Assembly: GCF_025854275.1 (NCBI RefSeq) | Contig: NZ_CP107567.1 | Coordinates: 4,216,001-4,280,000, forward strand | Direction: 5' to 3' | DNA: 64,000 bases | DNA from: Streptomyces peucetius | GTDB lineage: Bacteria > Actinomycetota > Actinomycetes > Streptomycetales > Streptomycetaceae | Shown: positions 1 through 64,000 of the stretch, piece after piece | Layout of the letters: each line of letters starts with the position of its first letter | Numbering within the stretch: position 1 is the first letter of the stretch | Made by a program: the position numbers and the translations under genes | Notes under the pieces: model-generated | What the model was told of the DNA's origin: nothing | What the model saw: the letters and a program-made list of their open reading frames with translations, nothing else | Database searches by the model: none

Positions 1-1
1 G

Positions 2-739
2 TACGCCCGCACCTACCCGAGGGTGCGGGACCGCGTCCTCGACTTCTACGGGCGCCATCCGGGCGACGAGCCCCTCGTTCGCAAGATCGCCGACCTCCTC
101 ACCGCCGGTGACGTGCGGCTGCCCGACGGGGACCGTCTCACCGTCCGCCGCCTGCGCACCCTCGGCCTCGCACTCGGCATGGGCGACGGCTTCGAGCGGA
201 TCCACTGGCTCCTCGACGAGGCCCTGGACGCGGAGGGCGAGCTGACCGACACGTTCTTGCAGCAGGTGATGGTCCTGACCGGCTTCACCGACAACCCGCT
301 CTTCGCCGTCATGCAGGAGACGCTCTACGGCCAGGGCGCGGGGCCCACCGGCTGGGCGGCGTTCCGGGCGCTCGCCGGCCGGCCCGAGTTCGCCGAGGAC
401 GCGGACCCCCTCCTGCTGACCGGAGAGATGATCCACCCCTGGATGTTCCGCGAGATCAGGGGTCTGCGCCCCTTCGCGGACGCCGCCGACCTGCTGGCCG
501 AACGCACCGACTGGCCACCGCTGTACGACCCCGCCCGCCTCGCCGCCAACGAGGTCCCGCTCGCGGCGGTCGTCTACCACGACGACATGTACGTGGACGC
601 TGGTCTCTCCCTGCGTACTGCGCGCGAGGTCGGCGCCACCCGCGTCTGGGTCACCAACGAATGGGAGCACGACGGGGTCGCCGCCTCCGGCGGGCGTGTG
701 CTCACCCGTCTGATGGACCTGGCCGCAGGCCGGGCATAG
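2..739 (+). CDS. Prolyl aminopeptidase (proline iminopeptidase), 5' end cut by window
   Basis: The frame is open from base 2 to the TAG at 737-739, so the 5' part lies before the window and the GTG at 23 is only an internal codon. The visible 245 residues match the C-terminal part of the alpha/beta-hydrolase family S33 prolyl aminopeptidases: a helical cap region, then the segment PLAAVVYHDDMYVD, which should carry the acidic member of the triad, and a late NEWEHDG segment that should supply the catalytic His. These enzymes remove N-terminal proline from peptides in the cytoplasm. The nucleophile Ser region is outside the window. Two secreted M6 proteases follow, so a peptide-use theme is possible but not shown. 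Confidence 0.8.
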   Translation, partial: YARTYPRVRDRVLDFYGRHPGDEPLVRKIADLLTAGDVRLPDGDRLTVRRLRTLGLALGMGDGFERIHWLLDEALDAEGELTDTFLQQVMVLTGFTDNPLFAVMQETLYGQGAGPTGWAAFRALAGRPEFAEDADPLLLTGEMIHPWMFREIRGLRPFADAADLLAERTDWPPLYDPARLAANEVPLAAVVYHDDMYVDAGLSLRTAREVGATRVWVTNEWEHDGVAASGGRVLTRLMDLAAGRA

Positions 740-786
740 CCCGCGCCCTCCTTCCTCTCTTCTTCCTCTTCACCCTCAGGAGAGTC

Positions 787-1989
787 ATGCCCGCTCTGCC
801 GACCCGGCTGTCCCACCTCGCTCCGGCGCTCGTTCTCGTCCCGCAGCTTGCCCTCGCCGCTCCTGCCGCGGCGACCGCGGGCACGCCGTCCGGCTCGCCC
901 GCCCGCCCCGCTTCCGCATCCGCCTGTGCGCTGGAAGGCAAGACCGGCTGGACCGACGAAGGCCATGACACGGACCGGAACCAGTTCCAGCCGTCCACCG
1001 GAACCCGACACGTCCTGACGCTGTTCGTGGACTTCCCGGACGCGCCGGCCACCGGTTCCACCGAGTCGTACGAGTCCCAACTCGCCCCGGCTGCCGCTTG
1101 GTTGAAGCGAGCCAGCTACGGGCGCCTCCAGATGGAGAACACCGCACTGCGCCGCTGGATCCGCATGCCCGCCGACTCCACCTCGTACGGTTTCGAGCGC
1201 GGCCTCACCTTCGAGACCCACGAGAAGTACGTACGCGACGCGATCCGCGCCGCCGACCCCTACGCCGACTTCGCCCGCTACGACATGATCTACGTCGTTC
1301 CCACCAAGACGGCCGCCGCCATTCCCTTCTCCCCGACCTACCTCTACGACCCGGCCACGCCCGGGATCACCGCCGACGGCAAGCGCCTGAAGTGGGCCGT
1401 CACCTTCGGCCAGGACATGTGGCGCTGGGGCCACAAGGTCGCCGCCCACGAGACCGGCCACACCTTCGGCCTCCCCGACCTGTACTCCTTCACCGGGGAC
1501 ACCCACCAGTACGTCGGCGGCTGGGACGTCATGGGCAACATCGCCGGACCCGCCCCGCAGTACCTCGGCTGGCACTCCTGGAAGCTCGGCTGGACCCGCG
1601 ACCACCAGGTCGCCTGCCTGTCCGCGCCCGGACACCGCACGGTCCGCCTGACCCCGGTGGAGCGCCCCGGCGGCACCAAGATCGCCGTACTGCGCACCGG
1701 CGGGACGACGGCGTACGTCGTGGAGTCCCGCCGTGCCCAGGGCAACGACCGAGCCGCCTGCTCGACCGGCGTCCTCGTCTACAAGGTCGACTCCGCGACG
1801 CAGACCGGAGAGGGCCCGGTGAGGGTGGTGAACGCGAACCCGGCCTCCACACCGCCCGCTGGCTGCACCCAGCAGGACATGGCCGCATTCGCACCCGGCC
1901 AGAACTTCACCGACCCGGACACCGGCACGCGCATCGCCGTCCTCGCGGGCGGCCCGGCCGGGGACACCGTTCGGATCAACAAGCGATGA
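787..1989 (+). CDS. Secreted M6-family zinc metalloprotease (paralogue A)
   Basis: This 400-residue protein has a Sec signal peptide (a hydrophobic stretch ending near LALAAPAAATA) followed by an immune-inhibitor-A-like (M6) catalytic domain. The zinc motif HETGHTFGLPD is intact at residues 221-231 (H221, E222 and H225, with D231 as the likely third ligand). The frame is open further upstream to 661, but the ATG at 787 has an AGGAG Shine-Dalgarno sequence just before it and begins the signal peptide. It lies 47 bp after the prolyl aminopeptidase gene. A clear paralogue is encoded convergently at 2491-3717. Shared blocks include DMW.WG.KVA, YVGGWD and GPAPQ.LGWH. It is likely an extracellular protease; its substrate is unknown. 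Confidence 0.88.
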   Translation: MPALPTRLSHLAPALVLVPQLALAAPAAATAGTPSGSPARPASASACALEGKTGWTDEGHDTDRNQFQPSTGTRHVLTLFVDFPDAPATGSTESYESQLAPAAAWLKRASYGRLQMENTALRRWIRMPADSTSYGFERGLTFETHEKYVRDAIRAADPYADFARYDMIYVVPTKTAAAIPFSPTYLYDPATPGITADGKRLKWAVTFGQDMWRWGHKVAAHETGHTFGLPDLYSFTGDTHQYVGGWDVMGNIAGPAPQYLGWHSWKLGWTRDHQVACLSAPGHRTVRLTPVERPGGTKIAVLRTGGTTAYVVESRRAQGNDRAACSTGVLVYKVDSATQTGEGPVRVVNANPASTPPAGCTQQDMAAFAPGQNFTDPDTGTRIAVLAGGPAGDTVRINKR

Positions 1990-2439
1990 CCAGGGGTCCG
2001 TCTCGGTCTCGCTCCCCGAGTGGAGGTCAGCCGTTCCTCTGCCCTTCGGTGGAGGGTGGTTATCCGCGAGTGGGAAGGGCCATGCACGGGTGGGGCCGAC
2101 AGTCGGGGGTATGCCGTCCAGTGCTCCGCCAGCCTTCGCACACCGTCCGGCCGCTCGGGGCCCCTATGCAGAGCCCGGAGAGCCGAGGGCATCTTCCTGG
2201 TCTGGGCCGGAGGAAGTCCGACGGCATCGCCGATACCGACGTACGAGACGGCGTTGCCGTGGGGAGGGCGCGGGATTTTCCCGGCGCTGGCCCTGGTGAC
2301 CGGCATTCGGCGAGATGGCCAACCCGCCGGGCCGCCCGCCTGAACATGCTTTAGGCGATCCAGGCGCAGTAGCCGAGAGAGGAGTTGCCGACCGCAGTCC
2401 GTCGCCGGCTGCTGGAGCGTACCGGCATCTCGGGCCCGG

Positions 2440-2464
2440 CTGCCCGCCGAATCTCGGCGGGCAG
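2440..2464. terminator. Hairpin terminator in the 1990-2490 gap
   Basis: CTGCCCGCCGA at 2440-2450 and its exact reverse complement at 2454-2464 form an 11-bp stem with a 3-nt loop. It lies between the two convergent protease genes and 26 bp past the stop of the leftward one, so it could stop transcription from both sides. There is no T-run, as is common in Streptomyces. I see no credible gene in the rest of the 500-bp gap. Confidence 0.65.
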
Positions 2465-2490
2465 CCCCGGAGGCATCTCGGGCTATGCCG

Positions 2491-3717
2491 TCACCACTTG
2501 TAGGTCCAGACGGTGTCGTTGTACGCGTCGGAGCTGTTCACGTGGATCCGGATACGGGCGGTGTCGTCCTGGAACGTCTGGCCGGGTTTCCAGGTCTGCA
2601 TGTCCAGCGTGGTGCAGTTCCCGGTGGGTGCGGCGGCTCTGGGGTTGCTCACCACGCGGATCGGCCCGTTGCCGCTGGCGACCGAGGTGTCGACCTTGTA
2701 GATCAGTACGCCGGTGGCGCAGGCGCCCGAGTCGTTGTCGGCGGCCTTGCGGGACTCGGCGACGTAGGCGGTGGTGGCGCTGGTCTTGATCACTGCCAGC
2801 TTGTAGCCGTTACCCCCGTACTCCACTCCGTTCAGGGTGGTGGAGTAGGTGTTGTTCGTGGACAGGCAGGAGACCTGGCTGTCGGTGATCCAGCCGAGCT
2901 TCCACGCGTGCCAGCCGAGGAACTGCGGGGCCGGGCCGCTGATCTTGCCCATGAGGTCCCAGCCGCCGACGTACCGGTGCTGTTCGCCGTCGAAGGCGTA
3001 GAGGTCGGGGAGGCCGAAGGTGTGGCCGGTCTCGTGGTTGGCGACCTTGTAGCCCCAGTGCCACATGTCCTGTCCGAAGGTCACCGCCCACTTGATCGCC
3101 ACCCAGGCGTTCGTCGTCCTGTTCCAGACCCAGGTCGGGTTGGCGGGGTTCTGGACCCAGGTGGGGGTGTGAGTGATCGCGGCCGCGGTGCTGGTCGGCA
3201 CGATGTAGAACGTGTCGTAGTTGGTGAGGTTGACGCCTGCGTTGGCGGCGCCGGCGAGCGCGTCCTTCACATACGTCCGGTGCGTGTCCCAGGAGAACCC
3301 GCGCTCCCAGTTGTAGTCGGTAGAGCTCTTCGGCATGCGCACCCAGTTGGCGTATGGGGCCCGCATGTTCAGCCAGACCTTGCCGTTGGACGCCTTCCAC
3401 ATCCAGTCGGCGGCGCCCGATATCTGGTTGTAGTAAGGCGTGAGAGGCAGGGACGTCCCGGCGGCGTCGGGGAAGTCCACGTAGATCACGCCCACGCGCT
3501 TGGTGCCCTCCGGCTTCTGGAACCGGTTGTAGTCGGTCTGCTGGCCCTCGTCGGTGTAGCCGGTCGTCCCCTGGAGCGCACACGTCGAGGTGCTCCCGTT
3601 GTACGCATGGGCGGGGCCGGCAGGGACGACGACCAGGGCGAGCAGAGCGAGCATGGCGGACAGGACGAGGAGGGGCGCTGCGCGGAAAGTACGCCACGCC
3701 CCAGGTGAAAAGCCCAT
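2491..3717 (-). CDS. Secreted M6-family zinc metalloprotease (paralogue B)
   Basis: This 408-residue protein starts at an ATG (3717) preceded by GGAGG. A signal peptide with a long hydrophobic core ends at PAHA-Y near residue 38. The catalytic motif HETGHTFGLPD begins at H228 (E229, H232). Residues 40-400 align along their length with paralogue A, including CALQG.TG.TDEG, the QDMW..G.KVA..ETGH block and YVGGWD.MG. Transcription converges on paralogue A across a shared hairpin. The head-to-head paralogue pair suggests an inverted local duplication followed by divergence. It acts outside the cell; its substrate cannot be told from sequence. Confidence 0.88.
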   Translation of the reverse strand: MGFSPGAWRTFRAAPLLVLSAMLALLALVVVPAGPAHAYNGSTSTCALQGTTGYTDEGQQTDYNRFQKPEGTKRVGVIYVDFPDAAGTSLPLTPYYNQISGAADWMWKASNGKVWLNMRAPYANWVRMPKSSTDYNWERGFSWDTHRTYVKDALAGAANAGVNLTNYDTFYIVPTSTAAAITHTPTWVQNPANPTWVWNRTTNAWVAIKWAVTFGQDMWHWGYKVANHETGHTFGLPDLYAFDGEQHRYVGGWDLMGKISGPAPQFLGWHAWKLGWITDSQVSCLSTNNTYSTTLNGVEYGGNGYKLAVIKTSATTAYVAESRKAADNDSGACATGVLIYKVDTSVASGNGPIRVVSNPRAAAPTGNCTTLDMQTWKPGQTFQDDTARIRIHVNSSDAYNDTVWTYKW

Positions 3718-4450
3718 GTTGTGCCTCCGGGGGGAAGTGATCCGGGCAGTGGGGCCCGGGTGGCTGCGACCGGGTCGGTCGGTGCTTCAACAGGGATGGC
3801 CGCCTGTTCGCAGCCCTCTATGGGTGATGTAGGCATGACAGACATGCCGGGCATGTCGTCGCGACCATGAGATCGCATCGGCTTCCGGAGCTTCACGCCG
3901 GATCACCCGCGATCGCGGACCGTGCCCGTCCGTCAGGGGTGGGCACCTCCCGAAACGGCCACTGAGCAGGACCCGCTGGTGGATACGTTGGGGACAGCAT
4001 GCGGATGCGGTACTGACACCGGAAGCTCTTGATTGCCCATAACGTCGCGCTATGGGCTCGTCGTTCGGCTCGGCTCCTACGCCGCATCCGGCCGGTCTCC
4101 CCGGTCAGGGCGGCTCGTCTCGCCTTCGTACGCCCATGTCAGCGGATGTCGCGGATTCGATATCCGCTGACCAGTGCGGCATGCTCAAGGCTGAGACGGT
4201 CGGCAGGTAGGAGCTCGGTGAGACCTGGAGCCGGTCGGCGTCACCAGCATCGCGGCGATGACGGGAGTGAAGCGGCCGAAGACGGCCCCTTTCGTGCACC
4301 CCTGCCGATCGGCGTACGCGCCGATCAGCGGGACTCCGATCAACCGGCCGCGCACCGACCAGTACGGCGAGCGCGTACCGGCCGACAGGTCCCACGCGGA
4401 CTTCGGCCCTTCGGAGGCGCGCCGTCCCGCAAGAGGACTAGACAACAAAC
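3718..4450. other. Long intergenic stretch left of the integrated element
   Basis: About 730 bp with no convincing gene. It holds the leader of protease B, the palindrome at 3841-3857, and an inverted repeat at 4139-4170 (TCAGCGGAT with ATCCGCTGA). Short frames on both strands lack ribosome-binding sites and recognisable domains. The left side of the element starts at its end. Confidence 0.5.
3841..3857. promoter_or_regulatory. Palindrome upstream of protease B
   Basis: GACATGCC-G-GGCATGTC is a perfect 17-bp inverted repeat about 125 bp upstream of the protease B start codon. Its position and symmetry fit an operator for a dimeric regulator, but no regulator gene is adjacent and no promoter hexamers are obvious beside it. 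Confidence 0.35.
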
Positions 4451-4477
4451 AAGGCCCAGGTCATTGACCTGGGCCTT
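4451..4477 (-). terminator. Stranded tRNA-Gly terminator (left side of element)
   Basis: AAGGCCCAGGTC and GACCTGGGCCTT form a perfect 12-bp stem around ATT. It stands directly left of the partial tRNA copy at 4483. The intact tRNA at 12659 has its own, similar hairpin. The simplest reading is that this is the original terminator of the tRNA gene, separated from it by insertion of the element. Confidence 0.65.
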
Positions 4478-4482
4478 CGTCA

Positions 4483-4526
4483 TGGAGCGGGTGACGGGAA
4501 TCGAACCCGCGCTCTGAGCTTGGGAA
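4483..4526 (-). repeat. Left attachment site: 44-bp copy of the tRNA-Gly 3' half
   Basis: These 44 bp are identical to 12659-12702. They cover the encoded CCA, the acceptor 3' strand, the T arm, the variable region and the tRNA up to the anticodon loop. After 4526 the sequence no longer continues as tRNA. A partial 3' tRNA copy opposite an intact tRNA with an adjacent integrase is the classical footprint of site-specific integration at a tRNA gene. Confidence 0.92.
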
Positions 4527-4772
4527 TCACTGGCTCGAACGACCTGACTTCTGCTCTGACCTGCGGAAAGAGCCGTTTGGCTCGCCAGGGAGGGACGGCA
4601 GACTCACCGGTGTTGACCGTGGCTCCCCGCTCGTTCTGGCACGCATCTGGCACGGCCTGCAGCGTGTGGCCGGATTGCGACGCTGGACCGTGCCGGTTCT
4701 GTACTGACGGGTGGGATGCCACTAAAGTGACACGACCTCATAGCTTCTACGGAGAAGGGGAGGAGGAATGCC

Positions 4773-4907
4773 GTGCTGAATTACATGAACAGCTGGAACA
4801 CGGGGTGCCCCGCACCGGGCCGCGTGAGCCGTAAGTGGCGGGAAGCTGCTGGAAGGGCCGGATCCTTCGTCTTCTCCGCTCCAGGGAACATTTTCCAATC
4901 GTTGTGA
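4773..4907 (+). CDS. Possible 44-residue small protein, no homology recognised
   Basis: The frame starts at GTG 4773, 6-8 nt after an unusually strong GGGGAGGAGGA sequence, and encodes MLNYMNSWNTGCPAPG... to NIFQSL. An in-frame ATG lies at 4785. I recognise no family. Support rests on the ribosome-binding site alone, so this may be a leader peptide or a chance frame. It precedes the hydrophobic small protein at 4952 by 44 bp in the same direction. Confidence 0.3.
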   Translation: MLNYMNSWNTGCPAPGRVSRKWREAAGRAGSFVFSAPGNIFQSL

Positions 4908-4951
4908 CTCATCCAGTGCGCGCCCGGCCCGCGTGCGGGGAGGCGAGCGCG

Positions 4952-5146
4952 ATGTTCCTCGAATTCCTTCAAGCCCTCGGTACGTTTCTTGGCGGCCTCG
5001 GCGCCCTCATCGCGGGCACTGCCCAACTCCTTGCGTTCTTAAAGAAGAAGGGCGAGGAGAGGGAGGCTGCTGGTCACGGCGGCGACGAGCCGAGTGTCCG
5101 GATGATTCCCCCGGGGCTGGTCGCGTGCCCGGTCGCAGCAGCCTGA
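4952..5146 (+). CDS. Small hydrophobic/amphipathic protein, 64 residues
   Basis: The ATG at 4952 follows GGGGAGG with 8-nt spacing. Residues 1-33 form one hydrophobic, Gly-rich helix (LGTFLGGLGALIAGTAQLL) ending in KKK; residues 34-64 are polar and disordered in look. This layout resembles membrane-active small peptides or single-helix membrane proteins, but I recognise no family. A strong hairpin follows at 5237-5276. It lies near the left end of the integrated element, so it may be cargo. A toxin-like role is possible but is inference only. Confidence 0.45.
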   Translation: MFLEFLQALGTFLGGLGALIAGTAQLLAFLKKKGEEREAAGHGGDEPSVRMIPPGLVACPVAAA

Positions 5147-5236
5147 CGCTGCTCTTCGAAGGATGCCGCCTCGAAGAACGCATCCTCTGCCGGTCGGCCG
5201 TCCCGTTTCGGGGTCCAATGATTGCGGTGGGATGTG

Positions 5237-5276
5237 AACAAACGGAGGGGACGCCAGGACCGCCCCTCCGTTTGTT
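5237..5276. terminator. Strong bidirectional hairpin terminator
   Basis: AACAAACGGAGGGG at 5237-5250 pairs exactly with 5263-5276 (14 bp, 12-nt loop), with A-rich and T-rich edges that would give a U-tract on either strand. It closes the small-protein unit on its left and could also serve the leftward gene ending at 5559. Between 5277 and 5558 I see no gene. Confidence 0.75.
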
Positions 5277-5558
5277 CGTGGTGCCGACCATCAGCGGCAT
5301 GCACATCCGAACACCCGCTGCAGGAGTTCGCTCCGGTTGCCGTTGCACCTGGACGCGCCACGGGTAGCGGAGCCGCTGACAGCCGCTCAACGCTATTGCT
5401 GTCCGACGTCGTTGATGTCAGCAGTAGATGTCAGGGTGCGCCCCTTGATGCGTACTACCGGCGTTGCGGTCGCTGAGGTCATCCGGCCGGTCAACCCGAC
5501 TGTGAGGGTCAACTACGGTCGGTGACGGTTGGCGCCGGTGCTGTACCACAGTGTCCCC

Positions 5559-6179
5559 CTAACTGAACTGCGGTGGGCCGATGACTGTCTGGCCAACCTG
5601 CTTGGCCAGCCACGATGCATGCCGATCTTCGTACCCGTCACCGCCTCTGCGGCGGACGTGGACAAGGACGGTGTGCTCGTTGGACCACCCGTCCAGATAC
5701 CGGGTGGCGGCGTTGAACAGCACAGTGACTTCGGCATGCTCGAAATCCGCATACAGACCATGCTCCGGAACTTCCGGCCACCCCAGGCCCTCCCAGCGGA
5801 TCTCTGCCACGAACTTGCTGGCGACCGCTGCGAAGGTGTCCTCAATGCTTCCTACGGCCTGATCCAGCATCGAAGCCCACAGCGGCAGATGTGTGGACAT
5901 GAAGGCGGCGTCCGTGGACAGCTGAGAAGCGTGAACCCCACTGTGCAGTCTAGTTGGGTCACTTTGATCCCGGACCCAGTCATCGACGTCTTCTTTCCTG
6001 AACCACGCGTCAGGCATGGCGCTCAGGACATCTAGGACGTCCTTGACTCTGGGGAGTTCGACATCCACGCATACGCTCGCGTGCTCCTGATCACCCACAG
6101 CGAGCAACTGACGCGCCACGAGCAGCGCGAGTGCGGGATCTGGAGTGTGGAAGACGGGATACGCGACGTCAACGGACAT
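5559..6179 (-). CDS. Hypothetical protein, 206 residues (element cargo)
   Basis: The ATG at 6179 begins MSVDVAYPVFHTPDPALAL; a TTG 18 nt upstream is a weaker alternative start. It is a soluble acidic protein with no signal peptide or membrane segment, and with Trp-rich C-terminal segments (VAEIRWEGLGWPEVPEHGLY and YLDGWSNEHT). It shows good Streptomyces codon bias, so it is probably a real gene. I do not recognise the family. Its size, acidity and place inside a mobile element would fit a stand-alone immunity or accessory protein, but nothing in the sequence proves that. Confidence 0.55.
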   Translation of the reverse strand: MSVDVAYPVFHTPDPALALLVARQLLAVGDQEHASVCVDVELPRVKDVLDVLSAMPDAWFRKEDVDDWVRDQSDPTRLHSGVHASQLSTDAAFMSTHLPLWASMLDQAVGSIEDTFAAVASKFVAEIRWEGLGWPEVPEHGLYADFEHAEVTVLFNAATRYLDGWSNEHTVLVHVRRRGGDGYEDRHASWLAKQVGQTVIGPPQFS

Positions 6180-6462
6180 GCGTGCACCCTGCCACAACGA
6201 TCAGCAGTCGAAGATCTATTTTTCTGTGGGTACGAGAGGACGCTTCCCACGAGGTCGGTGGAGTCTCAATGACTGAGTCAAGCATCGTCGGCCAGGCGTG
6301 GAGCACTTGTTTGGAAGACGCCGTATGCGGGTGGCCGCTGGACTGCGAAGTCGTTGACCTGGGGTGTAGTGCTTGCCTCGCCCTGGTTCCCCGTGGTTCC
6401 CCGCTCAGCACCGGCTGATCGGGCACGCATGAGGCACGCACGCTGTGGTCGGCCGGAGCGAC

Positions 6463-6720
6463 CTACTCGTACATCGCGGCGGCCCGCAGAGCGTTGCCGA
6501 TGAACTCCCAGTCCGGTCCGGGTGGCTCCTCGCCCTGAGAGCGGTGGTAACCCGCTGAATCGTTGATCCATGCGGCCATGGACTCGAGGTAGCGCTCCAG
6601 GCTCGGGTTCTCCCAGCCGTCGCCGTTGGCGAGCAGATCCTCGCGCAGCTGGTGGATGTGGTGGATCAGGGCCTCTCGGGAGGTGACTGGCGCGTCTGAT
6701 CCATACGTGGGCTGAGGCAT
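6463..6720 (-). CDS. DUF7660-like small protein
   Basis: This 85-residue protein starts at the ATG at 6720. The segment ALIHHIHQLREDLLANG, then NPSLERYLESMAAWI and a C-terminal PDWEFIGNALRAAAMYE, match a family of small actinobacterial proteins of unknown function (DUF7660) that I recognise from memory. The length fits the family. The ribosome-binding site is weak. It lies in the element between the 206-residue gene and an IS relic. The family has been linked to immunity-like contexts, but no partner toxin is visible here. Confidence 0.6.
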   Translation of the reverse strand: MPQPTYGSDAPVTSREALIHHIHQLREDLLANGDGWENPSLERYLESMAAWINDSAGYHRSQGEEPPGPDWEFIGNALRAAAMYE

Positions 6721-6975
6721 GGCCGCACCGTACAGCGAGGTCGGTGTAGCGGCTTTGGGCAGGAGCTGCCATGGGGCGAGAGATCGGGGCCCGTAAGCTT
6801 CCCGCGACTCGGGCAGTCTCTGGACCTGCCCGCAATAGCCCGATGCGGGCCCTGATCTTCGAGGCTCGCCCCATGGTGGCTGGCTAACTGGCTGTTTTCC
6901 TTCCGCTCGCGTGGTCGGTGGGGTTCGAACAGGGGCCTGGTACGGGTGAGTCTGCCGGTGCGGACGCATGGAAGA

Positions 6976-8126
6976 AGGGCCTCTTGGTAGCTCGCGGATG
7001 TCGAGTCCAGCGAGAGCCAAGAGGCCCTGTTGTCGAAGTGTCGCGTGGTCACCGTTGCCGCGTCCAGTCCGTCCACTCCTGGGTGTGACTGCCTCGCCCA
7101 CAGGTTCGGGAACGCAGCCGACCAGCCGGAGCGCCGGACCCGGTACGGCTCGGACATGAGCGATGCCGAGTGGGCCGTGGTGCGTGACTTGCTACCGGTT
7201 CCGGGATGGCTGGCCGGCCGGGGCGGGCGGGCGGAAGGCTACTGCCACCGGCAGATGCTGGACCAATGCTGCGAAGTCAAGGCTCAGTTGATGTTGTCAA
7301 CACCTCCGGAAGAGGGATCTTGTACGTACTCGGTGCCGTGCGGATGAGTCGGCCGTTGCGTGCCCAGTAGCAGAGCTGTGCGTTGAAGCCGCTGAGCACG
7401 CGTCCGGTGATGGTGAGGCCAAGGTTTCCTGCGATGTCGCGGGCGTGCATGGCCTGGTTGGAGTTCTCCGCCAGGATCCTGCAGACCTGCCCCCAGCGGC
7501 CGGTGGTGGCCCGGTCCGGGGCATGCGCGGTGGGGAGAGCCTGTGGATGCACGGTGATCACGACGGCTGTGATCGGCGTGCTGTTTCGAGGTCGCTCGTC
7601 GCGGTTCCAGATGGCATAGCGGGACGTTCCGCACTTGACGATGCGGGCGGACAGCCGCATCCGGCGCTGGGGCAGCAACGCCCGCAGGACACGGGTGCCG
7701 ATATGTCTGACCAGGTCGGAGTGTCCGCTCGGAGCTGCGGCTGTGGTCGTCCCAGCGGCGCTGACGACCGTGTCGCGCGCGGCCTCCAGGGCGACGGTGA
7801 AGCCGGCCCGGTCGGGATCGCAGAGGGGCACTGTCTCCACCGCGGTCACCATCATCGACCGCAGGGCCTGGTAGATGGTCAGGAGTCCCCACATCTCCAC
7901 TGGCAGCAAAGGCCGGATTTCTGCCCACTCTGCGCCCGTCATGTCCGACGGATACCGGCGCACCCGGTCCGGATGATCGGCCGCGTTGCCGTACACGTGC
8001 GCGAGGCAATCGCACGACACGGCGGGCGAGTTGAAGTGAACGGGCTCGGGCGCGTACAACAACGACAACAGGGCCGCCGGGAACCGCTCGGAATGGGGTC
8101 GCACCCCCGAGCTACCAGGAGGCCCT
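6976..8126. mobile_element. Composite IS relic with inverted ends
   Basis: The 19-bp ends AGGGCCTCTTGGTAGCTCG (6976-6994) and its reverse complement with one mismatch (8108-8126) face each other. Both are followed inward by related 5' parts of an IS5-type transposase gene (plus strand on the left, minus strand on the right). They are therefore two left ends of related IS copies in opposite orientation, not the two ends of one IS. The space between is filled by an IS4-type C-terminal fragment. The left end also contains a 12-bp hairpin (6976-6987 with 7018-7029). Confidence 0.65.
7086..7264 (+). pseudogene. IS5-family transposase, N-terminal fragment
   Basis: Translation gives CDCLAHRFGNAADQPER, then MSDAEWAVVRDLLPVPGWL and GGRAEGYCHRQMLD, the conserved N-terminal (DUF4096-type) region of Streptomyces IS5 transposases. 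Homology stops at about 7264 and the frame ends at 7347 with no catalytic DDE domain, so only about a fifth of a transposase remains. Confidence 0.7.
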
Positions 8127-8134
8127 GCCTTCAT
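7277..8134 (-). pseudogene. Chimeric transposase relic: IS5 N-terminus fused to IS4-type C-terminus
   Basis: One open frame joins two unrelated fragments. The part near 7898-8014 reads CDCLAHVYGNAADHPDR and SDMTGAEWAEIRPLLPV, an IS5 transposase N-terminus homologous to the inverted copy at 7086. From about 7897 leftward the sequence (WGLLTIYQALRSMMVTAVE, AARDTVVSAAG, RIVKCGTSRYAIWNRDERP, TAVVITVHP) is the C-terminal third of an IS4-type DDE transposase. Neither part has a full catalytic domain. The fusion is a recombination scar that happens to keep an open frame; I do not regard it as a functional protein. Confidence 0.7.
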
Positions 8135-8221
8135 GCGCGTAAGGGCGGAAGATCACCCGACCAGGAACTCCGTTCGACTCACATGTTCCAAGATCGGTTG
8201 AGATTCGGCTTCTGATCCTGG

Positions 8222-8410
8222 TCATTGGATTGAGGGCTTGTCAGTGCGGTTCTTGGGGCGCTTGTTCGGGCGGTAGCTGGGGCCGTTCATGATGACTCGA
8301 TGGCTGGTGTTGATCAGCCGGTCCAAGAGCGACTCGGCGACGACGGGGTCAGGGAAGAGGGGATACCAGTCGCTGGGCGCCCGGTGACTGGTGATGATCA
8401 AAGACCTTCC
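8222..8410 (-). pseudogene. IS21-type IstB helper ATPase, C-terminal fragment
   Basis: The last 62 residues before the stop (GRSLIITSHRAPSDWYPLF, then DPVVAESLLDRLINTSH and MNGPSYRPNKRPKN) match the C-terminal end of IstB/DnaC-like transposition ATPases. The Walker motifs and the rest of the gene are missing; upstream in frame there is only unrelated sequence. It is a relic inside the integrated element. Confidence 0.75.
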
Positions 8411-8422
8411 CCTGCCGTGCAG

Positions 8423-8584
8423 AGGTTCGACGTGACCGTCCGCTTCCGTCCGGGCGGCCCGGCCGTCGCCGGCGAGTGGACCAGCGGTGAGACGGCGGAC
8501 AGGAAGTTCCGCTCCTGGATCGGGATGTACGGCGATCACGCCACCGTGGTCATCGCCCTTACCGAGCATGAGCGGCAGCGCCGC
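8423..8584 (+). pseudogene. Fragment of a small hypothetical gene
   Basis: About 54 codons starting RFDVTVRFRPGGP and continuing GEWTSGETADRKFRSW and IGMYGDHATVVIALTEHE have good coding character and resemble small proteins I have seen near integrative-element genes in Streptomyces. There is no start codon in place (the frame upstream is IS21 relic) and the likely C-terminus runs into the gene below. It is probably truncated at both ends. Confidence 0.35.
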
Positions 8585-8603
8585 GGGCGCCCCTCCGCGT
8601 CGC

Positions 8604-9257
8604 TCAGCGGGCGTGGAGCATGTAGGTGTTCTCCAGCTCGTCCTGGACGACGGTGGCCTTCTTGTCGACCGTCCGCACATGCATGTCCTGATCGGGGGTG
8701 TGGGTGCGGAACCGCCAGCCCTTCGGGAGCTGCAGCCGGTCGCCGAGGGAGGCCAGGGAGTCCATGCTCTGGCTGTCGTCCACGGTGTGCGAGTACGCCT
8801 GCAGGACGTACGTCCGGCCTTCGGCGTCGGTCAGCGCATACGCGGGCCTGCCGGCCTTCAGGACGTACTCGGTGTCCCGGTCCACCGTAGTGGCCACGTA
8901 GTGCTTCTTACCCGGCCCCGCGGTGACGTCGACGTCCGGCGGGATGCGGACCTCGGCCGCCCAGCGGGCCTCCAGGCCGTCGAACTTCTCGACGTCGCCC
9001 CAGGCGTACGTGGTGACCTCGTCGATCGTCCAGAACCGGGGCCCGTTCAGGAACACGGCGGGGACGCCGAACTCCGCCGCCAGAGCGCCCGCATCCAGCG
9101 CGTTCCACTTGTCGAGGGGGCAGTCGTTGAGGCCGTAGGTGGTGTAGACGGCCGCCTTGAGACCGCCGCGCTCATCCGGCGAGATGAGCAGGACCTCGCC
9201 GTAGCGCTCGTCACGCATACCGCTCTGGTGCCGGGACGGCTTCGCCGGGTCGGACAT
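8604..9257 (-). CDS. Conserved hypothetical cytoplasmic protein, 217 residues
   Basis: The ATG at 9257 follows AGGAGG with ideal spacing. The protein is soluble, with segments AAVYTTYGLNDCP, NGPRFWTIDEVTTY and, near the C-terminus, MHVRTVDKKATVVQDELENTY. I recognise similar proteins of unknown function in many bacteria but cannot name a family. It is the best-preserved cargo gene in the element's middle. It lies next to fragments on both sides and so has no evident operon partner. Confidence 0.65.
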   Translation of the reverse strand: MSDPAKPSRHQSGMRDERYGEVLLISPDERGGLKAAVYTTYGLNDCPLDKWNALDAGALAAEFGVPAVFLNGPRFWTIDEVTTYAWGDVEKFDGLEARWAAEVRIPPDVDVTAGPGKKHYVATTVDRDTEYVLKAGRPAYALTDAEGRTYVLQAYSHTVDDSQSMDSLASLGDRLQLPKGWRFRTHTPDQDMHVRTVDKKATVVQDELENTYMLHAR

Positions 9258-9499
9258 GGCTCCTCCTTGTCACGGCCCGTCGCCCACGGCTGCGGGAGCC
9301 GGGCTGCGGGCCGGGGCCCGCCCGCAGGCGGGCCAGGGTCGTGACGCGCGTCGTCCACTTCATCCAGGTCAGCACACCCGGGGCGTTGCCGCACGCCGTA
9401 GATGAACCACACTGTCTCGCCATGCTCACCCGCGGCGGCGTACGACACCTGCAAATCTGGCTTCGTTTCCCAGCCGGTGCTGCTCCTGTGTCATCTGCA

Positions 9500-9992
9500 G
9501 GACGTACTCAGCCGGGCGGGCTCAGGCGTACGACCCTGTCGCCGCGGGCGACGACGGCTTCGAGTTCTCGGATTCCTTGCCGGATCGGCGCGCTCTCCCC
9601 GATGCCGCGATCACGAGGCCTTCGGCAGCGATCCCGCTGCAGTTGCTGCTCGGTGACGCCAGCGGCCTGGGCGTCGAACAGGCGGGCCGCGTACTGGGCG
9701 ATGCCGGTCGATGTCGCCCCTGCTTCCTGGCCCGATCGCGCACACGGGGCTGGCAAGTCCTTGCGGACGTCGGCTTCGAGGCGGGCGGCGAGCTCCTGGC
9801 GGGGCGGCGGATCTGGCCGGTGAGGTAGCGCTCCACGGTGCGCTGGGAAACGCCCAGGCGTGCTGCGACGACGCGGGTGGAGCCGCGCTCGTGCTTGACG
9901 AGGAACCGCATCTGGGCACCGTCGGATTTCGGGATCGGGCGGGTGGACACGCGCCCGGCGGCACGGTTGAGGCTGTCTGCGATGACCCCCAC
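9500..9992 (-). pseudogene. Telomere terminal protein gene (tpg) relic, multiply frameshifted
   Basis: A GTG start (9992) with GGAGG upstream begins MGVIADSLNRAAGR, then RPIPKSDGAQMRFLVKH and ARLGVSQRTVERYLTGQIRRP, which matches the N-terminal HTH of Streptomyces Tpg telomere proteins. After QIRRP the homology moves to another frame (RQELAARLEADVRKD), back (CQPRVRDRARKQG), away again (ATSTGIAQYAARLFDAQAAG) and back (GIAAEGLV). That makes at least four frame changes, the first in a C-run. Tpg caps and primes ends of linear replicons. No tap partner gene is recognisable upstream. It is a decayed relic. Confidence 0.75.
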
Positions 9993-10152
9993 GAAAGAGC
10001 CTCCGTTCCTGGTGATCTTCTACCGGCGTCTGCGGGCCAACCTCTCCAGAGGGTGACCGCGGACATCAAGGGCAGGGCCCTGAAGCGCTGGGGGTCGCCG
10101 AACAGCCGATCACACCGTCAGTTGAGAACCTGCACCTCTCGGACGTCGACTG

Positions 10153-10578
10153 TGAAGGGCAAGGGCGCCAAGCGGACCGACTTCCGCAAGAACTGCCAGC
10201 TCGGTTTGAACGTGTACGCCCCGCAGGGCTTCACCTATGCCATCGCCAAGGCCGACTATCGCGGCTTCGCCAGCCCGCAGAACGGCGCGAGCGCCACGCA
10301 GCGGGCCAGCTACTACTTCCAGGGCATGTCCCGGACGCCGTACCGCAGCCACCGGTTCCACGGCCCGCTCCAGGACAACTGGCAGGTCTCCGACACATCT
10401 GCCATCCACGCCCTCGTCCTGCGGTGAGGAGCGGAACTTCGACATCAACACCGCGCTACTCGTGAACGGAGGACGCGCCGACACGACCAACACCACCAGG
10501 TTCATGGCGATGGACTCGACAGACGGCAGCCTCACGACCAAGTACCACTTCGCCTGGAAGAAGTGCCCGGTGCGCTGA
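10153..10578 (+). pseudogene. DUF4360 secreted protein, truncated and frameshifted
   Basis: The segment RTDFRKNCQLGLNVYAPQGF, then AIAKADYRGFA, ASYYFQGMSRTPY and DNWQ matches DUF4360, a family of secreted proteins of unknown function. The first frame stops at 10425-10427. The homologous C-terminus (CGEERNFDINTALLVNGG, MAMDSTDGSLTTKYHFAWKKCP) continues at once in another frame to 10578. The N-terminal third and the signal peptide are missing. The gene is therefore broken twice and not expected to give a working product. Confidence 0.75.
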
Positions 10579-10809
10579 CGCCCGCGTAGCCGGCCCGGCG
10601 CCCGACGTGTCGGCCGCCGGGCCGCCGATCCGCGCCCCTTGGACGACCGTCGTCGTCCCGCTGGCGGCGCTTGTGGCAGGAGCCACCGTCCCAAAGGATC
10701 CTGCGAAGCCTCGCCAGGCGCCACCGTGACTGAATCAGCGCTCCCGGCAGGGCACGTCCCGGTACCGCCAGCACACCAAGTCCCTGCACTGACCCGGGCA
10801 ACACCCAGG

Positions 10810-11304
10810 TCAGTGCACGAGATAGAGGGTGAGGGCTCCACCTGACTCGGAGATGCTGGCGACATGAGCATGACCACGGGCAGTGGCGTACGCGCCGGTG
10901 CCGCCGGTGATGGCGAGCTCGAAGTCGCTGGGCGGGCCGCCGACAGGGGTGGTCTGCAGGTGCTGCCACGTCACCTGCCCCCGGGGAAGGCTGAAAGTGC
11001 CTGTGCAGTGAGTGGTTTGCGCTGCCACTCGGGTGCACACTGCTCCCTCGGTGCCATAGCCGACACCTCCGCGAAAGAGGTTCGCGGTGATGATGATCTG
11101 ATCACCGACCCCGCGTCCAGGTGTCCCGTTGTCGACCACCGTGGTTCCTGTACCCGTAGACGTCAGGCTGATGACTTCCTTGCGCTTGACGTCCATGCCC
11201 CAGTCCACGGGGTACGGCTTATGGGACGCAGAGGCGGAACCGGCGAGAGTCGCGAGCGACAACGCCGTTGCTGCCACCACGCTCCACTTCGAAATGGATT
11301 GCAT
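10810..11304 (-). CDS. Secreted allene-oxide-cyclase/dirigent-like protein
   Basis: The ATG at 11304 follows GAGGAAG. The 164-residue product starts with a signal peptide (cleavage near ASA-SHK, residue 26). The mature part is a beta-rich single domain with GVGDQIIITANLF, GTEGAVCTRV, HCTGTFSLPRGQ and a late FELAITGGTGAYATARG, the last being typical of the allene oxide cyclase/dirigent barrel fold. The two Cys in CTRV and HCTG could form a disulfide. Such proteins are common in Streptomyces secretomes, with no defined role. It is intact within the element and not part of a visible operon. Confidence 0.65.
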   Translation of the reverse strand: MQSISKWSVVAATALSLATLAGSASASHKPYPVDWGMDVKRKEVISLTSTGTGTTVVDNGTPGRGVGDQIIITANLFRGGVGYGTEGAVCTRVAAQTTHCTGTFSLPRGQVTWQHLQTTPVGGPPSDFELAITGGTGAYATARGHAHVASISESGGALTLYLVH

Positions 11305-11530
11305 TCTTCCTCGCCTGATGATCGCGGGCTCCTTGGGTGCGCCCGCCCAAGAATTCTCATTGTGCGATGGAGCGTCAATTCTCAAACTCATCAAAAGTGC
11401 CTGGTTCATCCGTCCGGCGGCATCTCCCCCAACACACCCAGACCGACCACGCCCAATGGCCCCGGCCGAGAAGGTCCGAGACCTTGCCGTGTGAGGTTCC
11501 CCCGTTGCGCGAGAAATGCTGATCAGCCTG

Positions 11531-11635
11531 TCAGTGAGGTTGACGGGGTTTCAGGTTCGTCGGTTCGGCCGTCACCTGCTCGGCGTAGTGTTTCTCCTCG
11601 AATTCGAAGGAAGCCGAGCCGTTCCTGGATGCGGC
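11531..11635 (-). pseudogene. IS3-type transposase C-terminal relic
   Basis: On the minus strand RIQERLGFL in one frame passes to FEFEEKHYAEQVTAEPTNLK in the next, which matches the end of IS3-family OrfB proteins (RLH.RLGYLSP.EFE-like ending). Only about 35 codons with an internal frameshift remain. It abuts the point where integrase homology begins on the other strand, so insertion of this IS probably removed the integrase 5' end. Confidence 0.55.
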
Positions 11636-11653
11636 GGGACCAGCCCTGCCGGC

Positions 11654-12607
11654 CTGAACTTCAAGGAGTACGCGCTCCAGTGGGTCGAGAAACGCGGCCT
11701 GTCCGCGACAACCGATGAGCTGTACCGCCGACTCCTGCGGCTGCATCTGCTGCCCACCTTCGAGGGCCTGGACCTCGACGACATCACCGCGCCTCGCGTC
11801 CGTACCTGGCGGGCCGAGCGGCTGGCGTCCACCGGGGCCGCCACGACCGTGTCCAAGTCGTACCGGCTCCTCAAGGCCATCATGGAGACTGCCGTCGATG
11901 ACGAGCTGATCCGCCGCAATCCCTGCCGCATCAAGGGTGCTGGTAAGGAGTCGTCCGCAGAACGGCAGATCGCCACCGTCGACCAGGTCGATGCGCTCGC
12001 CGACGCCCTCGGTCCTCGCTGGCGGCTGATGGTCTACCTCGGTGCGTACGGTCCGATGCGGCCGGAGGAGCAAGCCGAGCTGCGGCGCAAGGATGTCGAC
12101 CTGGACGCGATGACCGTCCGCGTGCGCATGGCCGCGCCCGAGCTGACGACCGGCCACCGCGCCCTTGGCGACACCAAGTCGGAGGCGGGCAAGCGGCTCG
12201 TGGTTCTGCCGGCCTTTCTGCGGACTGACCTTCGTCGGCATCTCGACTGGTACGCGGAGAAGGGGCCGGACGGACTTCTGTTCGTGGGGGAGAAGGGCAA
12301 GCCGTTCCGGCGTTCCACCTTCGGGAGGAAGTGGCGTCGTGGCCGCGCCCTCGTCGGCATGCCGGACGGCTTCCGCTTCTACGATCTTCGTCACACCGGG
12401 CACACCCTCGCGACCCGGTCCGGAGCCTCGCTCAAGGACACGATGGTCCGCGCCGGGCAGTCCTCGGAGAAGGCCGCGCTGATCTATCAGCACTCCGACT
12501 TGGACCGGCAGCAGGAAGTTGCAAGCGGGCTGGATCAGCTGGTGCGGGCCGCCCGCCAGAAGGGCACGGAGAAGCCTTCTGGTGCGGATCTGGTGCAAGG
12601 CGCTTAG
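11654..12607 (+). pseudogene. Tyrosine site-specific integrase, N-terminally truncated
   Basis: From FKEYALQWVEKRGLS the sequence is a phage-type tyrosine recombinase: a core-binding domain (TDELYRRLLRLHLLPTFE) and a catalytic domain with the box I Arg in GPMRPEEQAELR, FYDLRHTGHTLA (the R..H pair), AGQSSEKAALIYQH with the nucleophile Tyr. The usual 60-80-residue N-terminal arm-binding domain is absent. The frame upstream to an ATG at 11516 reads through an IS3 relic in antisense. The gene ends 51 bp from the tRNA-Gly 3' end, its presumed target. The catalytic core looks intact, but recombination without the arm domain is doubtful. Confidence 0.8.
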
Positions 12608-12626
12608 CGCGGTCTGGACAACAAAG

Positions 12627-12653
12627 AAGCCCCGGGCCGCTGGCCTGGGGCTT
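12627..12653. terminator. Hairpin between integrase and tRNA-Gly
   Basis: AAGCCCCGGGCC (12627-12638) and GGCCTGGGGCTT (12642-12653) form a 12-bp stem with one G-T pair and a 3-nt loop. It serves both the integrase from the left and the tRNA from the right. The similar hairpin at 4451-4477 is its counterpart outside the left repeat. Confidence 0.7.
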
Positions 12654-12658
12654 TCTGC

Positions 12659-12702
12659 TGGAGCGGGTGACGGGAATCGAACCCGCGCTCTGAGCTTGGG
12701 AA
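12659..12702 (-). repeat. Right attachment site: 44-bp tRNA 3'-half repeat
   Basis: Identical to 4483-4526. Sequence beyond 12702 is the chromosomal 5' half of the tRNA. The repeat ends two bases into the anticodon arm, on the 5' side of the anticodon loop. Confidence 0.92.
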
Positions 12703-12732
12703 GCTCATGTTCTACCATTAAACTACACCCGC
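12659..12732 (-). tRNA. tRNA-Gly, anticodon CCC
   Basis: On the minus strand a 74-nt cloverleaf starts with the acceptor GCGGGTG and ends with CACCCGC, discriminator U and an encoded CCA (12659-12661). The anticodon arm is TGAGC-TTCCCAA-GCTCA, so the anticodon is CCC, reading GGG. The D arm has AATGGTAGA and the T arm GCGGG-TTCGATT-CCCGT. Its 3' half (12659-12702) is the attachment site of the integrated element, repeated at 4483-4526; the tRNA stays intact after integration. Confidence 0.95.
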
Positions 12733-12952
12733 GCGGCGGACCGGTGATCGGTGCCGCATCGTCGCACACTCTACCCCATCGCTCGCCCCATGGTGTATTT
12801 CGCCGCGGGGCGTTCGTGGTTTCCGCGGTGCGGACGCCGCTGCGGGGCGCGGGAGTTGGGGCGTACGGTGGAGGGGCGGAGTGCCGCGTGCGGCGGTGTC
12901 CGAGGTATCCCCTAATGTGACCTTCGTCCGCATTCGCTGGGGAAGGGGCCCG

Positions 12953-13135
12953 ATGGACTTGATGGAGCGCACCGTCGTCCGCTGTGCCGAGGGGCACGTG
13001 TTCAGTACCGCTTCGTTTCCGATGCAGCAGCTCGGCACCGACCGGATCGGTCCCGGGCGGCTCATCCGGTGTCCGCGGTGTGCGCGGCTGAGGAGCGCCG
13101 TGCCCGTGGCTCAGGGGCGGCAGCACAAGCAGTAA
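12953..13135 (+). CDS. Small zinc-ribbon-like protein, 60 residues
   Basis: The ATG at 12953 follows GGGGAAGGGG. The sequence [11 protein letters not shown], followed by [12 protein letters not shown], gives a CxxGH...CPxC pattern typical of a small treble-clef or zinc ribbon. It stands directly outside the integrated element, 68 bp before dcd on the same strand. Function unknown; zinc or nucleic acid binding is inferred from the Cys/His pattern. Confidence 0.6.
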
Positions 13136-13203
13136 GGGTGGAGCGAGCGCGCGGGCAGGTGTCCGATTGGGGACGGCCCGCGCGCTCTGCGTATCCTCGG
13201 GAC

Positions 13204-13779
13204 GTGCTTCTCTCAGACAAGGACATCCGGGCCGAGATCGCCGCCGGGCGCGTGCGTATCGACCCTTACGACGAATCCATGGTGCAGCCCTCGAGCATCG
13301 ATGTGCGGCTGGACCGCTACTTCCGGGTGTTCGAGAATCACCGCTATCCGCACATCGACCCTGCCGTCGAGCAGAGCGATCTGACCCGGCTCGTCGAGCC
13401 GGAGGGCGACGAGGCGTTCATCCTCCACCCCGGCGAGTTCGTGCTGGCGTCGACCTATGAGGTCATCTCGCTGCCGGACGACCTCGCCTCGCGGCTGGAG
13501 GGCAAGTCCAGCCTCGGGCGGCTCGGGCTCGTGACGCACTCGACGGCCGGCTTCATCGACCCCGGGTTCTCCGGGCACGTCACGCTCGAGCTGTCGAATC
13601 TCGCCACGCTGCCGATCAAGCTCTGGCCGGGCATGAAGATCGGGCAGCTGTGCATGTTCCGGCTCAGCTCGCCCGCGGAGGAGCCGTACGGCAGCGAGCG
13701 CTACGGCTCCCGCTACCAGGGGCAGCGCGGGCCCACGGCCTCCCGGTCGTATCTCAATTTCCATCGGACGCAGGTGTGA
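13204..13779 (+). CDS. dcd: dCTP deaminase (probably bifunctional, dUMP-forming)
   Basis: This 191-residue protein starts at the GTG at 13204 ([16 protein letters not shown]). It has the trimeric dCTP deaminase/dUTPase fold signatures: [11 protein letters not shown], the substrate loop [10 protein letters not shown] (residues 100-109), and [17 protein letters not shown] with E129 in the place of the catalytic Glu. Similarity to the Mycobacterium tuberculosis Dcd is high over the whole length. That enzyme both deaminates dCTP and hydrolyses dUTP, so the same bifunctional activity is likely, giving dUMP for thymidylate synthesis. The phosphoribosyltransferase gene follows after 16 bp, so the two are probably co-transcribed. 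Confidence 0.93.
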
Positions 13780-13795
13780 GGACCGGAGCAGCGGC

Positions 13796-14293
13796 ATGAG
13801 TGACGTACGCGAGAACCTGACCTACGAGAAGTTCGGCAGCGCGATCCGTGAGCTGGCGCAGACGATCGCCGACGACGGGTACGAGCCCGACGTCGTGCTG
13901 TCCATCGCGCGCGGCGGGGTGTTCGTGGCCGGCGGGCTGGCGTACGCGCTGGACTGCAAGAACATCCACCTGGTGAACGTGGAGTTCTACACCGGCGTCG
14001 GAACCACGCTGGAGATGCCGGTCATGCTGGCGCCCGTGCCCAACGTCATCGACTTCTCCAACAAGAAGGTCCTCATCGCGGACGACGTCGCCGACACCGG
14101 CAAGACGCTCAAGCTCGTCCACGACTTCTGCCTCGACCATGTGGCGGAGGTGCGGTCCGCGGTGATCTATGAGAAGTCGCACTCGCTCGTGAAGTGCGAG
14201 TACGTGTGGAAGCGCACCGACGACTGGATCAACTTCCCCTGGAGCGTGGAGAAGCCCGTCGTGCGGCGGAGCGGTCAGGTGCTGGACGCCTGA
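13796..14293 (+). CDS. Purine-type phosphoribosyltransferase
   Basis: This 165-residue type I phosphoribosyltransferase has the PRPP-binding signature VLIADDVADTGKT at residues 92-104 and an N-terminal VLSIARGGVFVAG loop. Length and the C-terminal KRTDDWINFPW segment fit the xanthine/hypoxanthine phosphoribosyltransferase-like branch that uses PRPP to salvage a base; the exact base cannot be told. It follows dcd by 16 bp with a GGAG site, suggesting a nucleotide-metabolism operon, and is closed by the hairpin at 14341. Confidence 0.8.
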   Translation: MSDVRENLTYEKFGSAIRELAQTIADDGYEPDVVLSIARGGVFVAGGLAYALDCKNIHLVNVEFYTGVGTTLEMPVMLAPVPNVIDFSNKKVLIADDVADTGKTLKLVHDFCLDHVAEVRSAVIYEKSHSLVKCEYVWKRTDDWINFPWSVEKPVVRRSGQVLDA

Positions 14294-14340
14294 CGCCGGG
14301 ACACCCCGCACGCACGGCACAAGCGGCACACAGGTGATAA

Positions 14341-14384
14341 GCGAAGGCCCCGCCGGACCGGGTTCAGGTCGGCGGGGCCTTCGC
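14341..14384. terminator. Bidirectional hairpin terminator
   Basis: GCGAAGGCCCCGCCGGACC and its complement (one-base bulge) flank GGGTTCA. It separates the convergent phosphoribosyltransferase and Yip1-family genes and ends 14 bp before the stop of the latter. Confidence 0.85.
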
Positions 14385-14397
14385 GGGTGTACGGGGC

Positions 14398-15273
14398 TCA
14401 GATCGTGCCGAGCTTGATGATCGACAGGAGCGCGATCAGCTGGATCGCCGACGCGCCCAGCGCCTTCGGCCACGGCAGGTCGTGCGACTTGCTCACCATC
14501 GTCGTGAACAGCGCGCCCGCCGCCAGCCAGGTCACCCAACCGAGCAGCTGCACCAGGGAGTTCTCGCCGCCGAGGAACATGGCGAAGATGAGGCGCGGCG
14601 CGTCCGTGACGGACATGATCAGCATGGAGAGGCCCACGGTGGGCTGCCACGCGCCGTTGCCGCCGAGCTGGCGGGCCAGGGTGTGGGTCACGGCGCCGAG
14701 GACCAGGCCGCTGACGACGAACGCGGCGCCGGTGATCAGGACGTACGGAATCGCGTTCGCGAGCGTCGCGTTGATGACCTCGTCACGGGGCTCGTCGAAG
14801 CCGAAGATCGCGAGCATGCCGTAGAGCAGGGTGACGACCAGCGCCGGGATCCAGACCGCGTAGTCGCGCATCTGGAGGAACGTCGGCCCGGGCCGGAGCA
14901 CTATGCCGCTCAGCAGCTGCTTCCAGTGCAGGCGCGGGCCCGTGGGGGCGGCAGGCGCGGCACCCGCGTGGTAGGTCGCGCCCTCGCCGTAGGGGTCGTC
15001 GTGCACGCTGAACATCTGCGTGTGGCCGGGGTTGTTGGCCGCGTACGGGTCCTGGGCCGCGCCGTACTGGGGGTGCGGGTCGCCGAAGTACTCCGGCTCG
15101 CCGTAGCCCCCGCCGCCCTGGGGCGCGCCGCCGGCCCGGGGCCACTGCTGCTGATGCGTGTACGGCGGCGCAGGGGCCTGACCGCCGCCCGTGTAGGGCG
15201 GCGGCGCCTGCTGCGCCTGCTGTCGTTGCGGGGTGCGGTTGTCCCGGCCGCGTCCGATCCTGAATCCAGCCAC
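14398..15273 (-). CDS. Yip1-family integral membrane protein
   Basis: The GTG at 15273 (VAGFRIGRGRDN) is taken as the start because this N-terminus is conserved in Streptomyces; the frame is open to an ATG at 15354. Of 291 residues, about the first 115 are Pro/Gln/Gly/Tyr-rich and disordered. The rest holds the Yip1 domain (GPTFLQMRDYAVW, TDAPRLIFAMFLGG) with about five transmembrane helices. Bacterial Yip1 proteins have no settled function. It is monocistronic, converging on the dcd unit. Between it and the EtfD-like gene lies an open region with a terminator and short repeats. Confidence 0.75.
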   Translation of the reverse strand: MAGFRIGRGRDNRTPQRQQAQQAPPPYTGGGQAPAPPYTHQQQWPRAGGAPQGGGGYGEPEYFGDPHPQYGAAQDPYAANNPGHTQMFSVHDDPYGEGATYHAGAAPAAPTGPRLHWKQLLSGIVLRPGPTFLQMRDYAVWIPALVVTLLYGMLAIFGFDEPRDEVINATLANAIPYVLITGAAFVVSGLVLGAVTHTLARQLGGNGAWQPTVGLSMLIMSVTDAPRLIFAMFLGGENSLVQLLGWVTWLAAGALFTTMVSKSHDLPWPKALGASAIQLIALLSIIKLGTI

Positions 15274-15479
15274 GTCATCGAACGTACCTGGTCCGGCGGG
15301 GCAGGGTGGCGGTGGACCGGAAACGCGAGGGGGTTTGCGGCCGACCTGTGACATCCCCTAAGGGGACCCTGAGGGCCCGCCCCCCGAGACCGGACCCCTG
15401 CCGAGAGGTGGGAAGTCCGGTCCGGCCGGAGCCCGCAGCCCCTGTCGCGGGTGTCCGCCGCCCGGGCGCCGAAACGCGA

Positions 15480-15514
15480 ACGGCCGGTCCTGCCCCCGAG
15501 GCAGGTCCGGCCGT
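15480..15514 (-). terminator. Hairpin terminator after the Fe-S oxidoreductase gene
   Basis: ACGGCCGGTCCTGCC (15480-15494) pairs with 15500-15514 with a single mismatch and a 5-nt loop. It lies 56 bp beyond the stop codon at 15570. Confidence 0.7.
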
Positions 15515-15521
15515 CGCTGTT

Positions 15522-15565
15522 CTCCCGTGGAGAGATCTCTCCCGTGGAGTCCTGCTCCTGTGGAG
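15522..15565. repeat. Three spaced CTCC(C/T)GTGGAG repeats
   Basis: CTCCCGTGGAG occurs at 15522-15532 and 15539-15549, and CTCCTGTGGAG at 15555-15565, each itself an imperfect inverted repeat. The first two are joined by AGAGATCTCT symmetry. They lie between the stop of the EtfD-like gene and its terminator, so they would be transcribed in the 3' untranslated region. Confidence 0.5.
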
Positions 15566-15569
15566 ACGG

Positions 15570-17840
15570 TTACTTCACCGGCTCCGGTTCCGGTGCACCC
15601 TCCGGCTCCGCCTCCGAGGCGGGGTCGGCCGGCGGGGTCTTGACCGAGTCGAGCAGCAGCTGCGCGACGTCGACGACCTGGAGGGACTCCTTCGCCTTGC
15701 CGTCGTTCTTCTTGCCGTTGACCGAGTCGGTGAGCATGACCAGGCAGAACGGGCAGGCCGTGGAGACGATGTCCGGGTTGAGGGACAGCGCCTCGTCGAC
15801 GCGCTCGGTGTTGATGCGCTTGCCGATCCGCTCCTCCATCCACATCCGCGCGCCGCCGGCGCCGCAGCAGAAGCCGCGTTCCTTGTGGCGGTGCATCTCC
15901 TGCTGGCGCAGGCCGGGGACGGCCGACATGATCTCGCGCGGGGGCGTGTAGACCTTGTTGTGGCGGCCCAGGTAGCACGGGTCGTGGTAGGTGATCAGTC
16001 CGTCGACCGGGGTGACGGGCAGGAGCTTGCCCTCGTCGATGAGGTGCTGCAGCAGCTGCGTGTGGTGGATGACCTCGAACTCGCCGCCCAGCTGCGGGTA
16101 CTCGTTCGCGATCGTGTTGAAGCAGTGCGGGCAGGTGGCGACGATCTTCTTCGCCGACTTCGGCTTCTTCGTCTCCGGGTCGTCGTCGTCCTCGCCGAAG
16201 GCCATGTTCAGCATGGCCACGTTCTCCTGGCCGAGCTGCTGGAACAGCGGCTCGTTGCCCAGGCGCCGCGGCGAGTCACCGGTGCACTTCTCGTCGCCGC
16301 CCATGATCGCGAACTTGACGCCCGCGATGTGCAGCAGCTCGGCGAAGGCCTTGGTGGTCTTCTTGGCGCGGTCCTCGAGGGCGCCGGCGCAGCCGACCCA
16401 GTACAGGTAGTCGACCTCGCTGAGGTCCTCGACGTCCTTGCCGACGATCGGGACGTCGAAGTCGACCTCCTTGGTCCACTCGACGCGCTGCTTCTTCGCC
16501 AGGCCCCAGGGGTTGCCCTTCTTCTCCAGGTTCTTGAGCATCGTGCCCGCCTCCGACGGGAACGAGGACTCGATCATGACCTGGTAGCGGCGCATGTCGA
16601 CGATGTGGTCGATGTGCTCGATGTCGACCGGGCACTGCTCGACGCAGGCGCCGCAGGTGGTGCAGGACCACAGGACGTCGGGGTCGATGACGCCGTTCTC
16701 CTCGAGCGTCCCGATCAGCGGGCGCTCGGCCTCCGCCAGCGCGGACGCGGGCACGTCCTTCAGCTGCTCGGCGGATGCCTTCTCCTCGCCCTCCATGGTC
16801 TTGCCGCCGCCGGCCAGCAGGTACGGGGCCTTGGCGTGCGCGTGGTCGCGCAGCGACATGATCAGCAGCTTGGGGGAGAGCGGCTTGCCGGTGTTCCAGG
16901 CGGGGCACTGCGACTGGCAGCGGCCGCACTCGGTGCAGGTGGAGAAGTCGAGAATGCCCTTCCAGGAGAACTGCTCGACCTGGGAGACACCGAAGGTGTC
17001 GTCCTCGCCCGGGTCCTCCCAGTCGATCTCCTTGCCGCCGGACGTCATCGGCTTCAGCTCGCCGAGGGCGGACTCGCCGGTCGCGTTGCGCTTGAACCAG
17101 ATGTTCGGGAAGGCGAGGAAGCGGTGCCAGGCCACGCCCATGTTGGTGTTGAGGGCGACGGTGATCATCCAGATCAGCGAGGTGCCGATCTTGATCATCG
17201 CGACGAAGTAGATCAGCGTCTGCAGGGTCGGCACGCTCAGGCCGTCGAAGGCGAGCACCAGCGGGTACGAGACGAAGTACGCGGCCTCGTAGCCCTCGAC
17301 GTGGTGGATCGCGCCCTCGAGCCCGCGCAGGGCGAGGATCGCGAGTCCGATGGTGAGGATGATGTACTCGACGAAGTACGCCTGCCACGCCTTGGAGCCG
17401 GCGAAGCGGGACTTGCGGCCGGCCCGCGAGGGCAGGTTCATCAGGCGGATCGCCATCAGGACGACGATGCCCACGACGGTCATCAGGCCGATGAACTCGA
17501 TGTACATCTCGAACGGCAGGAAGCCGCCGAGGACCGGCAGCGTCCAGTCGGCCCGGAACAGCTGTCCGTACGCCTGAGCCAGCGTGGGCGGCAGCGTCAG
17601 GAAGCCGATCGCGACGAACCAGTGCGCGAAGCCGACGATGCCCCAGCGGTTCATCCGCGTGTGGCCGAGGAACTCCTTGGCCAGGGTGATCGTGCGCGCC
17701 TGCCAGTTGTCGGTGCGGCTGCCCGCAGGCACCGGCTGCCCGAGCTTGACGAACCGGTAGATCTGCGCGACCGCTCGGGAGATGAGCGCAACGCCGACCA
17801 CGGTCAGGGTCAGCGACACAATGATCGCGGCGAGTTGCAT
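15570..17840 (-). CDS. EtfD-like membrane Fe-S oxidoreductase (HdrD/CCG family)
   Basis: This 756-residue protein starts at the ATG at 17840 with GAGGAG upstream. Residues 1-240 contain about six transmembrane helices (nitrate-reductase-gamma-like). Two 4Fe-4S ferredoxin motifs follow: CTECGRCQSQCP (C302, C305, C308, C312) and CTTCGACVEQCP (C393, C396, C399, C403). The C-terminal half has two Cys-rich CCG domains (CPHCFNT, HDPCYLGRH; GFCCGAGG, TACPFCL). This is the architecture of mycobacterial EtfD, which passes electrons from acyl-CoA dehydrogenases via EtfBA to the menaquinone pool. The same role in fatty-acid oxidation is inferred. Single gene; neighbours give no further hint. Confidence 0.85.
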   Translation of the reverse strand: MQLAAIIVSLTLTVVGVALISRAVAQIYRFVKLGQPVPAGSRTDNWQARTITLAKEFLGHTRMNRWGIVGFAHWFVAIGFLTLPPTLAQAYGQLFRADWTLPVLGGFLPFEMYIEFIGLMTVVGIVVLMAIRLMNLPSRAGRKSRFAGSKAWQAYFVEYIILTIGLAILALRGLEGAIHHVEGYEAAYFVSYPLVLAFDGLSVPTLQTLIYFVAMIKIGTSLIWMITVALNTNMGVAWHRFLAFPNIWFKRNATGESALGELKPMTSGGKEIDWEDPGEDDTFGVSQVEQFSWKGILDFSTCTECGRCQSQCPAWNTGKPLSPKLLIMSLRDHAHAKAPYLLAGGGKTMEGEEKASAEQLKDVPASALAEAERPLIGTLEENGVIDPDVLWSCTTCGACVEQCPVDIEHIDHIVDMRRYQVMIESSFPSEAGTMLKNLEKKGNPWGLAKKQRVEWTKEVDFDVPIVGKDVEDLSEVDYLYWVGCAGALEDRAKKTTKAFAELLHIAGVKFAIMGGDEKCTGDSPRRLGNEPLFQQLGQENVAMLNMAFGEDDDDPETKKPKSAKKIVATCPHCFNTIANEYPQLGGEFEVIHHTQLLQHLIDEGKLLPVTPVDGLITYHDPCYLGRHNKVYTPPREIMSAVPGLRQQEMHRHKERGFCCGAGGARMWMEERIGKRINTERVDEALSLNPDIVSTACPFCLVMLTDSVNGKKNDGKAKESLQVVDVAQLLLDSVKTPPADPASEAEPEGAPEPEPVK

Positions 17841-17970
17841 TTCGGGGCTCCTCGGGCCTGCGAGGGTGGGTGATCCAGCACTACTACTAAGCGGTAACTT
17901 ATTCAGTCCGAGCTGAGACTACCCACTTATTCCGCCGCACTGTAGCCGCGCACGCGGTGATCTGTGTCGC

Positions 17971-18522
17971 TCAGGCAACCCTGACCGGGGTCACCGGTGC
18001 GGCGTGGACCTCGGTGCGTCCGGCGACCGCCACGGGCACCGTGCGGGCCAGGATCGCCAGGTCGAGTCCCAGCCAGTGCTGCTCCACATAATGCAGGTCG
18101 AGCACGGTCATTTCCTCCCAGGGCAGCTCGGAGCGCCCGCTGACCTGCCAGAGACCGGTCATTCCGGGGCGTACCGCGAGCCGGACGCGCTCCGGCCCGA
18201 CGCCCTCGCGCACGGCGTCGGGGGTCAGCGGATGCGGCCCGACCAGGGACATCTCCCCGCGTACGACGTTGAGGAGCTGGGGGAGGCGGTCCAGGAAGTG
18301 GCGGCGCAGCGCCCTGCCCACCGGTGTGACGGCCTTTGGGTGCCCGGTGCGGAACGTGAGCATCGTGAACGTGCGCCCGCCGAGGCCCGCCCGTTCGCGG
18401 CGCCGCAGCACGGGGCCGGGTGATGTCGCCGCCACGGCCGCTGCGGCGATCAGCAGGAGTGGCGAGAGTGCCAGGAGGAGGAGCAGGGCGCCCGTCAGGT
18501 CGACGGCTCTCTTCGCGGGCAT
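17971..18522 (-). CDS. Short bacterial sugar transferase (WcaJ/ExoY type)
   Basis: The ATG at 18522 follows AGGAGGTCA. The 183-residue protein has one N-terminal membrane helix (residues 10-33) and the conserved catalytic region of polyprenyl-phosphate sugar-1-phosphate transferases: LRRHFLDRLPQLLNVVRGEM, SLVGPHPL and RPGMTGLWQVSGRS. It lacks the multi-span N-terminal part of long WcaJ proteins, so it is the minimal PglC/ExoY form that starts exopolysaccharide or glycolipid synthesis. No other polysaccharide gene is near, which is unusual. It is divergent from dnaK. Confidence 0.8.
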   Translation of the reverse strand: MPAKRAVDLTGALLLLLALSPLLLIAAAAVAATSPGPVLRRRERAGLGGRTFTMLTFRTGHPKAVTPVGRALRRHFLDRLPQLLNVVRGEMSLVGPHPLTPDAVREGVGPERVRLAVRPGMTGLWQVSGRSELPWEEMTVLDLHYVEQHWLGLDLAILARTVPVAVAGRTEVHAAPVTPVRVA

Positions 18523-18667
18523 GGGTGGCGTGACCTCCTTCGTCCGGGCGCATCACCAATGACAGATGTTGACCACTTTCTCCAGATGTGACTCTTCCAG
18601 AGGGCCTGCCCGGGGAGCCGCTGCGCCACGCGCACGAGGAAGAACTGCATGTAAGGGCGGGATAAAA

Positions 18668-18688
18668 GTTGAGTGGCCCCGACTCAGC
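18668..18688. promoter_or_regulatory. Second HAIR-like HspR operator upstream of dnaK
   Basis: The sequence gTTGAGT-GGCCCCG-ACTCAgc agrees with the HAIR consensus CTTGAGT-N7-ACTCAAG in 11 of 14 arm positions. It lies 52 bp upstream of the site that overlaps the -10 region. The S. coelicolor dnaK promoter is known to carry several HspR inverted repeats, so a second site is expected. Confidence 0.7.
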
Positions 18689-18692
18689 TCTG

Positions 18693-21266
<2,574 letters not shown>

Positions 21267-21296
21267 CGCAGGAAACGTCCGGAAGGAGGGACGTCG

Positions 21297-22481
21297 ATGA
21301 GCACGAAGGACTTCGTCGAGAAGGACTACTACAAGGTTCTCGGCGTCCCCAAGGACGCCACAGAGGCCGAGATCAAGAAGGCGTACCGGAAGCTCGCCCG
21401 CGAGTTCCACCCGGACGCCAACAAGGGCGACGCCAAGGCCGAGGAGCGCTTCAAGGAGATCTCCGAGGCCAACGACATCCTCGGCGACCCCAAGCGGCGC
21501 AAGGACTACGACGACGCCCGCGCCCTGTTCGGGAACGGCGGCTTCAGATCACCTGGCGCCGGCGGTCCCGGCGGCACCTTCAACTTCGACCTGGGTGACC
21601 TCTTCGGAGGTCCCCAGGGCGGGGGCCAGGGTGGCGCGGGCGGCTTCGGCGGCGGCCTCGGGGACGTGTTCGGCGGCCTGTTCAACCGGGGCGCCGGCGC
21701 GGGCACGCGGACCCAGCCGCGCCGCGGCCAGGACATCGAGTCCGAGGTGACGCTCAGCTTCACCGAGGCGGTCGACGGGGCGACGGTCCCGCTGCGGATG
21801 TCCAGCTCCGCCGCGTGCAAGGCGTGTTCGGGCACCGGCGACAAGAACGGCACGCCCCGGGTGTGCCCCACCTGCGTCGGTACCGGCCAGGTCTCGCGCG
21901 GGGGCAGCGGCTCCTTCTCGCTGACCGACCCCTGTGTGGACTGCAAGGGCCGGGGCCTGATCGCCGAGACCCCCTGCGACGTCTGCAAGGGCAGCGGCCG
22001 GGCCCGCAGCTCCCGCACCATGCAGGTGCGCATCCCGGCGGGCGTCTCCGACGGGCAGCGCATCCGGCTGCGCGGCAAGGGCGCCCCGGGCGAGCGCGGC
22101 GGCCCGGCCGGTGATCTGTACGTGGTCGTGCATGTCGACGCCCACCCGGTGTTCGGCCGCAGGGACGACAACCTCACCGTGACGGTGCCCGTCACCTACG
22201 CGGAGGCGACGCTCGGCGGCGAGGTCAAGGTGCCCACGCTGGGCGGTCCGCCGGTGACGCTGAAACTGCCGCCAGGCACTCCCAACGGCCGCACCATGCG
22301 CGCCCGCGGCAAGGGCGCGGTCCGCAAGGACGGCACCCGCGGGGACCTGCTGGTCACCGTCGAGGTCGCCGTACCCCGGGAGCTCAGCGACAAGGCGAAG
22401 GAAGCGCTGGAGGCCTACCGCGAAGCCACCGCGGACCAGGATCCGCGGGCGGAGTTGTTCCAGGCCGCGAAGGGAGCTTGA
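21297..22481 (+). CDS. dnaJ: Co-chaperone DnaJ (Hsp40)
   Basis: This 394-residue protein starts at the ATG at 21297 after GGAAGGAGGG. Its parts in order: a J domain with HPD at residues 38-40, a Gly/Phe-rich region (about 80-140), a zinc-finger domain with four CxxCxGxG-type repeats (CKACSGTG from residue 174, CPTCVGTG, CVDCKGRG, CDVCKGSG), and the C-terminal substrate-binding domain. It delivers clients to DnaK and stimulates its ATPase. It is separated from hspR by a single base. Confidence 0.97.
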   Translation: MSTKDFVEKDYYKVLGVPKDATEAEIKKAYRKLAREFHPDANKGDAKAEERFKEISEANDILGDPKRRKDYDDARALFGNGGFRSPGAGGPGGTFNFDLGDLFGGPQGGGQGGAGGFGGGLGDVFGGLFNRGAGAGTRTQPRRGQDIESEVTLSFTEAVDGATVPLRMSSSAACKACSGTGDKNGTPRVCPTCVGTGQVSRGGSGSFSLTDPCVDCKGRGLIAETPCDVCKGSGRARSSRTMQVRIPAGVSDGQRIRLRGKGAPGERGGPAGDLYVVVHVDAHPVFGRRDDNLTVTVPVTYAEATLGGEVKVPTLGGPPVTLKLPPGTPNGRTMRARGKGAVRKDGTRGDLLVTVEVAVPRELSDKAKEALEAYREATADQDPRAELFQAAKGA

Positions 22482-22482
22482 T

Positions 22483-22932
22483 ATGGACCGGTCGGGGCGC
22501 AGCCGTAACCCCTACGAACTGACCGACGAGTCGCCGGTGTACGTCATCTCGGTCGCCGCACAGCTGTCGGGACTGCATCCGCAGACCCTGCGGCAGTACG
22601 ACCGGCTGGGACTCGTCTCCCCCGACCGCACGGCCGGCCGGGGCCGGCGCTACTCGGCCCGCGACATCGAGCTGCTGCGCACCGTGCAGCAGCTGTCGCA
22701 GGACGAGGGGATCAACCTCGCCGGCATCAAGCGGATCATCGAACTGGAGAACCAGGTCGCGGCTCTCCAGCAGCGGGTCGCCGAACTGTCGGCGGCCGTG
22801 GACGGCGCCGCGGCCGCGATGCGGCAGCGCGAGGCCCAGGTGCACGCCTCGTACCGGCGCGACCTCGTGCCGTACCAGGACGTGCAGCAGGCGAGCGCGC
22901 TGGTCGTGTGGCGGCCCAAGCGCGCCGACTGA
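22483..22932 (+). CDS. hspR: Heat-shock repressor HspR (MerR family)
   Basis: This 149-residue protein starts at the ATG at 22483, one base after the dnaJ stop. The N-terminal MerR-type winged helix is seen in YVISVAAQLSGLHPQTLRQY and GLVSPDRTAGRGRRYS, followed by a coiled coil (IKRIIELENQVAALQQRVAEL). HspR binds HAIR sites and, with DnaK as co-repressor, shuts off the dnaK operon and clpB. Three matching sites are present in this window (18668, 18720, 25783). As the last gene of the operon it closes a negative feedback loop. Confidence 0.96.
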   Translation: MDRSGRSRNPYELTDESPVYVISVAAQLSGLHPQTLRQYDRLGLVSPDRTAGRGRRYSARDIELLRTVQQLSQDEGINLAGIKRIIELENQVAALQQRVAELSAAVDGAAAAMRQREAQVHASYRRDLVPYQDVQQASALVVWRPKRAD

Positions 22933-22943
22933 CCACCGGAACG

Positions 22944-22989
22944 TTACGGCGGCGGGCCGGGGGAGCAGGTGCTCTCCCGGCCCGCCGCC
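22944..22989. terminator. Terminator of the dnaK operon
   Basis: A 22-bp stem with one G-T pair and a 2-base loop lies 12 bp after the hspR stop. It also faces the leftward gene that ends at 23018, so it probably works in both directions. Confidence 0.88.
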
Positions 22990-23017
22990 GTACGTCCGTG
23001 GCCCCCGGGCCGGCTGT

Positions 23018-23509
23018 CTACGGGACGGCCGCGGCGACCGCGTCGACGGCCGTCGTCCACAGCGGCTGCGCACCGGTCCCGAAGGCCGCGGCCGGCGCGT
23101 AGGCCACGGCGGCGTCCGCCGGCTCCGCCCCGGTCCCCTCACGCCACTCGGCGATCACCAGGCCGTCGCCGTCGCTCGAGAAGTCCCCGGGGCGAGCGCG
23201 GTCCCTGGTGAACCGGCTGCCCGGGATCGAGTCCGGCTGGCGACGGTAGAACCTCCCCGCGTACGTCACGTCCATCCGGTACGAGCTGCGGCTCAGCCGG
23301 CCCTTGCCCGGCTTCAGTTCCACCGGTTCGCCGCCGACAGTCGTCGTCAGGTGCCGCGGGGCGCGGGTGCCGAGGCCGAGGGCGATGTGGTCGTCCTTCA
23401 GTGTGCCCGCAGCCTGCTCCGGGCCGGCTCGCGCCGCCCACGGCGCCCGCCGGCCGCGCGCGGCCGGGAGGAGCCGGAACAGGCGCGGCACGGCCGCCGG
23501 CGGCGTCAC
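23018..23509 (-). CDS. Hypothetical protein, 163 residues, coupled to a LuxR-type regulator
   Basis: The GTG at 23509 overlaps the stop of the upstream regulator (GTGA), which argues for translational coupling. A basic, Arg/Ala/Pro-rich N-terminus (FRLLPAARGRRAPW) leads into a beta-rich part: DDHIALGLGTRAPRHLTTTV, LSRSSYRMDVTYAGRFYR, then FSSDGDGLVIAEWREG. I recognise no domain. No signal peptide or membrane helix is clear. Its operon partner suggests a role linked to the regulator or to the divergent repeat-peptide operon. Confidence 0.6.
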   Translation of the reverse strand: MTPPAAVPRLFRLLPAARGRRAPWAARAGPEQAAGTLKDDHIALGLGTRAPRHLTTTVGGEPVELKPGKGRLSRSSYRMDVTYAGRFYRRQPDSIPGSRFTRDRARPGDFSSDGDGLVIAEWREGTGAEPADAAVAYAPAAAFGTGAQPLWTTAVDAVAAAVP

Positions 23510-24498
23510 AGGGTGCCGGCGTCGTCCCCCAGGATGCCGGACTGGGCGATGAGATAGCCGAGTTGGGCGCGGCTCCCGCTGCCCAGGGTGGCGTTCAGCT
23601 TCGCGATGTGGGCGCGGCAGGTGCGTACGTTCATGCCCAGGCGGCGGGCGATGGAGTCGTCGACGTGGCCCTCGACGAGGAGCTTGGCGATGGAGCGCTG
23701 GACGCTGGTGATGCCGTCCAGCTCGGGCGCGTAGGACAGTTGCTCCTCCCACGGCGTGGCGTGGAGCCAGAACTGCTCGAAGACGCCCACGAGATAGCGC
23801 ACCAGCCCTTCGTGGCGCAGTTCCAGCGCGACCTGCCGGTCGCTGCGGGCGGGCACGAACGCCACCTTGCGGTCGACGATGATGAGGCGGTCGATGATCT
23901 CCTCGAGGGTGCGCACCTCGACGCCGTAGGGGCTGACACGTTCGACGTACGCAAGCGTGGACGGGTGGTGGCGCGCGGTGTGCTGGTACAGCGTGCGCAT
24001 CTTTACGCCGTTCTTGAGCAGCGGTTCCGCGCGGCGCAGACCGTGCTCCAGGGTGTCCGGACGGCGTCCGCTGCCGGGCTGGACCGTGAGCAGTTCCTCG
24101 GAGCACTCCGCGGTGACACGGTCGAGAGCTGCGTTGATGATGCCGAGACCCTCGAGCACGGTGATCGCGTGTCTGGTCGACAGGTCCTGCGCCGTCATGG
24201 TCATGAACGGCTCGAATGTGCCGGCGATCGACATGGCGAGCTGGCGGCGTTCCTGGATCTCCCGCTCGATGGGGTATATCAGCTGGTTGAGTGCGAGCGA
24301 CGGTGGAACGGGGCGGAGCCACTGGGCGTCGTCGGGATCGGGACGCAGCAGGGACAGATCGACGAGGCAGGGTGCGTCCGCCGCCTCCGCCCGGGAGACC
24401 TGGCCGCTGCGCAGAGCCGTTGCGTAGAGATTCTTCCCTGCTTCGCACAGTTCGGCACCACTGTGCTTATGCCCGACATTGTCCTGGTTCGAAGACAT
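23506..24498 (-). CDS. LuxR-type HTH transcriptional regulator, 330 residues
   Basis: The ATG at 24498 follows GAGGGGGTG. The C-terminus (about residues 270-320: SIAKLLVEGHVDDSIARRLG, then NVRTCRAHIAKLNATLGSGS) is a LuxR/FixJ-type helix-turn-helix. The N-terminal part is a TrmB-like/phospholipase-D-like region (LEEIIDRLIIVDRKVAFVPA) seen in a group of Streptomyces regulators. There is no receiver-domain Asp pocket, so it is not a classical response regulator. It is divergent from the repeat-peptide gene at 24627, with an inverted repeat between them, and so is the obvious candidate controller of that operon. Confidence 0.85.
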   Translation of the reverse strand: MSSNQDNVGHKHSGAELCEAGKNLYATALRSGQVSRAEAADAPCLVDLSLLRPDPDDAQWLRPVPPSLALNQLIYPIEREIQERRQLAMSIAGTFEPFMTMTAQDLSTRHAITVLEGLGIINAALDRVTAECSEELLTVQPGSGRRPDTLEHGLRRAEPLLKNGVKMRTLYQHTARHHPSTLAYVERVSPYGVEVRTLEEIIDRLIIVDRKVAFVPARSDRQVALELRHEGLVRYLVGVFEQFWLHATPWEEQLSYAPELDGITSVQRSIAKLLVEGHVDDSIARRLGMNVRTCRAHIAKLNATLGSGSRAQLGYLIAQSGILGDDAGTL

Positions 24499-24515
24499 TT
24501 GACACCCCCTCAGGG

Positions 24516-24530
24516 TCCTGAATTACAGGA
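24516..24530. promoter_or_regulatory. Inverted repeat in the divergent LuxR/peptide promoter
   Basis: TCCTG-AATTA-CAGGA is a perfect 5+5 repeat 18 bp upstream of the regulator start codon and about 97 bp before the peptide gene. Its place and AT-rich centre suit an operator for the LuxR-type protein. That link is inference. Confidence 0.4.
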
Positions 24531-24626
24531 ACATGATGCCTGTGGTCGCTGGTGGAAGCATTCGGCGTGAGACATGGTCTTAGACGCGGGGGGAGGGTAT
24601 TGAACAGAATGGGGTGGAGATCCTCC

Positions 24627-24890
24627 ATGAACAGGACGGTTCGCATACTTTGCGCACTTGCTGCCGGGGCAGCCGCGTTCAGCGTGGCTGTGATCAGCGG
24701 CGAGCCGACTTGGGAGTCCGAGCCGGCGCACGCGGTCGTCGCGGGTGAGCCGACATGGGAGTCCGAGCCGGCCCACGCGGTCGTCGCGGGTGAGCCCACG
24801 TGGGAGTCCGGGCAGGGGGGCGTGGTGATCGCGGGCACGGACGAACTCACATGGGAGATCGCTCCCGTGGACGCGGATCCGGGCGCATGA
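24627..24890 (+). CDS. Small exported repeat peptide (GEPTWE repeats)
   Basis: The ATG at 24627 follows TGGAGA at 7 nt and encodes 87 residues. Residues 1-24 are a basic, then hydrophobic leader (MNRTVRILCALAAGAAAFS). From residue 25, a 15-residue unit GEPTWESEPAHAVVA occurs twice, then GEPTWESGQGGVVIA, and a fourth degenerate unit containing ELTWE. The T-W-E core is kept in all four. There is no Cys. The stop overlaps the next start (ATGA). The design resembles a multi-core RiPP precursor or a secreted signal pro-peptide, or a plain signal-peptide protein. I know of no described family that it fits. Confidence 0.6.
   Translation: MNRTVRILCALAAGAAAFSVAVISGEPTWESEPAHAVVAGEPTWESEPAHAVVAGEPTWESGQGGVVIAGTDELTWEIAPVDADPGA
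24699..24833 (+). repeat. Three 45-bp tandem repeats inside the peptide gene
   Basis: Units at 24699-24743, 24744-24788 and 24789-24833 each encode 15 residues and start with GEPTWES; units 1 and 2 give identical peptides and differ only at a few bases, mostly silent. Silent differences with kept residues point to selection on the peptide rather than a fresh DNA slippage. Confidence 0.85.
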
Positions 24891-25204
24891 CCATCCCTCC
24901 GGACGATCGTGTCTTCCGGCGCGAGATGGCGACGGCCTATCGGTCCGGGTGGCATTTCATCGACCTCGTCACGGCGATTCCGCATCGTGGCGACTCGTTG
25001 ATGGTCACCCTGTTCGGTGAGCCGATCGTCGTCGCCCGCGAGGAGGACGAGGATGTCCGCGCCTACCGCTGTCTGCGCCGGCCGCGAGGGGCTCCGCAGC
25101 CCGTCCGCTGTGCCATCCGGTACGGCATGATTTTTGTCAATCTCGACCAGCGTGACCACCAGCTGGCCGAGCCGGACACCACCGCCACCCCCCGCAGTGC
25201 CTGA
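24887..25204 (+). CDS. Degenerate Rieske-like protein, 105 residues
   Basis: The ATG at 24887 overlaps the stop of the repeat-peptide gene, so the two are translationally coupled. [20 protein letters not shown] and [15 protein letters not shown] resemble the start of Rieske ring-hydroxylating oxygenase domains. Where a Rieske protein has C-x-H for the 2Fe-2S cluster, this one reads [13 protein letters not shown], with no His, and no second C-x-x-H is present. The cluster is therefore probably lost. The protein also lacks an oxygenase catalytic domain. It may be a small binding partner for the peptide; that is inference from the coupling only. Confidence 0.55.
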
Positions 25205-25233
25205 GCGATTCCCCCGTCGTTTCAGATCGCTCA
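25201..25233 (+). terminator. First hairpin after the repeat-peptide operon
   Basis: CTGAGCGAT and ATCGCTCAG form a 9-bp stem over the stop codon of the Rieske-like gene with a 15-nt loop. It is weaker than the second hairpin below. Confidence 0.5.
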
Positions 25234-25251
25234 GGTGCTTCCCCCACACAG

Positions 25252-25286
25252 CGGCGCCATCGTGGACCTGAAACACGATGGCGCCG
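25252..25286. terminator. Bidirectional hairpin terminator
   Basis: CGGCGCCATCGTG and its exact complement form a 13-bp stem around a 9-nt loop, between the convergent repeat-peptide operon and the PPOX-family gene. Confidence 0.82.
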
Positions 25287-25323
25287 TTGTGCTGCCCGGA
25301 ACGTGTTTCCCGGGCCCGGCCGG

Positions 25324-25737
25324 CTATGCCCGGCCCATCGCGCGGGTCAGCGCGATCTCGATGACCACCCGGTCCGGATTGGGCGCCGGGGTGCGTCCGT
25401 ACCGCTCCGCGTAGCGCGCCACCGCGTCCTCCACGACCTCCGCCTCCGTGCGGATCGTCGCGACGCCCTCCAGGGTCGCCCAGCGGCCCTTGTCCACCTG
25501 GCAGACCGCCACCCGCGCCCCCTGGGGGTCCGCGGCCAGGATGTTGGCGACCTTGCGGCTGTGCTTGTTGGTGATCACCCGGGCCGTGCCGCGCTCCCCG
25601 TCCTCGGGTGCGTAGGTGACCCCGACCGCGACCACGTGCGGAGTGCCGTCCGGACGGGGCGTCGTCAGGGTGCACATGTGACGGTCGCGCCAGAAGCTGA
25701 GGTAGGACGCGTCGGGGTTGCGTGGATCGATGGCCAT
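25324..25737 (-). CDS. PPOX-class (pyridoxamine-phosphate-oxidase-like) F420/FMN protein
   Basis: This 137-residue protein has the split-barrel flavin-reductase fold common in actinobacteria: [49 protein letters not shown] segment and [18 protein letters not shown]. Family members bind F420, FMN or biliverdin; which one cannot be decided here. The ATG at 25737 is 46 bp from the clpB HAIR operator, so its promoter shares the divergent region with clpB and might be affected by HspR. Confidence 0.8.
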
Positions 25738-25782
25738 GGGGCGGAACCTACCTGGGCGGCCTCCTGCCCTGTTCCGCAGCAC

Positions 25783-25803
25783 CCTGAGTGGAATAGACTC
25801 AAC
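25783..25803. promoter_or_regulatory. HspR operator (HAIR) at clpB
   Basis: CCTGAGT-GGAATAG-ACTCAAC matches the HAIR consensus in 12 of 14 arm positions. It lies 85 bp upstream of the clpB start. clpB is a known HspR target in Streptomyces. Confidence 0.85.
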
Positions 25804-25887
25804 TTTGTGCACGTTGACTGGGTCAGCATTGAGGATTCGGTACGGACGGGCACGAAGAAGTCCCTCAGCAAGGAGGAGAGAGCGAAC

Positions 25888-28479
25888 GTGGACGCGGAGC
25901 TGACCAACAAGAGCCGGGACGCGATCAACGCCGCCACCAGCCGGGCCGTCTCCGACGGACACCCGGACCTGACGGCGGCGCATCTGCTGCTCGCCCTGCT
26001 CGAGGGGCAGGACAACGAGAACATCATCGACCTGCTGGCGGCCGTCGAGGCCGACCAGGCCGCCGTGCGCTCCGGGGCCGAGCGCGTCCTCGCGTCGCTG
26101 CCCAGCGTCACCGGCTCCACCGTGGCCCCGCCGCAGCCAGGCCGTGAGCTGCTCGCCGTGATCGCGGACGCCTCGCAGCGGGCGAAGGAGCTCGGGGACG
26201 ACTATCTGTCCACGGAGCACCTGCTCATCGGGATCGCCGCCAAGGGCGGCGCCGCCGGTGAGGTGCTGGACAAGCAGGGCGCGAGTGCCAAGAAGCTGCT
26301 GGACGCGTTCGAGAAGGCAAGGGGAGGGCGCCGGGTGACCACACCCGACCCGGAGGGTCAGTACAAGGCGCTGGAGAAGTTCGGTACGGACTTCACGGCC
26401 GCCGCCCGCGAGGGCAAGCTCGACCCGGTCATCGGCCGGGACCAGGAGATCCGCCGCGTCGTGCAGGTGCTGTCGCGGCGCACGAAGAACAACCCGGTGC
26501 TCATCGGTGAGCCGGGCGTCGGCAAGACCGCCGTCGTCGAGGGCCTTGCCCAGCGCATCGTGAAGGGCGACGTCCCGGAGTCGCTGCGCAACAAGCGGCT
26601 GGTCGCGCTCGACCTCGGCGCGATGGTCGCGGGCGCCAAGTACCGCGGTGAGTTCGAGGAGCGCCTCAAGACCGTCCTGTCCGAGATCAAGGCCAGCGAC
26701 GGCCAGATCATCACCTTCATCGACGAGCTGCACACCGTCGTCGGCGCGGGCGCCGGCGGCGACTCGTCCATGGACGCCGGCAACATGCTCAAGCCGATGC
26801 TCGCCCGCGGCGAGCTGCGGATGGTCGGTGCGACGACCCTCGACGAGTACCGGGAGCGCATCGAGAAGGACGCCGCCCTCGAGCGGCGCTTCCAGCAGGT
26901 GCTGGTGGCGGAACCGACCGTCGAGGACACGATCGCGATCCTGCGCGGACTCAAGGGCCGCTACGAGGCCCACCACAAGGTCCAGATCAACGACAGCGCG
27001 CTCGTCGCCGCCGCCACCCTCTCCGACCGGTACATCACCTCCCGCTTCCTGCCCGACAAGGCCATCGACCTCGTCGACGAGTCCGCGTCCCGGCTGCGCA
27101 TGGAGATCGACTCCTCGCCCGTCGAGATCGACGAGCTGCAGCGCGCCGTCGACCGGCTGCGGATGGAGGAGCTGGCGCTGGGGAACGAGTCCGACCCCGC
27201 TTCCCAGGAGCGACTGCAGAAGCTGCGCCGCGACCTCGCCGACAAGGAGGAGGAGCTGCGCGGTCTCACCGCCCGCTGGGAGAAGGAGAAGCAGGGCCTC
27301 AACCGCGTCGGTGAGCTGAAGGAACGCCTCGACGACCTGCGCGGCCAGGCCGAACGGGCCCAGCGCGACGGTGACTTCGACACCGCGTCCAAGCTGCTGT
27401 ACGGGGAGATCCCCGGCCTGGAGCGGGAGCTGGAGGAGGCCGCGCAGGCCGAGGCCGAGCAGGAGGCGGCCAAGGACACGATGGTCAAGGAGGAGGTCGG
27501 CCCCGACGACATCGCCGATGTGGTGGGCTCCTGGACCGGCATTCCGGCCGGGCGTCTCCTCGAGGGCGAGACGCAGAAGCTGCTGCGCATGGAGCAGGAG
27601 CTGGGCCGGCGGCTGATCGGCCAGACCGAGGCCGTGCAGGCCGTCTCCGACGCCGTGCGCAGGACCCGGGCCGGGATCGCCGACCCGGACCGGCCCACCG
27701 GCTCGTTCCTCTTCCTCGGCCCGACCGGTGTCGGCAAGACCGAGCTGGCGAAGGCGCTGGCGGACTTCCTCTTCGACGACGAGCGGGCGATGGTCCGCAT
27801 CGACATGTCGGAGTACGGCGAGAAGCACAGCGTCGCCCGCCTCGTCGGTGCGCCCCCCGGCTACGTCGGCTACGAGGAGGGCGGCCAGCTCACGGAGGCC
27901 GTGCGGCGACGCCCGTACAGCGTGGTGCTGCTGGACGAGGTGGAGAAGGCCCACCCCGAGGTCTTCGACATCCTGCTCCAGGTCCTCGACGACGGGCGGC
28001 TGACCGACGGACAGGGCCGGACGGTGGACTTCCGCAACACCATCCTGATCCTGACGTCCAACCTGGGCTCCCAGTTCCTGATGGATCCGCTGACCGGCGA
28101 GGAGGAGAAGAAGCAGAAGGTCCTGGAGACCGTACGGGCGTCCTTCAAGCCGGAGTTCCTCAACCGGCTCGACGACCTGGTGGTCTTCTCCGCCCTGTCC
28201 AAAAACGAGCTGGCGCACATCGCGGAGCTGCAGATCGGCCGGCTGGCGCGGCGTCTGGCGGACCGCAGGCTGACGCTCGACGTCACGCCGGAGGCACTCG
28301 CCTGGCTCGCCGACGAGGGCAACGACCCGGCGTACGGCGCGCGTCCGCTGCGCCGGCTCATCCAGACGGCGATCGGCGACCGCCTCGCCAAGGAGATCCT
28401 GGCGGGCGAGGTGAAGGACGGCGACACCGTACGGGTCGACCGTTTCGAGGACGGCCTGATCGTCGGCGCGGCGCAGTAG
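25888..28479 (+). CDS. clpB: ATP-dependent disaggregase ClpB
   Basis: The GTG at 25888 has AGGAGGAG 10 nt upstream and gives 863 residues starting (M)[17 protein letters not shown], the conserved actinobacterial start; the frame is open far upstream. In order: the N-domain (about 1-145), AAA+ domain 1 with Walker A GEPGVGKT near 207-214, the ClpB-specific coiled-coil middle domain (about 400-520), and AAA+ domain 2 with GPTGVGKT near 611-618. It extracts proteins from aggregates with DnaK/DnaJ/GrpE, encoded 3 kb upstream. A HAIR site in its promoter places it in the same HspR regulon. Confidence 0.97.
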
Positions 28480-28489
28480 CGCCAGGCAC

Positions 28490-28523
28490 GCCGCCCCGGG
28501 ACCGGTGCCGGGCCCGGGGCGGC
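28490..28523 (+). terminator. clpB terminator
   Basis: GCCGCCCCGGG and CCCGGGGCGGC form an 11-bp stem with a 12-nt loop, 10 bp after the clpB stop. The rest of the 334-bp gap to 28814 is GC-rich, with no credible gene. Confidence 0.8.
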
Positions 28524-28813
28524 CGCTGGGACCGTGGGCGCGAAGACGGACGGTGGCGCTGCCGGCGTTCTCGTCCGTCGCAGTCAGGCCGACCGTGGCC
28601 GCCTCCGCCCGCGCGGTCGCGGTGGGCCCGCAGGCCGGGGCTCACCGCCGTCACGCGGCGGAGCCGGCCGGGCCGCCCGGGGCGCCGTACGGGACGTCCG
28701 GGTACTCCGTCGCGGGATCTTGTCAGCCCGCAGCGGATCGCGGGCGGCGGGGCTTGCCACCCCCCGCCGGGCATGGGGGAGGATGGCGGCATCCGTACGA
28801 AGGGAAACACCCG

Positions 28814-29353
28814 GTGACCATCGACCCGTCCTCGATTCCGAATTTCGGGGGACAGCCCAAGCCCCAGCAGGCCGCAGGACCGGCGGGCCCCGTCGTTCCC
28901 GACCAGGATCTCGTCAAGCAGCTCCTCGACCAGATGGAGCTGAAGTACGTCGTCGACGACGAGGGTGACCTCGCGGCGCCGTGGGAGGACTTCCGCACGT
29001 ACTTCATGTTCCGCGGCGAGAACGAGCAGCAGGTGTTCTCGGTGCGGACGTTCTACGACCGTCCGCACGCGGTCACGGAGAAGGCCAAGATCCTCGACGC
29101 GATCGACGACTGGAACCGCCGCACGCTGTGGCCGAAGGTCTACACGCACCTGCACGAGGAGGAGGGTGCCGACCTGCCGACGATCCGCCTCATCGGTGAG
29201 GCCCAGATGCTCATCGGCACGGGCGTGAGCCTCGAGCACTTCGTGTCCTCCACCGTCAGCTGGGTGCGCGCCTCGATCGAGTTCGACAAGTGGCTCGCGG
29301 AGCAGTTCGGCCTGGCCGTCAAGGAGGAGGAGAAGCCCGCCGACGAGGCCTGA
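28814..29353 (+). CDS. YbjN-domain protein
   Basis: The GTG at 28814 follows GAAGGGA and gives 179 residues. A Pro/Gln-rich N-terminus is followed by a YbjN/type-III-chaperone-like fold: LVKQLLDQMELKYVVDDEGD, PWEDFRTYFMFRG, VFSVRTFYDRP and IRLIGEAQMLIGTGVSLEHF. YbjN-type proteins are small alpha/beta proteins with poorly defined roles, perhaps chaperone-like. It is a single gene after clpB with its own terminator; nothing shows co-regulation with heat-shock genes. Confidence 0.8.
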   Translation: MTIDPSSIPNFGGQPKPQQAAGPAGPVVPDQDLVKQLLDQMELKYVVDDEGDLAAPWEDFRTYFMFRGENEQQVFSVRTFYDRPHAVTEKAKILDAIDDWNRRTLWPKVYTHLHEEEGADLPTIRLIGEAQMLIGTGVSLEHFVSSTVSWVRASIEFDKWLAEQFGLAVKEEEKPADEA

Positions 29354-29371
29354 CGCGTCGGCTCGGCGACA

Positions 29372-29418
29372 CGGCCCGGCCGGCCCACGATCCTGGTGAT
29401 CGCGAGCCGGCCGGGCCG
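29372..29418. terminator. Bidirectional hairpin terminator
   Basis: CGGCCCGGCCGGC and its exact complement form a 13-bp stem with a 21-nt loop between the convergent YbjN and aminotransferase genes. Confidence 0.75.
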
Positions 29419-29437
29419 CCTGGTTGCCGGGGCCCGC

Positions 29438-30637
29438 TCAGAGGGCCAGGGACTTCAGGCGGGCCACCGCCTCCTCGAGGACGTCGGTCCTCTTGCAGAA
29501 CGCAAAGCGCACGAAGGGCGCGCCCGCCTCGCGGTGGTCGTAGAAGACCGCGTTCGGGACGGCGACCACACCGCAGCGCTCGGGCAGCGCGCGGCAGAAC
29601 GCGAAGCCGTCCGACTCGCCCAGGGGCCGGATGTCGGTGGTGACGAAGTACGTGCCCGCCGGGCGGTGCACCGCGAAACCGGCGGCGCCCAGCCCCTCGC
29701 TCAGCAGGTCGCGCTTGGCCCGCAGACCGTCGCGGAGGCCCTCGAAGTACGTGTCCGGCAGCCGCAGCGCCTCGGCCACCGCGTACTGGAACGGGCCCGC
29801 GGAGACATACGTCAGGAACTGCTTCGCCGAGCGGACCGCCGTGATCAGCTCCGGTGCCGCGGTCACCCACCCGACCTTCCAGCCGGTGAAGGAGAACGTC
29901 TTTCCGGCGCTCGAAATCGTCACCGTGCGTTCGTGCATCCCCGGGAACGACGCCAGCGGCACATGCTCGCCGTCGAAGACCAGATGCTCGTACACCTCGT
30001 CGGTGACCACCAGGAGGTCGCGTTCGACGGCGAGCGCCGCGATCTGGGAGAGCTCCTCGCGGGACAGGACCGTGCCGGTGGGGTTGTGCGGGGTGTTGAT
30101 CAGCAGCAGCCGGGTGCGCCCCGTGACGGCGTCGCGCAGCTCGTCGAGGTCGAGACGGAAACCCTCCTCGTGCGGCCGCAGCGTCACCGGCACCCGCACC
30201 CCGCCCGCCATCGCGACGCACGCCGCGTACGAGTCGTAGTACGGCTCCAGGGCGATGACCTCGTCGCCCGGCTCCACGAGCGCCAGCAGGGCGGCCGCGA
30301 TCGCCTCAGTGGCGCCCGCCGTGACCAGGACCTCGGTGTCGGGGTCGTGGACGAGGCCGTGGAAACGCCGCTGGTGCTCCGCGATCGCTTGACGCAGCTC
30401 CGGGACGCCCGGACCGGGCGGGTACTGGTTGCCGCGCCCGTCCCGCAGGGCCCGTACGGCCGCTTCTCTGACCTCCTCGGGGCCGTCGGTGTCGGGGAAG
30501 CCCTGGCCGAGGTTGATCGCGCCGGTGCGCAGGGCCAGCGCCGACATCTCGGCGAAGATCGTGGTGCCGAACTCCGCCAGCCTGCGGTTGAGCAGCGGTC
30601 GTGGTCCCTCGTCGCGTGCCGTCCAGTCCGTCGTCAT
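29438..30637 (-). CDS. Class I/II PLP-dependent aminotransferase
   Basis: The ATG at 30637 is chosen because AGGA lies 9 nt upstream; another in-frame ATG at 30646 has no room for one. The 399 residues show fold-type I signatures: NLGQGFPDTDGP, GATEAIAAALLAL, INTPHNPTGTVLS and the PLP Lys in SSAGKTFSFTGWKVGW (K246). The sequence type is close to the methionine/kynurenine/DapC-like aminotransferases. A kynurenine link is tempting because kyn genes lie 11 kb away, but they are not in one operon. Single gene. Confidence 0.87.
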   Translation of the reverse strand: MTTDWTARDEGPRPLLNRRLAEFGTTIFAEMSALALRTGAINLGQGFPDTDGPEEVREAAVRALRDGRGNQYPPGPGVPELRQAIAEHQRRFHGLVHDPDTEVLVTAGATEAIAAALLALVEPGDEVIALEPYYDSYAACVAMAGGVRVPVTLRPHEEGFRLDLDELRDAVTGRTRLLLINTPHNPTGTVLSREELSQIAALAVERDLLVVTDEVYEHLVFDGEHVPLASFPGMHERTVTISSAGKTFSFTGWKVGWVTAAPELITAVRSAKQFLTYVSAGPFQYAVAEALRLPDTYFEGLRDGLRAKRDLLSEGLGAAGFAVHRPAGTYFVTTDIRPLGESDGFAFCRALPERCGVVAVPNAVFYDHREAGAPFVRFAFCKRTDVLEEAVARLKSLAL

Positions 30638-30833
30638 GGCGGCCATCCTGCGCGGAACCTCTGGAGTTGCTCAAGTCTGCTTTGGCTCCGCGCGGCGGAG
30701 GGCATCCCTGAGCCACGCAGACATGCGTCACGTGGTCACCGGAAGCGGTCGCGCCGCGTCGCGGGGGTCTCTCCCCAGAGCCTTCGGCCTGGGATGTGCC
30801 CCCACCGGGGGAACGAGAAGGACGGTGGGAAAG

Positions 30834-31067
30834 ATGGCGGTTTTCGGGTTCGTACTGATCGGACTGCTGGTCGTCGTGGTCTTCGCGGTGGCGAGGACGG
30901 GCGGGGGCGGCAGGAGCCGACGGCGCGGCGGGGCGGCCGGGTCGGGCGGGTCGGGCGGCGGCTGGTGGGCCGCGGGTGACGCGAGCGGGTCGTCGTGCGG
31001 GGGGTCGTCGTCCAGCAGCAGCAGCTCCTCCTGCGGTGGCGGCGGCGGATGCGGCGGAGGCAGCTGA
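30834..31067 (+). CDS. Small membrane-anchored Gly/Ser/Cys-rich protein
   Basis: The ATG at 30834 follows GGTGGGAAAG. The first 21 residues are one transmembrane helix (MAVFGFVLIGLLVVVVFAV). Then a Gly/Arg stretch and WWAAGDASG lead to a C-terminal tail of Ser, Gly and three Cys (SSCGG, a run of nine Ser, then CGGGGGCGGGS). There are 77 residues in all. The low-complexity tail could be a metal- or thiol-reactive patch. A hairpin follows directly. I recognise no family and give no function. Confidence 0.6.
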   Translation: MAVFGFVLIGLLVVVVFAVARTGGGGRSRRRGGAAGSGGSGGGWWAAGDASGSSCGGSSSSSSSSSCGGGGGCGGGS

Positions 31068-31090
31068 CACGGGGCAGCCGGTCCGTGAAT

Positions 31091-31136
31091 GTGCCCGGCG
31101 GGTGTGACGGCAGAAAGCCCAACACCCGCCGGGCAC
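31091..31136 (+). terminator. Strong hairpin terminator
   Basis: GTGCCCGGCGGGTGT and its exact complement form a 15-bp stem followed by CTTT on the plus strand, 23 bp after the small membrane protein gene. Confidence 0.88.
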
Positions 31137-31168
31137 CTTTCAGTTGTGAGAATGTCCGGCCGGTGTGT

Positions 31169-31199
31169 TGACTTCGGCCTACTGTTTCCGTTGAACAGT
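31169..31199 (+). promoter_or_regulatory. Possible promoter with an ACTGTT-N7-AACAGT palindrome
   Basis: TTGACT at 31169-31174 is a good -35-like hexamer. Just downstream, ACTGTT (31181-31186) and AACAGT (31194-31199) form a perfect inverted repeat around TCCGTTG. This AT-richer stretch is the only promoter-like part of the 360-bp gap before the DUF2617 gene. The rest of the gap (to 31427) holds no gene that I can support. Confidence 0.35.
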
Positions 31200-31427
31200 T
31201 GAACCGCACAGCCCCCGAGGGGATGGAAACCACGTCAAGTTGGGTAAAAACGCTGTGGACGTCACCCGCTTCGTGATTTTCTCGCAGTCGGAACCTGTTG
31301 GATTCATCAAAGCCATCGGACCTCACGTGGACCGGAGCAGGCCACCCCCCGCACGCCCGGCGTTCCCTGCCGGGAGCACCCAGGTCCACGCGTCCACCCC
31401 GCCGAAGCGCGCTTGCGGAGCCGACCC

Positions 31428-32021
31428 ATGCTCACGACCATCGATACCCCCTACACCGACACCCGCGCCGACGACCTCGCCTGGGCCCTCGGCCGGGAAC
31501 GGCTGCCCGCCCTGGCCGTGCTCGACCTCGAACTGACCGGAGCACACGTGCAGTTGCGGCTCCTGGGCGCGTCTCACCAGGTGCTGCTCGAGGAGGATCG
31601 GGTCACTTGTTCGGAGACCGTCGCCTGCATCCCCGGCAGCAGCACCCCACTGCCGCTGGGTGTGGCGAAGCGGCTCGGCGACTGGGAGTACGAGTTCGCC
31701 GCGCGTGTCGAGACGCTCTCGCAGCGCTCGTTCGCGGGCCGGGCCCAGGAACTCCTGGCCCTGGTGGCCGATCATCCGCACGGGCTCGCCGGCACGTTCC
31801 CCGGCTCCCCGCACGCGTTCACCGCGATGGTGGCGCAGAGCGAAGAGGGCCAGGTCCGGTGGCGGACCTGGCACGCGTACCCCCAGGAGGGCCGGCTCGT
31901 CGTCACCCGTACGCGTGTCGGTGCCATGCTCCACGCGTCCCAGGGCGTGCCCTCCCGACGCCGTGTGGAGTGCGATCCCGGGCGGGACAGTGAGCGCCAC
32001 CCGGCCCCGTCCGCCCCGTAG
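31428..32021 (+). CDS. DUF2617 family protein
   Basis: The ATG at 31428 follows GCGGAG and encodes 197 residues starting MLTTIDTPYTDTRADDLAWA, the conserved start of this actinobacterial family. LPALAVLDLELTGAHVQLRL, SHQVLLEE, and the late WRTWHAYPQEGRLVVTRTRV are also family features. Function is unknown. In Streptomyces it sits upstream of the spermidine-synthase-like gene, as it does here (41 bp spacing), so the two are probably one operon. Confidence 0.85.
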   Translation: MLTTIDTPYTDTRADDLAWALGRERLPALAVLDLELTGAHVQLRLLGASHQVLLEEDRVTCSETVACIPGSSTPLPLGVAKRLGDWEYEFAARVETLSQRSFAGRAQELLALVADHPHGLAGTFPGSPHAFTAMVAQSEEGQVRWRTWHAYPQEGRLVVTRTRVGAMLHASQGVPSRRRVECDPGRDSERHPAPSAP

Positions 32022-32062
32022 TTGACGCGTGGTGGCAATCGGTGCGCGGCCTGTGACGTACC

Positions 32063-33664
32063 GTGTCCGACGTGATGGACCGGCAGCAGACCTCGCCGCC
32101 CCAGGGCATGGTGCTGCTGCCCGTGCGCCCCGAGGCCGGCCGCCGTCTCGTGCTGGTCACCGTCTTCGTCTGCGCCGCCTGCGGCCTGGTCTACGAGCTC
32201 GAACTCGTCGCCCTCGCCACGTATCTGCTCGGGGACTCGGTCACCCAGGCGTCCGTCGTCCTGTCGTTGATGGTCTTCGCGATGGGTGTCGGATCGCTCC
32301 TCGCCAAGCGGCTGCGCTGCCGTGCGGCCGTCGGCTTCGGGCTGCTCGAAGCGGCGCTGGCGCTGGTCGGTGGCCTGTCGGCCATGGCGCTGTACGCGTC
32401 GTTCGCCTGGTTCGGCGACTCCGTGGTCGCCCTGGTGGTCTTCAGTTTGACCATCGGGGTGCTGATCGGAGCGGAGATACCGCTGCTGATGTCGCTGATC
32501 CAGCGCATCTCACGACGGGACGCGGACGGCACGGTCGCCGACCTGTTCGCCGCGGACTACGTGGGGGCGCTCGTCGGCGGGCTGGCGTTCCCCTTCCTGC
32601 TGCTGCCGTGGCTCGGCGAGCTCACGGGCGCGCTGGGGACCGGCGCGGTCAACGCAGTGGCCGGCGGGACGCTGGTGCTGTGGCTGTTCCGGGCTGACCT
32701 GACACCCCGCTGGCGGGCCCGGCTGCTCATGGTCAACGCGCTGGTACTGGCGCTGCTCGCGGGCGCCACCGTCATGGTCGACGACTTCGAGGAGGCCGCA
32801 CGCCGGGCGGTGTACGGGCCCGAGGTGCGGGTCGCCGTGCGCACCGGCGTCCAGGAGGTCGTGCTCACCGGAGCACCCTCCACGCCGCCGGACCTCTTCC
32901 TGAACGGGCGGCTCAAGGTCCGGGGACACGACGAACACCGCTACCACGAAGCACTCGTCCATCCCGCCATGCACGGGCCCCACGAACGTGTCCTGATCCT
33001 GGGCGGCGGCGACGGTCTGGCGGCACGCGAGGTGCTGCGCCACCCGGACGTCCGTGCCCTGACGGTCGTGGAACTCGATCCCGAGGTGATCCGGCTGGCG
33101 CGCAGCGACCCGGGCCTCACCGCGCTGAACGACCATGCGTACCACGACCCGCGGGTCCGGGTCGTCACGGCGGACGCCTTCGCGTGGCTGCGTCAGCACC
33201 ACGAGAAGTACGACGTGATCGTCTCCGACCTGCCCGACCCGGGCATCACCGCGAGCACCAAGCTCTACTCCCTGGAGTTCTACGGCCTCGCCCGGCGCGC
33301 GCTGGCGGACGGCGGGCGGCTCGTGGTCCACGCCGGGCCGACGGCACGGCCGCGTACGTACTGGACGGTCGACGCGACACTGCGCGCCGCCGGGTTCGGT
33401 ACGGCCGCGTACCGCGTGCGGTGCGCCGAGCCGGGGGCGGCGAGCGGACCCGAGCGGTTCCGGGCCACCGACCGCGGGACCACCGACTGGGGGTTGCTGC
33501 TCGCCGCCGAGGGCCGCACACCGCGGCTCGGCATCGGCCCGGACGCGCCGCCACTGCGCTCGGAGACGCAGGACACGCTCGCCCAGGAAGCGTCCGCCGC
33601 CGAACGCACCCGGCTCCCGGACCTGCCACCGTCGACACTGGTCCACCCCCGTTACACGCCCTGA
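32063..33664 (+). CDS. Membrane-fused spermidine-synthase-like protein
   Basis: Up to 533 residues from the GTG at 32063; an ATG at 32075 is an equal candidate and no ribosome-binding site decides. Residues 30-235 hold about seven transmembrane helices. The C-terminal half is a class I methyltransferase-fold spermidine-synthase domain with ILGGGDG near 314-318, [12 protein letters not shown] and [11 protein letters not shown]. Aminopropyltransferase activity is known only for soluble relatives; the membrane-fused group has no firm substrate. It is probably co-transcribed with the DUF2617 gene. Confidence 0.82.
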
Positions 33665-33735
33665 CGGGCCGCGCGCGCGACGGGCACGCGTCGAAAGGCA
33701 GACGCGGCGGGCCGTGCTGAGTAGGCTCGGCTCCC

Positions 33736-34842
33736 ATGGAGCATGAGGTGTTCGTTCCGGTACCGGCTGAGACCCTCCGACAGGCGCTGAGGGACCCCGC
33801 CCGGGTCGCCCGCTGCGTTCCTGGGCTCCAACAGGACGCGGACGAGTCGGCCGGCCCCCTCGCCGGACGGCTCAAGGTCAGAGTCGCCGGCCACACCATC
33901 ACCTACCGCGGTGCCCTGCGTGTCACGGAGCAGGGTGACGAGCGCGGAGGCGCCTTCGCGGTGGAGGGCGAGGGGACGGAGGCCCGCGGCGGCGGCTCCG
34001 TGAAGCTGACGCTGACGATCCGTCCGGCGCCGACCGACGGCGGAACGACGGTGACGTTCTCCGGTTCGTCGCACGCGGAGGGCCGGCTGGCAGAGCTCGC
34101 AGCCGGCGCGAAGATTTCGGCCGCCCACCGGCTGCTCGATCGTTTCGCGGAGGCCCTGGCCGCGGCCGCCTTCGAGGAGCCCCGGCCCGCGCGGCACGCC
34201 GAAGGCGCGGGGGAGGCGGGTCCGGCCGCGGCCGCGCAGGCGAGTGCCGCCGACGACGGAGCGCCAAAGGACGGGAGCGGCCCGCAGGACGCGGCGGCCG
34301 GTAAGGACAAGGGCGAAGGTGAGGGCGCGGAGGCGGGTGCGGACGGCGCCGCCGACGACCGGGCGCAGCCGGCCGAACGCGCCGCGGAGGGTACTGGGGG
34401 CACGGAGGACACGGACGATGCGGCGGCCGTCTCCGAGCCCGACGCCGTCTCCGAGTCCGACGCCGTCTCGGAGTCCGACGCCGCCGGGGCGTCCGTCTTC
34501 GAGACGCCCGTGCCTCTGCCCTCGCTCGGTCCCGACGCCGACGACCAGTTCGACGACCTGGACGATCTGGACGCAGTGGAGGACATCGACGGCATCGAGG
34601 ATCTCGACGACCTCTCCGGCCTGCCCGACGCCGCGCCCGCTGAGGCCGCCCACGCGCGGCGCACCATGATCGGCCGGAGCGCCGAGGAGGTCGATCACGC
34701 CCCGCCGCGCGGGCGTTACGCGCCGACCCCCGCGCCCGACGCCGGCTCCGCCGGTGCGACTCTGCGGTGGCTCGCGCCGGCGGCGGCTCTCGCCCTGGCA
34801 TCGGCGGTCGTGGTCGGCAGGGCACTGCGCCGCCGTAGGTGA
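33736..34842 (+). CDS. SRPBCC/CoxG-like protein with long acidic linker and C-terminal membrane anchor
   Basis: The ATG at 33736 gives 368 residues. Residues 1-145 are a CoxG/SRPBCC lipid-binding-type domain (PAETLRQALRDPARVARCVP, TFSGSSHAEGRLAELAAGA). Then about 180 residues of low complexity follow: Ala/Glu/Gly-rich, three copies of a hexapeptide of the type AVSESD (34431-34487), and a Asp-rich run (DDQFDDLDDLDAVEDIDG). A single C-terminal helix (AAALALASAVVVGRAL) ending RRRR looks like a tail anchor. CoxG helps recruit CO dehydrogenase to the membrane, but no cox genes are here, so the partner is unknown. Confidence 0.75.
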   Translation: MEHEVFVPVPAETLRQALRDPARVARCVPGLQQDADESAGPLAGRLKVRVAGHTITYRGALRVTEQGDERGGAFAVEGEGTEARGGGSVKLTLTIRPAPTDGGTTVTFSGSSHAEGRLAELAAGAKISAAHRLLDRFAEALAAAAFEEPRPARHAEGAGEAGPAAAAQASAADDGAPKDGSGPQDAAAGKDKGEGEGAEAGADGAADDRAQPAERAAEGTGGTEDTDDAAAVSEPDAVSESDAVSESDAAGASVFETPVPLPSLGPDADDQFDDLDDLDAVEDIDGIEDLDDLSGLPDAAPAEAAHARRTMIGRSAEEVDHAPPRGRYAPTPAPDAGSAGATLRWLAPAAALALASAVVVGRALRRRR

Positions 34843-34861
34843 CACGCCGTAATGTCGGGGT

Positions 34862-35659
34862 GTGAGTAGCGAAAAGAGCATCCGGCTGGCCGCCGGTGAC
34901 GTCGAGTTGACCGTGAATCCTGCGATCGGCTGCCGCATCGAGGGACTGCGCATCGCAGGCACCGAGCTGCTGCGCCAGGGCGAGCGGTACGGCTCGTTCC
35001 CGATGGTGCCGTGGTGCGGCCGCACGCGGGACGGTGAGTTCAGCAACGGCGGTGTGCACCACCGGCTGCCGCTCAACGCGCCGCCGCACGCCATTCACGG
35101 CACCGGCCGGGACGCCGCCTGGCGTACCGCGCGGGCCGGGGACAGCGAGGCGGACTTCTACTACGACCTGGCGGACCCGTGGCCGTACAGCGGGCGTGTC
35201 ACGCAGACGTTCGCGCTGTCCGGCGACTCGCTGACCATCCGGATGGGTGTGGAGACGTACGGGACGTCGTTCCCGGCGCAGGCCGGCTGGCACCCCTGGT
35301 TCCTGCGCAACCTCGGGAGCGGCGGCCAGGACGTGCGGATCGGCTTCACCCCGAAGTGGCAGGAGGAGCGCGGTGCGGACCACCTGCCGACCGGCAAGCG
35401 CATCACCCCGCTTCCCGGGCCCTGGGACGACTGCTTCGGTATGCCCGACGGGGTCGATGTGACGCTGACCTGGCCGGATGAGCTGGAGCTGACGGTCAAG
35501 AGCCCGGCGGAGTGGGTCGTGGTCTACGACGAGCAGCCGGAGACCGTCTGTGTGGAGCCCCAGTCGGGGCCGCCGAACGGCCTCAACACCGATCCCTGGT
35601 TCGTCACCCCGATCGAGCCGCTGGAGATCACGACGACCTGGAGCTGGCGGCGGCTGTGA
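34862..35659 (+). CDS. Aldose 1-epimerase family protein
   Basis: The GTG at 34862 starts a 265-residue protein, 19 bp after the CoxG-like gene. Galactose mutarotase-fold signatures are seen: GSFPMVPWCGRTRDGEFSNG, LNAPPHAIHGTGRDAAWR, QAGWHPWFLRNL and a late VCVEPQSGPPNGLN with the catalytic-type Glu. Enzymes of this family interconvert the anomers of hexoses or hexose phosphates; the sugar cannot be told. pyrE follows after 28 bp, so co-transcription is likely. Confidence 0.85.
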   Translation: MSSEKSIRLAAGDVELTVNPAIGCRIEGLRIAGTELLRQGERYGSFPMVPWCGRTRDGEFSNGGVHHRLPLNAPPHAIHGTGRDAAWRTARAGDSEADFYYDLADPWPYSGRVTQTFALSGDSLTIRMGVETYGTSFPAQAGWHPWFLRNLGSGGQDVRIGFTPKWQEERGADHLPTGKRITPLPGPWDDCFGMPDGVDVTLTWPDELELTVKSPAEWVVVYDEQPETVCVEPQSGPPNGLNTDPWFVTPIEPLEITTTWSWRRL

Positions 35660-35687
35660 GCGCTGCGGCGGCTTTAAGCTCTTGGGC

Positions 35688-36227
35688 ATGACTGACGTAC
35701 GTGCTGAGCTGCTTCAGCAGATCAAGGACAAGGCCGTGGTGCACGGCAAGGTGACCCTCTCCTCGGGCATCGAGGCCGACTGGTACATCGACCTGCGCCG
35801 GATCACGCTGGACGGCGAGGCCGCGCCGATGGTCGGTCAGGTGATGCTCGACGCCACCGCCGACCTCGACTACGACTGCGTGGGCGGGCTGACGCTGGGC
35901 GCCGACCCGGTGGCGACGGCGATGCTGCACGCCTCGGCCGCCCGTGGTGAGCGGCTGGACGCGTATGTCGTCCGCAAGGCCGGCAAGGCGCACGGCATGC
36001 AGCGCCGGATCGAGGGCACGGACGTCAAGGGCCGGCGCTGCCTCGTGGTCGAGGACGTGTCCACCACCGGCGGCTCCCCGCTGACCGCCGTCGAGGCGGT
36101 CAGGGAGGCCGGCGGCGAGGTCGTCGCCGTCGCCGTCATCGTGGAGCGCGGTGCCGCCCCCAAGATCGCGGAGGCGGGCCTTCCGTACGTCAACGCCTAC
36201 TCGCTCGAGGATCTCGGTCTGGCCTGA
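35688..36227 (+). CDS. pyrE: Orotate phosphoribosyltransferase
   Basis: The ATG at 35688 gives 179 residues. The PRPP signature CLVVEDVSTTGGSPL starts at residue 118, and the N-terminal part has VTLSSGIEADWYIDLRR and GLTLGADPVATAML, both typical of OPRTase. It converts orotate and PRPP to OMP in pyrimidine synthesis. It lies downstream of the epimerase gene and is followed by a 32-bp palindrome that contains a parS core and could also act as terminator. Confidence 0.94.
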   Translation: MTDVRAELLQQIKDKAVVHGKVTLSSGIEADWYIDLRRITLDGEAAPMVGQVMLDATADLDYDCVGGLTLGADPVATAMLHASAARGERLDAYVVRKAGKAHGMQRRIEGTDVKGRRCLVVEDVSTTGGSPLTAVEAVREAGGEVVAVAVIVERGAAPKIAEAGLPYVNAYSLEDLGLA

Positions 36228-36255
36228 TCATGGCCTGACCTGGGGGTACGTCGAG

Positions 36256-36287
36256 GGGCGCGCTGTTTCACGTGAAACAGCGCGCCC
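36256..36287. other. parS site (ParB-binding centromere) in a 32-bp perfect palindrome
   Basis: GTTTCACGTGAAAC at 36265-36278 is the Streptomyces parS consensus. It is embedded in a perfectly symmetric 32-bp sequence with GC-rich arms. ParB loads at such sites, most of which cluster near oriC, so this locates the window in the central chromosome. The extended symmetry 29 bp after pyrE may also form its terminator. Confidence 0.9.
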
Positions 36288-36415
36288 TTGTCGCATACAG
36301 GCAGCACAGGCATGCTGGTGCCGGGACGGGAGTCTGGAAAGATAGGCCGCGACGATGACGTCGCCCAAGGTCAGGGCCCAGCACCACATACCCGCACATC
36401 ACAAGGAGCGGACAT

Positions 36416-37438
36416 ATGCCCATCGCGACTCCCGAGGTCTACGCCGAGATGCTCGACCGGGCGAAGGCAGGCAAGTTTGCCTACCCGGCCATCAACGTGA
36501 CCTCGTCCCAGACCCTGCACGCTGCACTGCGTGGCTTCGCGGAGGCCGAGAGCGACGGCATCATCCAGATTTCCACCGGCGGTGCCGAGTTCCTGGGTGG
36601 CCAGCACAGCAAGGACATGGTCACCGGCGCCGTCGCCCTGGCCGAGTTCGCGCACATCGTCGCGGCCAAGTACGACATCACCGTCGCCCTGCACACGGAC
36701 CACTGCCCGAAGGACAAGCTGGACGGCTACGTACGTCCGCTGCTCGACATCTCCGCCGAGCGCGTGAAGGCCGGCCGCAACCCGCTGTTCCAGTCCCACA
36801 TGTGGGACGGTTCGGCCGAGACCCTCGCCGACAACCTGACCATCGGCCAGGAGCTGCTGGCCCAGGCCGCCGCCGCCAAGATCATCCTCGAGGTCGAGAT
36901 CACCCCGACCGGCGGCGAGGAGGACGGCGTCTCCCACGAGATCAACGACGAGCTGTACACCACCGTCGACGACGCGCTGCGCACCGCCGAGGCCCTCGGC
37001 CTGGGCGAGAAGGGCCGCTACCTGCTGGCCGCCTCCTTCGGCAACGTGCACGGCGTCTACAAGCCGGGCAACGTCGTGCTCCGCCCCGAGCTGCTGAAGG
37101 ACCTCCAGGCCGGTGTCGCCGCCAAGTACGGCAAGGCGGACCCGTTCGACTTCGTCTTCCACGGCGGCTCCGGCTCGACCGCCGAGGAGATCTCCACCGC
37201 GCTGGAGAACGGCGTCGTGAAGATGAACCTCGACACCGACACTCAGTACGCGTTCACCCGCCCCGTCGCGGACCACATGTTCAAGAACTACGACGGTGTC
37301 CTGAAGGTCGACGGCGAGGTCGGCTCCAAGAAGACCTACGACCCGCGCACCTGGGGCAAGCTGGCCGAGGCCGGCATGGCCACCCGTGTCGCCGAGGCCT
37401 GCGCGGCCCTCCGCTCCACCGGCACCAGGATCAAGTAG
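36416..37438 (+). CDS. fba: Class II fructose-bisphosphate aldolase
   Basis: The ATG at 36416 follows AAGGAG. The 340 residues have class II aldolase features: PAINVTSSQTLHAAL, the zinc-ligand region ALHTDHCPKD (H93 and the following His), EVEITPTGGEEDG, HGGSGS and NLDTDTQYA. It cleaves fructose 1,6-bisphosphate in glycolysis and works in reverse in gluconeogenesis, in the cytosol. It has its own leader after the parS site and is closed by the hairpin at 37450. Confidence 0.96.
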   Translation: MPIATPEVYAEMLDRAKAGKFAYPAINVTSSQTLHAALRGFAEAESDGIIQISTGGAEFLGGQHSKDMVTGAVALAEFAHIVAAKYDITVALHTDHCPKDKLDGYVRPLLDISAERVKAGRNPLFQSHMWDGSAETLADNLTIGQELLAQAAAAKIILEVEITPTGGEEDGVSHEINDELYTTVDDALRTAEALGLGEKGRYLLAASFGNVHGVYKPGNVVLRPELLKDLQAGVAAKYGKADPFDFVFHGGSGSTAEEISTALENGVVKMNLDTDTQYAFTRPVADHMFKNYDGVLKVDGEVGSKKTYDPRTWGKLAEAGMATRVAEACAALRSTGTRIK

Positions 37439-37449
37439 GCATCTGCCGT

Positions 37450-37494
37450 CACCACGGGCCCGGCACCCCTTCGCGGGGCGCCGGGCCCGTGGTG
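37450..37494 (+). terminator. fba terminator
   Basis: CACCACGGGCCCGGC and its exact complement form a 15-bp stem, extended by an inner CCCC/GGGG pairing, 12 bp after the fba stop. Confidence 0.88.
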
Positions 37495-37518
37495 TATCCG
37501 CTCCGGGGAGGGACCGAC

Positions 37519-38676
37519 ATGACCTTCGACTTCGATGCCGTCGTCGACCGGCGAGGCACCTGGTGCGTGCAGTGGGACGGGGTCGCCGACCGGTTCGGCG
37601 TCGACGGACTGCTGCCCTTCACCATCTCCGACATGGACTTCCCGTCCCCGCCCGCGGTCCTGGACGCGCTCAGGGACCGGATCGCGCACGGTGTCCTCGG
37701 CTACACGGACTGGCGGCACGAGGACTTCCTCTCGGCGATCCGCGACTGGTTCGCTCTGCGGTACGGCACCGCCGTCGACACCGACCGCGTCGTCTACGCG
37801 CCCTCCGTGCTGGGCCAGCTCTCCCAGCTGCTGCGGATGTGGACCGGGCCGGGCGAGGGCGTGGTCGTCCACGCCCCCACGTACGACGGTTTCATCAAGG
37901 CGATCACCGGCCTCGGGCGTGAGCTGCGCGTGGTGCCCGTCGGGGACGACGAGGCGCTGGAACGGCAGCTCGCCAGGCCCGACAGCAAGGTCCTGGTGCT
38001 CTGCTCCCCGCACAACCCCACCGGACGGGTGTGGACCCACGAGGAGCTGACGAGGACCGCCGAGCTGGCCGCGCGCTACGGCGTCGCCGTCGTCAGCGAC
38101 GAGATCCACGCCGACTTCGTGCACGGCGACGGCGTGCACCTGCCCTGGACGCGCTACGGCACCGGCCGCTGGGCGCTGATCACCTCCGGCACCAAGGCGT
38201 TCAACTTCCCCGCGCTGACCGGCTCGTACGGCATCATCGGCGACGCCGACGACCACGCCCAGTTCCTGCGCCGGATGCAGACCGGGGAGGGGCTGGCCTC
38301 TCCCGCCGTGCTGTCACTGACCGCCCACATCGCCGCATACCGCGAGGGCGGGCCGTGGCTGGACGCGCTCAAGACCTATGTGGCCGGCAACCTGGGGATG
38401 CTCGCCGACCGGCTCGATGCGGCGTTCCCGCAGCTCGGCTGGGAGCCGCCGCAGGCCGGCTACCTCGCCTGGATCGACCTGAGGCCGCTCGGCGTGGGCT
38501 CACGCATCGACGACACCGCCCTCCAGCGGGAGCTGGTCCACCGGGAGAAGGTCGCCGTCATGCCGGGCACGACATACGGCTGCGAGGGGTTCGTCCGGCT
38601 GAACGCCGGCTGCCCCCGCAGCAAGGCGGAACGCGGGGCCGACGCGTTGATCCGGGCCCTTCGCCGACTCGTCTGA
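37519..38676 (+). CDS. MalY/PatB-type PLP enzyme (aminotransferase or cystathionine beta-lyase)
   Basis: The ATG at 37519 follows GGGGAGGGA; the frame is open for more than 1 kb upstream but that part is fba in another frame. The 385 residues show the MalY/PatB start FTISDMDFPSPPAVLDAL, GYTDWRHEDF, CSPHNPTGRVW and the PLP Lys in SGTKAFNFPAL (K226). Members cleave cystathionine or act as aminotransferases; the sequence alone does not decide. The MFS exporter gene follows after 28 bp. Confidence 0.85.
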   Translation: MTFDFDAVVDRRGTWCVQWDGVADRFGVDGLLPFTISDMDFPSPPAVLDALRDRIAHGVLGYTDWRHEDFLSAIRDWFALRYGTAVDTDRVVYAPSVLGQLSQLLRMWTGPGEGVVVHAPTYDGFIKAITGLGRELRVVPVGDDEALERQLARPDSKVLVLCSPHNPTGRVWTHEELTRTAELAARYGVAVVSDEIHADFVHGDGVHLPWTRYGTGRWALITSGTKAFNFPALTGSYGIIGDADDHAQFLRRMQTGEGLASPAVLSLTAHIAAYREGGPWLDALKTYVAGNLGMLADRLDAAFPQLGWEPPQAGYLAWIDLRPLGVGSRIDDTALQRELVHREKVAVMPGTTYGCEGFVRLNAGCPRSKAERGADALIRALRRLV

Positions 38677-38704
38677 CCCGGCCACGGCTGGGATGATCCC
38701 GGGT

Positions 38705-40201
38705 ATGGACACCCGCCCCGGGGACATCAGACTGTCGTCGGCCACCGGCCGCTGGGTGATGCTGACGACCGTCCTCGGCTCCGGGATGGCGCTGCTCGAC
38801 TCGACCGTCGTCAACGTCGCACTGCCCCGTATCGGCGCGGACCTCGATGCCGACCTGGCCGTCCTCCAGTGGACGGTCAACGCGTACATGCTGACGCTGG
38901 CGGCGCTGATCCTGCTCGGCGGGGCGCTCGGCGACCGCTACGGACGCCGCCGGATCTTCGTCCTCGGCGTGGTCTGGTTCGCCGTCGGCTCCCTGCTGTG
39001 CGGGATCGCGCCGAACGGAGGCGTGCTCGTCGCCGCCCGCGCGCTCCAGGGCATCGGCGGCGCCCTGCTCACCCCGGGATCGCTGGCGCTGATCCAGGCG
39101 AGCTTCCACCCGGACGACCGTTCCCGCGCGGTGGGCCTGTGGTCCGGGCTCGGCGGCGTCGGCGCGGCGATCGGGCCGTTCGTCGGCGGCTGGCTCGTCG
39201 ACGGCCCCGGCTGGCGGTGGGTGTTCCTGCTCAATGTGCCGCTCGCCGTGCTGTGCGTGCCCGTGGCGCTGCGGCACGTGCCGGAGTCCCGCGACGCCAG
39301 GGCCACCGGCCGCTTCGACGTGCTCGGCGCGCTGCTGTGCGCCGTGGCACTGGGTCTCGTGACGTACGCGCTGATCGCCGAGGCCGTGTGGGCCGGGATC
39401 GTGGGCGTGGTGACGGGGGCGGCCTTCGTCCTGCGGGAACGGCGGACGCCCGAGCCGATGCTGCCCCTGTCGATCTTCGCGTCACGCCGGTTCACCGCCG
39501 TGAACGTGGTGACGCTCTGCGTGTACGCCGCGTTCGGCGGGTTCTTCTTCCTGATCGTGCTCCAGCTCCAGGTGGTGGCCGACTACTCGGCCCTCGCCGC
39601 CGGCACGGCGCTGCTGCCCACCACCGTGCTGATGCTGCTGCTGTCCGCGCGCTCCGGCGCACTGGGCGACCGCATCGGCCCCCGCATCCCGCTCACGGTC
39701 GGGCCGCTGCTCTGCGCGGCCGGGACGATGCTGACGCTGCGGATCGGCGAGGGCGCCTCCTACGTCACCGACGTGCTGCCCGCGATGCTGGTCATGGGCC
39801 TCGGCATGGTCACGCTCGTGGCGCCGCTGACCGCGACCGTGCTGGCGTCCGTGGAGACCGGCCGGGCGGGCATCGCCAGCGGCATCAACAACGCGGCGGC
39901 CCGCGCGGCCGGCCTGATCGCGGTGGCCGCGCTGCCCCTGCTGGCGGGCATGGGACCGGAGTCGTACCGCTCGGCGGCGGAGTTCGGGGAGACGTTCCGG
40001 CGGGCGATCCCGATGTGTGCGGGGGTGCTGGTGGCCGGAGCGCTCATCGCCTGGTGGACGGTACGGGTGCCGCCGGAGGAGGCCGCGGTCTGCCACCCCG
40101 AGTGCAAGGTCAACTGTGGTGTCGCGGCACCGCCGCTGGAACCGCCGGGCGCCGGGAAGACGCGTGGGGCCGGCGGCCCCGGAACCTCTCCCGACCTGTG
40201 A
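38705..40201 (+). CDS. MFS drug exporter, DHA2 family (14 helices)
   Basis: The ATG at 38705 is taken as start (an in-frame ATG at 38693 is possible). The 498 residues hold about 14 transmembrane helices. Motif C-like GSGMALLDSTVVNVALP and motif A GALGDRYGRRRIF are typical of proton-driven multidrug efflux of the EmrB/QacA type. The hydrophilic C-terminus contains three Cys (VCHPECKVNC), which is unusual for the family. It may be co-transcribed with the PatB-type gene upstream and the DUF3151 gene 11 bp downstream. Substrate unknown. Confidence 0.87.
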   Translation: MDTRPGDIRLSSATGRWVMLTTVLGSGMALLDSTVVNVALPRIGADLDADLAVLQWTVNAYMLTLAALILLGGALGDRYGRRRIFVLGVVWFAVGSLLCGIAPNGGVLVAARALQGIGGALLTPGSLALIQASFHPDDRSRAVGLWSGLGGVGAAIGPFVGGWLVDGPGWRWVFLLNVPLAVLCVPVALRHVPESRDARATGRFDVLGALLCAVALGLVTYALIAEAVWAGIVGVVTGAAFVLRERRTPEPMLPLSIFASRRFTAVNVVTLCVYAAFGGFFFLIVLQLQVVADYSALAAGTALLPTTVLMLLLSARSGALGDRIGPRIPLTVGPLLCAAGTMLTLRIGEGASYVTDVLPAMLVMGLGMVTLVAPLTATVLASVETGRAGIASGINNAAARAAGLIAVAALPLLAGMGPESYRSAAEFGETFRRAIPMCAGVLVAGALIAWWTVRVPPEEAAVCHPECKVNCGVAAPPLEPPGAGKTRGAGGPGTSPDL

Positions 40202-40212
40202 GACTGGGGACC

Positions 40213-40626
40213 ATGTCGATCCACGAGAACCTGCTCGGGGGCCCGCCCCCGACCCACCTGCCCGACGAGCCCGGCCCGCGCGAGCTGCTGGCCGGCGGCA
40301 CCGCCGCCGCCGACGTCGCCGCCCAGTACCCGACCAGCTCGCTCGCCTGGGCGCAGCTCGCCGACGACGCCTTCGAGAACGGCCGCGTCGTCGAGTCGTA
40401 CGCCTACGCCCGCACCGGCTACCACCGCGGCCTCGACGCGCTGCGCCGCAACGGCTGGAAGGGCCACGGCCCGGTGCCGTGGGAGCACGAGCCCAACCGC
40501 GGCTTCCTGCGCGCGCTGAACGCGCTGGCGCGCGCGGCGGGCGCGATCGGCGAGAAGGAGGAGCACGAGCGCTGCACGACCTTCCTGCGCGACTCCTCCG
40601 AGACCGCGGCGGAGACGCTGCGCTGA
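40213..40626 (+). CDS. DUF3151 family protein
   Basis: The ATG at 40213 follows GGGGA and gives 137 residues: MSIHENLLGGPPPTHLPDEP, then helical repeats (SSLAWAQLADDAFENG, ESYAYARTGYHRGLDALRRN, EPNRGFLRALNALARAAG). The TPR-like pattern and length fit DUF3151, an actinobacterial family of unknown function. A strong hairpin follows after 18 bp. Confidence 0.85.
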   Translation: MSIHENLLGGPPPTHLPDEPGPRELLAGGTAAADVAAQYPTSSLAWAQLADDAFENGRVVESYAYARTGYHRGLDALRRNGWKGHGPVPWEHEPNRGFLRALNALARAAGAIGEKEEHERCTTFLRDSSETAAETLR

Positions 40627-40644
40627 CCCGACCGTGGGGCCGGG

Positions 40645-40680
40645 CCCGGCGGGCGCAGGTGCAGGCCTGCGCCCGCCGGG
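40645..40680 (+). terminator. Terminator after the DUF3151 gene
   Basis: CCCGGCGGGCGCAGG and its exact complement form a 15-bp stem with a 6-nt loop. A second palindrome of similar sequence (GGTGCAGGCCTGCACC) follows near 40695-40710. The remaining gap to 40992 shows no gene. Confidence 0.8.
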
Positions 40681-40992
40681 TGGCATGCCGCAGGTGCAGG
40701 CCTGCACCCGCCGGGGCGGCGTGCCGCCGGCTGCACCGGCCGTGAGCCGGGCCTCCGGGCCCGGGACACCCGCCGTGAACGGGGGTGCGGCCCTGCGGCA
40801 CCGTGCCGCAACCGTGCCGTCGCCGAGGGCCGGGGCCCGCGGCCCGGACGACCGGGGGCGCAGGTCAGCAGCCCGGTACGATCCCACGTCGTACTGCTCT
40901 TTCGCGTCTTTCGCGCATTCACAGCCGGTGCAGAGGCCCCCACACACCCTCTCCCCCCAAACGCCGGCCGGACACAGGGGGAGAGGTCTGTC

Positions 40993-41888
40993 GTGGGCCA
41001 GCGTGCCGCCGCCCGCCAGGGACGCAGCCGCAGACGGAGCCGTCGGAGTACGGGTCGGCGCCGTCCGACCGGACCGATAGTCCTGCTGGGCATCTGTCTT
41101 GCCCTCATGTCCGTGGGCGCGGGAGCCGCGCTCGCACACTGGCGCGGGGCCCCGCCCGCCGGGACCGCGGCCGGCGCTCCCGAGCCCGAGGTCTCGCCAC
41201 TGACGTCCGCCGACGCGGGCGGCTCACCGCCGCCGTCGGAGAGTCCCAGGAGCTCGGCGAAGCCGAAGCCCGAGCCCGAGCCGTCACCGTCCCCCTCCCC
41301 GTCGAAGAGCAGGACGCCGGTCGTCCCCGCCTCCGGCCCCGGGACGTTCACCGTGGCGCAGGCCGGCGGCGAGGCGACCGGCGGTAGCGGCACGCTGCGC
41401 CGCTACCGGGTCGAGGTCGAGGACGGCATCGACGTCTCCGCACGGCAGGCCGCCGCCGAGATCCAGCAGATCCTCGCCCACCCGCGCGGCTGGCCGCAGG
41501 CGGCCGGGGCCGCTTCCAGCTCGTCTCGTCGGACGCCGACTTCGTGATCAGGATCGCGACCCCCGCCACCGCGGACAAGCTCTGCCTCGCCGTGGGTCTC
41601 GACACCGGCGGTGAACTGAACTGCGAGACCGTCGAGGATGTCGTGGTGAACCTGAAGCGCCGGCTGCTCGGCTCGCCCACCTTCGCCGGGACGCCCGCCG
41701 AGTACCGTCATCTGATCATCAACGACGAGGTCGGTCACGAGATCGGCATCCGGCAGCACCTGGGCTGCCCGGGCCCCGGCCGGCCCGCGCCGGTGATGAT
41801 GCAGCAGATCAAGGGCCTGAACGGATGCGTCTCCAACGCCTGGCCGTACGACGACGAGGGGACCTATCTCACCGGTCCGCCCGCATGA
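40993..41888 (+). pseudogene. DUF3152 (metalloprotease-like) secreted protein, frameshifted
   Basis: The GTG at 40993 follows GGGGAGAGG. The first frame encodes a basic N-terminus, one membrane helix (GPIVLLGICLALMSVGAG), a Pro/Ser linker and the start of DUF3152 (RRYRVEVEDGIDVS, ILAHPRGWP), ending at 41547. The domain continues without gap in another frame (FQLVSSDADFVIRIATPAT) to 41888, so one base is missing near the G-run around 41505. In addition the zinc motif, normally HEVGH, reads NDEVGHEIG here. Either the gene is decaying, or the frameshift is an assembly error and only the H-to-D change is real. Confidence 0.75.
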
Positions 41889-41975
41889 ACTTCTGTTTAT
41901 GATGCCGGTGGGGACCGGGGCCCACACCGGAACAGGAAGGGGCGGACCGCTACCCGGATCGTCGAGGAGACAGCG

Positions 41976-42794
41976 ATGTCACATGACGCCGCCCCGAATC
42001 TGGACTTCGCGGGCACCACGCCGTACGAGGACTACGTCCAGGCGGACGTCCTCACCCACCTCCAGCATCCGCGGTCGGACGACCCCGGCGAGATGGTCTT
42101 CCTGGTCACCACCCAGGTCATGGAGCTGTGGTTCACCGTCGTCGTCCACGAGTGGGAGACCGCCGCACGCGCCCTGCGCGAGGACCGGATCCCCGTTGCG
42201 ATGGACGCGCTGAAGCGGTCACTGCGCGAGCTGGAGGCGCTCAACGCCTCGTGGAAGCCGATCGCCAACCTGACGCCCGCGCAGTTCAACGCCTACCGTG
42301 ACGCCCTCGGCGAGGGCTCCGGCTTCCAGTCCGCGATGTACCGGCGGATGGAGTTCCTGCTCGGCGACAAGTCCGCGTCCATGCTCGTACCGCACCGTGG
42401 CGCCGCGCGCGTCCACGCAGAGCTGGAGAAGGCGCTGCACGAGCCGAGCCTCTACGACGAGGTGCTGCGGCTCCTCGCACGGCGTGGGTACGCGGTGCCG
42501 GCCGAGGTGCTGGAGCGGGACCTGTCGCAGAAGTACGAACCGTCGGAGGCGGTCGAGCAGGTCTGGGCCGAGGTGTACTCGGGCGACCAGGAGACCGAAC
42601 TCGTACGGCTCGGCGAGGCGCTCACCGACGTCGGCGAGCTCGTGTGGCGATGGCGCAACGACCACCTCGTGGCGACCCGGCGGGCCATGGGCTCCAAGGT
42701 CGGCACCGGCGGCTCCGCCGGTGTGGCCTGGCTCGAGAAGCGCGCCGGGAAGAACGTCTTCCCCGAGCTGTGGACGGCGCGCAGCCATGTCTGA
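41976..42794 (+). CDS. kynA: Tryptophan 2,3-dioxygenase
   Basis: The ATG at 41976 follows GAGGAGACAG. The 272 residues have tryptophan dioxygenase signatures: TPYEDYVQADVLTHLQHP, FLVTTQVMELWFTVVVHEWE and SGFQSAMYRRMEFLLGDKS, a late WRNDHLVATRRAMGSKVGTGG with the haem-ligand His region. It opens the indole ring of L-tryptophan to N-formylkynurenine. The next gene, kynU, overlaps it by 8 bp, and the probable formamidase follows, so the three enzymes for tryptophan to anthranilate are together. Confidence 0.95.
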   Translation: MSHDAAPNLDFAGTTPYEDYVQADVLTHLQHPRSDDPGEMVFLVTTQVMELWFTVVVHEWETAARALREDRIPVAMDALKRSLRELEALNASWKPIANLTPAQFNAYRDALGEGSGFQSAMYRRMEFLLGDKSASMLVPHRGAARVHAELEKALHEPSLYDEVLRLLARRGYAVPAEVLERDLSQKYEPSEAVEQVWAEVYSGDQETELVRLGEALTDVGELVWRWRNDHLVATRRAMGSKVGTGGSAGVAWLEKRAGKNVFPELWTARSHV

Positions 42795-43974
42795 GTCCCT
42801 GGCCCGGAAGGCCGCGGCGCTCGACGCCGCAGACGAACTCGCCGGTGCGCGAAAGCTGTTCACCCTCGACGACACGGTCTACCTCGACGGCAACTCGCTC
42901 GGCGCGCTGCCCGCGCACGTCCCCGAGCGGGTCGCCGACGTCGTGAACCGCCAGTGGGGGCAGCTGCGCATCCGCTCCTGGACCGAGGGCGACTGGTGGA
43001 CCGCGCCCGAGCGGATCGGCGACCGGATAGCGCCCCTGGTGGGCGCGGCGACCGGGCAGATCGTGGTCGGCGACTCCACCAGCGTCAACGTCTTCAAGGC
43101 CGTCGTCGGTGCGGTACGGCTCGTCGACGACCCTGCCCGTACGGACATCCTGGTCGACGCGACGACGTTCCCCACCGACGGGTACATCGCGTCCTCCGCC
43201 GCCCGGATGACCGGTCACCGGATCGTGCCCGTCGACCCGTCGGACCTCGCGTCGGCGCTCGGCCCGGCCACGGCCGTGGTGCTCCTCAACCACGTCGACT
43301 ACCGCTCCGGCCGGCTCCACGACCTGCCCGGTCTCACGGCGGCGATCCAGGACACGGGCGCCCTCGCGGTCTGGGACCTGTGCCACAGCGCGGGCGCGCT
43401 GCCGGTCGGTCTCGACGCGCACGGCGTCGACCTCGCCGTCGGCTGCACCTACAAGTACCTGAACGGCGGGCCCGGTTCGCCCGCGTACCTGTACGTCGCC
43501 GAGCGGCATCAGGCGTCCTTCGACTCGCCCCTGCCCGGGTGGACGTCGCACGCCGACCCGTTCGCGATGACACCAGGCTACGAGGCGGCCGCCGGGTCGA
43601 CCCGCGGCCGGGTCGGCACGCCCGACATCCTGTCCATGCTCGCCCTCGAGGCGGCGCTGGACGTCTGGGACGGGATCGCGATCGAGGCCGTGCGGGCCAA
43701 GAGCCTGGCGCTGACGGACTTCTTCCTGGAGTGCGTCGAGGCGTACGTCCCGGCGGGCCGGGTCACGTCCCTGACCCCGGCGGACCACGCCGCCCGCGGC
43801 AGCCAGGTCGCCCTGCGGTGCGGGGACGCGCCGCGGGTCATGGAGGAGCTCATCGCCCGGGGCGTCGTGGGGGACCTGCGGCGGCCGGACGTGCTGCGGT
43901 TCGGATTCACGCCGCTGTACGTGGGGTTCGCGGACACGGAACGCGCGGCGCGGGTCCTGGCGGACGTGCTGTAG
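42787..43974 (+). CDS. kynU: Kynureninase
   Basis: The ATG at 42787 overlaps the end of kynA. The 395 residues show fold-type I PLP features: LDGNSLGALPAHVPERVADV, the PLP Lys in GCTYKYLNGGPGSPAYLYV (K223), WTSHADPFAM and RVGTPDILSMLALEAAL. It splits kynurenine to anthranilate and alanine. Anthranilate can feed secondary metabolism or re-enter tryptophan synthesis. Translational coupling to kynA fits a dedicated degradation operon. Confidence 0.94.
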   Translation: MSESLARKAAALDAADELAGARKLFTLDDTVYLDGNSLGALPAHVPERVADVVNRQWGQLRIRSWTEGDWWTAPERIGDRIAPLVGAATGQIVVGDSTSVNVFKAVVGAVRLVDDPARTDILVDATTFPTDGYIASSAARMTGHRIVPVDPSDLASALGPATAVVLLNHVDYRSGRLHDLPGLTAAIQDTGALAVWDLCHSAGALPVGLDAHGVDLAVGCTYKYLNGGPGSPAYLYVAERHQASFDSPLPGWTSHADPFAMTPGYEAAAGSTRGRVGTPDILSMLALEAALDVWDGIAIEAVRAKSLALTDFFLECVEAYVPAGRVTSLTPADHAARGSQVALRCGDAPRVMEELIARGVVGDLRRPDVLRFGFTPLYVGFADTERAARVLADVL

Positions 43975-44039
43975 CCCTGCGGGTCCGGGCCGGGCCGGGC
44001 CGGCCCGGACCGCTGCGCGGAGCCGTTCCCCACCCCGCC

Positions 44040-44170
44040 CCTTCCCGAACCGGGGGCTCCGTCCCCGGACCCCCGCGCCTCAATCGCCGGCGAGGCTGGA
44101 GAATCCAGCCCGCCCGGCGATTGAGGGCCCGCGCGAAGCGCGGTACGGGGTCCGGGGCTTGCCCCGGAAC
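44040..44170. repeat. Nested palindromic intergenic element (copy 1)
   Basis: CTCAATCGCCGG (44079-44090) pairs with 44114-44125, and outer arms CCCCGGACCCC (44063-44073) pair with 44147-44157. The motif order (GGGGGCTCCG, CCCCGCGCCTCAA-CGCCGG, TTGAGG, GAAGCGCGGTAC, GGGGTCCGGGGCTTGCCCC) recurs at 49475-49700. I recognise this as a common intergenic family in Streptomyces. It may end transcription from kynU. Confidence 0.75.
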
Positions 44171-44260
44171 GGCCGGGCCCGCCGCCTCGCGGTCCGGGCT
44201 GGTAGCGTCCGCGCTGGTCAGGTGGAACAGGCCACCACCGCGGGACTGTTGGAGCAGCGC

Positions 44261-45133
44261 ATGCCGGACCCCGTCGCCCGTGACGCCGCCGAGGAAGCGT
44301 CGGCGATGTCGCATCCCGCCGTCGCGCCGGACGCATCCGCCGCGTACGGGGAGCACCCCGACCAGGTCGTCGACTTCTACGCGCCCCAAAGCGCGCACGC
44401 CACCGTGCCGCTGGTGGTCGTGCTGCACGGCGGGGCGTGGCGGGCGCCGTACGACCGGCGGCATGTGACGCCGTTCGCCGACTTCCTGGCGCGCCGCGGC
44501 CTGGCCGTCGCCAACGTCGAGTACCGGCGCGGCCGGGACATCCCGCAGCAGCGCGGCGAGGCGGGCCCGGTCGCCGGGCGGTGGCCGGAGACGTTCGACG
44601 ACGTGGCCGCCGCGCTCGACGCGCTGCCGGACCTGGTGCGCGAGGCGCTGCCGCAGGCGGACCCGCGGCGGATCGTGGTGACCGGGCACTCCGCGGGCGG
44701 CCATCTCGCGCTGTGGGCGGCCGCCCGGCACGTGCTGCCGGCCGGCTCGCCGTGGCGGCTGGCCGCGCCGCCCCCGCTGCGCGGCGTCGTCGCGCTCGCG
44801 CCGGTCGCGGACTTCGGCGTGGCGGTGGAGCTCGGCGTGTGCGGCGGCGCGGTGCGGCAACTGCTGGGCGGTGAGGCGCAGTACGAGGAGCGGGCCGCGC
44901 ACGCCGACCCGGCCGCGTTGCTGCCGACGGGCATCGCCACGGCCGTGGTGCAGGGCCGTACGGACATCGTCGTGCCGCAGGCGGTCGCGGAGGCGTACGT
45001 CGACGCTGCCGCGAAGGCGGGCGAGACGGTCGGGTGGACGCTGCTGGAGGACGTCGGGCACTTCCCGCTGATCGACCCGGCGGCTGACGCCTGCGCGGTG
45101 GTCGCGGAGGAGATCGCCCAACTCGCCTGGTGA
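44261..45133 (+). CDS. Probable kynurenine formamidase (alpha/beta hydrolase)
   Basis: The ATG at 44261 has GGAG 7 nt upstream; 290 residues. The oxyanion motif HGGAW (residues 56-60, the HGGXW type of BNA7-like formamidases) and the nucleophile GHSAGG (S144) are intact, with DIVVP and a late GHFPLIDP giving the acid and His of the triad. In this place, 286 bp after kynA-kynU, hydrolysis of N-formylkynurenine to kynurenine is the natural role and completes the path. A generic esterase cannot be excluded. The palindromic element separates it from kynU, so it may be transcribed on its own. Confidence 0.8.
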   Translation: MPDPVARDAAEEASAMSHPAVAPDASAAYGEHPDQVVDFYAPQSAHATVPLVVVLHGGAWRAPYDRRHVTPFADFLARRGLAVANVEYRRGRDIPQQRGEAGPVAGRWPETFDDVAAALDALPDLVREALPQADPRRIVVTGHSAGGHLALWAAARHVLPAGSPWRLAAPPPLRGVVALAPVADFGVAVELGVCGGAVRQLLGGEAQYEERAAHADPAALLPTGIATAVVQGRTDIVVPQAVAEAYVDAAAKAGETVGWTLLEDVGHFPLIDPAADACAVVAEEIAQLAW

Positions 45134-45185
45134 CGACCGGGGATCGCGGACAAAAGCTGACCGCAAGGCTTCGTACGTTCTTCCC

Positions 45186-46007
45186 ATGACGAATCTCGTG
45201 ACCGGAGCAACCGGAACCGTCGGCCGCCAGGTGGTGGCGGAGCTTCTGCGCCGTGGACAGTCCGTCCGCGCCCTGACCCGCGACCCCGCGAAGGCCGACT
45301 TCCCCGAAGGCGTCGAGGTCGTGCGGGGCGACCTCACCGACGCCGAGAGCCTGGCCCCCGCCCTGGAGGGCGTCACCGGCCTGCACCTGATCACCTTCGG
45401 TGGTCCGTATTTCGCCCCGCTGGAGACGGGGCCGCGCATCACCGCGCTGGCGAAGGCCGCCGGCGTGCGACGTGTCACCGTGCTGCACGGCGGCGGCCCG
45501 AGCCAGCTCGAGGACGCGGTCCGCGAGAGCGACCTCGCCTGGACGGTGCTGATGCCGGTCGAGTTCATGGCGAACGCCCTCGAGTGGGCGGACGCGATCC
45601 GCGCCGACGGCGAGGTGCGTGAGCCGTTCGCGGGCCGGCTGAGTGCCATGGTGCACGAGGCCGACATCGGCGCCGTCGCGGCCGTCGCCCTGACCGAGGA
45701 CGGGCACGGCGGGCAGGAGTACGTGATCACGGGCCCGCAGGTGCTGACCCTTGAGGACAAGGTCGCCGCGCTGTCCGCCGCCCGGGGCCGGAAGATCCGG
45801 CTCGTCGAACTGAGCGAGCAGCAGGCGGTCGAGCAGTGGAGGGCCGCGGGGCAGCCGGAGGACGTCATCGGCTTCCTGCTGGAGGCGTACGGCAACACCC
45901 CGCCCGTCGGCCGTACCGTCGTCGACACCGTGGAGAAGGTCACCGGCCGGCCGGCCCGGACCTTCGCCGAGTGGGCCGAGGAGCACGCGGACGCGTTCCG
46001 GGCCTGA
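45186..46007 (+). CDS. NmrA-like NAD(P)-binding oxidoreductase
   Basis: The ATG at 45186 gives 273 residues. The Rossmann start LVTGATGTVGRQVVAELL and VRALTRDPAK, then LTLEDKVAALSAARGRKI near the C-terminal side are typical of atypical SDR proteins of the NmrA type. No YxxxK catalytic pair is evident, so it may be a sensor or reductase; the substrate is unknown. It follows the formamidase by 52 bp and is closed by a hairpin. Confidence 0.82.
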   Translation: MTNLVTGATGTVGRQVVAELLRRGQSVRALTRDPAKADFPEGVEVVRGDLTDAESLAPALEGVTGLHLITFGGPYFAPLETGPRITALAKAAGVRRVTVLHGGGPSQLEDAVRESDLAWTVLMPVEFMANALEWADAIRADGEVREPFAGRLSAMVHEADIGAVAAVALTEDGHGGQEYVITGPQVLTLEDKVAALSAARGRKIRLVELSEQQAVEQWRAAGQPEDVIGFLLEAYGNTPPVGRTVVDTVEKVTGRPARTFAEWAEEHADAFRA

Positions 46008-46030
46008 CGCGGACGGGACGCGGTACCGGT

Positions 46031-46076
46031 ACGGGTACGGGCACGTTCCTCGGGAGGCGGCCCTGCCCGTACCCGT
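46031..46076 (+). terminator. Hairpin terminator after the NmrA-like gene
   Basis: ACGGGTACGGGCA and its exact complement form a 13-bp stem with a 20-nt loop, 23 bp past the stop. Confidence 0.72.
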
Positions 46077-46239
46077 CATAGCTGAGAGCCAGGCGGCGGT
46101 CTTCGCCCACGAGCCGGGTCCGGTGTGTCCCGCCGGCTACTGAAACCCCGGGCCCCACCAGGTAGTACTCAAGGCGGAGGCCCCAGGATCCGCAGTGATG
46201 CTGACGACCGGGGCCCTGCCGCCCGCTTACCTTCATTAC

Positions 46240-47544
46240 GTGACCCAGAAGACCCGCAGCCCCGAATACGACCTGGCCCAAGGAGCACTCAGCGGCCTCC
46301 GCCAGGACCTCTTCCACGACGCGTTCGCCTACGGGCCGCTGCCGCCGCTGAGCGCCGAAGGGCCGCTGGTCCGCCGGCTGCCGGGCGAGCGGATACGCCG
46401 GGGCGCGGTGTGGCTGCCGCACGCCGTGGTGCTGTTCCTCGCCCTGTGCACCCTGCTGCTCGCCTACGCCGACGACGAGGGCGGCCTCGCCTTCGTCATC
46501 GGCGGCTTCGTCCCCGCGGTGGCGGTCGCGATGACCCTGGTCAGGCCCGTGGGCGCCTGGTGGGTGTCGATCGCGAGCACTCCCTTCGTGGCGGTGCTGG
46601 GCTCCTGGGACGACTGGCCCTGGGCGCCCGCCGGGTTCCTGTCCCACCTGACCGTGCTGGTCGTCGTGGCCCTGCGGACCCGCCCCCGGACGGCCGCCTG
46701 GATGTGGCTGATCACCGCGGCGTACGGGATGTTCGCCGACACCGTGATCAGCCGCGGCTACGGCCCCGGCGCCGCGCCCATGCTGTTCACCTCCGCGGTC
46801 CTGCTGCTCATGGTGAGCATGATCCTGGTCCGGCGTGAGGCGAAGCAGGAGGTCGCAGCCCAGCAGACGGTCACCGCCACCGAACGCGACCGGCGCACCC
46901 TGCTGGAGGAGCGCACGACCATCGCACGCGAACTGCACGACGTGGTCGCCCACCACATGTCGGTCGTCGCCATCCAGGCGGAGGCCGCGCCCTACCGGGT
47001 GGAGAACCCGCCGGAGGAACTGGAGAAGGCGTTCGCCACGATCCGGGAGAACGCGGTGGCCGCGCTGACCGAGCTGCGCCGCATCCTCGGCGTCGTACGC
47101 GCGGAGGACTACCAGGCGCCCGACGCCCCGCAGCCGGTCCTCGCCGACCTCGACCATCTGCTGTCCAACGTCCGCGAGGCAGGTCTCGAGACCGAGAAGA
47201 CGATCACCGGCGCGGTGCGTGAACTGCCGCAGGGCGTGGAGCTGTCCGCGTACCGGATCATCCAGGAGGCGCTCAGCAACGCGCTGCGCCACGCGCCGGG
47301 CTCCGCCGCCAAGGTCGAGATCTCGTACGTGCTCGGCGGCCTGGGGCTGCGGATCGTCAACACCGCACCTCAGGGGCTGGTCAAACCGTCGCCCGGCGCG
47401 GGTCACGGCATCACGGGGATGCGGGAGCGTGTGACGATGCTGAACGGCGACATGACCGCCGAGCCGACGGAGGACGGCGGGTACGCGGTCACCGCGTTCA
47501 TCCCCGTCGCCGCCCCCACCGCCGCCGCCGAGGAGACGTCATGA
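46240..47544 (+). CDS. NarL-type sensor histidine kinase
   Basis: The GTG at 46240 is chosen because TACCTT lies 8 bp upstream and fits a -10 for a leaderless message; the frame is open to GTG/ATG at 46195-46198. The 434 residues carry about five N-terminal membrane helices and a HisKA_3 domain with the phospho-His in RELHDVVAHH (H233), then an HATPase part (LSNALRHAPG, GHGITGMRERV). The stop overlaps the start of the response regulator (ATGA), so they form one two-component system. The signal is unknown. Confidence 0.88.
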   Translation: MTQKTRSPEYDLAQGALSGLRQDLFHDAFAYGPLPPLSAEGPLVRRLPGERIRRGAVWLPHAVVLFLALCTLLLAYADDEGGLAFVIGGFVPAVAVAMTLVRPVGAWWVSIASTPFVAVLGSWDDWPWAPAGFLSHLTVLVVVALRTRPRTAAWMWLITAAYGMFADTVISRGYGPGAAPMLFTSAVLLLMVSMILVRREAKQEVAAQQTVTATERDRRTLLEERTTIARELHDVVAHHMSVVAIQAEAAPYRVENPPEELEKAFATIRENAVAALTELRRILGVVRAEDYQAPDAPQPVLADLDHLLSNVREAGLETEKTITGAVRELPQGVELSAYRIIQEALSNALRHAPGSAAKVEISYVLGGLGLRIVNTAPQGLVKPSPGAGHGITGMRERVTMLNGDMTAEPTEDGGYAVTAFIPVAAPTAAAEETS

Positions 47545-48200
47545 CGATCCGGGTCCTCATCGTCGACGACCAGATAATGGTCCGCGAGGGTTTCTCCGTC
47601 CTGCTGAACGCCATGCCCGACATCGAGGTCATCGGCGAGGCGGTCAACGGCCGCGAGGCCGTCACCAAGGTCGCCGAGCTCGCGCCCGACGTCGTCCTGA
47701 TGGACATCCGCATGCCGGAGCTGAACGGCATCGAGGCGACCCGCGAGATCGTCGCCGCGCACGCCGAGTCGAAGGTGCTGGTGCTCACCACCTTCGACCT
47801 GGACGAGTACGTGTACCAGGCGCTGCGCGCGGGGGCCTCCGGGTTCCTGCTGAAGGACGCCTCCGCCCGGCAGCTCGCCGACGGGGTACGGGTGGTCGCG
47901 GCCGGCGAGGCGCTGCTCGCGCCCACGGTCACCCGCCGCCTGATCACCGAGTTCTCCAAGCTCTCCGACACCCCGCGCCCCGCCGCGATGACGCAGGTCG
48001 CCGATCTGACGGAGCGCGAGACGGAGGTCCTGGTCCTGATCGCGCAGGGCCTGTCGAACGCGGAGATCGCCTCGCACCTGGTGGTTGCGGAGTCGACCAT
48101 CAAGACGCATGTCAGCCGGGTCCTGGTGAAGCTCGGTCTCCGCGACCGGACGCAGGCGGCGGTGTTCGCGTACGAGGCGAGGCTGGTCACACCCGGGTAG
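47541..48200 (+). CDS. NarL/FixJ-family response regulator
   Basis: The ATG at 47541 overlaps the kinase stop. The 219 residues have a receiver domain with the phospho-acceptor D55 in VVLMDIRMPE and a conserved Lys in FLLKDAS, then a LuxR HTH (LTERETEVLVLIAQGLSNAE, VAESTIKTHVSRVLVKLGL). It is the partner of the kinase at 46240. A P450 gene lies 19 bp downstream on the same strand and might be part of the transcription unit. Confidence 0.93.
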   Translation: MTIRVLIVDDQIMVREGFSVLLNAMPDIEVIGEAVNGREAVTKVAELAPDVVLMDIRMPELNGIEATREIVAAHAESKVLVLTTFDLDEYVYQALRAGASGFLLKDASARQLADGVRVVAAGEALLAPTVTRRLITEFSKLSDTPRPAAMTQVADLTERETEVLVLIAQGLSNAEIASHLVVAESTIKTHVSRVLVKLGLRDRTQAAVFAYEARLVTPG

Positions 48201-48219
48201 CGGGGGCTAGCGTCCGGAC

Positions 48220-49437
48220 ATGGACGCTTCGGCCGACGTGCCCTTCGAACCCTGGTCGCCCTCGTTCGTCGCCGACCCGTACCCGGCCTTCGCCGAGCTG
48301 CGGGCGCGGGGGCGGGTGCACTGGTACGAGCCGACGCGGCAGTTCCTCGTACCCCACCACGCGGACGTGTCGGCGCTGCTGCGGGACCGGCGGCTGGGGC
48401 GGACGTATCTGCACCGCTTCACCCACGAGGAGTTCGGCCGCACTCCGCCGCCCGCCGCGCACGAGCCGTTCCACACCCTCAACGACCACGGGCTGCTGGA
48501 TCTGGAGGCCCCCGACCACACCCGGATCCGCCGCCTGGTGACGAAGGCGTTCACCCCGCGGACCGTGCAGGCGCTCGAACCGGTCGTGCGGCGGCTGGCG
48601 GCCGGCCTGGTCGCCGACTTCAAGAAGGCGGGCGGAGGCGACCTCCTCGCGGAGGTGGCCGAGCCCCTGCCGGTGGCCGTGATCGCGGAGATGCTGGGCA
48701 TCCCGGAGGCCGACCGCCCGCTGCTGCGGCCCTGGTCCGCGGACATCTGCGGCATGTACGAGCTGAACCCGCCGCAGGAGACGGCGGCGCGGGCGGTACG
48801 GGCGTCCCTCGAATTCAGCGCGTATCTGAGGGAGTTGATCGCGGTACGGCGTGCGGATCCGGGCGAGGACCTCATCTCCGCGCTGATCGCCGCGCACGAG
48901 GAAGGTGACCGGCTCAGCGAGCAGGAGATGATCTCCACGTGCGTGCTGCTGCTGAACGCGGGGCACGAGGCGACGGTCAACACCACGGCGGGCGGATGGT
49001 GGACGCTCTTCCGCCACCCCGAGCAGCTGGCCGCGCTGAGGGCGGACCACTCGCTGCTGTCCACAGCTGTGGAAGAACTCATGCGGTACGACACCCCGCT
49101 CCAGCTCTTCGAGCGCTGGGTGCTCGACGACATCGAGATCGACGGCACGGTCGTACCGCGCGGCTCCGAACTGGCCCTCCTCTTCGGCTCCGCGAACCGC
49201 GACGGCACCCGCTTCGACCGCCCCGACACCCTCGACATCACCCGGCAGGACAACCCGCACGTGAGCTTCGGTGCGGGCATCCACTACTGCCTGGGCGCGC
49301 CGCTGGCCCGCATCGAACTGGCGGCGTCCTTCGGCGAGCTGCTGCGGGAGGCACCGGGGATGCGGCTGCTGGAGGAACCGCGGTGGAAGCGGGGCTTCGT
49401 CATCCGGGGGCTGGAGGAGCTCCGCGTCGAGCTGTGA
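48220..49437 (+). CDS. Cytochrome P450
   Basis: The ATG at 48220 gives 405 residues. The I-helix oxygen-binding motif is AGHEATVN, the K-helix ExxR is EELMR, and the haem-binding loop is FGAGIHYCLG with C357. It is a soluble class I bacterial P450 that needs ferredoxin and a reductase; neither is nearby. Its place just behind the two-component system suggests co-transcription. The substrate is not predictable. The nested palindromic element lies behind it. Confidence 0.93.
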   Translation: MDASADVPFEPWSPSFVADPYPAFAELRARGRVHWYEPTRQFLVPHHADVSALLRDRRLGRTYLHRFTHEEFGRTPPPAAHEPFHTLNDHGLLDLEAPDHTRIRRLVTKAFTPRTVQALEPVVRRLAAGLVADFKKAGGGDLLAEVAEPLPVAVIAEMLGIPEADRPLLRPWSADICGMYELNPPQETAARAVRASLEFSAYLRELIAVRRADPGEDLISALIAAHEEGDRLSEQEMISTCVLLLNAGHEATVNTTAGGWWTLFRHPEQLAALRADHSLLSTAVEELMRYDTPLQLFERWVLDDIEIDGTVVPRGSELALLFGSANRDGTRFDRPDTLDITRQDNPHVSFGAGIHYCLGAPLARIELAASFGELLREAPGMRLLEEPRWKRGFVIRGLEELRVEL

Positions 49438-49474
49438 CGGGCGTCGCGGCACGGCGGGAGCGGGGCCTGTCCCC

Positions 49475-49700
49475 CTACCCGCCCCTTCCCGAAACCGGGC
49501 TCCGCCCGGACCCGTTTCCGGGGGCTCCGCCCCCGGGCCCCCGCGCCTCAAACGCCGTCGGGGCTGGAACTTGCCGGTCTCTGGGTGCGGCGGGACTGAA
49601 TTTCGCGGAGCGAAATCAGCCCGTCCGGCGTTTGAGGACACCGCGCGGAGCGCGGTACCGGGGTCCGGGGCTTGCCCCCGATTCGGGAAGGGGCGGGTAG
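49475..49700. repeat. Nested palindromic intergenic element (copy 2), 226 bp
   Basis: A 19-bp terminal inverted repeat (CTACCCGCCCCTTCCCGAA at 49475-49493, complement at 49682-49700) encloses an inner pair CTCAAACGCCG/CGGCGTTTGAG (49547-49557, 49626-49636) and several short hairpins. It shares its word order with copy 1 at 44040. It has MITE-like structure; no coding content. Confidence 0.8.
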
Positions 49701-49734
49701 GAGAAAGGCCCGCCGCAGGCGCCACCCGCCCGCG

Positions 49735-50155
49735 CCCGCAACGCACCGCGCCTGACGCCCCCGCGCCCGCAACGCACCGCGCCTGACGCACCCGCACCCG
49801 CAACGCCCCCGCGCCCGCGCCCGCAACGCACCGCGCCTGACGCACCCGCACCCGCAACGCCCCCGCGCCCGCGCCCGCAACGCACCGCGCCTGACGCACC
49901 CGCACCCGCAACGCCCCCGCGCCCGCGCCCGCAACGCACCGCGCCTGACGCACCCGCACCCGCAACGCCCCCGCGCCCGCGCCCGCAACGCACCGCGCCT
50001 GACGCACCCGCACCCGCAACGCCCCCGCGCCCGCGCCCGCAACGCACCGCGCCTGACGCACCCGCACCCGCAACGCCCCCGCGCCCGCGCCCGCAACGCA
50101 CCGCGCCTGACGCACCCGCACCCGCAACGCCCCCGCGCCCGCAACGCACCGCGCC
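49735..50155. repeat. 54-bp tandem repeat array
   Basis: The word GCCTGAC recurs at 49750, 49781, 49835, 49889, 49943, 49997, 50051 and 50105; from 49781 on the step is exactly 54 bp. The unit is built from CGCCCGCAACG and CGCACCCGCACCCGC modules. The last seven units are near identical. The array ends 7 bp before the stop codon of the leftward ABC permease gene, so it would be in that gene's 3' untranslated region. Because 54 is a multiple of three, long Ala/Gly/Arg/Cys frames appear on the minus strand. Confidence 0.9.
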
Positions 50156-50161
50156 CGCCCG

Positions 50162-51820
50162 CTACTTCGTCTCCAGGTCCCGACTTCGGAACCCCTCCAG
50201 GCCGACCCACACCAGCCCCGCCGCCAGCAGCGTCAGGACCGCCATCGGCGTCCAGCTCATCTCCGCCGCCGGCAGCTGCGGCACATGCCCGAACGGCGAG
50301 ATGTTGTTCATCCAAGCGGGGAACTGCAGCAGCCGCCCCAGGTACCCGACCACGAACGCGTACACCGGCACGATCCACGCCGCCGCACTCGCCCGCGGGA
50401 ACCAGCCGAAGAGCACCACCGCGACCCCGACCGTGACCCACAGGGCCGGCGCGTACGCCAGGGCCGCGCCCAGCAGTGCGAGGAACAGTCCGCCGTCGGA
50501 GGCCGAGGCCGCCCCGGAGAGACCGAAACCGAGCCCTGCCAGCACCAGCAGTGCCGTGCCGCCGGTCATGGCCACGGCCAGGTGGCTGCCCACCCACCGG
50601 GTGCGGGACAGACCCGTCGCGAGCAGCGGCTCCGCCCGGCCCCCGGTCTCCTCGGACCGTGGCCGCAGCGCCGCCATCACGACGTACACCGACGCCACCA
50701 CCGCGATGATGATCATCACCATCGAGGCGAACGACTCCGCCATCGTGGCGCCGCCGATCTCCTCCAGCGCCTCCTGGATCTGGTCGATGTTCTTCAGCAT
50801 GTCCTCGGCGTCGCCGAGGATCGACCCGTACATCGCGCCCATCAGGAAGAGCCCGGCGCCGAAGCCGATGAGCATGCCGCGGTGCAGCCGCAGGGCGAAG
50901 CCCAGCGGACGGCTCAGGGCGTCGGACGCCACCGGGCTGCCGAGCCGCGAGGCGCGCAGGCCCGCGCCGACGTCCCGCCGGGTCGACAGGACGAAGCCCG
51001 CGGCGGCGCAGAGCCCGGCGAGCAGCAGGCACAGCAGCAGCGGCCACCAGCGGTTGTCGACGTAGGCGTACGTGCGTTGCGCCCAGCCGATCGGGGACAG
51101 CCAGGACAGCGCGTCGTTGCCGCCCGCGTCGCCGGCGGCGCGCAGCACATAGGCGATGCCGATGACGGCAAGCGCCATGCCGGAAGCGCCACGGGTGTGC
51201 GCGGTGATCTGCAAGGTGACGGCGGCGACGGCGGCGAAGGTCAGGCCCACGGCCGCGTGGGCGAAGCCGTAGAGCAGCGAGCCGCCGCCGTCGATGCCGT
51301 CGATGCCCAGTCCGCCGAGGCCGACGGCCAGCAGCAGGGCGAGCACGACGTTGGCGACGGCCGCGACGGTCAGCGCGGCCGCCAGGTGGGCGTGCCGTCC
51401 GACGGCGGCGGAGCGCACCAGTTCGGCGCGGCCCGTCTCCTCCTCGTCGCGGGTGTGCCGGGCGACGATCAGGACGCTCATCAGCGCGACCATGACGGCC
51501 ATGAAGCCGAGCATCTGGTGGCCCAGCATGGCGCCGAAGTTGTAGTCGTCCAGATAGTGCCGGGGGCCGGTCATGGCGAGCCCGGCCGGGCTGTCCATGG
51601 TGGTGACGACCGAGGCGCGGTCCTCGGGATCGGCGTACAGCGTCTTGTAGTTGTTCGCCGTGGAGACCGTGCCGAGGAACAGCGCGACGATCCAGACGGG
51701 GAGCCGGACGCGGTCCCTGCGCAGGTCGAAACGGATCAGTGTGCCGGTTCCGGCCAGCGCGCCGCCGCCCGTGCGGGACCCGGCGGGTGCGGGTGCCTTG
51801 GTCGCGGTGGCGGTGCTCAT
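50162..51820 (-). CDS. ABC-2 type exporter permease (552 residues)
   Basis: The ATG at 51820 overlaps the ATPase stop (ATGA). The 552 residues contain about 12 transmembrane helices in two similar halves ([21 protein letters not shown] and [20 protein letters not shown] are matching cytoplasmic loops), so it is a fused permease of the kind found beside DrrA-like ATPases. It probably exports a drug-like or antibiotic compound with the ATPase. The GbsR/MarR-type gene divergent to this pair is its likely repressor. Confidence 0.85.
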
Positions 51821-52749
51821 CGGGTGCCTCCGTCGGCGGCGGCGCCCGTGCGTCCGTTGCCGGCGAGCTCGTCGCCGTAGTGCCGCAGCATCAGCTCTTC
51901 GAGCGTCGGCGGGTGGCTGATGAGGCTGCGGACGCCGAACTCGGAGAGCCGGCGGATCGCCCCGTCGAGCTGGTCGCCGTCCACGGCGAACCGCACCCGG
52001 CCGTCGTCGGTCCGTACCTCGTGGACGCCGGGCAGTCCGTCCAGTCCGGTGACCGGGCGGGTGGTCTCCGCCTCGACGGTCGTACGGGTGAGGTGCCGCA
52101 TCTCGATCAGCGTCCCGGACTGCACGACCCGGCCGAGCCGGATGATGCTGACCCGGTCGGCGAGCTTCTCGACCTGGGCCAGGATGTGGCTGGACAGCAG
52201 GACGGTCTTGCCCGCGGCCTTCGCCTCCGTGATGACGTCCTGGAAGACGACCTCCATCAGCGGGTCGAGTCCGGCGGTCGGCTCGTCGAGGAGCAGCAGC
52301 TCCGCGTCGGACGCGAGGGCGGCGACGATGGCGACCTTCTGCCGGTTGCCCTTGGAGTAGGCCCGGCCCTTCTTGGTCGGGTCGAGGTCGAAGCGCTCGA
52401 CGAGTTCGTCGCGGCGCCGCTTGTCGATGCCGCCGCGCAGCCGGGAGAGCAGGTCGATGGCCTCGCCGCCGGTGAGGCTCGGCCACAGTTCGACGTCACC
52501 GGGGACGTAGGCGAGGCGCCGGTGCAGTTCGACGGCGTCGTGCCAGGGATCCTTGCCGAGCAGCTGAGCCGCGCCCGAGTCGGCGCGCAGCAGCCCGAGC
52601 AGGACGCGGATCGTGGTCGACTTCCCGGCGCCGTTGGGCCCGAGGAAGCCGTGGACCTCACCGGCCCGGACCGTGAGGTCGAGACCGTCCAGCGCACGTG
52701 TCCGCCCGAACGACTTGTGGAGTCCGGAGACGGTGATTGCCTTCGTCAT
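51817..52749 (-). CDS. ABC transporter ATP-binding protein (DrrA-like)
   Basis: The ATG at 52749 gives 310 residues with Walker [10 protein letters not shown] (37-45), a signature region [18 protein letters not shown], Walker [14 protein letters not shown] and a C-terminal extension ([15 protein letters not shown]) as in drug-resistance ATPases. It pairs with the overlapping permease. The start codon lies 19 bp from a perfect 20-bp palindrome that should be the repressor's operator. Confidence 0.9.
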
Positions 52750-52767
52750 GTTTCAGAACGTACGCTC

Positions 52768-52787
52768 ACTTCACAAATTTGTGAAGT
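52768..52787. promoter_or_regulatory. 20-bp perfect palindrome between ABC exporter and GbsR/MarR gene
   Basis: ACTTCACAAATTTGTGAAGT is fully symmetric and AT-rich in a GC-rich genome. It lies in the short divergent region between the exporter ATPase (start 52749) and the regulator (start about 52838). It is a strong candidate operator for the adjacent dimeric regulator, controlling both directions. Confidence 0.8.
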
Positions 52788-52837
52788 TAGGAAGCGTATA
52801 AACTGGAGACGGAGCCGTGAACAGGGGAGATGATCCG

Positions 52838-53347
52838 GTGGTGACTGAACAGGCCGCGCCAGCGCAGCAGCCGCGTGACGAGGACGCGGTGTCGGCCTTC
52901 GTGGAGCGTTTCGCCGCCCAGCTCGTGGAGGCGGGCATGCCCCGGATGCCGTCCCGGGTCTTCGCCGCCCTCCTGGCTTCCGACGCCGGCGTCATGACCT
53001 CGGCGGAGCTGGGCGACGCGCTCCAGGTCAGCCCCGCCGCCGTGTCCGGCGCGATCCGCTATCTCGCCCAGGTCAACATGGTCACCCGCGAACGGGAGCC
53101 GGGCTCGCGCCGCGAGCGCTACCGCGTGCACAGCAACCAGTGGTACGAGGCGCTGACCAACCGCGACCAGATCCTCAAGCGCTGGGAGGGCACCCTGCGC
53201 GACGGCGTGGCGAGCCTCGGCCCCGAGACGGGGGCCGGCCGCAGGATGTCCGAGACGCTGGAGTTCTTCCAGTTCCTCGAGAAGGAGCTCGCATCCCTCA
53301 TGGAACGCTGGCGCGAACACCGCGACCGCCTCTACGGCGACTCCTGA
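52838..53347 (+). CDS. GbsR/MarR-type transcriptional regulator
   Basis: The GTG at 52838 follows GGGGAG at 8 nt; GTGs at 52817 and 52841 are alternatives. The 169 residues hold a winged helix (SRVFAALLASDAGVMTSAEL, DALQVSPAAVSGAIRYLAQV, NMVTREREPGSRRERYRV) and a C-terminal dimerisation helix. This is the GbsR-like group that often represses divergent ABC-2 exporters. The palindrome at 52768-52787 is its probable site. The ligand is unknown, but may be the exporter's substrate. Confidence 0.87.
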   Translation: MVTEQAAPAQQPRDEDAVSAFVERFAAQLVEAGMPRMPSRVFAALLASDAGVMTSAELGDALQVSPAAVSGAIRYLAQVNMVTREREPGSRRERYRVHSNQWYEALTNRDQILKRWEGTLRDGVASLGPETGAGRRMSETLEFFQFLEKELASLMERWREHRDRLYGDS

Positions 53348-53419
53348 CCCACCCCCGCCGACCCCACTGCCGGCCAGGGTGCACCCCGCAGATCGGCCCG
53401 GCCCGCCCAAGGGCCCCGC

Positions 53420-54494
53420 TCATCGTTTCGTGAGGTCGACAACCCGTGCCGCCGGAGGCACCGGCTCAGCCGGGCGACGACGGCGCGTCCACCAGCGGAT
53501 CGCGCCGCCGATCAGTGAGACGGGAACGAGCACGAGGCCCGTCAGTCCCGCGGCCTCGACCACGTGGTTGGCGCGAGTGCCTTCCCAGTCGGCGTTGTAG
53601 AGGTCGCCCTTCCAGGGGCCGTACGACACGACGAAGCCCGTCTCCCAGTCGTCCAGCAGTGGACCGCGGTCCGGATCGCAGTGGTACGGGCCGGTCCGCT
53701 CGTGCCCGTCGAACGGGTCGGTCCAGCGGACGACGCAGTGGCCGTCGGCCTCCTCGCTCAGCACGGTGAGGTCGATCTGCGGATCACCGGCCGATGCCTC
53801 CGTGCCGGCGATGCCGAGTCCGAGGCAGAGCAGCGCCGCCGCCAGTGTCCAGCGGAACGCCCCACGTTCACTGCGGACCTTTCCGGTGGTGGGAGCCGCG
53901 GAGCCGGCGCCCGCGTGCTGCGGCTGCCGCGGTCTCCGGCGGCCCGCGAGCCCCAGCGCCTCGGCCTGCCGGACGAGGCAGGCGGGTTCGTTTCCCGCGG
54001 ACGGGCTTGGCCCAGATCAGATGCTCGCCCCCGGGCGGGGCGAGGACACCGGCCCGGCCCGGTTCGCCGGCCCACCAGAGCTCACCCGCAGGGCCCGGAT
54101 CGGCCAGTCCGTACCGCTGCTGCACGGCGACGACCTTGAGGGGCCACCGGTTGCCGCTGACCGGGTCGGTCAGCACGACGGTCGCAGCGTGCAGCGAACG
54201 CGGCACGGCGACGGCGGAGCAGGCCTGCCAAGGGCGGGAGGCGAGTGTGCGGCGCATCCTCCGCGAGAGGACCAGGGCGCCGAAGCCCACGGGGCACATC
54301 ACGATGGCCACGCCCACCGCTCCGACGGCCAGGTCCTCGGCCGGCCCCTCCGGTGCGCCGGGCCCGAAGCCCAGGCCCAGCACGAGCAGGGCCGTGCTGG
54401 CGAGCGCCCATATGCCGGCCCGCTTCCGGTAGTCGTGCCAGGCGACCTCGGTCGCGATCAGGTCCGTCGCGACCCGTCTGCGGGTCCCGCTCAC
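53420..54494 (-). pseudogene. Membrane protein gene with one frameshift
   Basis: The first frame from the ATG at 54494 encodes a three-helix N-terminal part (WALASTALLVLGLGFG, AVGVAIVMCPVGFGALVLS) and then a soluble stretch to HLIWAKPVR. After about 53990 the plausible sequence continues in another frame (GNEPACLVRQAEALGLAGRR), with a helix FRWTLAAALLCLGLGIAG, DPQIDLTVLSEEADGHCVV, DPFDGHERTGPYHCD and a last helix, to the stop at 53420. Total length is 1075 bp, 1 more than a multiple of 3. Taken alone, each half looks cut off. One indel near the GGGAAACG run, real or an assembly error, explains it. Function unknown. Confidence 0.6.
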
Positions 54495-54521
54495 CGCACC
54501 TCCCCGTTCGTCGCGAGGAGA

Positions 54522-55322
54522 CTATGCCACCGGCAGCGTCAGTCCCCAGGCCCCCGCGCGCACCGTCCACGTACGGGTACGGACCGGGCCCGTGACGTGT
54601 GCGTCCGCGCGGTAGCGGAAGTCCGGGCCGGAGACCGTGACCGACCGGGCGGTGGCGCGCAGCGGCTCCTGCTCCGTCCCGTGCCGTACGACGACCTCCG
54701 CGCTGCCGCCGAGCCCGGCGTGCACGGTCACGTCCTCCACCGGCCGGTCGAGGTCGGTCAGCAGGACGCCGTCCGCCTCGACCCGTAGCCGGTGCGTCCG
54801 GGCCGGAGCGGCCGCGGGGGCGGGGCGCACGAGCGTGCGGACCAGGGACCGGGCCGTCGTCCACACCGACACCGCCTCCGCCCGCGGGGCCCTGCGCGCC
54901 GCCGGGATCGTCAGGTCGCCCAGCACCACCCCGTCGCTCTCGTCCACCAGCAGGTCCAGCCGACGCGGGCTGCCGTCCAGCACGGCCCTGGCCGCCGCGA
55001 CCGCCCCGGCGGGCACGCCGAGCGAGTGGGCGAGCCTCACCGAGGCGCCCACCGGGACCAGCGCGAGCACCCCGTCGCCCAGCCAGCGGTCACGGTGCAG
55101 CAGGGACACCGCGCGCAGCAGCGCCCGGTCGTCCCCCACCACCACCGGCCTGCGAGAACCCCTCCTGGCCAGGGCCCGGGCGAACTCCTCCGGACCCTGC
55201 GGGAAACAGATTTTCGCCTCCGACCCGCCGCACAGCACATCTTTCGCGATGCGCACGGACTCGCCGTCCAATCGGCGGGCGACCGGGTCGATGACCACCA
55301 GCAGCTGGTCGTGAGCCGACAC
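54522..55322 (-). CDS. Diacylglycerol-kinase-like protein
   Basis: The GTG at 55322 follows GGAAGG. The 266 residues resemble the lipid kinase (DAGK) catalytic family: an N-terminal LLVVIDPVARRLDGESVR, RPVVVGDDRALLRAVSLLHR in the place of the nucleotide loop, LALVPVGASVRLAHSLGVP, and a C-terminal beta-sandwich (LRVEADGVLLTDLDRPVEDV). The usual GGDGT loop is changed to GDDRA, so kinase activity is not certain. It may act on diacylglycerol or a prenol. It is divergent from purA. Confidence 0.75.
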   Translation of the reverse strand: MSAHDQLLVVIDPVARRLDGESVRIAKDVLCGGSEAKICFPQGPEEFARALARRGSRRPVVVGDDRALLRAVSLLHRDRWLGDGVLALVPVGASVRLAHSLGVPAGAVAAARAVLDGSPRRLDLLVDESDGVVLGDLTIPAARRAPRAEAVSVWTTARSLVRTLVRPAPAAAPARTHRLRVEADGVLLTDLDRPVEDVTVHAGLGGSAEVVVRHGTEQEPLRATARSVTVSGPDFRYRADAHVTGPVRTRTWTVRAGAWGLTLPVA

Positions 55323-55356
55323 CTCGGTCCTTCCTCGGGTAGCATCTTTGTGCAAG

Positions 55357-55384
55357 AGCCCCTTGCGCTATTGCGCCAGGGGCT
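55357..55384 (+). promoter_or_regulatory. Hairpin in the dgk-purA divergent region
   Basis: AGCCCCTTGCGC and GCGCCAGGGGCT pair around TATT, followed by TCGTCTATTCC. It lies 92 bp before the purA start. It could be a leader hairpin for purA or a terminator on the plus strand; no riboswitch consensus is recognisable. Confidence 0.4.
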
Positions 55385-55475
55385 TCGTCTATTCCGGGGC
55401 AACCTGTCCCAGGACTCAGGCACGGCTCCAGCCCCCTGACCTTGGTCTTGCCCCGCCCGGAAGGGGTGTACGCCT

Positions 55476-56759
55476 GTGCCCGCACTTGTGCTGCTCGGTG
55501 CTCAGTGGGGTGACGAAGGCAAGGGAAAGGCCACCGACCTGCTCGGTGGATCAGTCGACTATGTAGTGCGTTACCAGGGTGGCAACAACGCCGGCCACAC
55601 GGTCGTCGTCGGCGACCAGAAGTATGCGCTGCATCTCCTCCCTTCCGGAATCCTCTCGCCCGGATGTACTCCGGTCATCGGTAACGGCGTCGTCGTGGAC
55701 CCGGCGGTTCTGCTCTCCGAGCTGAGCGGGCTGAACGACCGCGGCGTGGACACGTCGAAGCTTCTGATCAGCGGAAACGCCCATCTGATCACCCCGTACA
55801 ACGTCACCGTCGACAAGGTGACGGAACGGTTCCTGGGCAAGCGCAAGATCGGCACCACCGGCCGCGGCATCGGCCCGACGTACGCCGACAAGATCAACCG
55901 GGTCGGCATCCGCGTCCAGGACCTCTACGACGAGTCGATCCTGATGCAGAAGGTCGAGGCGGCCCTCGACACCAAGAACCAGCTCCTCACCAAGGTCTTC
56001 AACCGCCGCGCGATCGAGGCGGAGAAGATCGTCGAGGAGATGCTCCAGTACGCGGAGCAGATCCGGCCGTACGTCGCGGACACCACGCTGATCCTGAACA
56101 ACGCCGTCGACGAGGGCAAGGTCGTCCTCTTCGAGGGCGGCCAGGGCACGCTCCTCGATGTCGACCACGGAACGTACCCGTTCGTGACGTCGAGCAACCC
56201 GACCGCGGGCGGCGCCTGCACCGGCGCCGGTGTGGGTCCGACGAAGATCAGCCGGGTCATCGGCATCCTCAAGGCGTACACCACGCGCGTCGGCGCGGGC
56301 CCGTTCCCGACGGAACTGTTCGACGAGGACGGCGAGGCGCTGCGCCGCATCGGCGGCGAGCGCGGTGTCACCACCGGCCGTGACCGCCGCTGCGGCTGGT
56401 TCGACGCGGTCATCGCCCGTTACGCGACCCGCGTCAACGGCCTGACCGACTTCTTCCTCACCAAGCTGGACGTGCTCACCGGCTGGGAGCAGATCCCGGT
56501 CTGCGTCGCCTACGAGATCGACGGCAAGCGCGTCGAGGAGCTGCCGTACTCGCAGACCGACTTCCACCACGCGAAGCCGGTGTACGAGATGCTGCCGGGC
56601 TGGTCCGAGGACATCACCAAGGCGAAGACCTTCGCCGATCTGCCGAAGAACGCGCAGGCGTACGTGAAGGCGCTGGAGGACATGTCCGGCGCCCCGATCT
56701 CGGCCATCGGCGTCGGCCCCGGCCGGACCGAGACGATCGAGATCAACTCGTTCCTGTGA
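55476..56759 (+). CDS. purA: Adenylosuccinate synthetase
   Basis: The GTG at 55476 follows GGAAGGGG. The 427 residues have the P-loop-like [16 protein letters not shown] at the N-terminus, the [12 protein letters not shown] site, [13 protein letters not shown], and [14 protein letters not shown]. It joins aspartate to IMP with GTP in AMP synthesis. It is a single gene closed by a perfect 15-bp hairpin. Confidence 0.98.
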
Positions 56760-56770
56760 CCTGAACGTTT

Positions 56771-56805
56771 GCGTGGCCGGTGAGCGCTCGGCTCACCGGC
56801 CACGC
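56771..56805 (+). terminator. purA terminator
   Basis: GCGTGGCCGGTGAGC and its exact complement form a 15-bp stem with a 5-nt loop, 11 bp after the purA stop. Confidence 0.9.
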
Positions 56806-57244
56806 GCGCGTGCGGGCGGCGAGTGGCCGAAGTGCTGTGCCGCGCCGCGGGAAAAGCCGTGATCAAGCCGAACTTGAGCCGAACTTCGCGGAAATGTCCT
56901 CCGCCGAGCGGAGGGTTCAGCGTCGCGAGAAGAGGCCGGACTCGCGGTAACAGGCCCCAACTGCCTGCTGATACCAGGTACTTGACCCCCGTCGTCGGCT
57001 GGTGGCGTTGACGTGGAGATTCGGCCATGGAATGGTGAGCGCGACAAGTCGGGGGGCAACAGTCGAAGTTCACGTACGCACCCTGCCTTGCCTTTGCAGG
57101 AATGAGCATCACGCGGGTGATCTCCGTCGCGTGAACCGTGACGGAATCCACCGCCACACTCATTGGGGATTCACCGGAGGCAAGGTGTTTGGCATAAACC
57201 TGCCACATCTCGCCGCTGATGTGAGGCTGAAGTGAGACGGGGAT
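56806..57244. other. Long leader region before the SARP gene
   Basis: About 440 bp between the purA terminator and the SARP start. I see no precursor-like peptide or other gene with a ribosome-binding site. Short frames (for example 57002-57235) lack coding character. The length suggests a complex promoter or long leader for the regulator. Confidence 0.5.
56867..56886 (+). promoter_or_regulatory. Direct repeats with 11-bp period upstream of the SARP gene
   Basis: GCCGAACTT occurs at 56867-56875 and 56878-56886, one helical turn apart. SARP proteins bind heptamer direct repeats with 11- or 22-bp spacing near -35. The site is 360 bp from the SARP start, and no clear -10 follows at the usual distance, so the assignment is weak. 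Confidence 0.3.
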
Positions 57245-58081
57245 ATGCTATTCACCATTCTTGGACCGCTCACGGTTCGGGGAGGCGCTGAGATCTGCTC
57301 GGGCATCCGCCGCGCGATTCTCACCGCTTTTCTCCTGCGGACCGGACAACCCATCGGGGTCACCGGACTTGCGGACCTGTTGTGGGACGAGCCACCGACC
57401 TCCGCCACGGCAAATATCCGCAGCCATCTCACGGGCCTGCGACGTGACCTCGACGAAGCCGAACCGGGCCTGAGCGGAAGGCTGAAGACCTACCGCGGCG
57501 TCCAGAGCGGCTACGGTCTCCAGATTCTCCCCGACGAATTCGACGTACCGAAATTCACCCTGGGAGCACGAAAGGGCCGGACCCTTCTCCTGCGGGGCGA
57601 CGTCGAACCCGCCATCGCCGAACTCGAACAGGCCGTGGCCCTGTGGCGGGGCACGTTCGGGCAGGACCTGCCCTCGACACGATGGTTCGACGCCCATGTC
57701 ACCGGCCTGAACAACGCCCGGTTCGACGCGTACCAGGACCTTTTCACCGCCTGCGTCCTCGCCGGCCGCACCGGGGCGCTCTCCTACCGGATCGAGAGCG
57801 TTCTCGCCGAGGCGCCCTACCGGCAGCGCCTGTGGGAACTCCTGGCCGCGGTCCACTGCATCGACGGCGACGCCGCCGGCGCCCTGTGCGTGATCAAGCG
57901 CTGCCAGGCGATGTTCGCCGACGACCTGGGCCTCGACCTGCCGCCCCATGTCGACGCCATGCGGGACGCCGCTCTCAGATGGGACCGCGACCAGGCCATG
58001 CGCCTCGTCGCGGGGCACCTGCTGTCGGCCGGCAGCGGTGGCCGACAGGGCATCACGGTCCCTCTGCAGGGACGTTCCTAG
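57245..58081 (+). CDS. SARP-family pathway activator
   Basis: The ATG at 57245 gives 278 residues. Residues 1-95 are an OmpR-type winged helix (TILGPLTVRGG, LLRTGQPIGVTGLADLLWD, TANIRSHLTGLRRDL). The rest is a bacterial transcriptional activation (BTAD) domain (LWRGTFGQDLPSTRWFD, SVLAEAPYRQRLWELLAAVH, CQAMFADDLGLDLPPHV). This is the minimal AfsR/ActII-orf4 type that switches on antibiotic clusters. It converges on the lanthipeptide operon across a hairpin, so it is the likely cluster-linked activator; binding sites would be beyond 64 kb at the operon start. Confidence 0.9.
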   Translation: MLFTILGPLTVRGGAEICSGIRRAILTAFLLRTGQPIGVTGLADLLWDEPPTSATANIRSHLTGLRRDLDEAEPGLSGRLKTYRGVQSGYGLQILPDEFDVPKFTLGARKGRTLLLRGDVEPAIAELEQAVALWRGTFGQDLPSTRWFDAHVTGLNNARFDAYQDLFTACVLAGRTGALSYRIESVLAEAPYRQRLWELLAAVHCIDGDAAGALCVIKRCQAMFADDLGLDLPPHVDAMRDAALRWDRDQAMRLVAGHLLSAGSGGRQGITVPLQGRS

Positions 58082-58100
58082 CGGGCAGCGGCCCCGGAGC

Positions 58101-58129
58101 AAGGGCGCCCCGTGGACGGAGGCGCCCTT
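58101..58129. terminator. Bidirectional hairpin between SARP gene and lanthipeptide operon
   Basis: AAGGGCGCC and GGCGCCCTT form a 9-bp stem with an 11-nt loop between two convergent stops (58081 and 58144). Confidence 0.75.
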
Positions 58130-58143
58130 CGGGTACGACGCCC

Positions 58144-58920
58144 TCACACGTCCCGGCGCCGTACCGCCAGATACCCCGCGGTCACCGAGACGGCGGTCCA
58201 CGCCACCAGCACCGCCATGCCGCTCCAGGCGGTGAGCACGGTGTTGTCCGGCTGCTCCCTGAACAGGACGATCCCGCCCGCCACGTCCGGCAGGAACTGC
58301 GCAGCCTTCCGGACGCCGGGAATGTTGTTGAGGATCGTCGAGATCATGAAGAAGAGCGGCAGCAGGATGCTCATGGTGAGCGCGGAGCTGCGCAGCACGG
58401 TCGCGAGCCCCATCGAGAACAGACAGAGCAGCGTCGTGTAGAGCACCGCTCCGGCCATCCCCCTCAGCACCCCGTCGTCCAGGAGGGAGACGCTCTGCGG
58501 ACCGCCCATCGCCATCTGAGTGGTGAAGAAGCTGACGCCCACGACGACGACGGAGGCGGCACACGCGGTCGCACCACCGGTGAGCAGCTTCGCCCCGTAG
58601 AAGACACCGCGTCTCGGCACGGCGGCGAGCGAGCTGCGGATCGTCCCCGTCGAGAACTCGCTGGTCACGATGAGCACGCCGAACACGACGAGCGCGGTCA
58701 GCCCGAGCCGGAGCCCGCTGAAGCCGGTGGAGACGGGATCGAACCCCGCCTTGGCCTCCGCGCTCATGTCCCCGTACGCGCCCCTCATGAAGTACCCCGT
58801 GAGCAGGGCGACGGCCACGCTCAGCAGGAGATAGGCGGCGAGGCTCCACACGGTGGACCGCAGGGTCCGGATCTTCGTCCACTCGAAGGTCATGGCCGCA
58901 CTGGTGTCCGCCATCGTCAC
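58144..58920 (-). CDS. ABC-2 type permease of the lanthipeptide cluster
   Basis: The GTG at 58920 overlaps the ATPase stop (GTGA). The 258 residues contain six transmembrane helices, with TFEWTKIRTLRSTVWSL at the N-terminus and TSEFSTGTIRSSLAAVPRRG, the usual ABC-2 permease loop. With the ATPase it forms an exporter of the kind that gives self-protection (LanFEG-like) or moves small molecules. As the last gene of the leftward operon it is probably the immunity pump. Confidence 0.85.
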   Translation of the reverse strand: MTMADTSAAMTFEWTKIRTLRSTVWSLAAYLLLSVAVALLTGYFMRGAYGDMSAEAKAGFDPVSTGFSGLRLGLTALVVFGVLIVTSEFSTGTIRSSLAAVPRRGVFYGAKLLTGGATACAASVVVVGVSFFTTQMAMGGPQSVSLLDDGVLRGMAGAVLYTTLLCLFSMGLATVLRSSALTMSILLPLFFMISTILNNIPGVRKAAQFLPDVAGGIVLFREQPDNTVLTAWSGMAVLVAWTAVSVTAGYLAVRRRDV

Positions 58921-59831
58921 CGCACCTCCTGCTTCGCCCGGTAGTCCACCGCGTCGGCCGTCAGCCCCATGAACGCCTCCTCCAGAGAAGCAACTTGGGG
59001 ACTGATCTCGTACACCGTCACCTGGTTGGCGGCGATCAGGGAGCCGACCGTCTCCAGGGTCGTGCCGACGGCCTCGATCACTCCCTCGGGCCCGTCGTCC
59101 GCCCGGATGCCCCCGGCGGCCAGCACATCGCGCATCCGCTCCGGTTCAGGGGTGCGGATCAGGATGTACGAGCGGGAGTTGCGGGCCACGAAGTCCTCCA
59201 CGGACGTGTCCGCGAGCAGCCGCCCGCGCCCGATCACGATGAGGTGATCGGCGGTCAGCGCCATCTCGCTCATCAGATGGCTGGAGACGAAGACCGTGCG
59301 GCCCTCGCCCGCCAGATGCCTCATCAGGCCGCGGATCCACAGGATCCCTTCGGGGTCGAGGCCGTTGACCGGCTCGTCGAGCAGCAGCACCTGCGCGTCG
59401 CCCAGCAGCGCGGCGGCGACGCCGGCGCGCTGCGCCATCCCGAGCGAGAGACCCTTGGCCCGCTTGTGTGCCACGTCGGCCAGTCCGACGGTCTCGAGGA
59501 CCTCGCCGACCCGCTCGTCGGGAATGCGGTTGCTGCGGGCCAGTCCCAGCAGATGCCCGTGGACCGTACGCCCGCCGTGCATCGCCCGGGCTTCCAGGAG
59601 CGCACCGACCGTGCACAGGGGGCGGGACAGTTCGTCGTAGCGTCTGCCCCCGATGAGGGCCCGGCCGGAGGTGGGCCGGTCCAGACCGAGCAGGGCGCGC
59701 ATCGTGGTGGACTTCCCGGCTCCGTTGGGGCCGAGGAAGCCGGTGACCCGGCCCGGCTCGACGCGGAAGGAGAGGCCGTCGAGCGCGAGGGTCGAGCCGT
59801 AGCGTTTGGTCAGTTGCTGTACCTCGATCAC
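58917..59831 (-). CDS. ABC transporter ATPase of the lanthipeptide cluster
   Basis: The GTG at 59831 overlaps the stop of the reductase gene (GTGA). The 304 residues have Walker [10 protein letters not shown] (34-42), signature KGLSLGMAQRAGVAAALLGD and Walker B VLLLDEPVNGLDPEG. The bacitracin-resistance (BcrA/LanF-like) type fits a role in self-immunity. Overlaps on both sides place it firmly in the operon. Confidence 0.9.
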   Translation of the reverse strand: MIEVQQLTKRYGSTLALDGLSFRVEPGRVTGFLGPNGAGKSTTMRALLGLDRPTSGRALIGGRRYDELSRPLCTVGALLEARAMHGGRTVHGHLLGLARSNRIPDERVGEVLETVGLADVAHKRAKGLSLGMAQRAGVAAALLGDAQVLLLDEPVNGLDPEGILWIRGLMRHLAGEGRTVFVSSHLMSEMALTADHLIVIGRGRLLADTSVEDFVARNSRSYILIRTPEPERMRDVLAAGGIRADDGPEGVIEAVGTTLETVGSLIAANQVTVYEISPQVASLEEAFMGLTADAVDYRAKQEVR

Positions 59832-60784
59832 GAGGGCACTCCGTTCAGGATCTTCAGCAGATCCCGGGCAGCGGCCTGAGGGCCGTGCACCAGCCCGACA
59901 CCGGTGGCGTTCAGCACCACCTCGTCGACACCGGCGGCCCGGTACTCGTCCAGCCTCTTGTGGATCTCCTCCTCGGTCCCGTACAGGAACACGCCGCCGT
60001 CGACGAGCTTGACGGCGTCCTCGGGGCTCGGCTCGCCGGACACCGCGATTCCGGCCTTGCGCAGGGTGTCCTGGTAGTGCGGGAGCTGGATGTGGGAACC
60101 GCAGGCGGCGGCCGCCAGGTCGGTGACACTGCGGTCCGGTCCGGACAGCGCGACGGGCACGATGGCCGTGATCCTCGCCGGATCGTCCAGCGTGCGGTCG
60201 GCGCTGCGGACGGCCGGGATCAGGGTGTCGCCCACGTACTGCGCCGACCCCATCCAGGTGATGGCCACATCGGCGACCTCTCCGGCCAGGACCGCCATCT
60301 TCTCCCGCAGCACGCCCAGTCCCACGGACACCGGCGGCGCGGGGGACCGGATCAGCTTCGCGGAGACCGTGTGGTGCGTCCCGTCGACGTCGACCTGGTT
60401 CCCGGCCAGCAGACCGCGCACGATCTCCACGTACTCCCGGGACGCGCGCAGCTGGCTCGCGTACGGCCGGCCCATGACGCCCGCCTGGAGGGACAGCGAT
60501 CCGGGGCCGAATCCGGCGACGACCGGATGCCCGGTCGCCAGAGCCACCGAGCGGGCCTCGACGGCGGCCTGGTAGGGGGAGCGGAACGGCATCAGGGAGA
60601 CGCCGAATCCGGCGGGCACCCTGATGCCGATGCCGGCGAGCCAGCTGACCAGGTGGTGGGACTCCAGGACCATGCCCTGGCCCTGCCACAGACGTTCGGC
60701 CGCGGTCCACTTCACCAGGTTCGCGAACGGCACCACCTGCTCGGGCCGGGTGGGGCCGAAGGGCAGCAGAATGGAGTACCGCAC
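59828..60784 (-). CDS. Luciferase-like F420/flavin oxidoreductase, putative lanthipeptide dehydroalanine reductase
   Basis: The GTG at 60784 directly follows the stop of the small membrane peptide (TGAGTG). The 318 residues are a luciferase-like monooxygenase-fold (LLM) TIM barrel: FGVSLMPFRSPYQAAVEARS, HPVVAGFGPGSLSLQAG, YVEIVRGLLAGNQVDVDG, VSVGLGVLREKMAVLAGEVA. In lanthipeptide clusters LLM-family enzymes (LanJ_C class) reduce dehydroalanine or dehydrobutyrine with F420H2 to D-amino acids. Tight coupling to lanM makes this the best proposal here. Other F420 or flavin redox steps are possible. Confidence 0.8.
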   Translation of the reverse strand: MRYSILLPFGPTRPEQVVPFANLVKWTAAERLWQGQGMVLESHHLVSWLAGIGIRVPAGFGVSLMPFRSPYQAAVEARSVALATGHPVVAGFGPGSLSLQAGVMGRPYASQLRASREYVEIVRGLLAGNQVDVDGTHHTVSAKLIRSPAPPVSVGLGVLREKMAVLAGEVADVAITWMGSAQYVGDTLIPAVRSADRTLDDPARITAIVPVALSGPDRSVTDLAAAACGSHIQLPHYQDTLRKAGIAVSGEPSPEDAVKLVDGGVFLYGTEEEIHKRLDEYRAAGVDEVVLNATGVGLVHGPQAAARDLLKILNGVPS

Positions 60785-60952
60785 TCAGCGCCCCTGCTTG
60801 CGCGACTTGACGTACAGGGCGGCCGAGACGGCCGCGCCTGCCACGGCGGCGAAAACGGCGCCTCCGTAGTTCTCCTGAGTGATGCTCACGGCCGCGATCA
60901 CCACACCGATGACGACCGGCATGCTGTGGCCGAGGCTGCTCTTGCTGTTCAT
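60785..60952 (-). CDS. Small two-helix membrane peptide between lanM and the reductase
   Basis: The ATG at 60952 follows AGGAGA. The 55 residues begin MNSKSSLGHS, then two hydrophobic stretches (MPVVIGVVIAAVSI and GAVFAAVAGAAVSAALYV) joined by TQENYGG, and end KSRKQGR. There is no Cys and few Ser/Thr, so it is not a lanthionine precursor. The layout suits a small membrane immunity or transport accessory protein. It lies 21 bp after lanM and directly abuts the reductase start. No homologue recognised. Confidence 0.75.
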   Translation of the reverse strand: MNSKSSLGHSMPVVIGVVIAAVSITQENYGGAVFAAVAGAAVSAALYVKSRKQGR

Positions 60953-60973
60953 GGTTCTCCTGTTGACTGGCTG

Positions 60974-63760
60974 TCAGTCGGATACGGGGCCGGTGAGCGC
61001 GACGGGTACGGGAAAGGCGCCGTGGCCGGTGGCGGCGGCGTGCAGCATGATGTCGGTGTCGCCGATGCCGGCCCAGCCGAACATGTAGCCCAGCAGCGAC
61101 GTCCGGCCGACGGAACCGGTGTGGAAACCGTTCTTGCGGATCGCGGTCATCACGCGTTCCTGGTGGTCGGCCGCCCGTTCGAGCAGCGACTCCTCCCCGA
61201 GGATGCGGCCCGCGGCGATCAGCGACTGGATCACACCGCTGCTGCCGTGGCAGACCGACAAATCCACGGGCCGGTCGGCGGGAAGCCGCGTCGCCCTGTC
61301 AGTCAGGTCCGCCAGCCGCCGGCCGGTCAGCAGGTCCTGCCGCCCGGCCGAGACGAGGATCTCCGCCGTCGTCAGCAGCAGCCCTGCGGCGCCGTTGCAC
61401 CAGCCCGTCACCGGCGGCTCGTCGTCCTCGGCCAGCCGGCCGGCCAGCCAGTCCGCGGCCGCGTTCGCCGGGCCCGCGTCACCGAGGACCCGCCCGATAC
61501 GGGCGGCGGCCCACCGCATTCCGAGGTCGCCGTGCGCCACGTCGTACCAGTGCGCCGATCTGGATACGCCGGTGTGGCCGAGGACCAGGTCGTGCAGGCG
61601 TGTCAGCCGTTCCTGTCCGACGAGGGGGCTCTCGCCCGCCTCGAGCCGGGACAGCAGGACCATCAGCAGACCGGCGGGGCCGTTGGCCAGGTCGGTCTCC
61701 AGCGTGCCGGCCGCCGCCCCTTCGTCGATCTTGTCCAGCACCCGGCCCAGCCAGGTCCGGTCCACCCGGTCCGGGCGGGTGAGCACCAGGGACGCGGCCC
61801 CGGTGAAGACGCCTTCCGGCACCTGGAGCAGTACGTCGCCGTACGCCTCGAGGAGCGTGTCGAAGCCGCGGTCCGCGCCGAGGTGGGCGCCTCGGACGCC
61901 GGGGTCGTGGCGTGCCGCGTTCTCCAGGAACGTGACGATGCCGCCGACGTCGTGGAACGAGATGAAGTTGCCGGGGGTGAGGGTGGGTGCGCTCCGGTCG
62001 GGGCCGATGCCGCACACCCAGCCGGTCTCCGGCCCGTCCGGTCCGTCGTAGGACACGCCGAGGGACGCGATGGTGCGGGCGATGCCCGCCCACCACTCCC
62101 GTGGACGGGCCTCGTCGAGAGTCCGGGCGAACACACTGCTCGTGGACAGCCCGCCCGGCCGGTCGCCGGCCACCTCGCCGAAGCACTCCTCCATCAGGAA
62201 GTGGTGGAAGAGGTCGCTCCGGCGGGCGTTGAGCGCGAGGCCGCTGCGCGCGAAGTCGAGGGGCGACGCCGTGTGCACGGCCGGGAAGCCGGACCTGGGT
62301 GTGCCCAGTTCGGTGGAACCGGCCCTGGCGATGAAGTAGGGCACGTTGCCGGTGTTCAGCGAGGCCCGCTCCTCGGCACCGACATACGCGGCGGCCTCGG
62401 GGCTGAGATAGTCCGGGTAGTGCCCGAGGAGCCGGAAGATCCGCTCGGCCTCCGTGGCCCGGCCCAGGTAGTCCGGGTGCGTGGCGGCGTCCAGGAACCG
62501 GGTGTAGACCATCGTGGAGCGGATCAGACAGCGGACGGGCATGTCCGGGTAGCTGTCGAGCACCTTGGAGACGGCGTCGCCCCGGACCGCTCCGAGGGCG
62601 TCGGTGTATCCGGCGAGGATCTCCTGGAAGTGGTCGATCGGTGACAGCGCCGTGTCGCCGAGCCGGGGCACGTTGTTCTTGTGCCGGTAGGTGACGTTCT
62701 CCCACTGGACGCAGATGCCGTCCGACTCCCCGTCGCGGACCACCGGCCGTCGCATCTTCGACGTCTGGTCCCGGTCGATGCCGACGCCCGCCATGATCAG
62801 GTCGATGGGCGAGTTCGGATTGGCCATCGGGACGAGCATCGTCGAGGCGACCGACAGCTTCAGCTGGTTGATCAGCACATGGGGCAGCGAGTCGTTCCGC
62901 ACCCCCGGGTTGGGCCGGATCATGGTCTCCGTGTCGATCACACACGGGTGTTCGCCGCCGGCCAGCAGGTTCTCCTCGTGGAGGTCCGACGCCCCGATCG
63001 AGCCGAACAGCGCGCACAGGGCGCCGATCCGGTAGAAGTAGCGGGCGGGCTGATCCGGGGCCGTCATCGGCCGGGGCGTGACGAACTGCTGCCATCCGTG
63101 CGAGCCGACCGTGACGGACGCCGGTACGCACTCCTGGAGCGAGTACCGCAGATGCCCCTCCGCCGCGGTGTAGAGGTCGGACACGAACCGGTCCGAGACC
63201 AGGGCCCGCGGCTTGAAGACGACCTTAATGCCGCCACCCAGCCGCACGCCCACGACCTGCCGGTTGTCGTTGTGCAGGTCCGCGCCCGTGGCGAAGAGCG
63301 ACACGACGGGATCGTCGTCGGTGGGCAGCAGCCCGGCCCGGTGCAGGGCCGTGCGGTCCTGGGCGTAGGCGGTGAACAGATCGGCGTAGGCGTCGAGCGA
63401 GTTGCGCAGGACCGTCTCGAGGCGTTCTTGGAGCACGGGGTACGCGTCGAGGACGCGCCGGCTGTTCTTCGGGTCCTCCAGATGCCCCCGGAACCTCTGG
63501 AGTGCCTGGTCGCCGTCGGAGGTCATGGGCAGGCCGTGCCGTTCCCTGAAGGCGTGGAACTCACCGATCAGCGTCCGGAAGGAGTGGCTCTCGACCGTGG
63601 TGGCGAGTTCCTCCCACACCTGGTGGAGCAGCGACTCGGTGTGCTCCGGCGCCGACGCTTCGGCGACCGGGCCGCGCAGTCGCGCGGCGACCGTGGCGAG
63701 CGGGACCAGATGGACATAGAAGGGGAGGAACGCCTTGATGGATACGCCGGGTTCGGTCAT
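60974..63760 (-). CDS. lanM: Class II lanthipeptide synthetase LanM
   Basis: The ATG at 63760 overlaps the stop of the transporter gene (ATGA). The 928 residues have an N-terminal dehydratase domain (DUF4135) with FATGADLHNDNRQVVGVRL, KVVFKPRALVSDRFV and DLHEENLLAGGEHPCVIDTE, typical of the kinase-like active site, and a C-terminal LanC-like cyclase with the zinc ligands C788 (GWCNGAAG), C837 and H838 (VCHGSSG). It phosphorylates and eliminates Ser/Thr in the precursor and closes thioether rings with Cys. Slightly short for LanM but complete. The precursor gene is not in the window. Confidence 0.95.
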   Translation of the reverse strand: MTEPGVSIKAFLPFYVHLVPLATVAARLRGPVAEASAPEHTESLLHQVWEELATTVESHSFRTLIGEFHAFRERHGLPMTSDGDQALQRFRGHLEDPKNSRRVLDAYPVLQERLETVLRNSLDAYADLFTAYAQDRTALHRAGLLPTDDDPVVSLFATGADLHNDNRQVVGVRLGGGIKVVFKPRALVSDRFVSDLYTAAEGHLRYSLQECVPASVTVGSHGWQQFVTPRPMTAPDQPARYFYRIGALCALFGSIGASDLHEENLLAGGEHPCVIDTETMIRPNPGVRNDSLPHVLINQLKLSVASTMLVPMANPNSPIDLIMAGVGIDRDQTSKMRRPVVRDGESDGICVQWENVTYRHKNNVPRLGDTALSPIDHFQEILAGYTDALGAVRGDAVSKVLDSYPDMPVRCLIRSTMVYTRFLDAATHPDYLGRATEAERIFRLLGHYPDYLSPEAAAYVGAEERASLNTGNVPYFIARAGSTELGTPRSGFPAVHTASPLDFARSGLALNARRSDLFHHFLMEECFGEVAGDRPGGLSTSSVFARTLDEARPREWWAGIARTIASLGVSYDGPDGPETGWVCGIGPDRSAPTLTPGNFISFHDVGGIVTFLENAARHDPGVRGAHLGADRGFDTLLEAYGDVLLQVPEGVFTGAASLVLTRPDRVDRTWLGRVLDKIDEGAAAGTLETDLANGPAGLLMVLLSRLEAGESPLVGQERLTRLHDLVLGHTGVSRSAHWYDVAHGDLGMRWAAARIGRVLGDAGPANAAADWLAGRLAEDDEPPVTGWCNGAAGLLLTTAEILVSAGRQDLLTGRRLADLTDRATRLPADRPVDLSVCHGSSGVIQSLIAAGRILGEESLLERAADHQERVMTAIRKNGFHTGSVGRTSLLGYMFGWAGIGDTDIMLHAAATGHGAFPVPVALTGPVSD

Positions 63761-64000
63761 GCGTGCTCGCCTCCGACGAGAAGGTCCATGGTCTTGTCCG
63801 CGTAGAGGTCGGTGTAGACGGAGCCGCCGTCGAGCAGCTCCTCGTGCGTTCCCTGTTCGACGACGCGCCCGTCTGCGAACACGTAGATGTGGTCCGCCGA
63901 CCGGATCGTCGCCAGCCGGTGGGCGATGATCACCTGCGTGGCGCCGATGTCCCGGATGATCTGGTTGACGCGGCGCTCGTTGACGGTGTCGAGGGACGCG
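63757..64000 (-). CDS. ABC transporter (LanT-like), C-terminal part; 5' end beyond window
   Basis: On the minus strand the frame is open from the window edge to the TGA at 63757-63759. The 80 visible residues read ASLDTVNERRVNQII, then VIIAHRLATIRSADHIYVF and GRVVEQGTHEELL, the D-loop, H-loop and C-terminus of an exporter ATPase domain with fused membrane domain. Beside lanM it is probably LanT, which removes the leader and exports the lanthipeptide; whether it has the N-terminal C39 peptidase domain cannot be seen. The stop overlaps the lanM start (ATGA). Confidence 0.88.
   Translation of the reverse strand, partial: ASLDTVNERRVNQIIRDIGATQVIIAHRLATIRSADHIYVFADGRVVEQGTHEELLDGGSVYTDLYADKTMDLLVGGEHA

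Follow-up and report, generated by a model that had tools for sequence, protein, structure and literature searches.

The Streptomyces peucetius DNA that we analysed, a stretch of 64,000 nucleotides hereafter called the window, ends within an operon of lan genes that continues beyond it. All the genes that a sequence-only reading had placed between positions 57245 and 64000 were confirmed. On the plus strand, the gene at 57245..58081 codes for a SARP-family activator of 278 residues, with a BTAD domain (Pfam PF03704, 81.7 bits) and a winged-helix Trans_reg_C match whose 25.2 bits are slightly below the cut-off of 26.2. It converges with the minus-strand operon, 62 nt separating its end from that of the gene for an ABC-2 type permease (58144..58920; PF12679, 32.1 bits). 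The permease and the LanF-like ABC ATPase encoded just upstream of it (58917..59831, GTG start; best NCBIfam match the lantibiotic protection ATPase model TIGR03740, 174.4 bits for a cut-off of 309.75) are a probable immunity pump. Further upstream, the operon encodes an LLM-family oxidoreductase of 318 residues (59828..60784; PF00296), a candidate LanJC enzyme, a two-helix membrane peptide of 55 residues that is a possible immunity peptide (60785..60952), the 928-residue LanM1 (60974..63760) and LanT, of 719 residues in full (63757..65916, the portion past 64000 being outside the window).

Beyond base 64000 are found the rest of LanT and, in extended coordinates and on the same strand, the genes for a second LanM (LanM2; 65917-69042), a beta precursor of 53 residues (69079-69240) and an alpha precursor of 54 residues (69272-69436). 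The genes are closely packed: those of LanT and LanM1 share 4 nt, 21 nt separate LanM1 from the 55-residue peptide, whose gene abuts that of the LLM enzyme, and there are 4-nt overlaps at the LLM/ATPase and ATPase/permease junctions. The order is thus alpha-beta-LanM-LanT-LanM-(55-residue peptide)-LLM-ATPase-permease. This arrangement is found again, with variations, in related clusters and is therefore not due to chance. In this locus, no sigma-70-like promoter was found. DsbD-like and redoxin-like ORFs adjoin the alpha gene; as judged by eye, they appear shortened.

Two precursors and two LanM enzymes

The sequence-only reading had predicted a class II lanthipeptide operon with a precursor gene within about 10 kb to the right of the window. 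The class was correct, and two precursor genes are present 5.1-5.4 kb past base 64000; what had been missed, the two precursors being beyond the window, are the second LanM and the two-component nature of the system. The alpha precursor scores above the cut-offs of both PF14867 (Lantibiotic_a, 38.9 bits) and NF000539 (55.5 bits) and shares 58% identity with LtnA1 of lacticin 3147. It contains CTLTKEC, the lipid II motif, and its core Ser7 is in the same block as Ser7 of lacticin. Its comparison with solved structures gave two matches up to an E value of 10, of which only lichenicidin A1 (E 0.0024) is relevant. The beta precursor belongs to the LchA2/BrtA2 family (NF038161, 71.2 bits for a cut-off of 26), with 45% identity to LtnA2. 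The precursor sequences have leaders that end in GG/GA, and LanT combines a C39 leader peptidase domain (PF03412, 95.8 bits) with an ABC exporter (PF00664 and PF00005), with 38.5% identity to LtnT.

Both LanM1 (322.6 bits) and LanM2 (481.9 bits) exceed the cut-off (304) of the NCBIfam model TIGR03897. Of the two lacticin 3147 LanMs, LanM1 is closest to the second (252 bits versus 82 for the other) and is by homology an LtnM2-like, i.e. beta, synthetase, while LanM2 is closest to the first one (369 versus 94 bits). In rearranged clusters, the alpha gene stays with LanM2 and the beta gene with LanM1. A single-peptide lanthipeptide is ruled out by the two precursors and two LanMs. Given the LanMs, the alpha and beta precursors, the C39-type LanT and the GG/GA leaders, the predicted product is a two-component class II lantibiotic.

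The SARP and its putative operator

We compared 31 clusters, that of S. peucetius included. A set of 30 loci retrieved in the analysis contained none from S. rimosus. Distant LanM matches (L065-L067 and L070-L072) were left out, as was one relative (G064, L030/L035) judged to be decayed from its partial LanM matches and the fact that no precursor was found there. In 22 of the 31 clusters, our own included, the locus encodes a SARP of the same kind. The 21 others are 62-73% identical to that of S. peucetius, and one further cluster has its SARP gene at another place in the genome. Together with cinnamycin and kyamicin, this rules out that SARP control is an oddity, and the earlier description of it as unusual does not hold.

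Upstream of the alpha gene, 145 nt from its start, lies a putative SARP operator on the minus strand (69555-69581 in extended coordinates), TGTGC-N6-TATGC-N6-TGTAC. This triple TRTGC repeat with an 11-bp period scores 14 out of 15, which none of 200 shuffles reached, and the 64-kb window has no site scoring at least 14. At other spacings (8-10 and 12-14), scores go up to 13 in one locus. Among contiguous clusters, the triple repeat is present in 14 of 14 with the SARP and in 0 of 7 without it, the motif having been derived post hoc by aligning these very clusters. On the tree, the labels for SARP and site undergo just two changes, too few for an independent-pairs test to reach significance.

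The SARP might merely sit next to the operon and have a different target, with the repeats belonging to some other regulator. The post hoc choice of the motif and the small number of label changes would fit this possibility, as would nine rearranged SARP clusters with no triple repeat of 11-bp period in the examined loci. We nevertheless consider it unlikely, given the 14 of 14 versus 0 of 7 distribution, the fact that in S. regalis, whose cluster is truncated, the SARP gene on another contig is convergent with the permease gene as in the window, and the same architecture in the cinnamycin system. Control of the operon by its convergent SARP is thus the favoured reading.

Cinnamycin and kyamicin resemble the S. 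peucetius system as SARP-controlled lantibiotics. They differ from it in that they are single peptides with PE-methyltransferase immunity, and neither is known to have a LanJ. The SARP motifs of kyamicin are 5 bp long. For cinnamycin, three repeats ~11 nt apart are reported upstream of the operon, whose transcription is described as 1800-fold lower without the SARP (PMC5408092).

That the operon is silent or decayed appears improbable. The state of the G064 relative and the shortened appearance of the ORFs next to alpha would be compatible with it, but the lan genes are all open and of normal length. This further complete cluster, with its predicted activator and site, offers a practical handle to switch on silent clusters of the kind.

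In six rearranged-cluster sequences, a TGTGC/TATGC pair 23 nt apart was seen by eye upstream of the beta gene.

The LLM enzyme and the alpha TFSLS block

The top NCBIfam model for the LLM enzyme is TIGR03564 (MSMEG_4879), with 98.5 bits for a cut-off of 234.25 that delimits that subfamily; the enzyme is under the cut-off of every NCBIfam model that it matched. LxmJ and Cao12 have been described as harbouring this TIGR03564 domain. The top PDB match is the F420-dependent Mer (1z69), and F420 enzymes lead the PDB profile matches. In a tree of 41 LLM proteins with no general LLM outgroup, those from 24 clusters form one clade, which also includes the additional LLM of Streptomyces viridochromogenes DSM 40736 (L038), and the nearest relatives are located in lanthipeptide (class V) and daptide-like clusters. 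Published descriptions of such clusters include LanJC enzymes linked to D-Ala; LanJC is the name given by Walker et al. (2020) to LLM enzymes of the birimositide type. Within the S. peucetius genome, LLM scores go from 693, 291 and 258 bits to 38 bits and less, a wide gap to other LLM proteins. Together with the tree, limited as it is to such relatives, this gap rules out a general catabolic enzyme and bears out the previously proposed LanJC-type reductase. The LLM relatives look F420-dependent, and the genome has the F420 biosynthesis gene cofH (538 bits). No LanJA is found among the operon genes. The enzyme probably turns serine into D-alanine in the product, and we infer, in agreement with the sequence-only reading, that the product contains D-Ala or D-Abu.

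The TFSLS block of alpha, the first Ser of which corresponds to the D-Ala of lacticin, is present in all 24 clusters with an LLM gene, our own included, and in none of the 6 scorable clusters without it; an LLM of the operon type is also absent from all seven LLM-less genomes at E<=1e-40. After correction for phylogeny, this association amounts to three inferred changes, one of them on well supported branches and all in the same direction, too few for significance in a sign test on independent pairs. The alpha peptides of LLM-less clusters differ over their whole N-terminal half, and Ser7 is therefore not singled out. The Ser/Thr four residues ahead of the beta CPT motif is conserved in 27 of 27 peptides with LLM and in 7 of 7 without; beta thus lends no support. 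It is about an even bet, in our view, that in this lineage the D-alanine trait is a module, with reductase and alpha block gained or lost together and the lipid II block fixed, and that a dedicated SARP of these clusters has the TRTGC triple repeat as its operator, site and SARP gene appearing and disappearing jointly.

In a complete cluster, the LLM enzyme could also act on beta alone, TFSLS conservation reflecting shared descent. The small number of label changes and the position of the LLM gene downstream of the beta-type LanM gene would agree with this, yet the common direction of these changes, the LLM-less clusters, which retain beta but have no TFSLS, and the birimositide alpha peptide, whose tandem MS data pointed to D-Ala at the same position as in lacticin (PMC7268733), make it very improbable. 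Least credible is an FMN-dependent monooxygenase that would oxidise the peptide or a free metabolite: many database names give LLM relatives as flavin-dependent, PF00296 groups luciferase-like monooxygenases and the weak PDB matches include alkanesulfonate monooxygenase, but the F420 enzymes heading those matches, the tree neighbours linked to D-Ala and the birimositide masses, in agreement with reduction (PMC7268733), argue against it. We therefore retain a reductase acting on alpha.

In lacticin, Ser7 is reported to become D-Ala, the S7A variant to be inactive and the residue at position 7 to be essential (PMC3918158). LLM-positive and LLM-negative relatives provide natural pairs to probe the role of D-Ala at this position.

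Proposed system and related lantibiotics

By family description and NCBI models, the predicted system is of the birimositide type. We estimate at roughly 0.88 the probability of a two-component class II operon of the birimositide/lacticin 3147 type in which LanM, LanT, LanJC, ABC proteins and SARP have the following roles. This estimate builds on the gene content and order, homologies, co-occurrences and repeat site observed here. As regards chemistry and cofactor, LanM2 would modify alpha and LanM1 beta, and the LLM enzyme (LanJC), with F420H2, would convert the dehydroalanine derived from alpha core Ser7 into D-Ala by reduction; a beta residue would probably be reduced too. For leaders cut at GA and GG, the calculated neutral monoisotopic mass of alpha is 3194.33 after loss of 7 waters and 3196.34 with an additional reduction; that of beta goes from 2495.13 to 2459.11 for 6 to 8 waters lost, each reduction adding 2.02. 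LanT would cleave both leaders at GA/GG and then export the peptides. As regards activity, alpha would bind lipid II via its CTLTKEC ring region and beta would then form a pore, the ABC pair, and perhaps also the 55-residue peptide, protecting the producer. The SARP would turn on the operon through the three TRTGC repeats. The kind of system is already known; what this case adds is the pairing of regulator with site and of reductase with substrate.

Birimositide (brt, Streptomyces rimosus subsp. rimosus WC3908) is likewise an actinobacterial two-component class II system and is reported to have the same type of components, a lacticin-like alpha (family II 9), a beta of family II 19 and a luciferase-like LanJC, with no LanJA described; its masses are consistent with one Ser to D-Ala conversion per peptide (PMC7268733). 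The S. peucetius beta fits the NCBI LchA2/BrtA2 model. Lacticin 3147 (pMRC01, Lactococcus lactis) has the same alpha-beta-M-T-M-J order, with the LLM gene occupying the place of LtnJ. In contrast, LtnJ is a medium-chain dehydrogenase, the ABC genes and an HTH regulator gene are divergent, and no SARP gene is present in the pMRC01 region shown. Rodencin likewise carries D-Ala at position 7 of its lacticin-like alpha, and D-Ala is suggested for staphylococcin C55, but both are from Firmicutes, with LanJA-type enzymes. For the class V peptides, F420H2-dependent LanJC is reported as shown for lexapeptide and rosin and proposed for cacaoidin; these systems differ by another dehydratase and cyclase, without LanM. 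The S. viridochromogenes DSM 40736 cluster is described as having two precursors and a LanT flanked by two LanMs, as here, and its flavin monooxygenase was pointed out in 2014 (PMC3951391). It differs by its second LLM, and the ABC immunity pair was not found in its locus.

The ATPase, with 28% identity to LtnF (106 bits), is encoded together with the permease in 23 of the 31 clusters, our own included. A database search with the 55-residue peptide returned four matches, itself included, from six candidates. The peptides encoded at the same place in L039, L041, L063 and L064 were excluded from the homologues because the profile of the other eight does not detect them. Those eight clusters, including that of S. 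peucetius, have a homologue between LanM and LLM, and in one of the loci (L113) a homologue also adjoins the permease.

Content and order of the operon

The window (bases 4216001-4280000) is part of an 8.05-Mb genome that forms a single contig. The genes named in the sequence-only reading, a class II lanthipeptide operon with a convergent SARP regulator gene, were all confirmed, junctions included. That reading expected a precursor gene further to the right, and two were found past base 64000 (in extended window numbering), both on the minus strand. The alpha precursor (69272-69436) passed the curated models PF14867 and NF000539, and the beta precursor (69079-69240) passed NF038161. The sequence beyond base 64000 also contains the full LanT gene (63757-65916, minus strand) and a second LanM gene (65917-69042, minus strand; 1041 residues). 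We coined the label LanM2 for the latter and LanM1 for the synthetase at 60974-63760. The order of transcription is alpha, beta, LanM2, LanT, LanM1, a 55-residue peptide, the LLM-family oxidoreductase (LLM), the ATPase and the permease; the SARP gene lies beyond this last gene and points towards it. We assign the cluster to the birimositide type, named after the brt product of Streptomyces rimosus, as a new member.

The order alpha, beta, LanM, LanT, LanM is the same in the lacticin 3147 region of pMRC01, where a medium-chain dehydrogenase gene (LtnJ) follows the second LanM gene, collinear with our operon. In BLASTP comparisons, LanM2 scored 369 bits against the first Ltn LanM and 94 against the other, and LanM1 252 bits against the second and 82 against the other. 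The alpha and beta precursors are 58% and 45% identical to those of lacticin 3147. In the lacticin system, LtnM1 serves alpha and LtnM2 serves beta. Nine relatives of a rearranged type (loci L029, L050-L056 and L060) fit this assignment, as alpha goes with LanM2 and its own LanT, and beta with LanM1. A lacticin-like cluster in which an LLM gene replaces ltnJ is already in print, in a passage of PMC7794033. In an extract from PMC7268733, the masses of birimositide are described as consistent with one Ser to D-Ala conversion per peptide. Extracts from PMC3918158 and PMC1858699 give position 7 of lacticin alpha as D-Ala and the S7A variant as inactive.

By eye, the 55-residue peptide consists of a pair of hydrophobic segments plus a basic tail, and it matched no family. 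As far as seen it is known from such clusters only, the database search having used exact shared words and yielded six candidates. Since its gene adjoins either the LLM gene or that of the immunity permease, our guess is a role in immunity. DsbD-type and redoxin-type genes with seemingly shortened C-termini (by eye) adjoin alpha at 69931-71199, beyond the window (L006 13931-15199). Within it, a tandem array of 54-bp units (49756-50142; 7.2 copies, 99% matches) lies near ABC transporter-like ORFs at 50.2-52.7 kb.

Relatives of the LLM protein

The best match of the LLM among solved structures is the F420-dependent Mer, and F420 biosynthesis is present in the genome. In a tree of 41 LLMs, those of class II clusters and a second LLM of locus L038 form one clade, apart from 16 others. 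We labelled these 16 by eye from neighbouring genes as class V (eight), daptide-like (seven) and other (one). An M16-like peptidase motif was found in seven of the eight class V loci; the exception, L092, has a Flavoprotein gene and a precursor-like ORF. All daptide-like loci but L100 (6/7) have a daptide-like leader. LLM relatives in L094, L096, L097, L099, L102 and L103 sit beside small peptides with the leader QELEAMEAP or one near it, which we take to be of the daptide kind. This arrangement fits LanKC/LanJC pairs described in print. Published accounts report that such enzymes reduce dehydroalanine in lexapeptide and rosin; for cacaoidin this activity is a proposal, and for daptide clusters it is either predicted or stated.

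The S. peucetius genome encodes two further LanJC-like LLMs, at G000:C1:4955995-4956936 (L092; 48% identity) and C1:3842229-3843146 (L093; 44% identity), each adjoining a Flavoprotein-domain gene (PF02441). A small ORF of L092 with a Cys at its end resembles a class V lanthipeptide precursor. The second LLM of Streptomyces viridochromogenes DSM 40736 (L038 2945-3889) is divergent (55% identity) and encoded upstream of alpha, whose core is unusual.

The LLM and the TFSLS block in related clusters

LanM1 matches (E<=1e-60) occurred in 12 of 392 Streptomyces genomes, S. peucetius included. Named genomes were scanned as well and yielded 30 loci, of which 27 (L038-L064) are actinobacterial clusters. 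A separate set of eleven regions comprised seven records shared with that scan, three new ones and L030, dropped as decayed. The comparison set thus contains 31 clusters (our own, L020, L025, L029 and L038-L064). Counting our own, the LLM is present in 24/31, SARP in 22/31, the ABC pair in 23/31 and a homologue of the 55-residue peptide in 8/31; the corresponding absences are upper bounds because some loci stop at contig ends. LanT and LanM1 are fused into one 1683-residue ORF in L043, L062 and possibly L044; such a fusion is in print for Streptomyces bingchenggensis.

The block TFSLS is found in the alpha core of all 24 LLM clusters, our own included, and in none of six LLM-less ones (L042, L043, L044, L047, L049 and L062). 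The LLM-less L057, whose contig lacks alpha, was left out of this count. The lipid II motif is present in 30/30 alphas. The Fisher p value of the LLM/TFSLS association, 1.7e-6, is naive in that it ignores kinship. The LLM label changes only three times on the LanT and LanM trees. The best tree yields three independent pairs, and its well supported branches one; hence, the link is not significant once phylogeny is considered. A search of the seven LLM-less genomes, run without a positive control, found no LLM of this type at E<=1e-40; in another search, at E<=1e-70, this query hit 16 Streptomyces genomes out of 121, our own being one of the 16. The alphas of LLM-less clusters are divergent across the entire N-terminal half, and the link is therefore to the block, not to the Ser7 counterpart alone. 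In beta, all 34 peptides retain a Ser or Thr at the fourth residue ahead of CPT, with or without the LLM, and there is thus no such link.

A Streptomyces plasmid cluster (L113), left out of the 31-cluster counts, has the LLM and TFSLS, and its 55-residue peptide gene adjoins that of the permease. Neither SARP nor triple repeats were found in the stretch examined.

SARP and a triple repeat upstream of alpha

The sequence TGTGC-N6-TATGC-N6-TGTAC lies upstream of alpha. This repeat was spotted in alignments and only then scored, as three TRTGC units at 11 bp. Among 21 contiguous clusters with alpha, the 14 with SARP all scored at least 13/15, a level reached by 0-1 of 200 shuffles, and the seven without SARP all scored 11/15 or less (Fisher p 8.6e-6, naive since kinship is ignored). 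Against a link between SARP and repeat, the SARP label changes just twice on the tree. Streptomyces regalis (L040), one of the 14, shows no SARP on its truncated contig; its SARP gene was located on a different contig, where it converges with the permease gene as it does in the window. In seven other genomes searched (that of L057 lay outside the search), no such SARP was found at E<=1e-60. It also speaks against the link that the nine rearranged SARP clusters show no such repeat site, although in two of them, L050 and L055, the sequence available ahead of alpha was too short for scoring. The same kind of repeat site together with a SARP is described for cinnamycin in an extract from PMC5408092, and a SARP is present in the kyamicin cluster according to a passage of PMC6974636.
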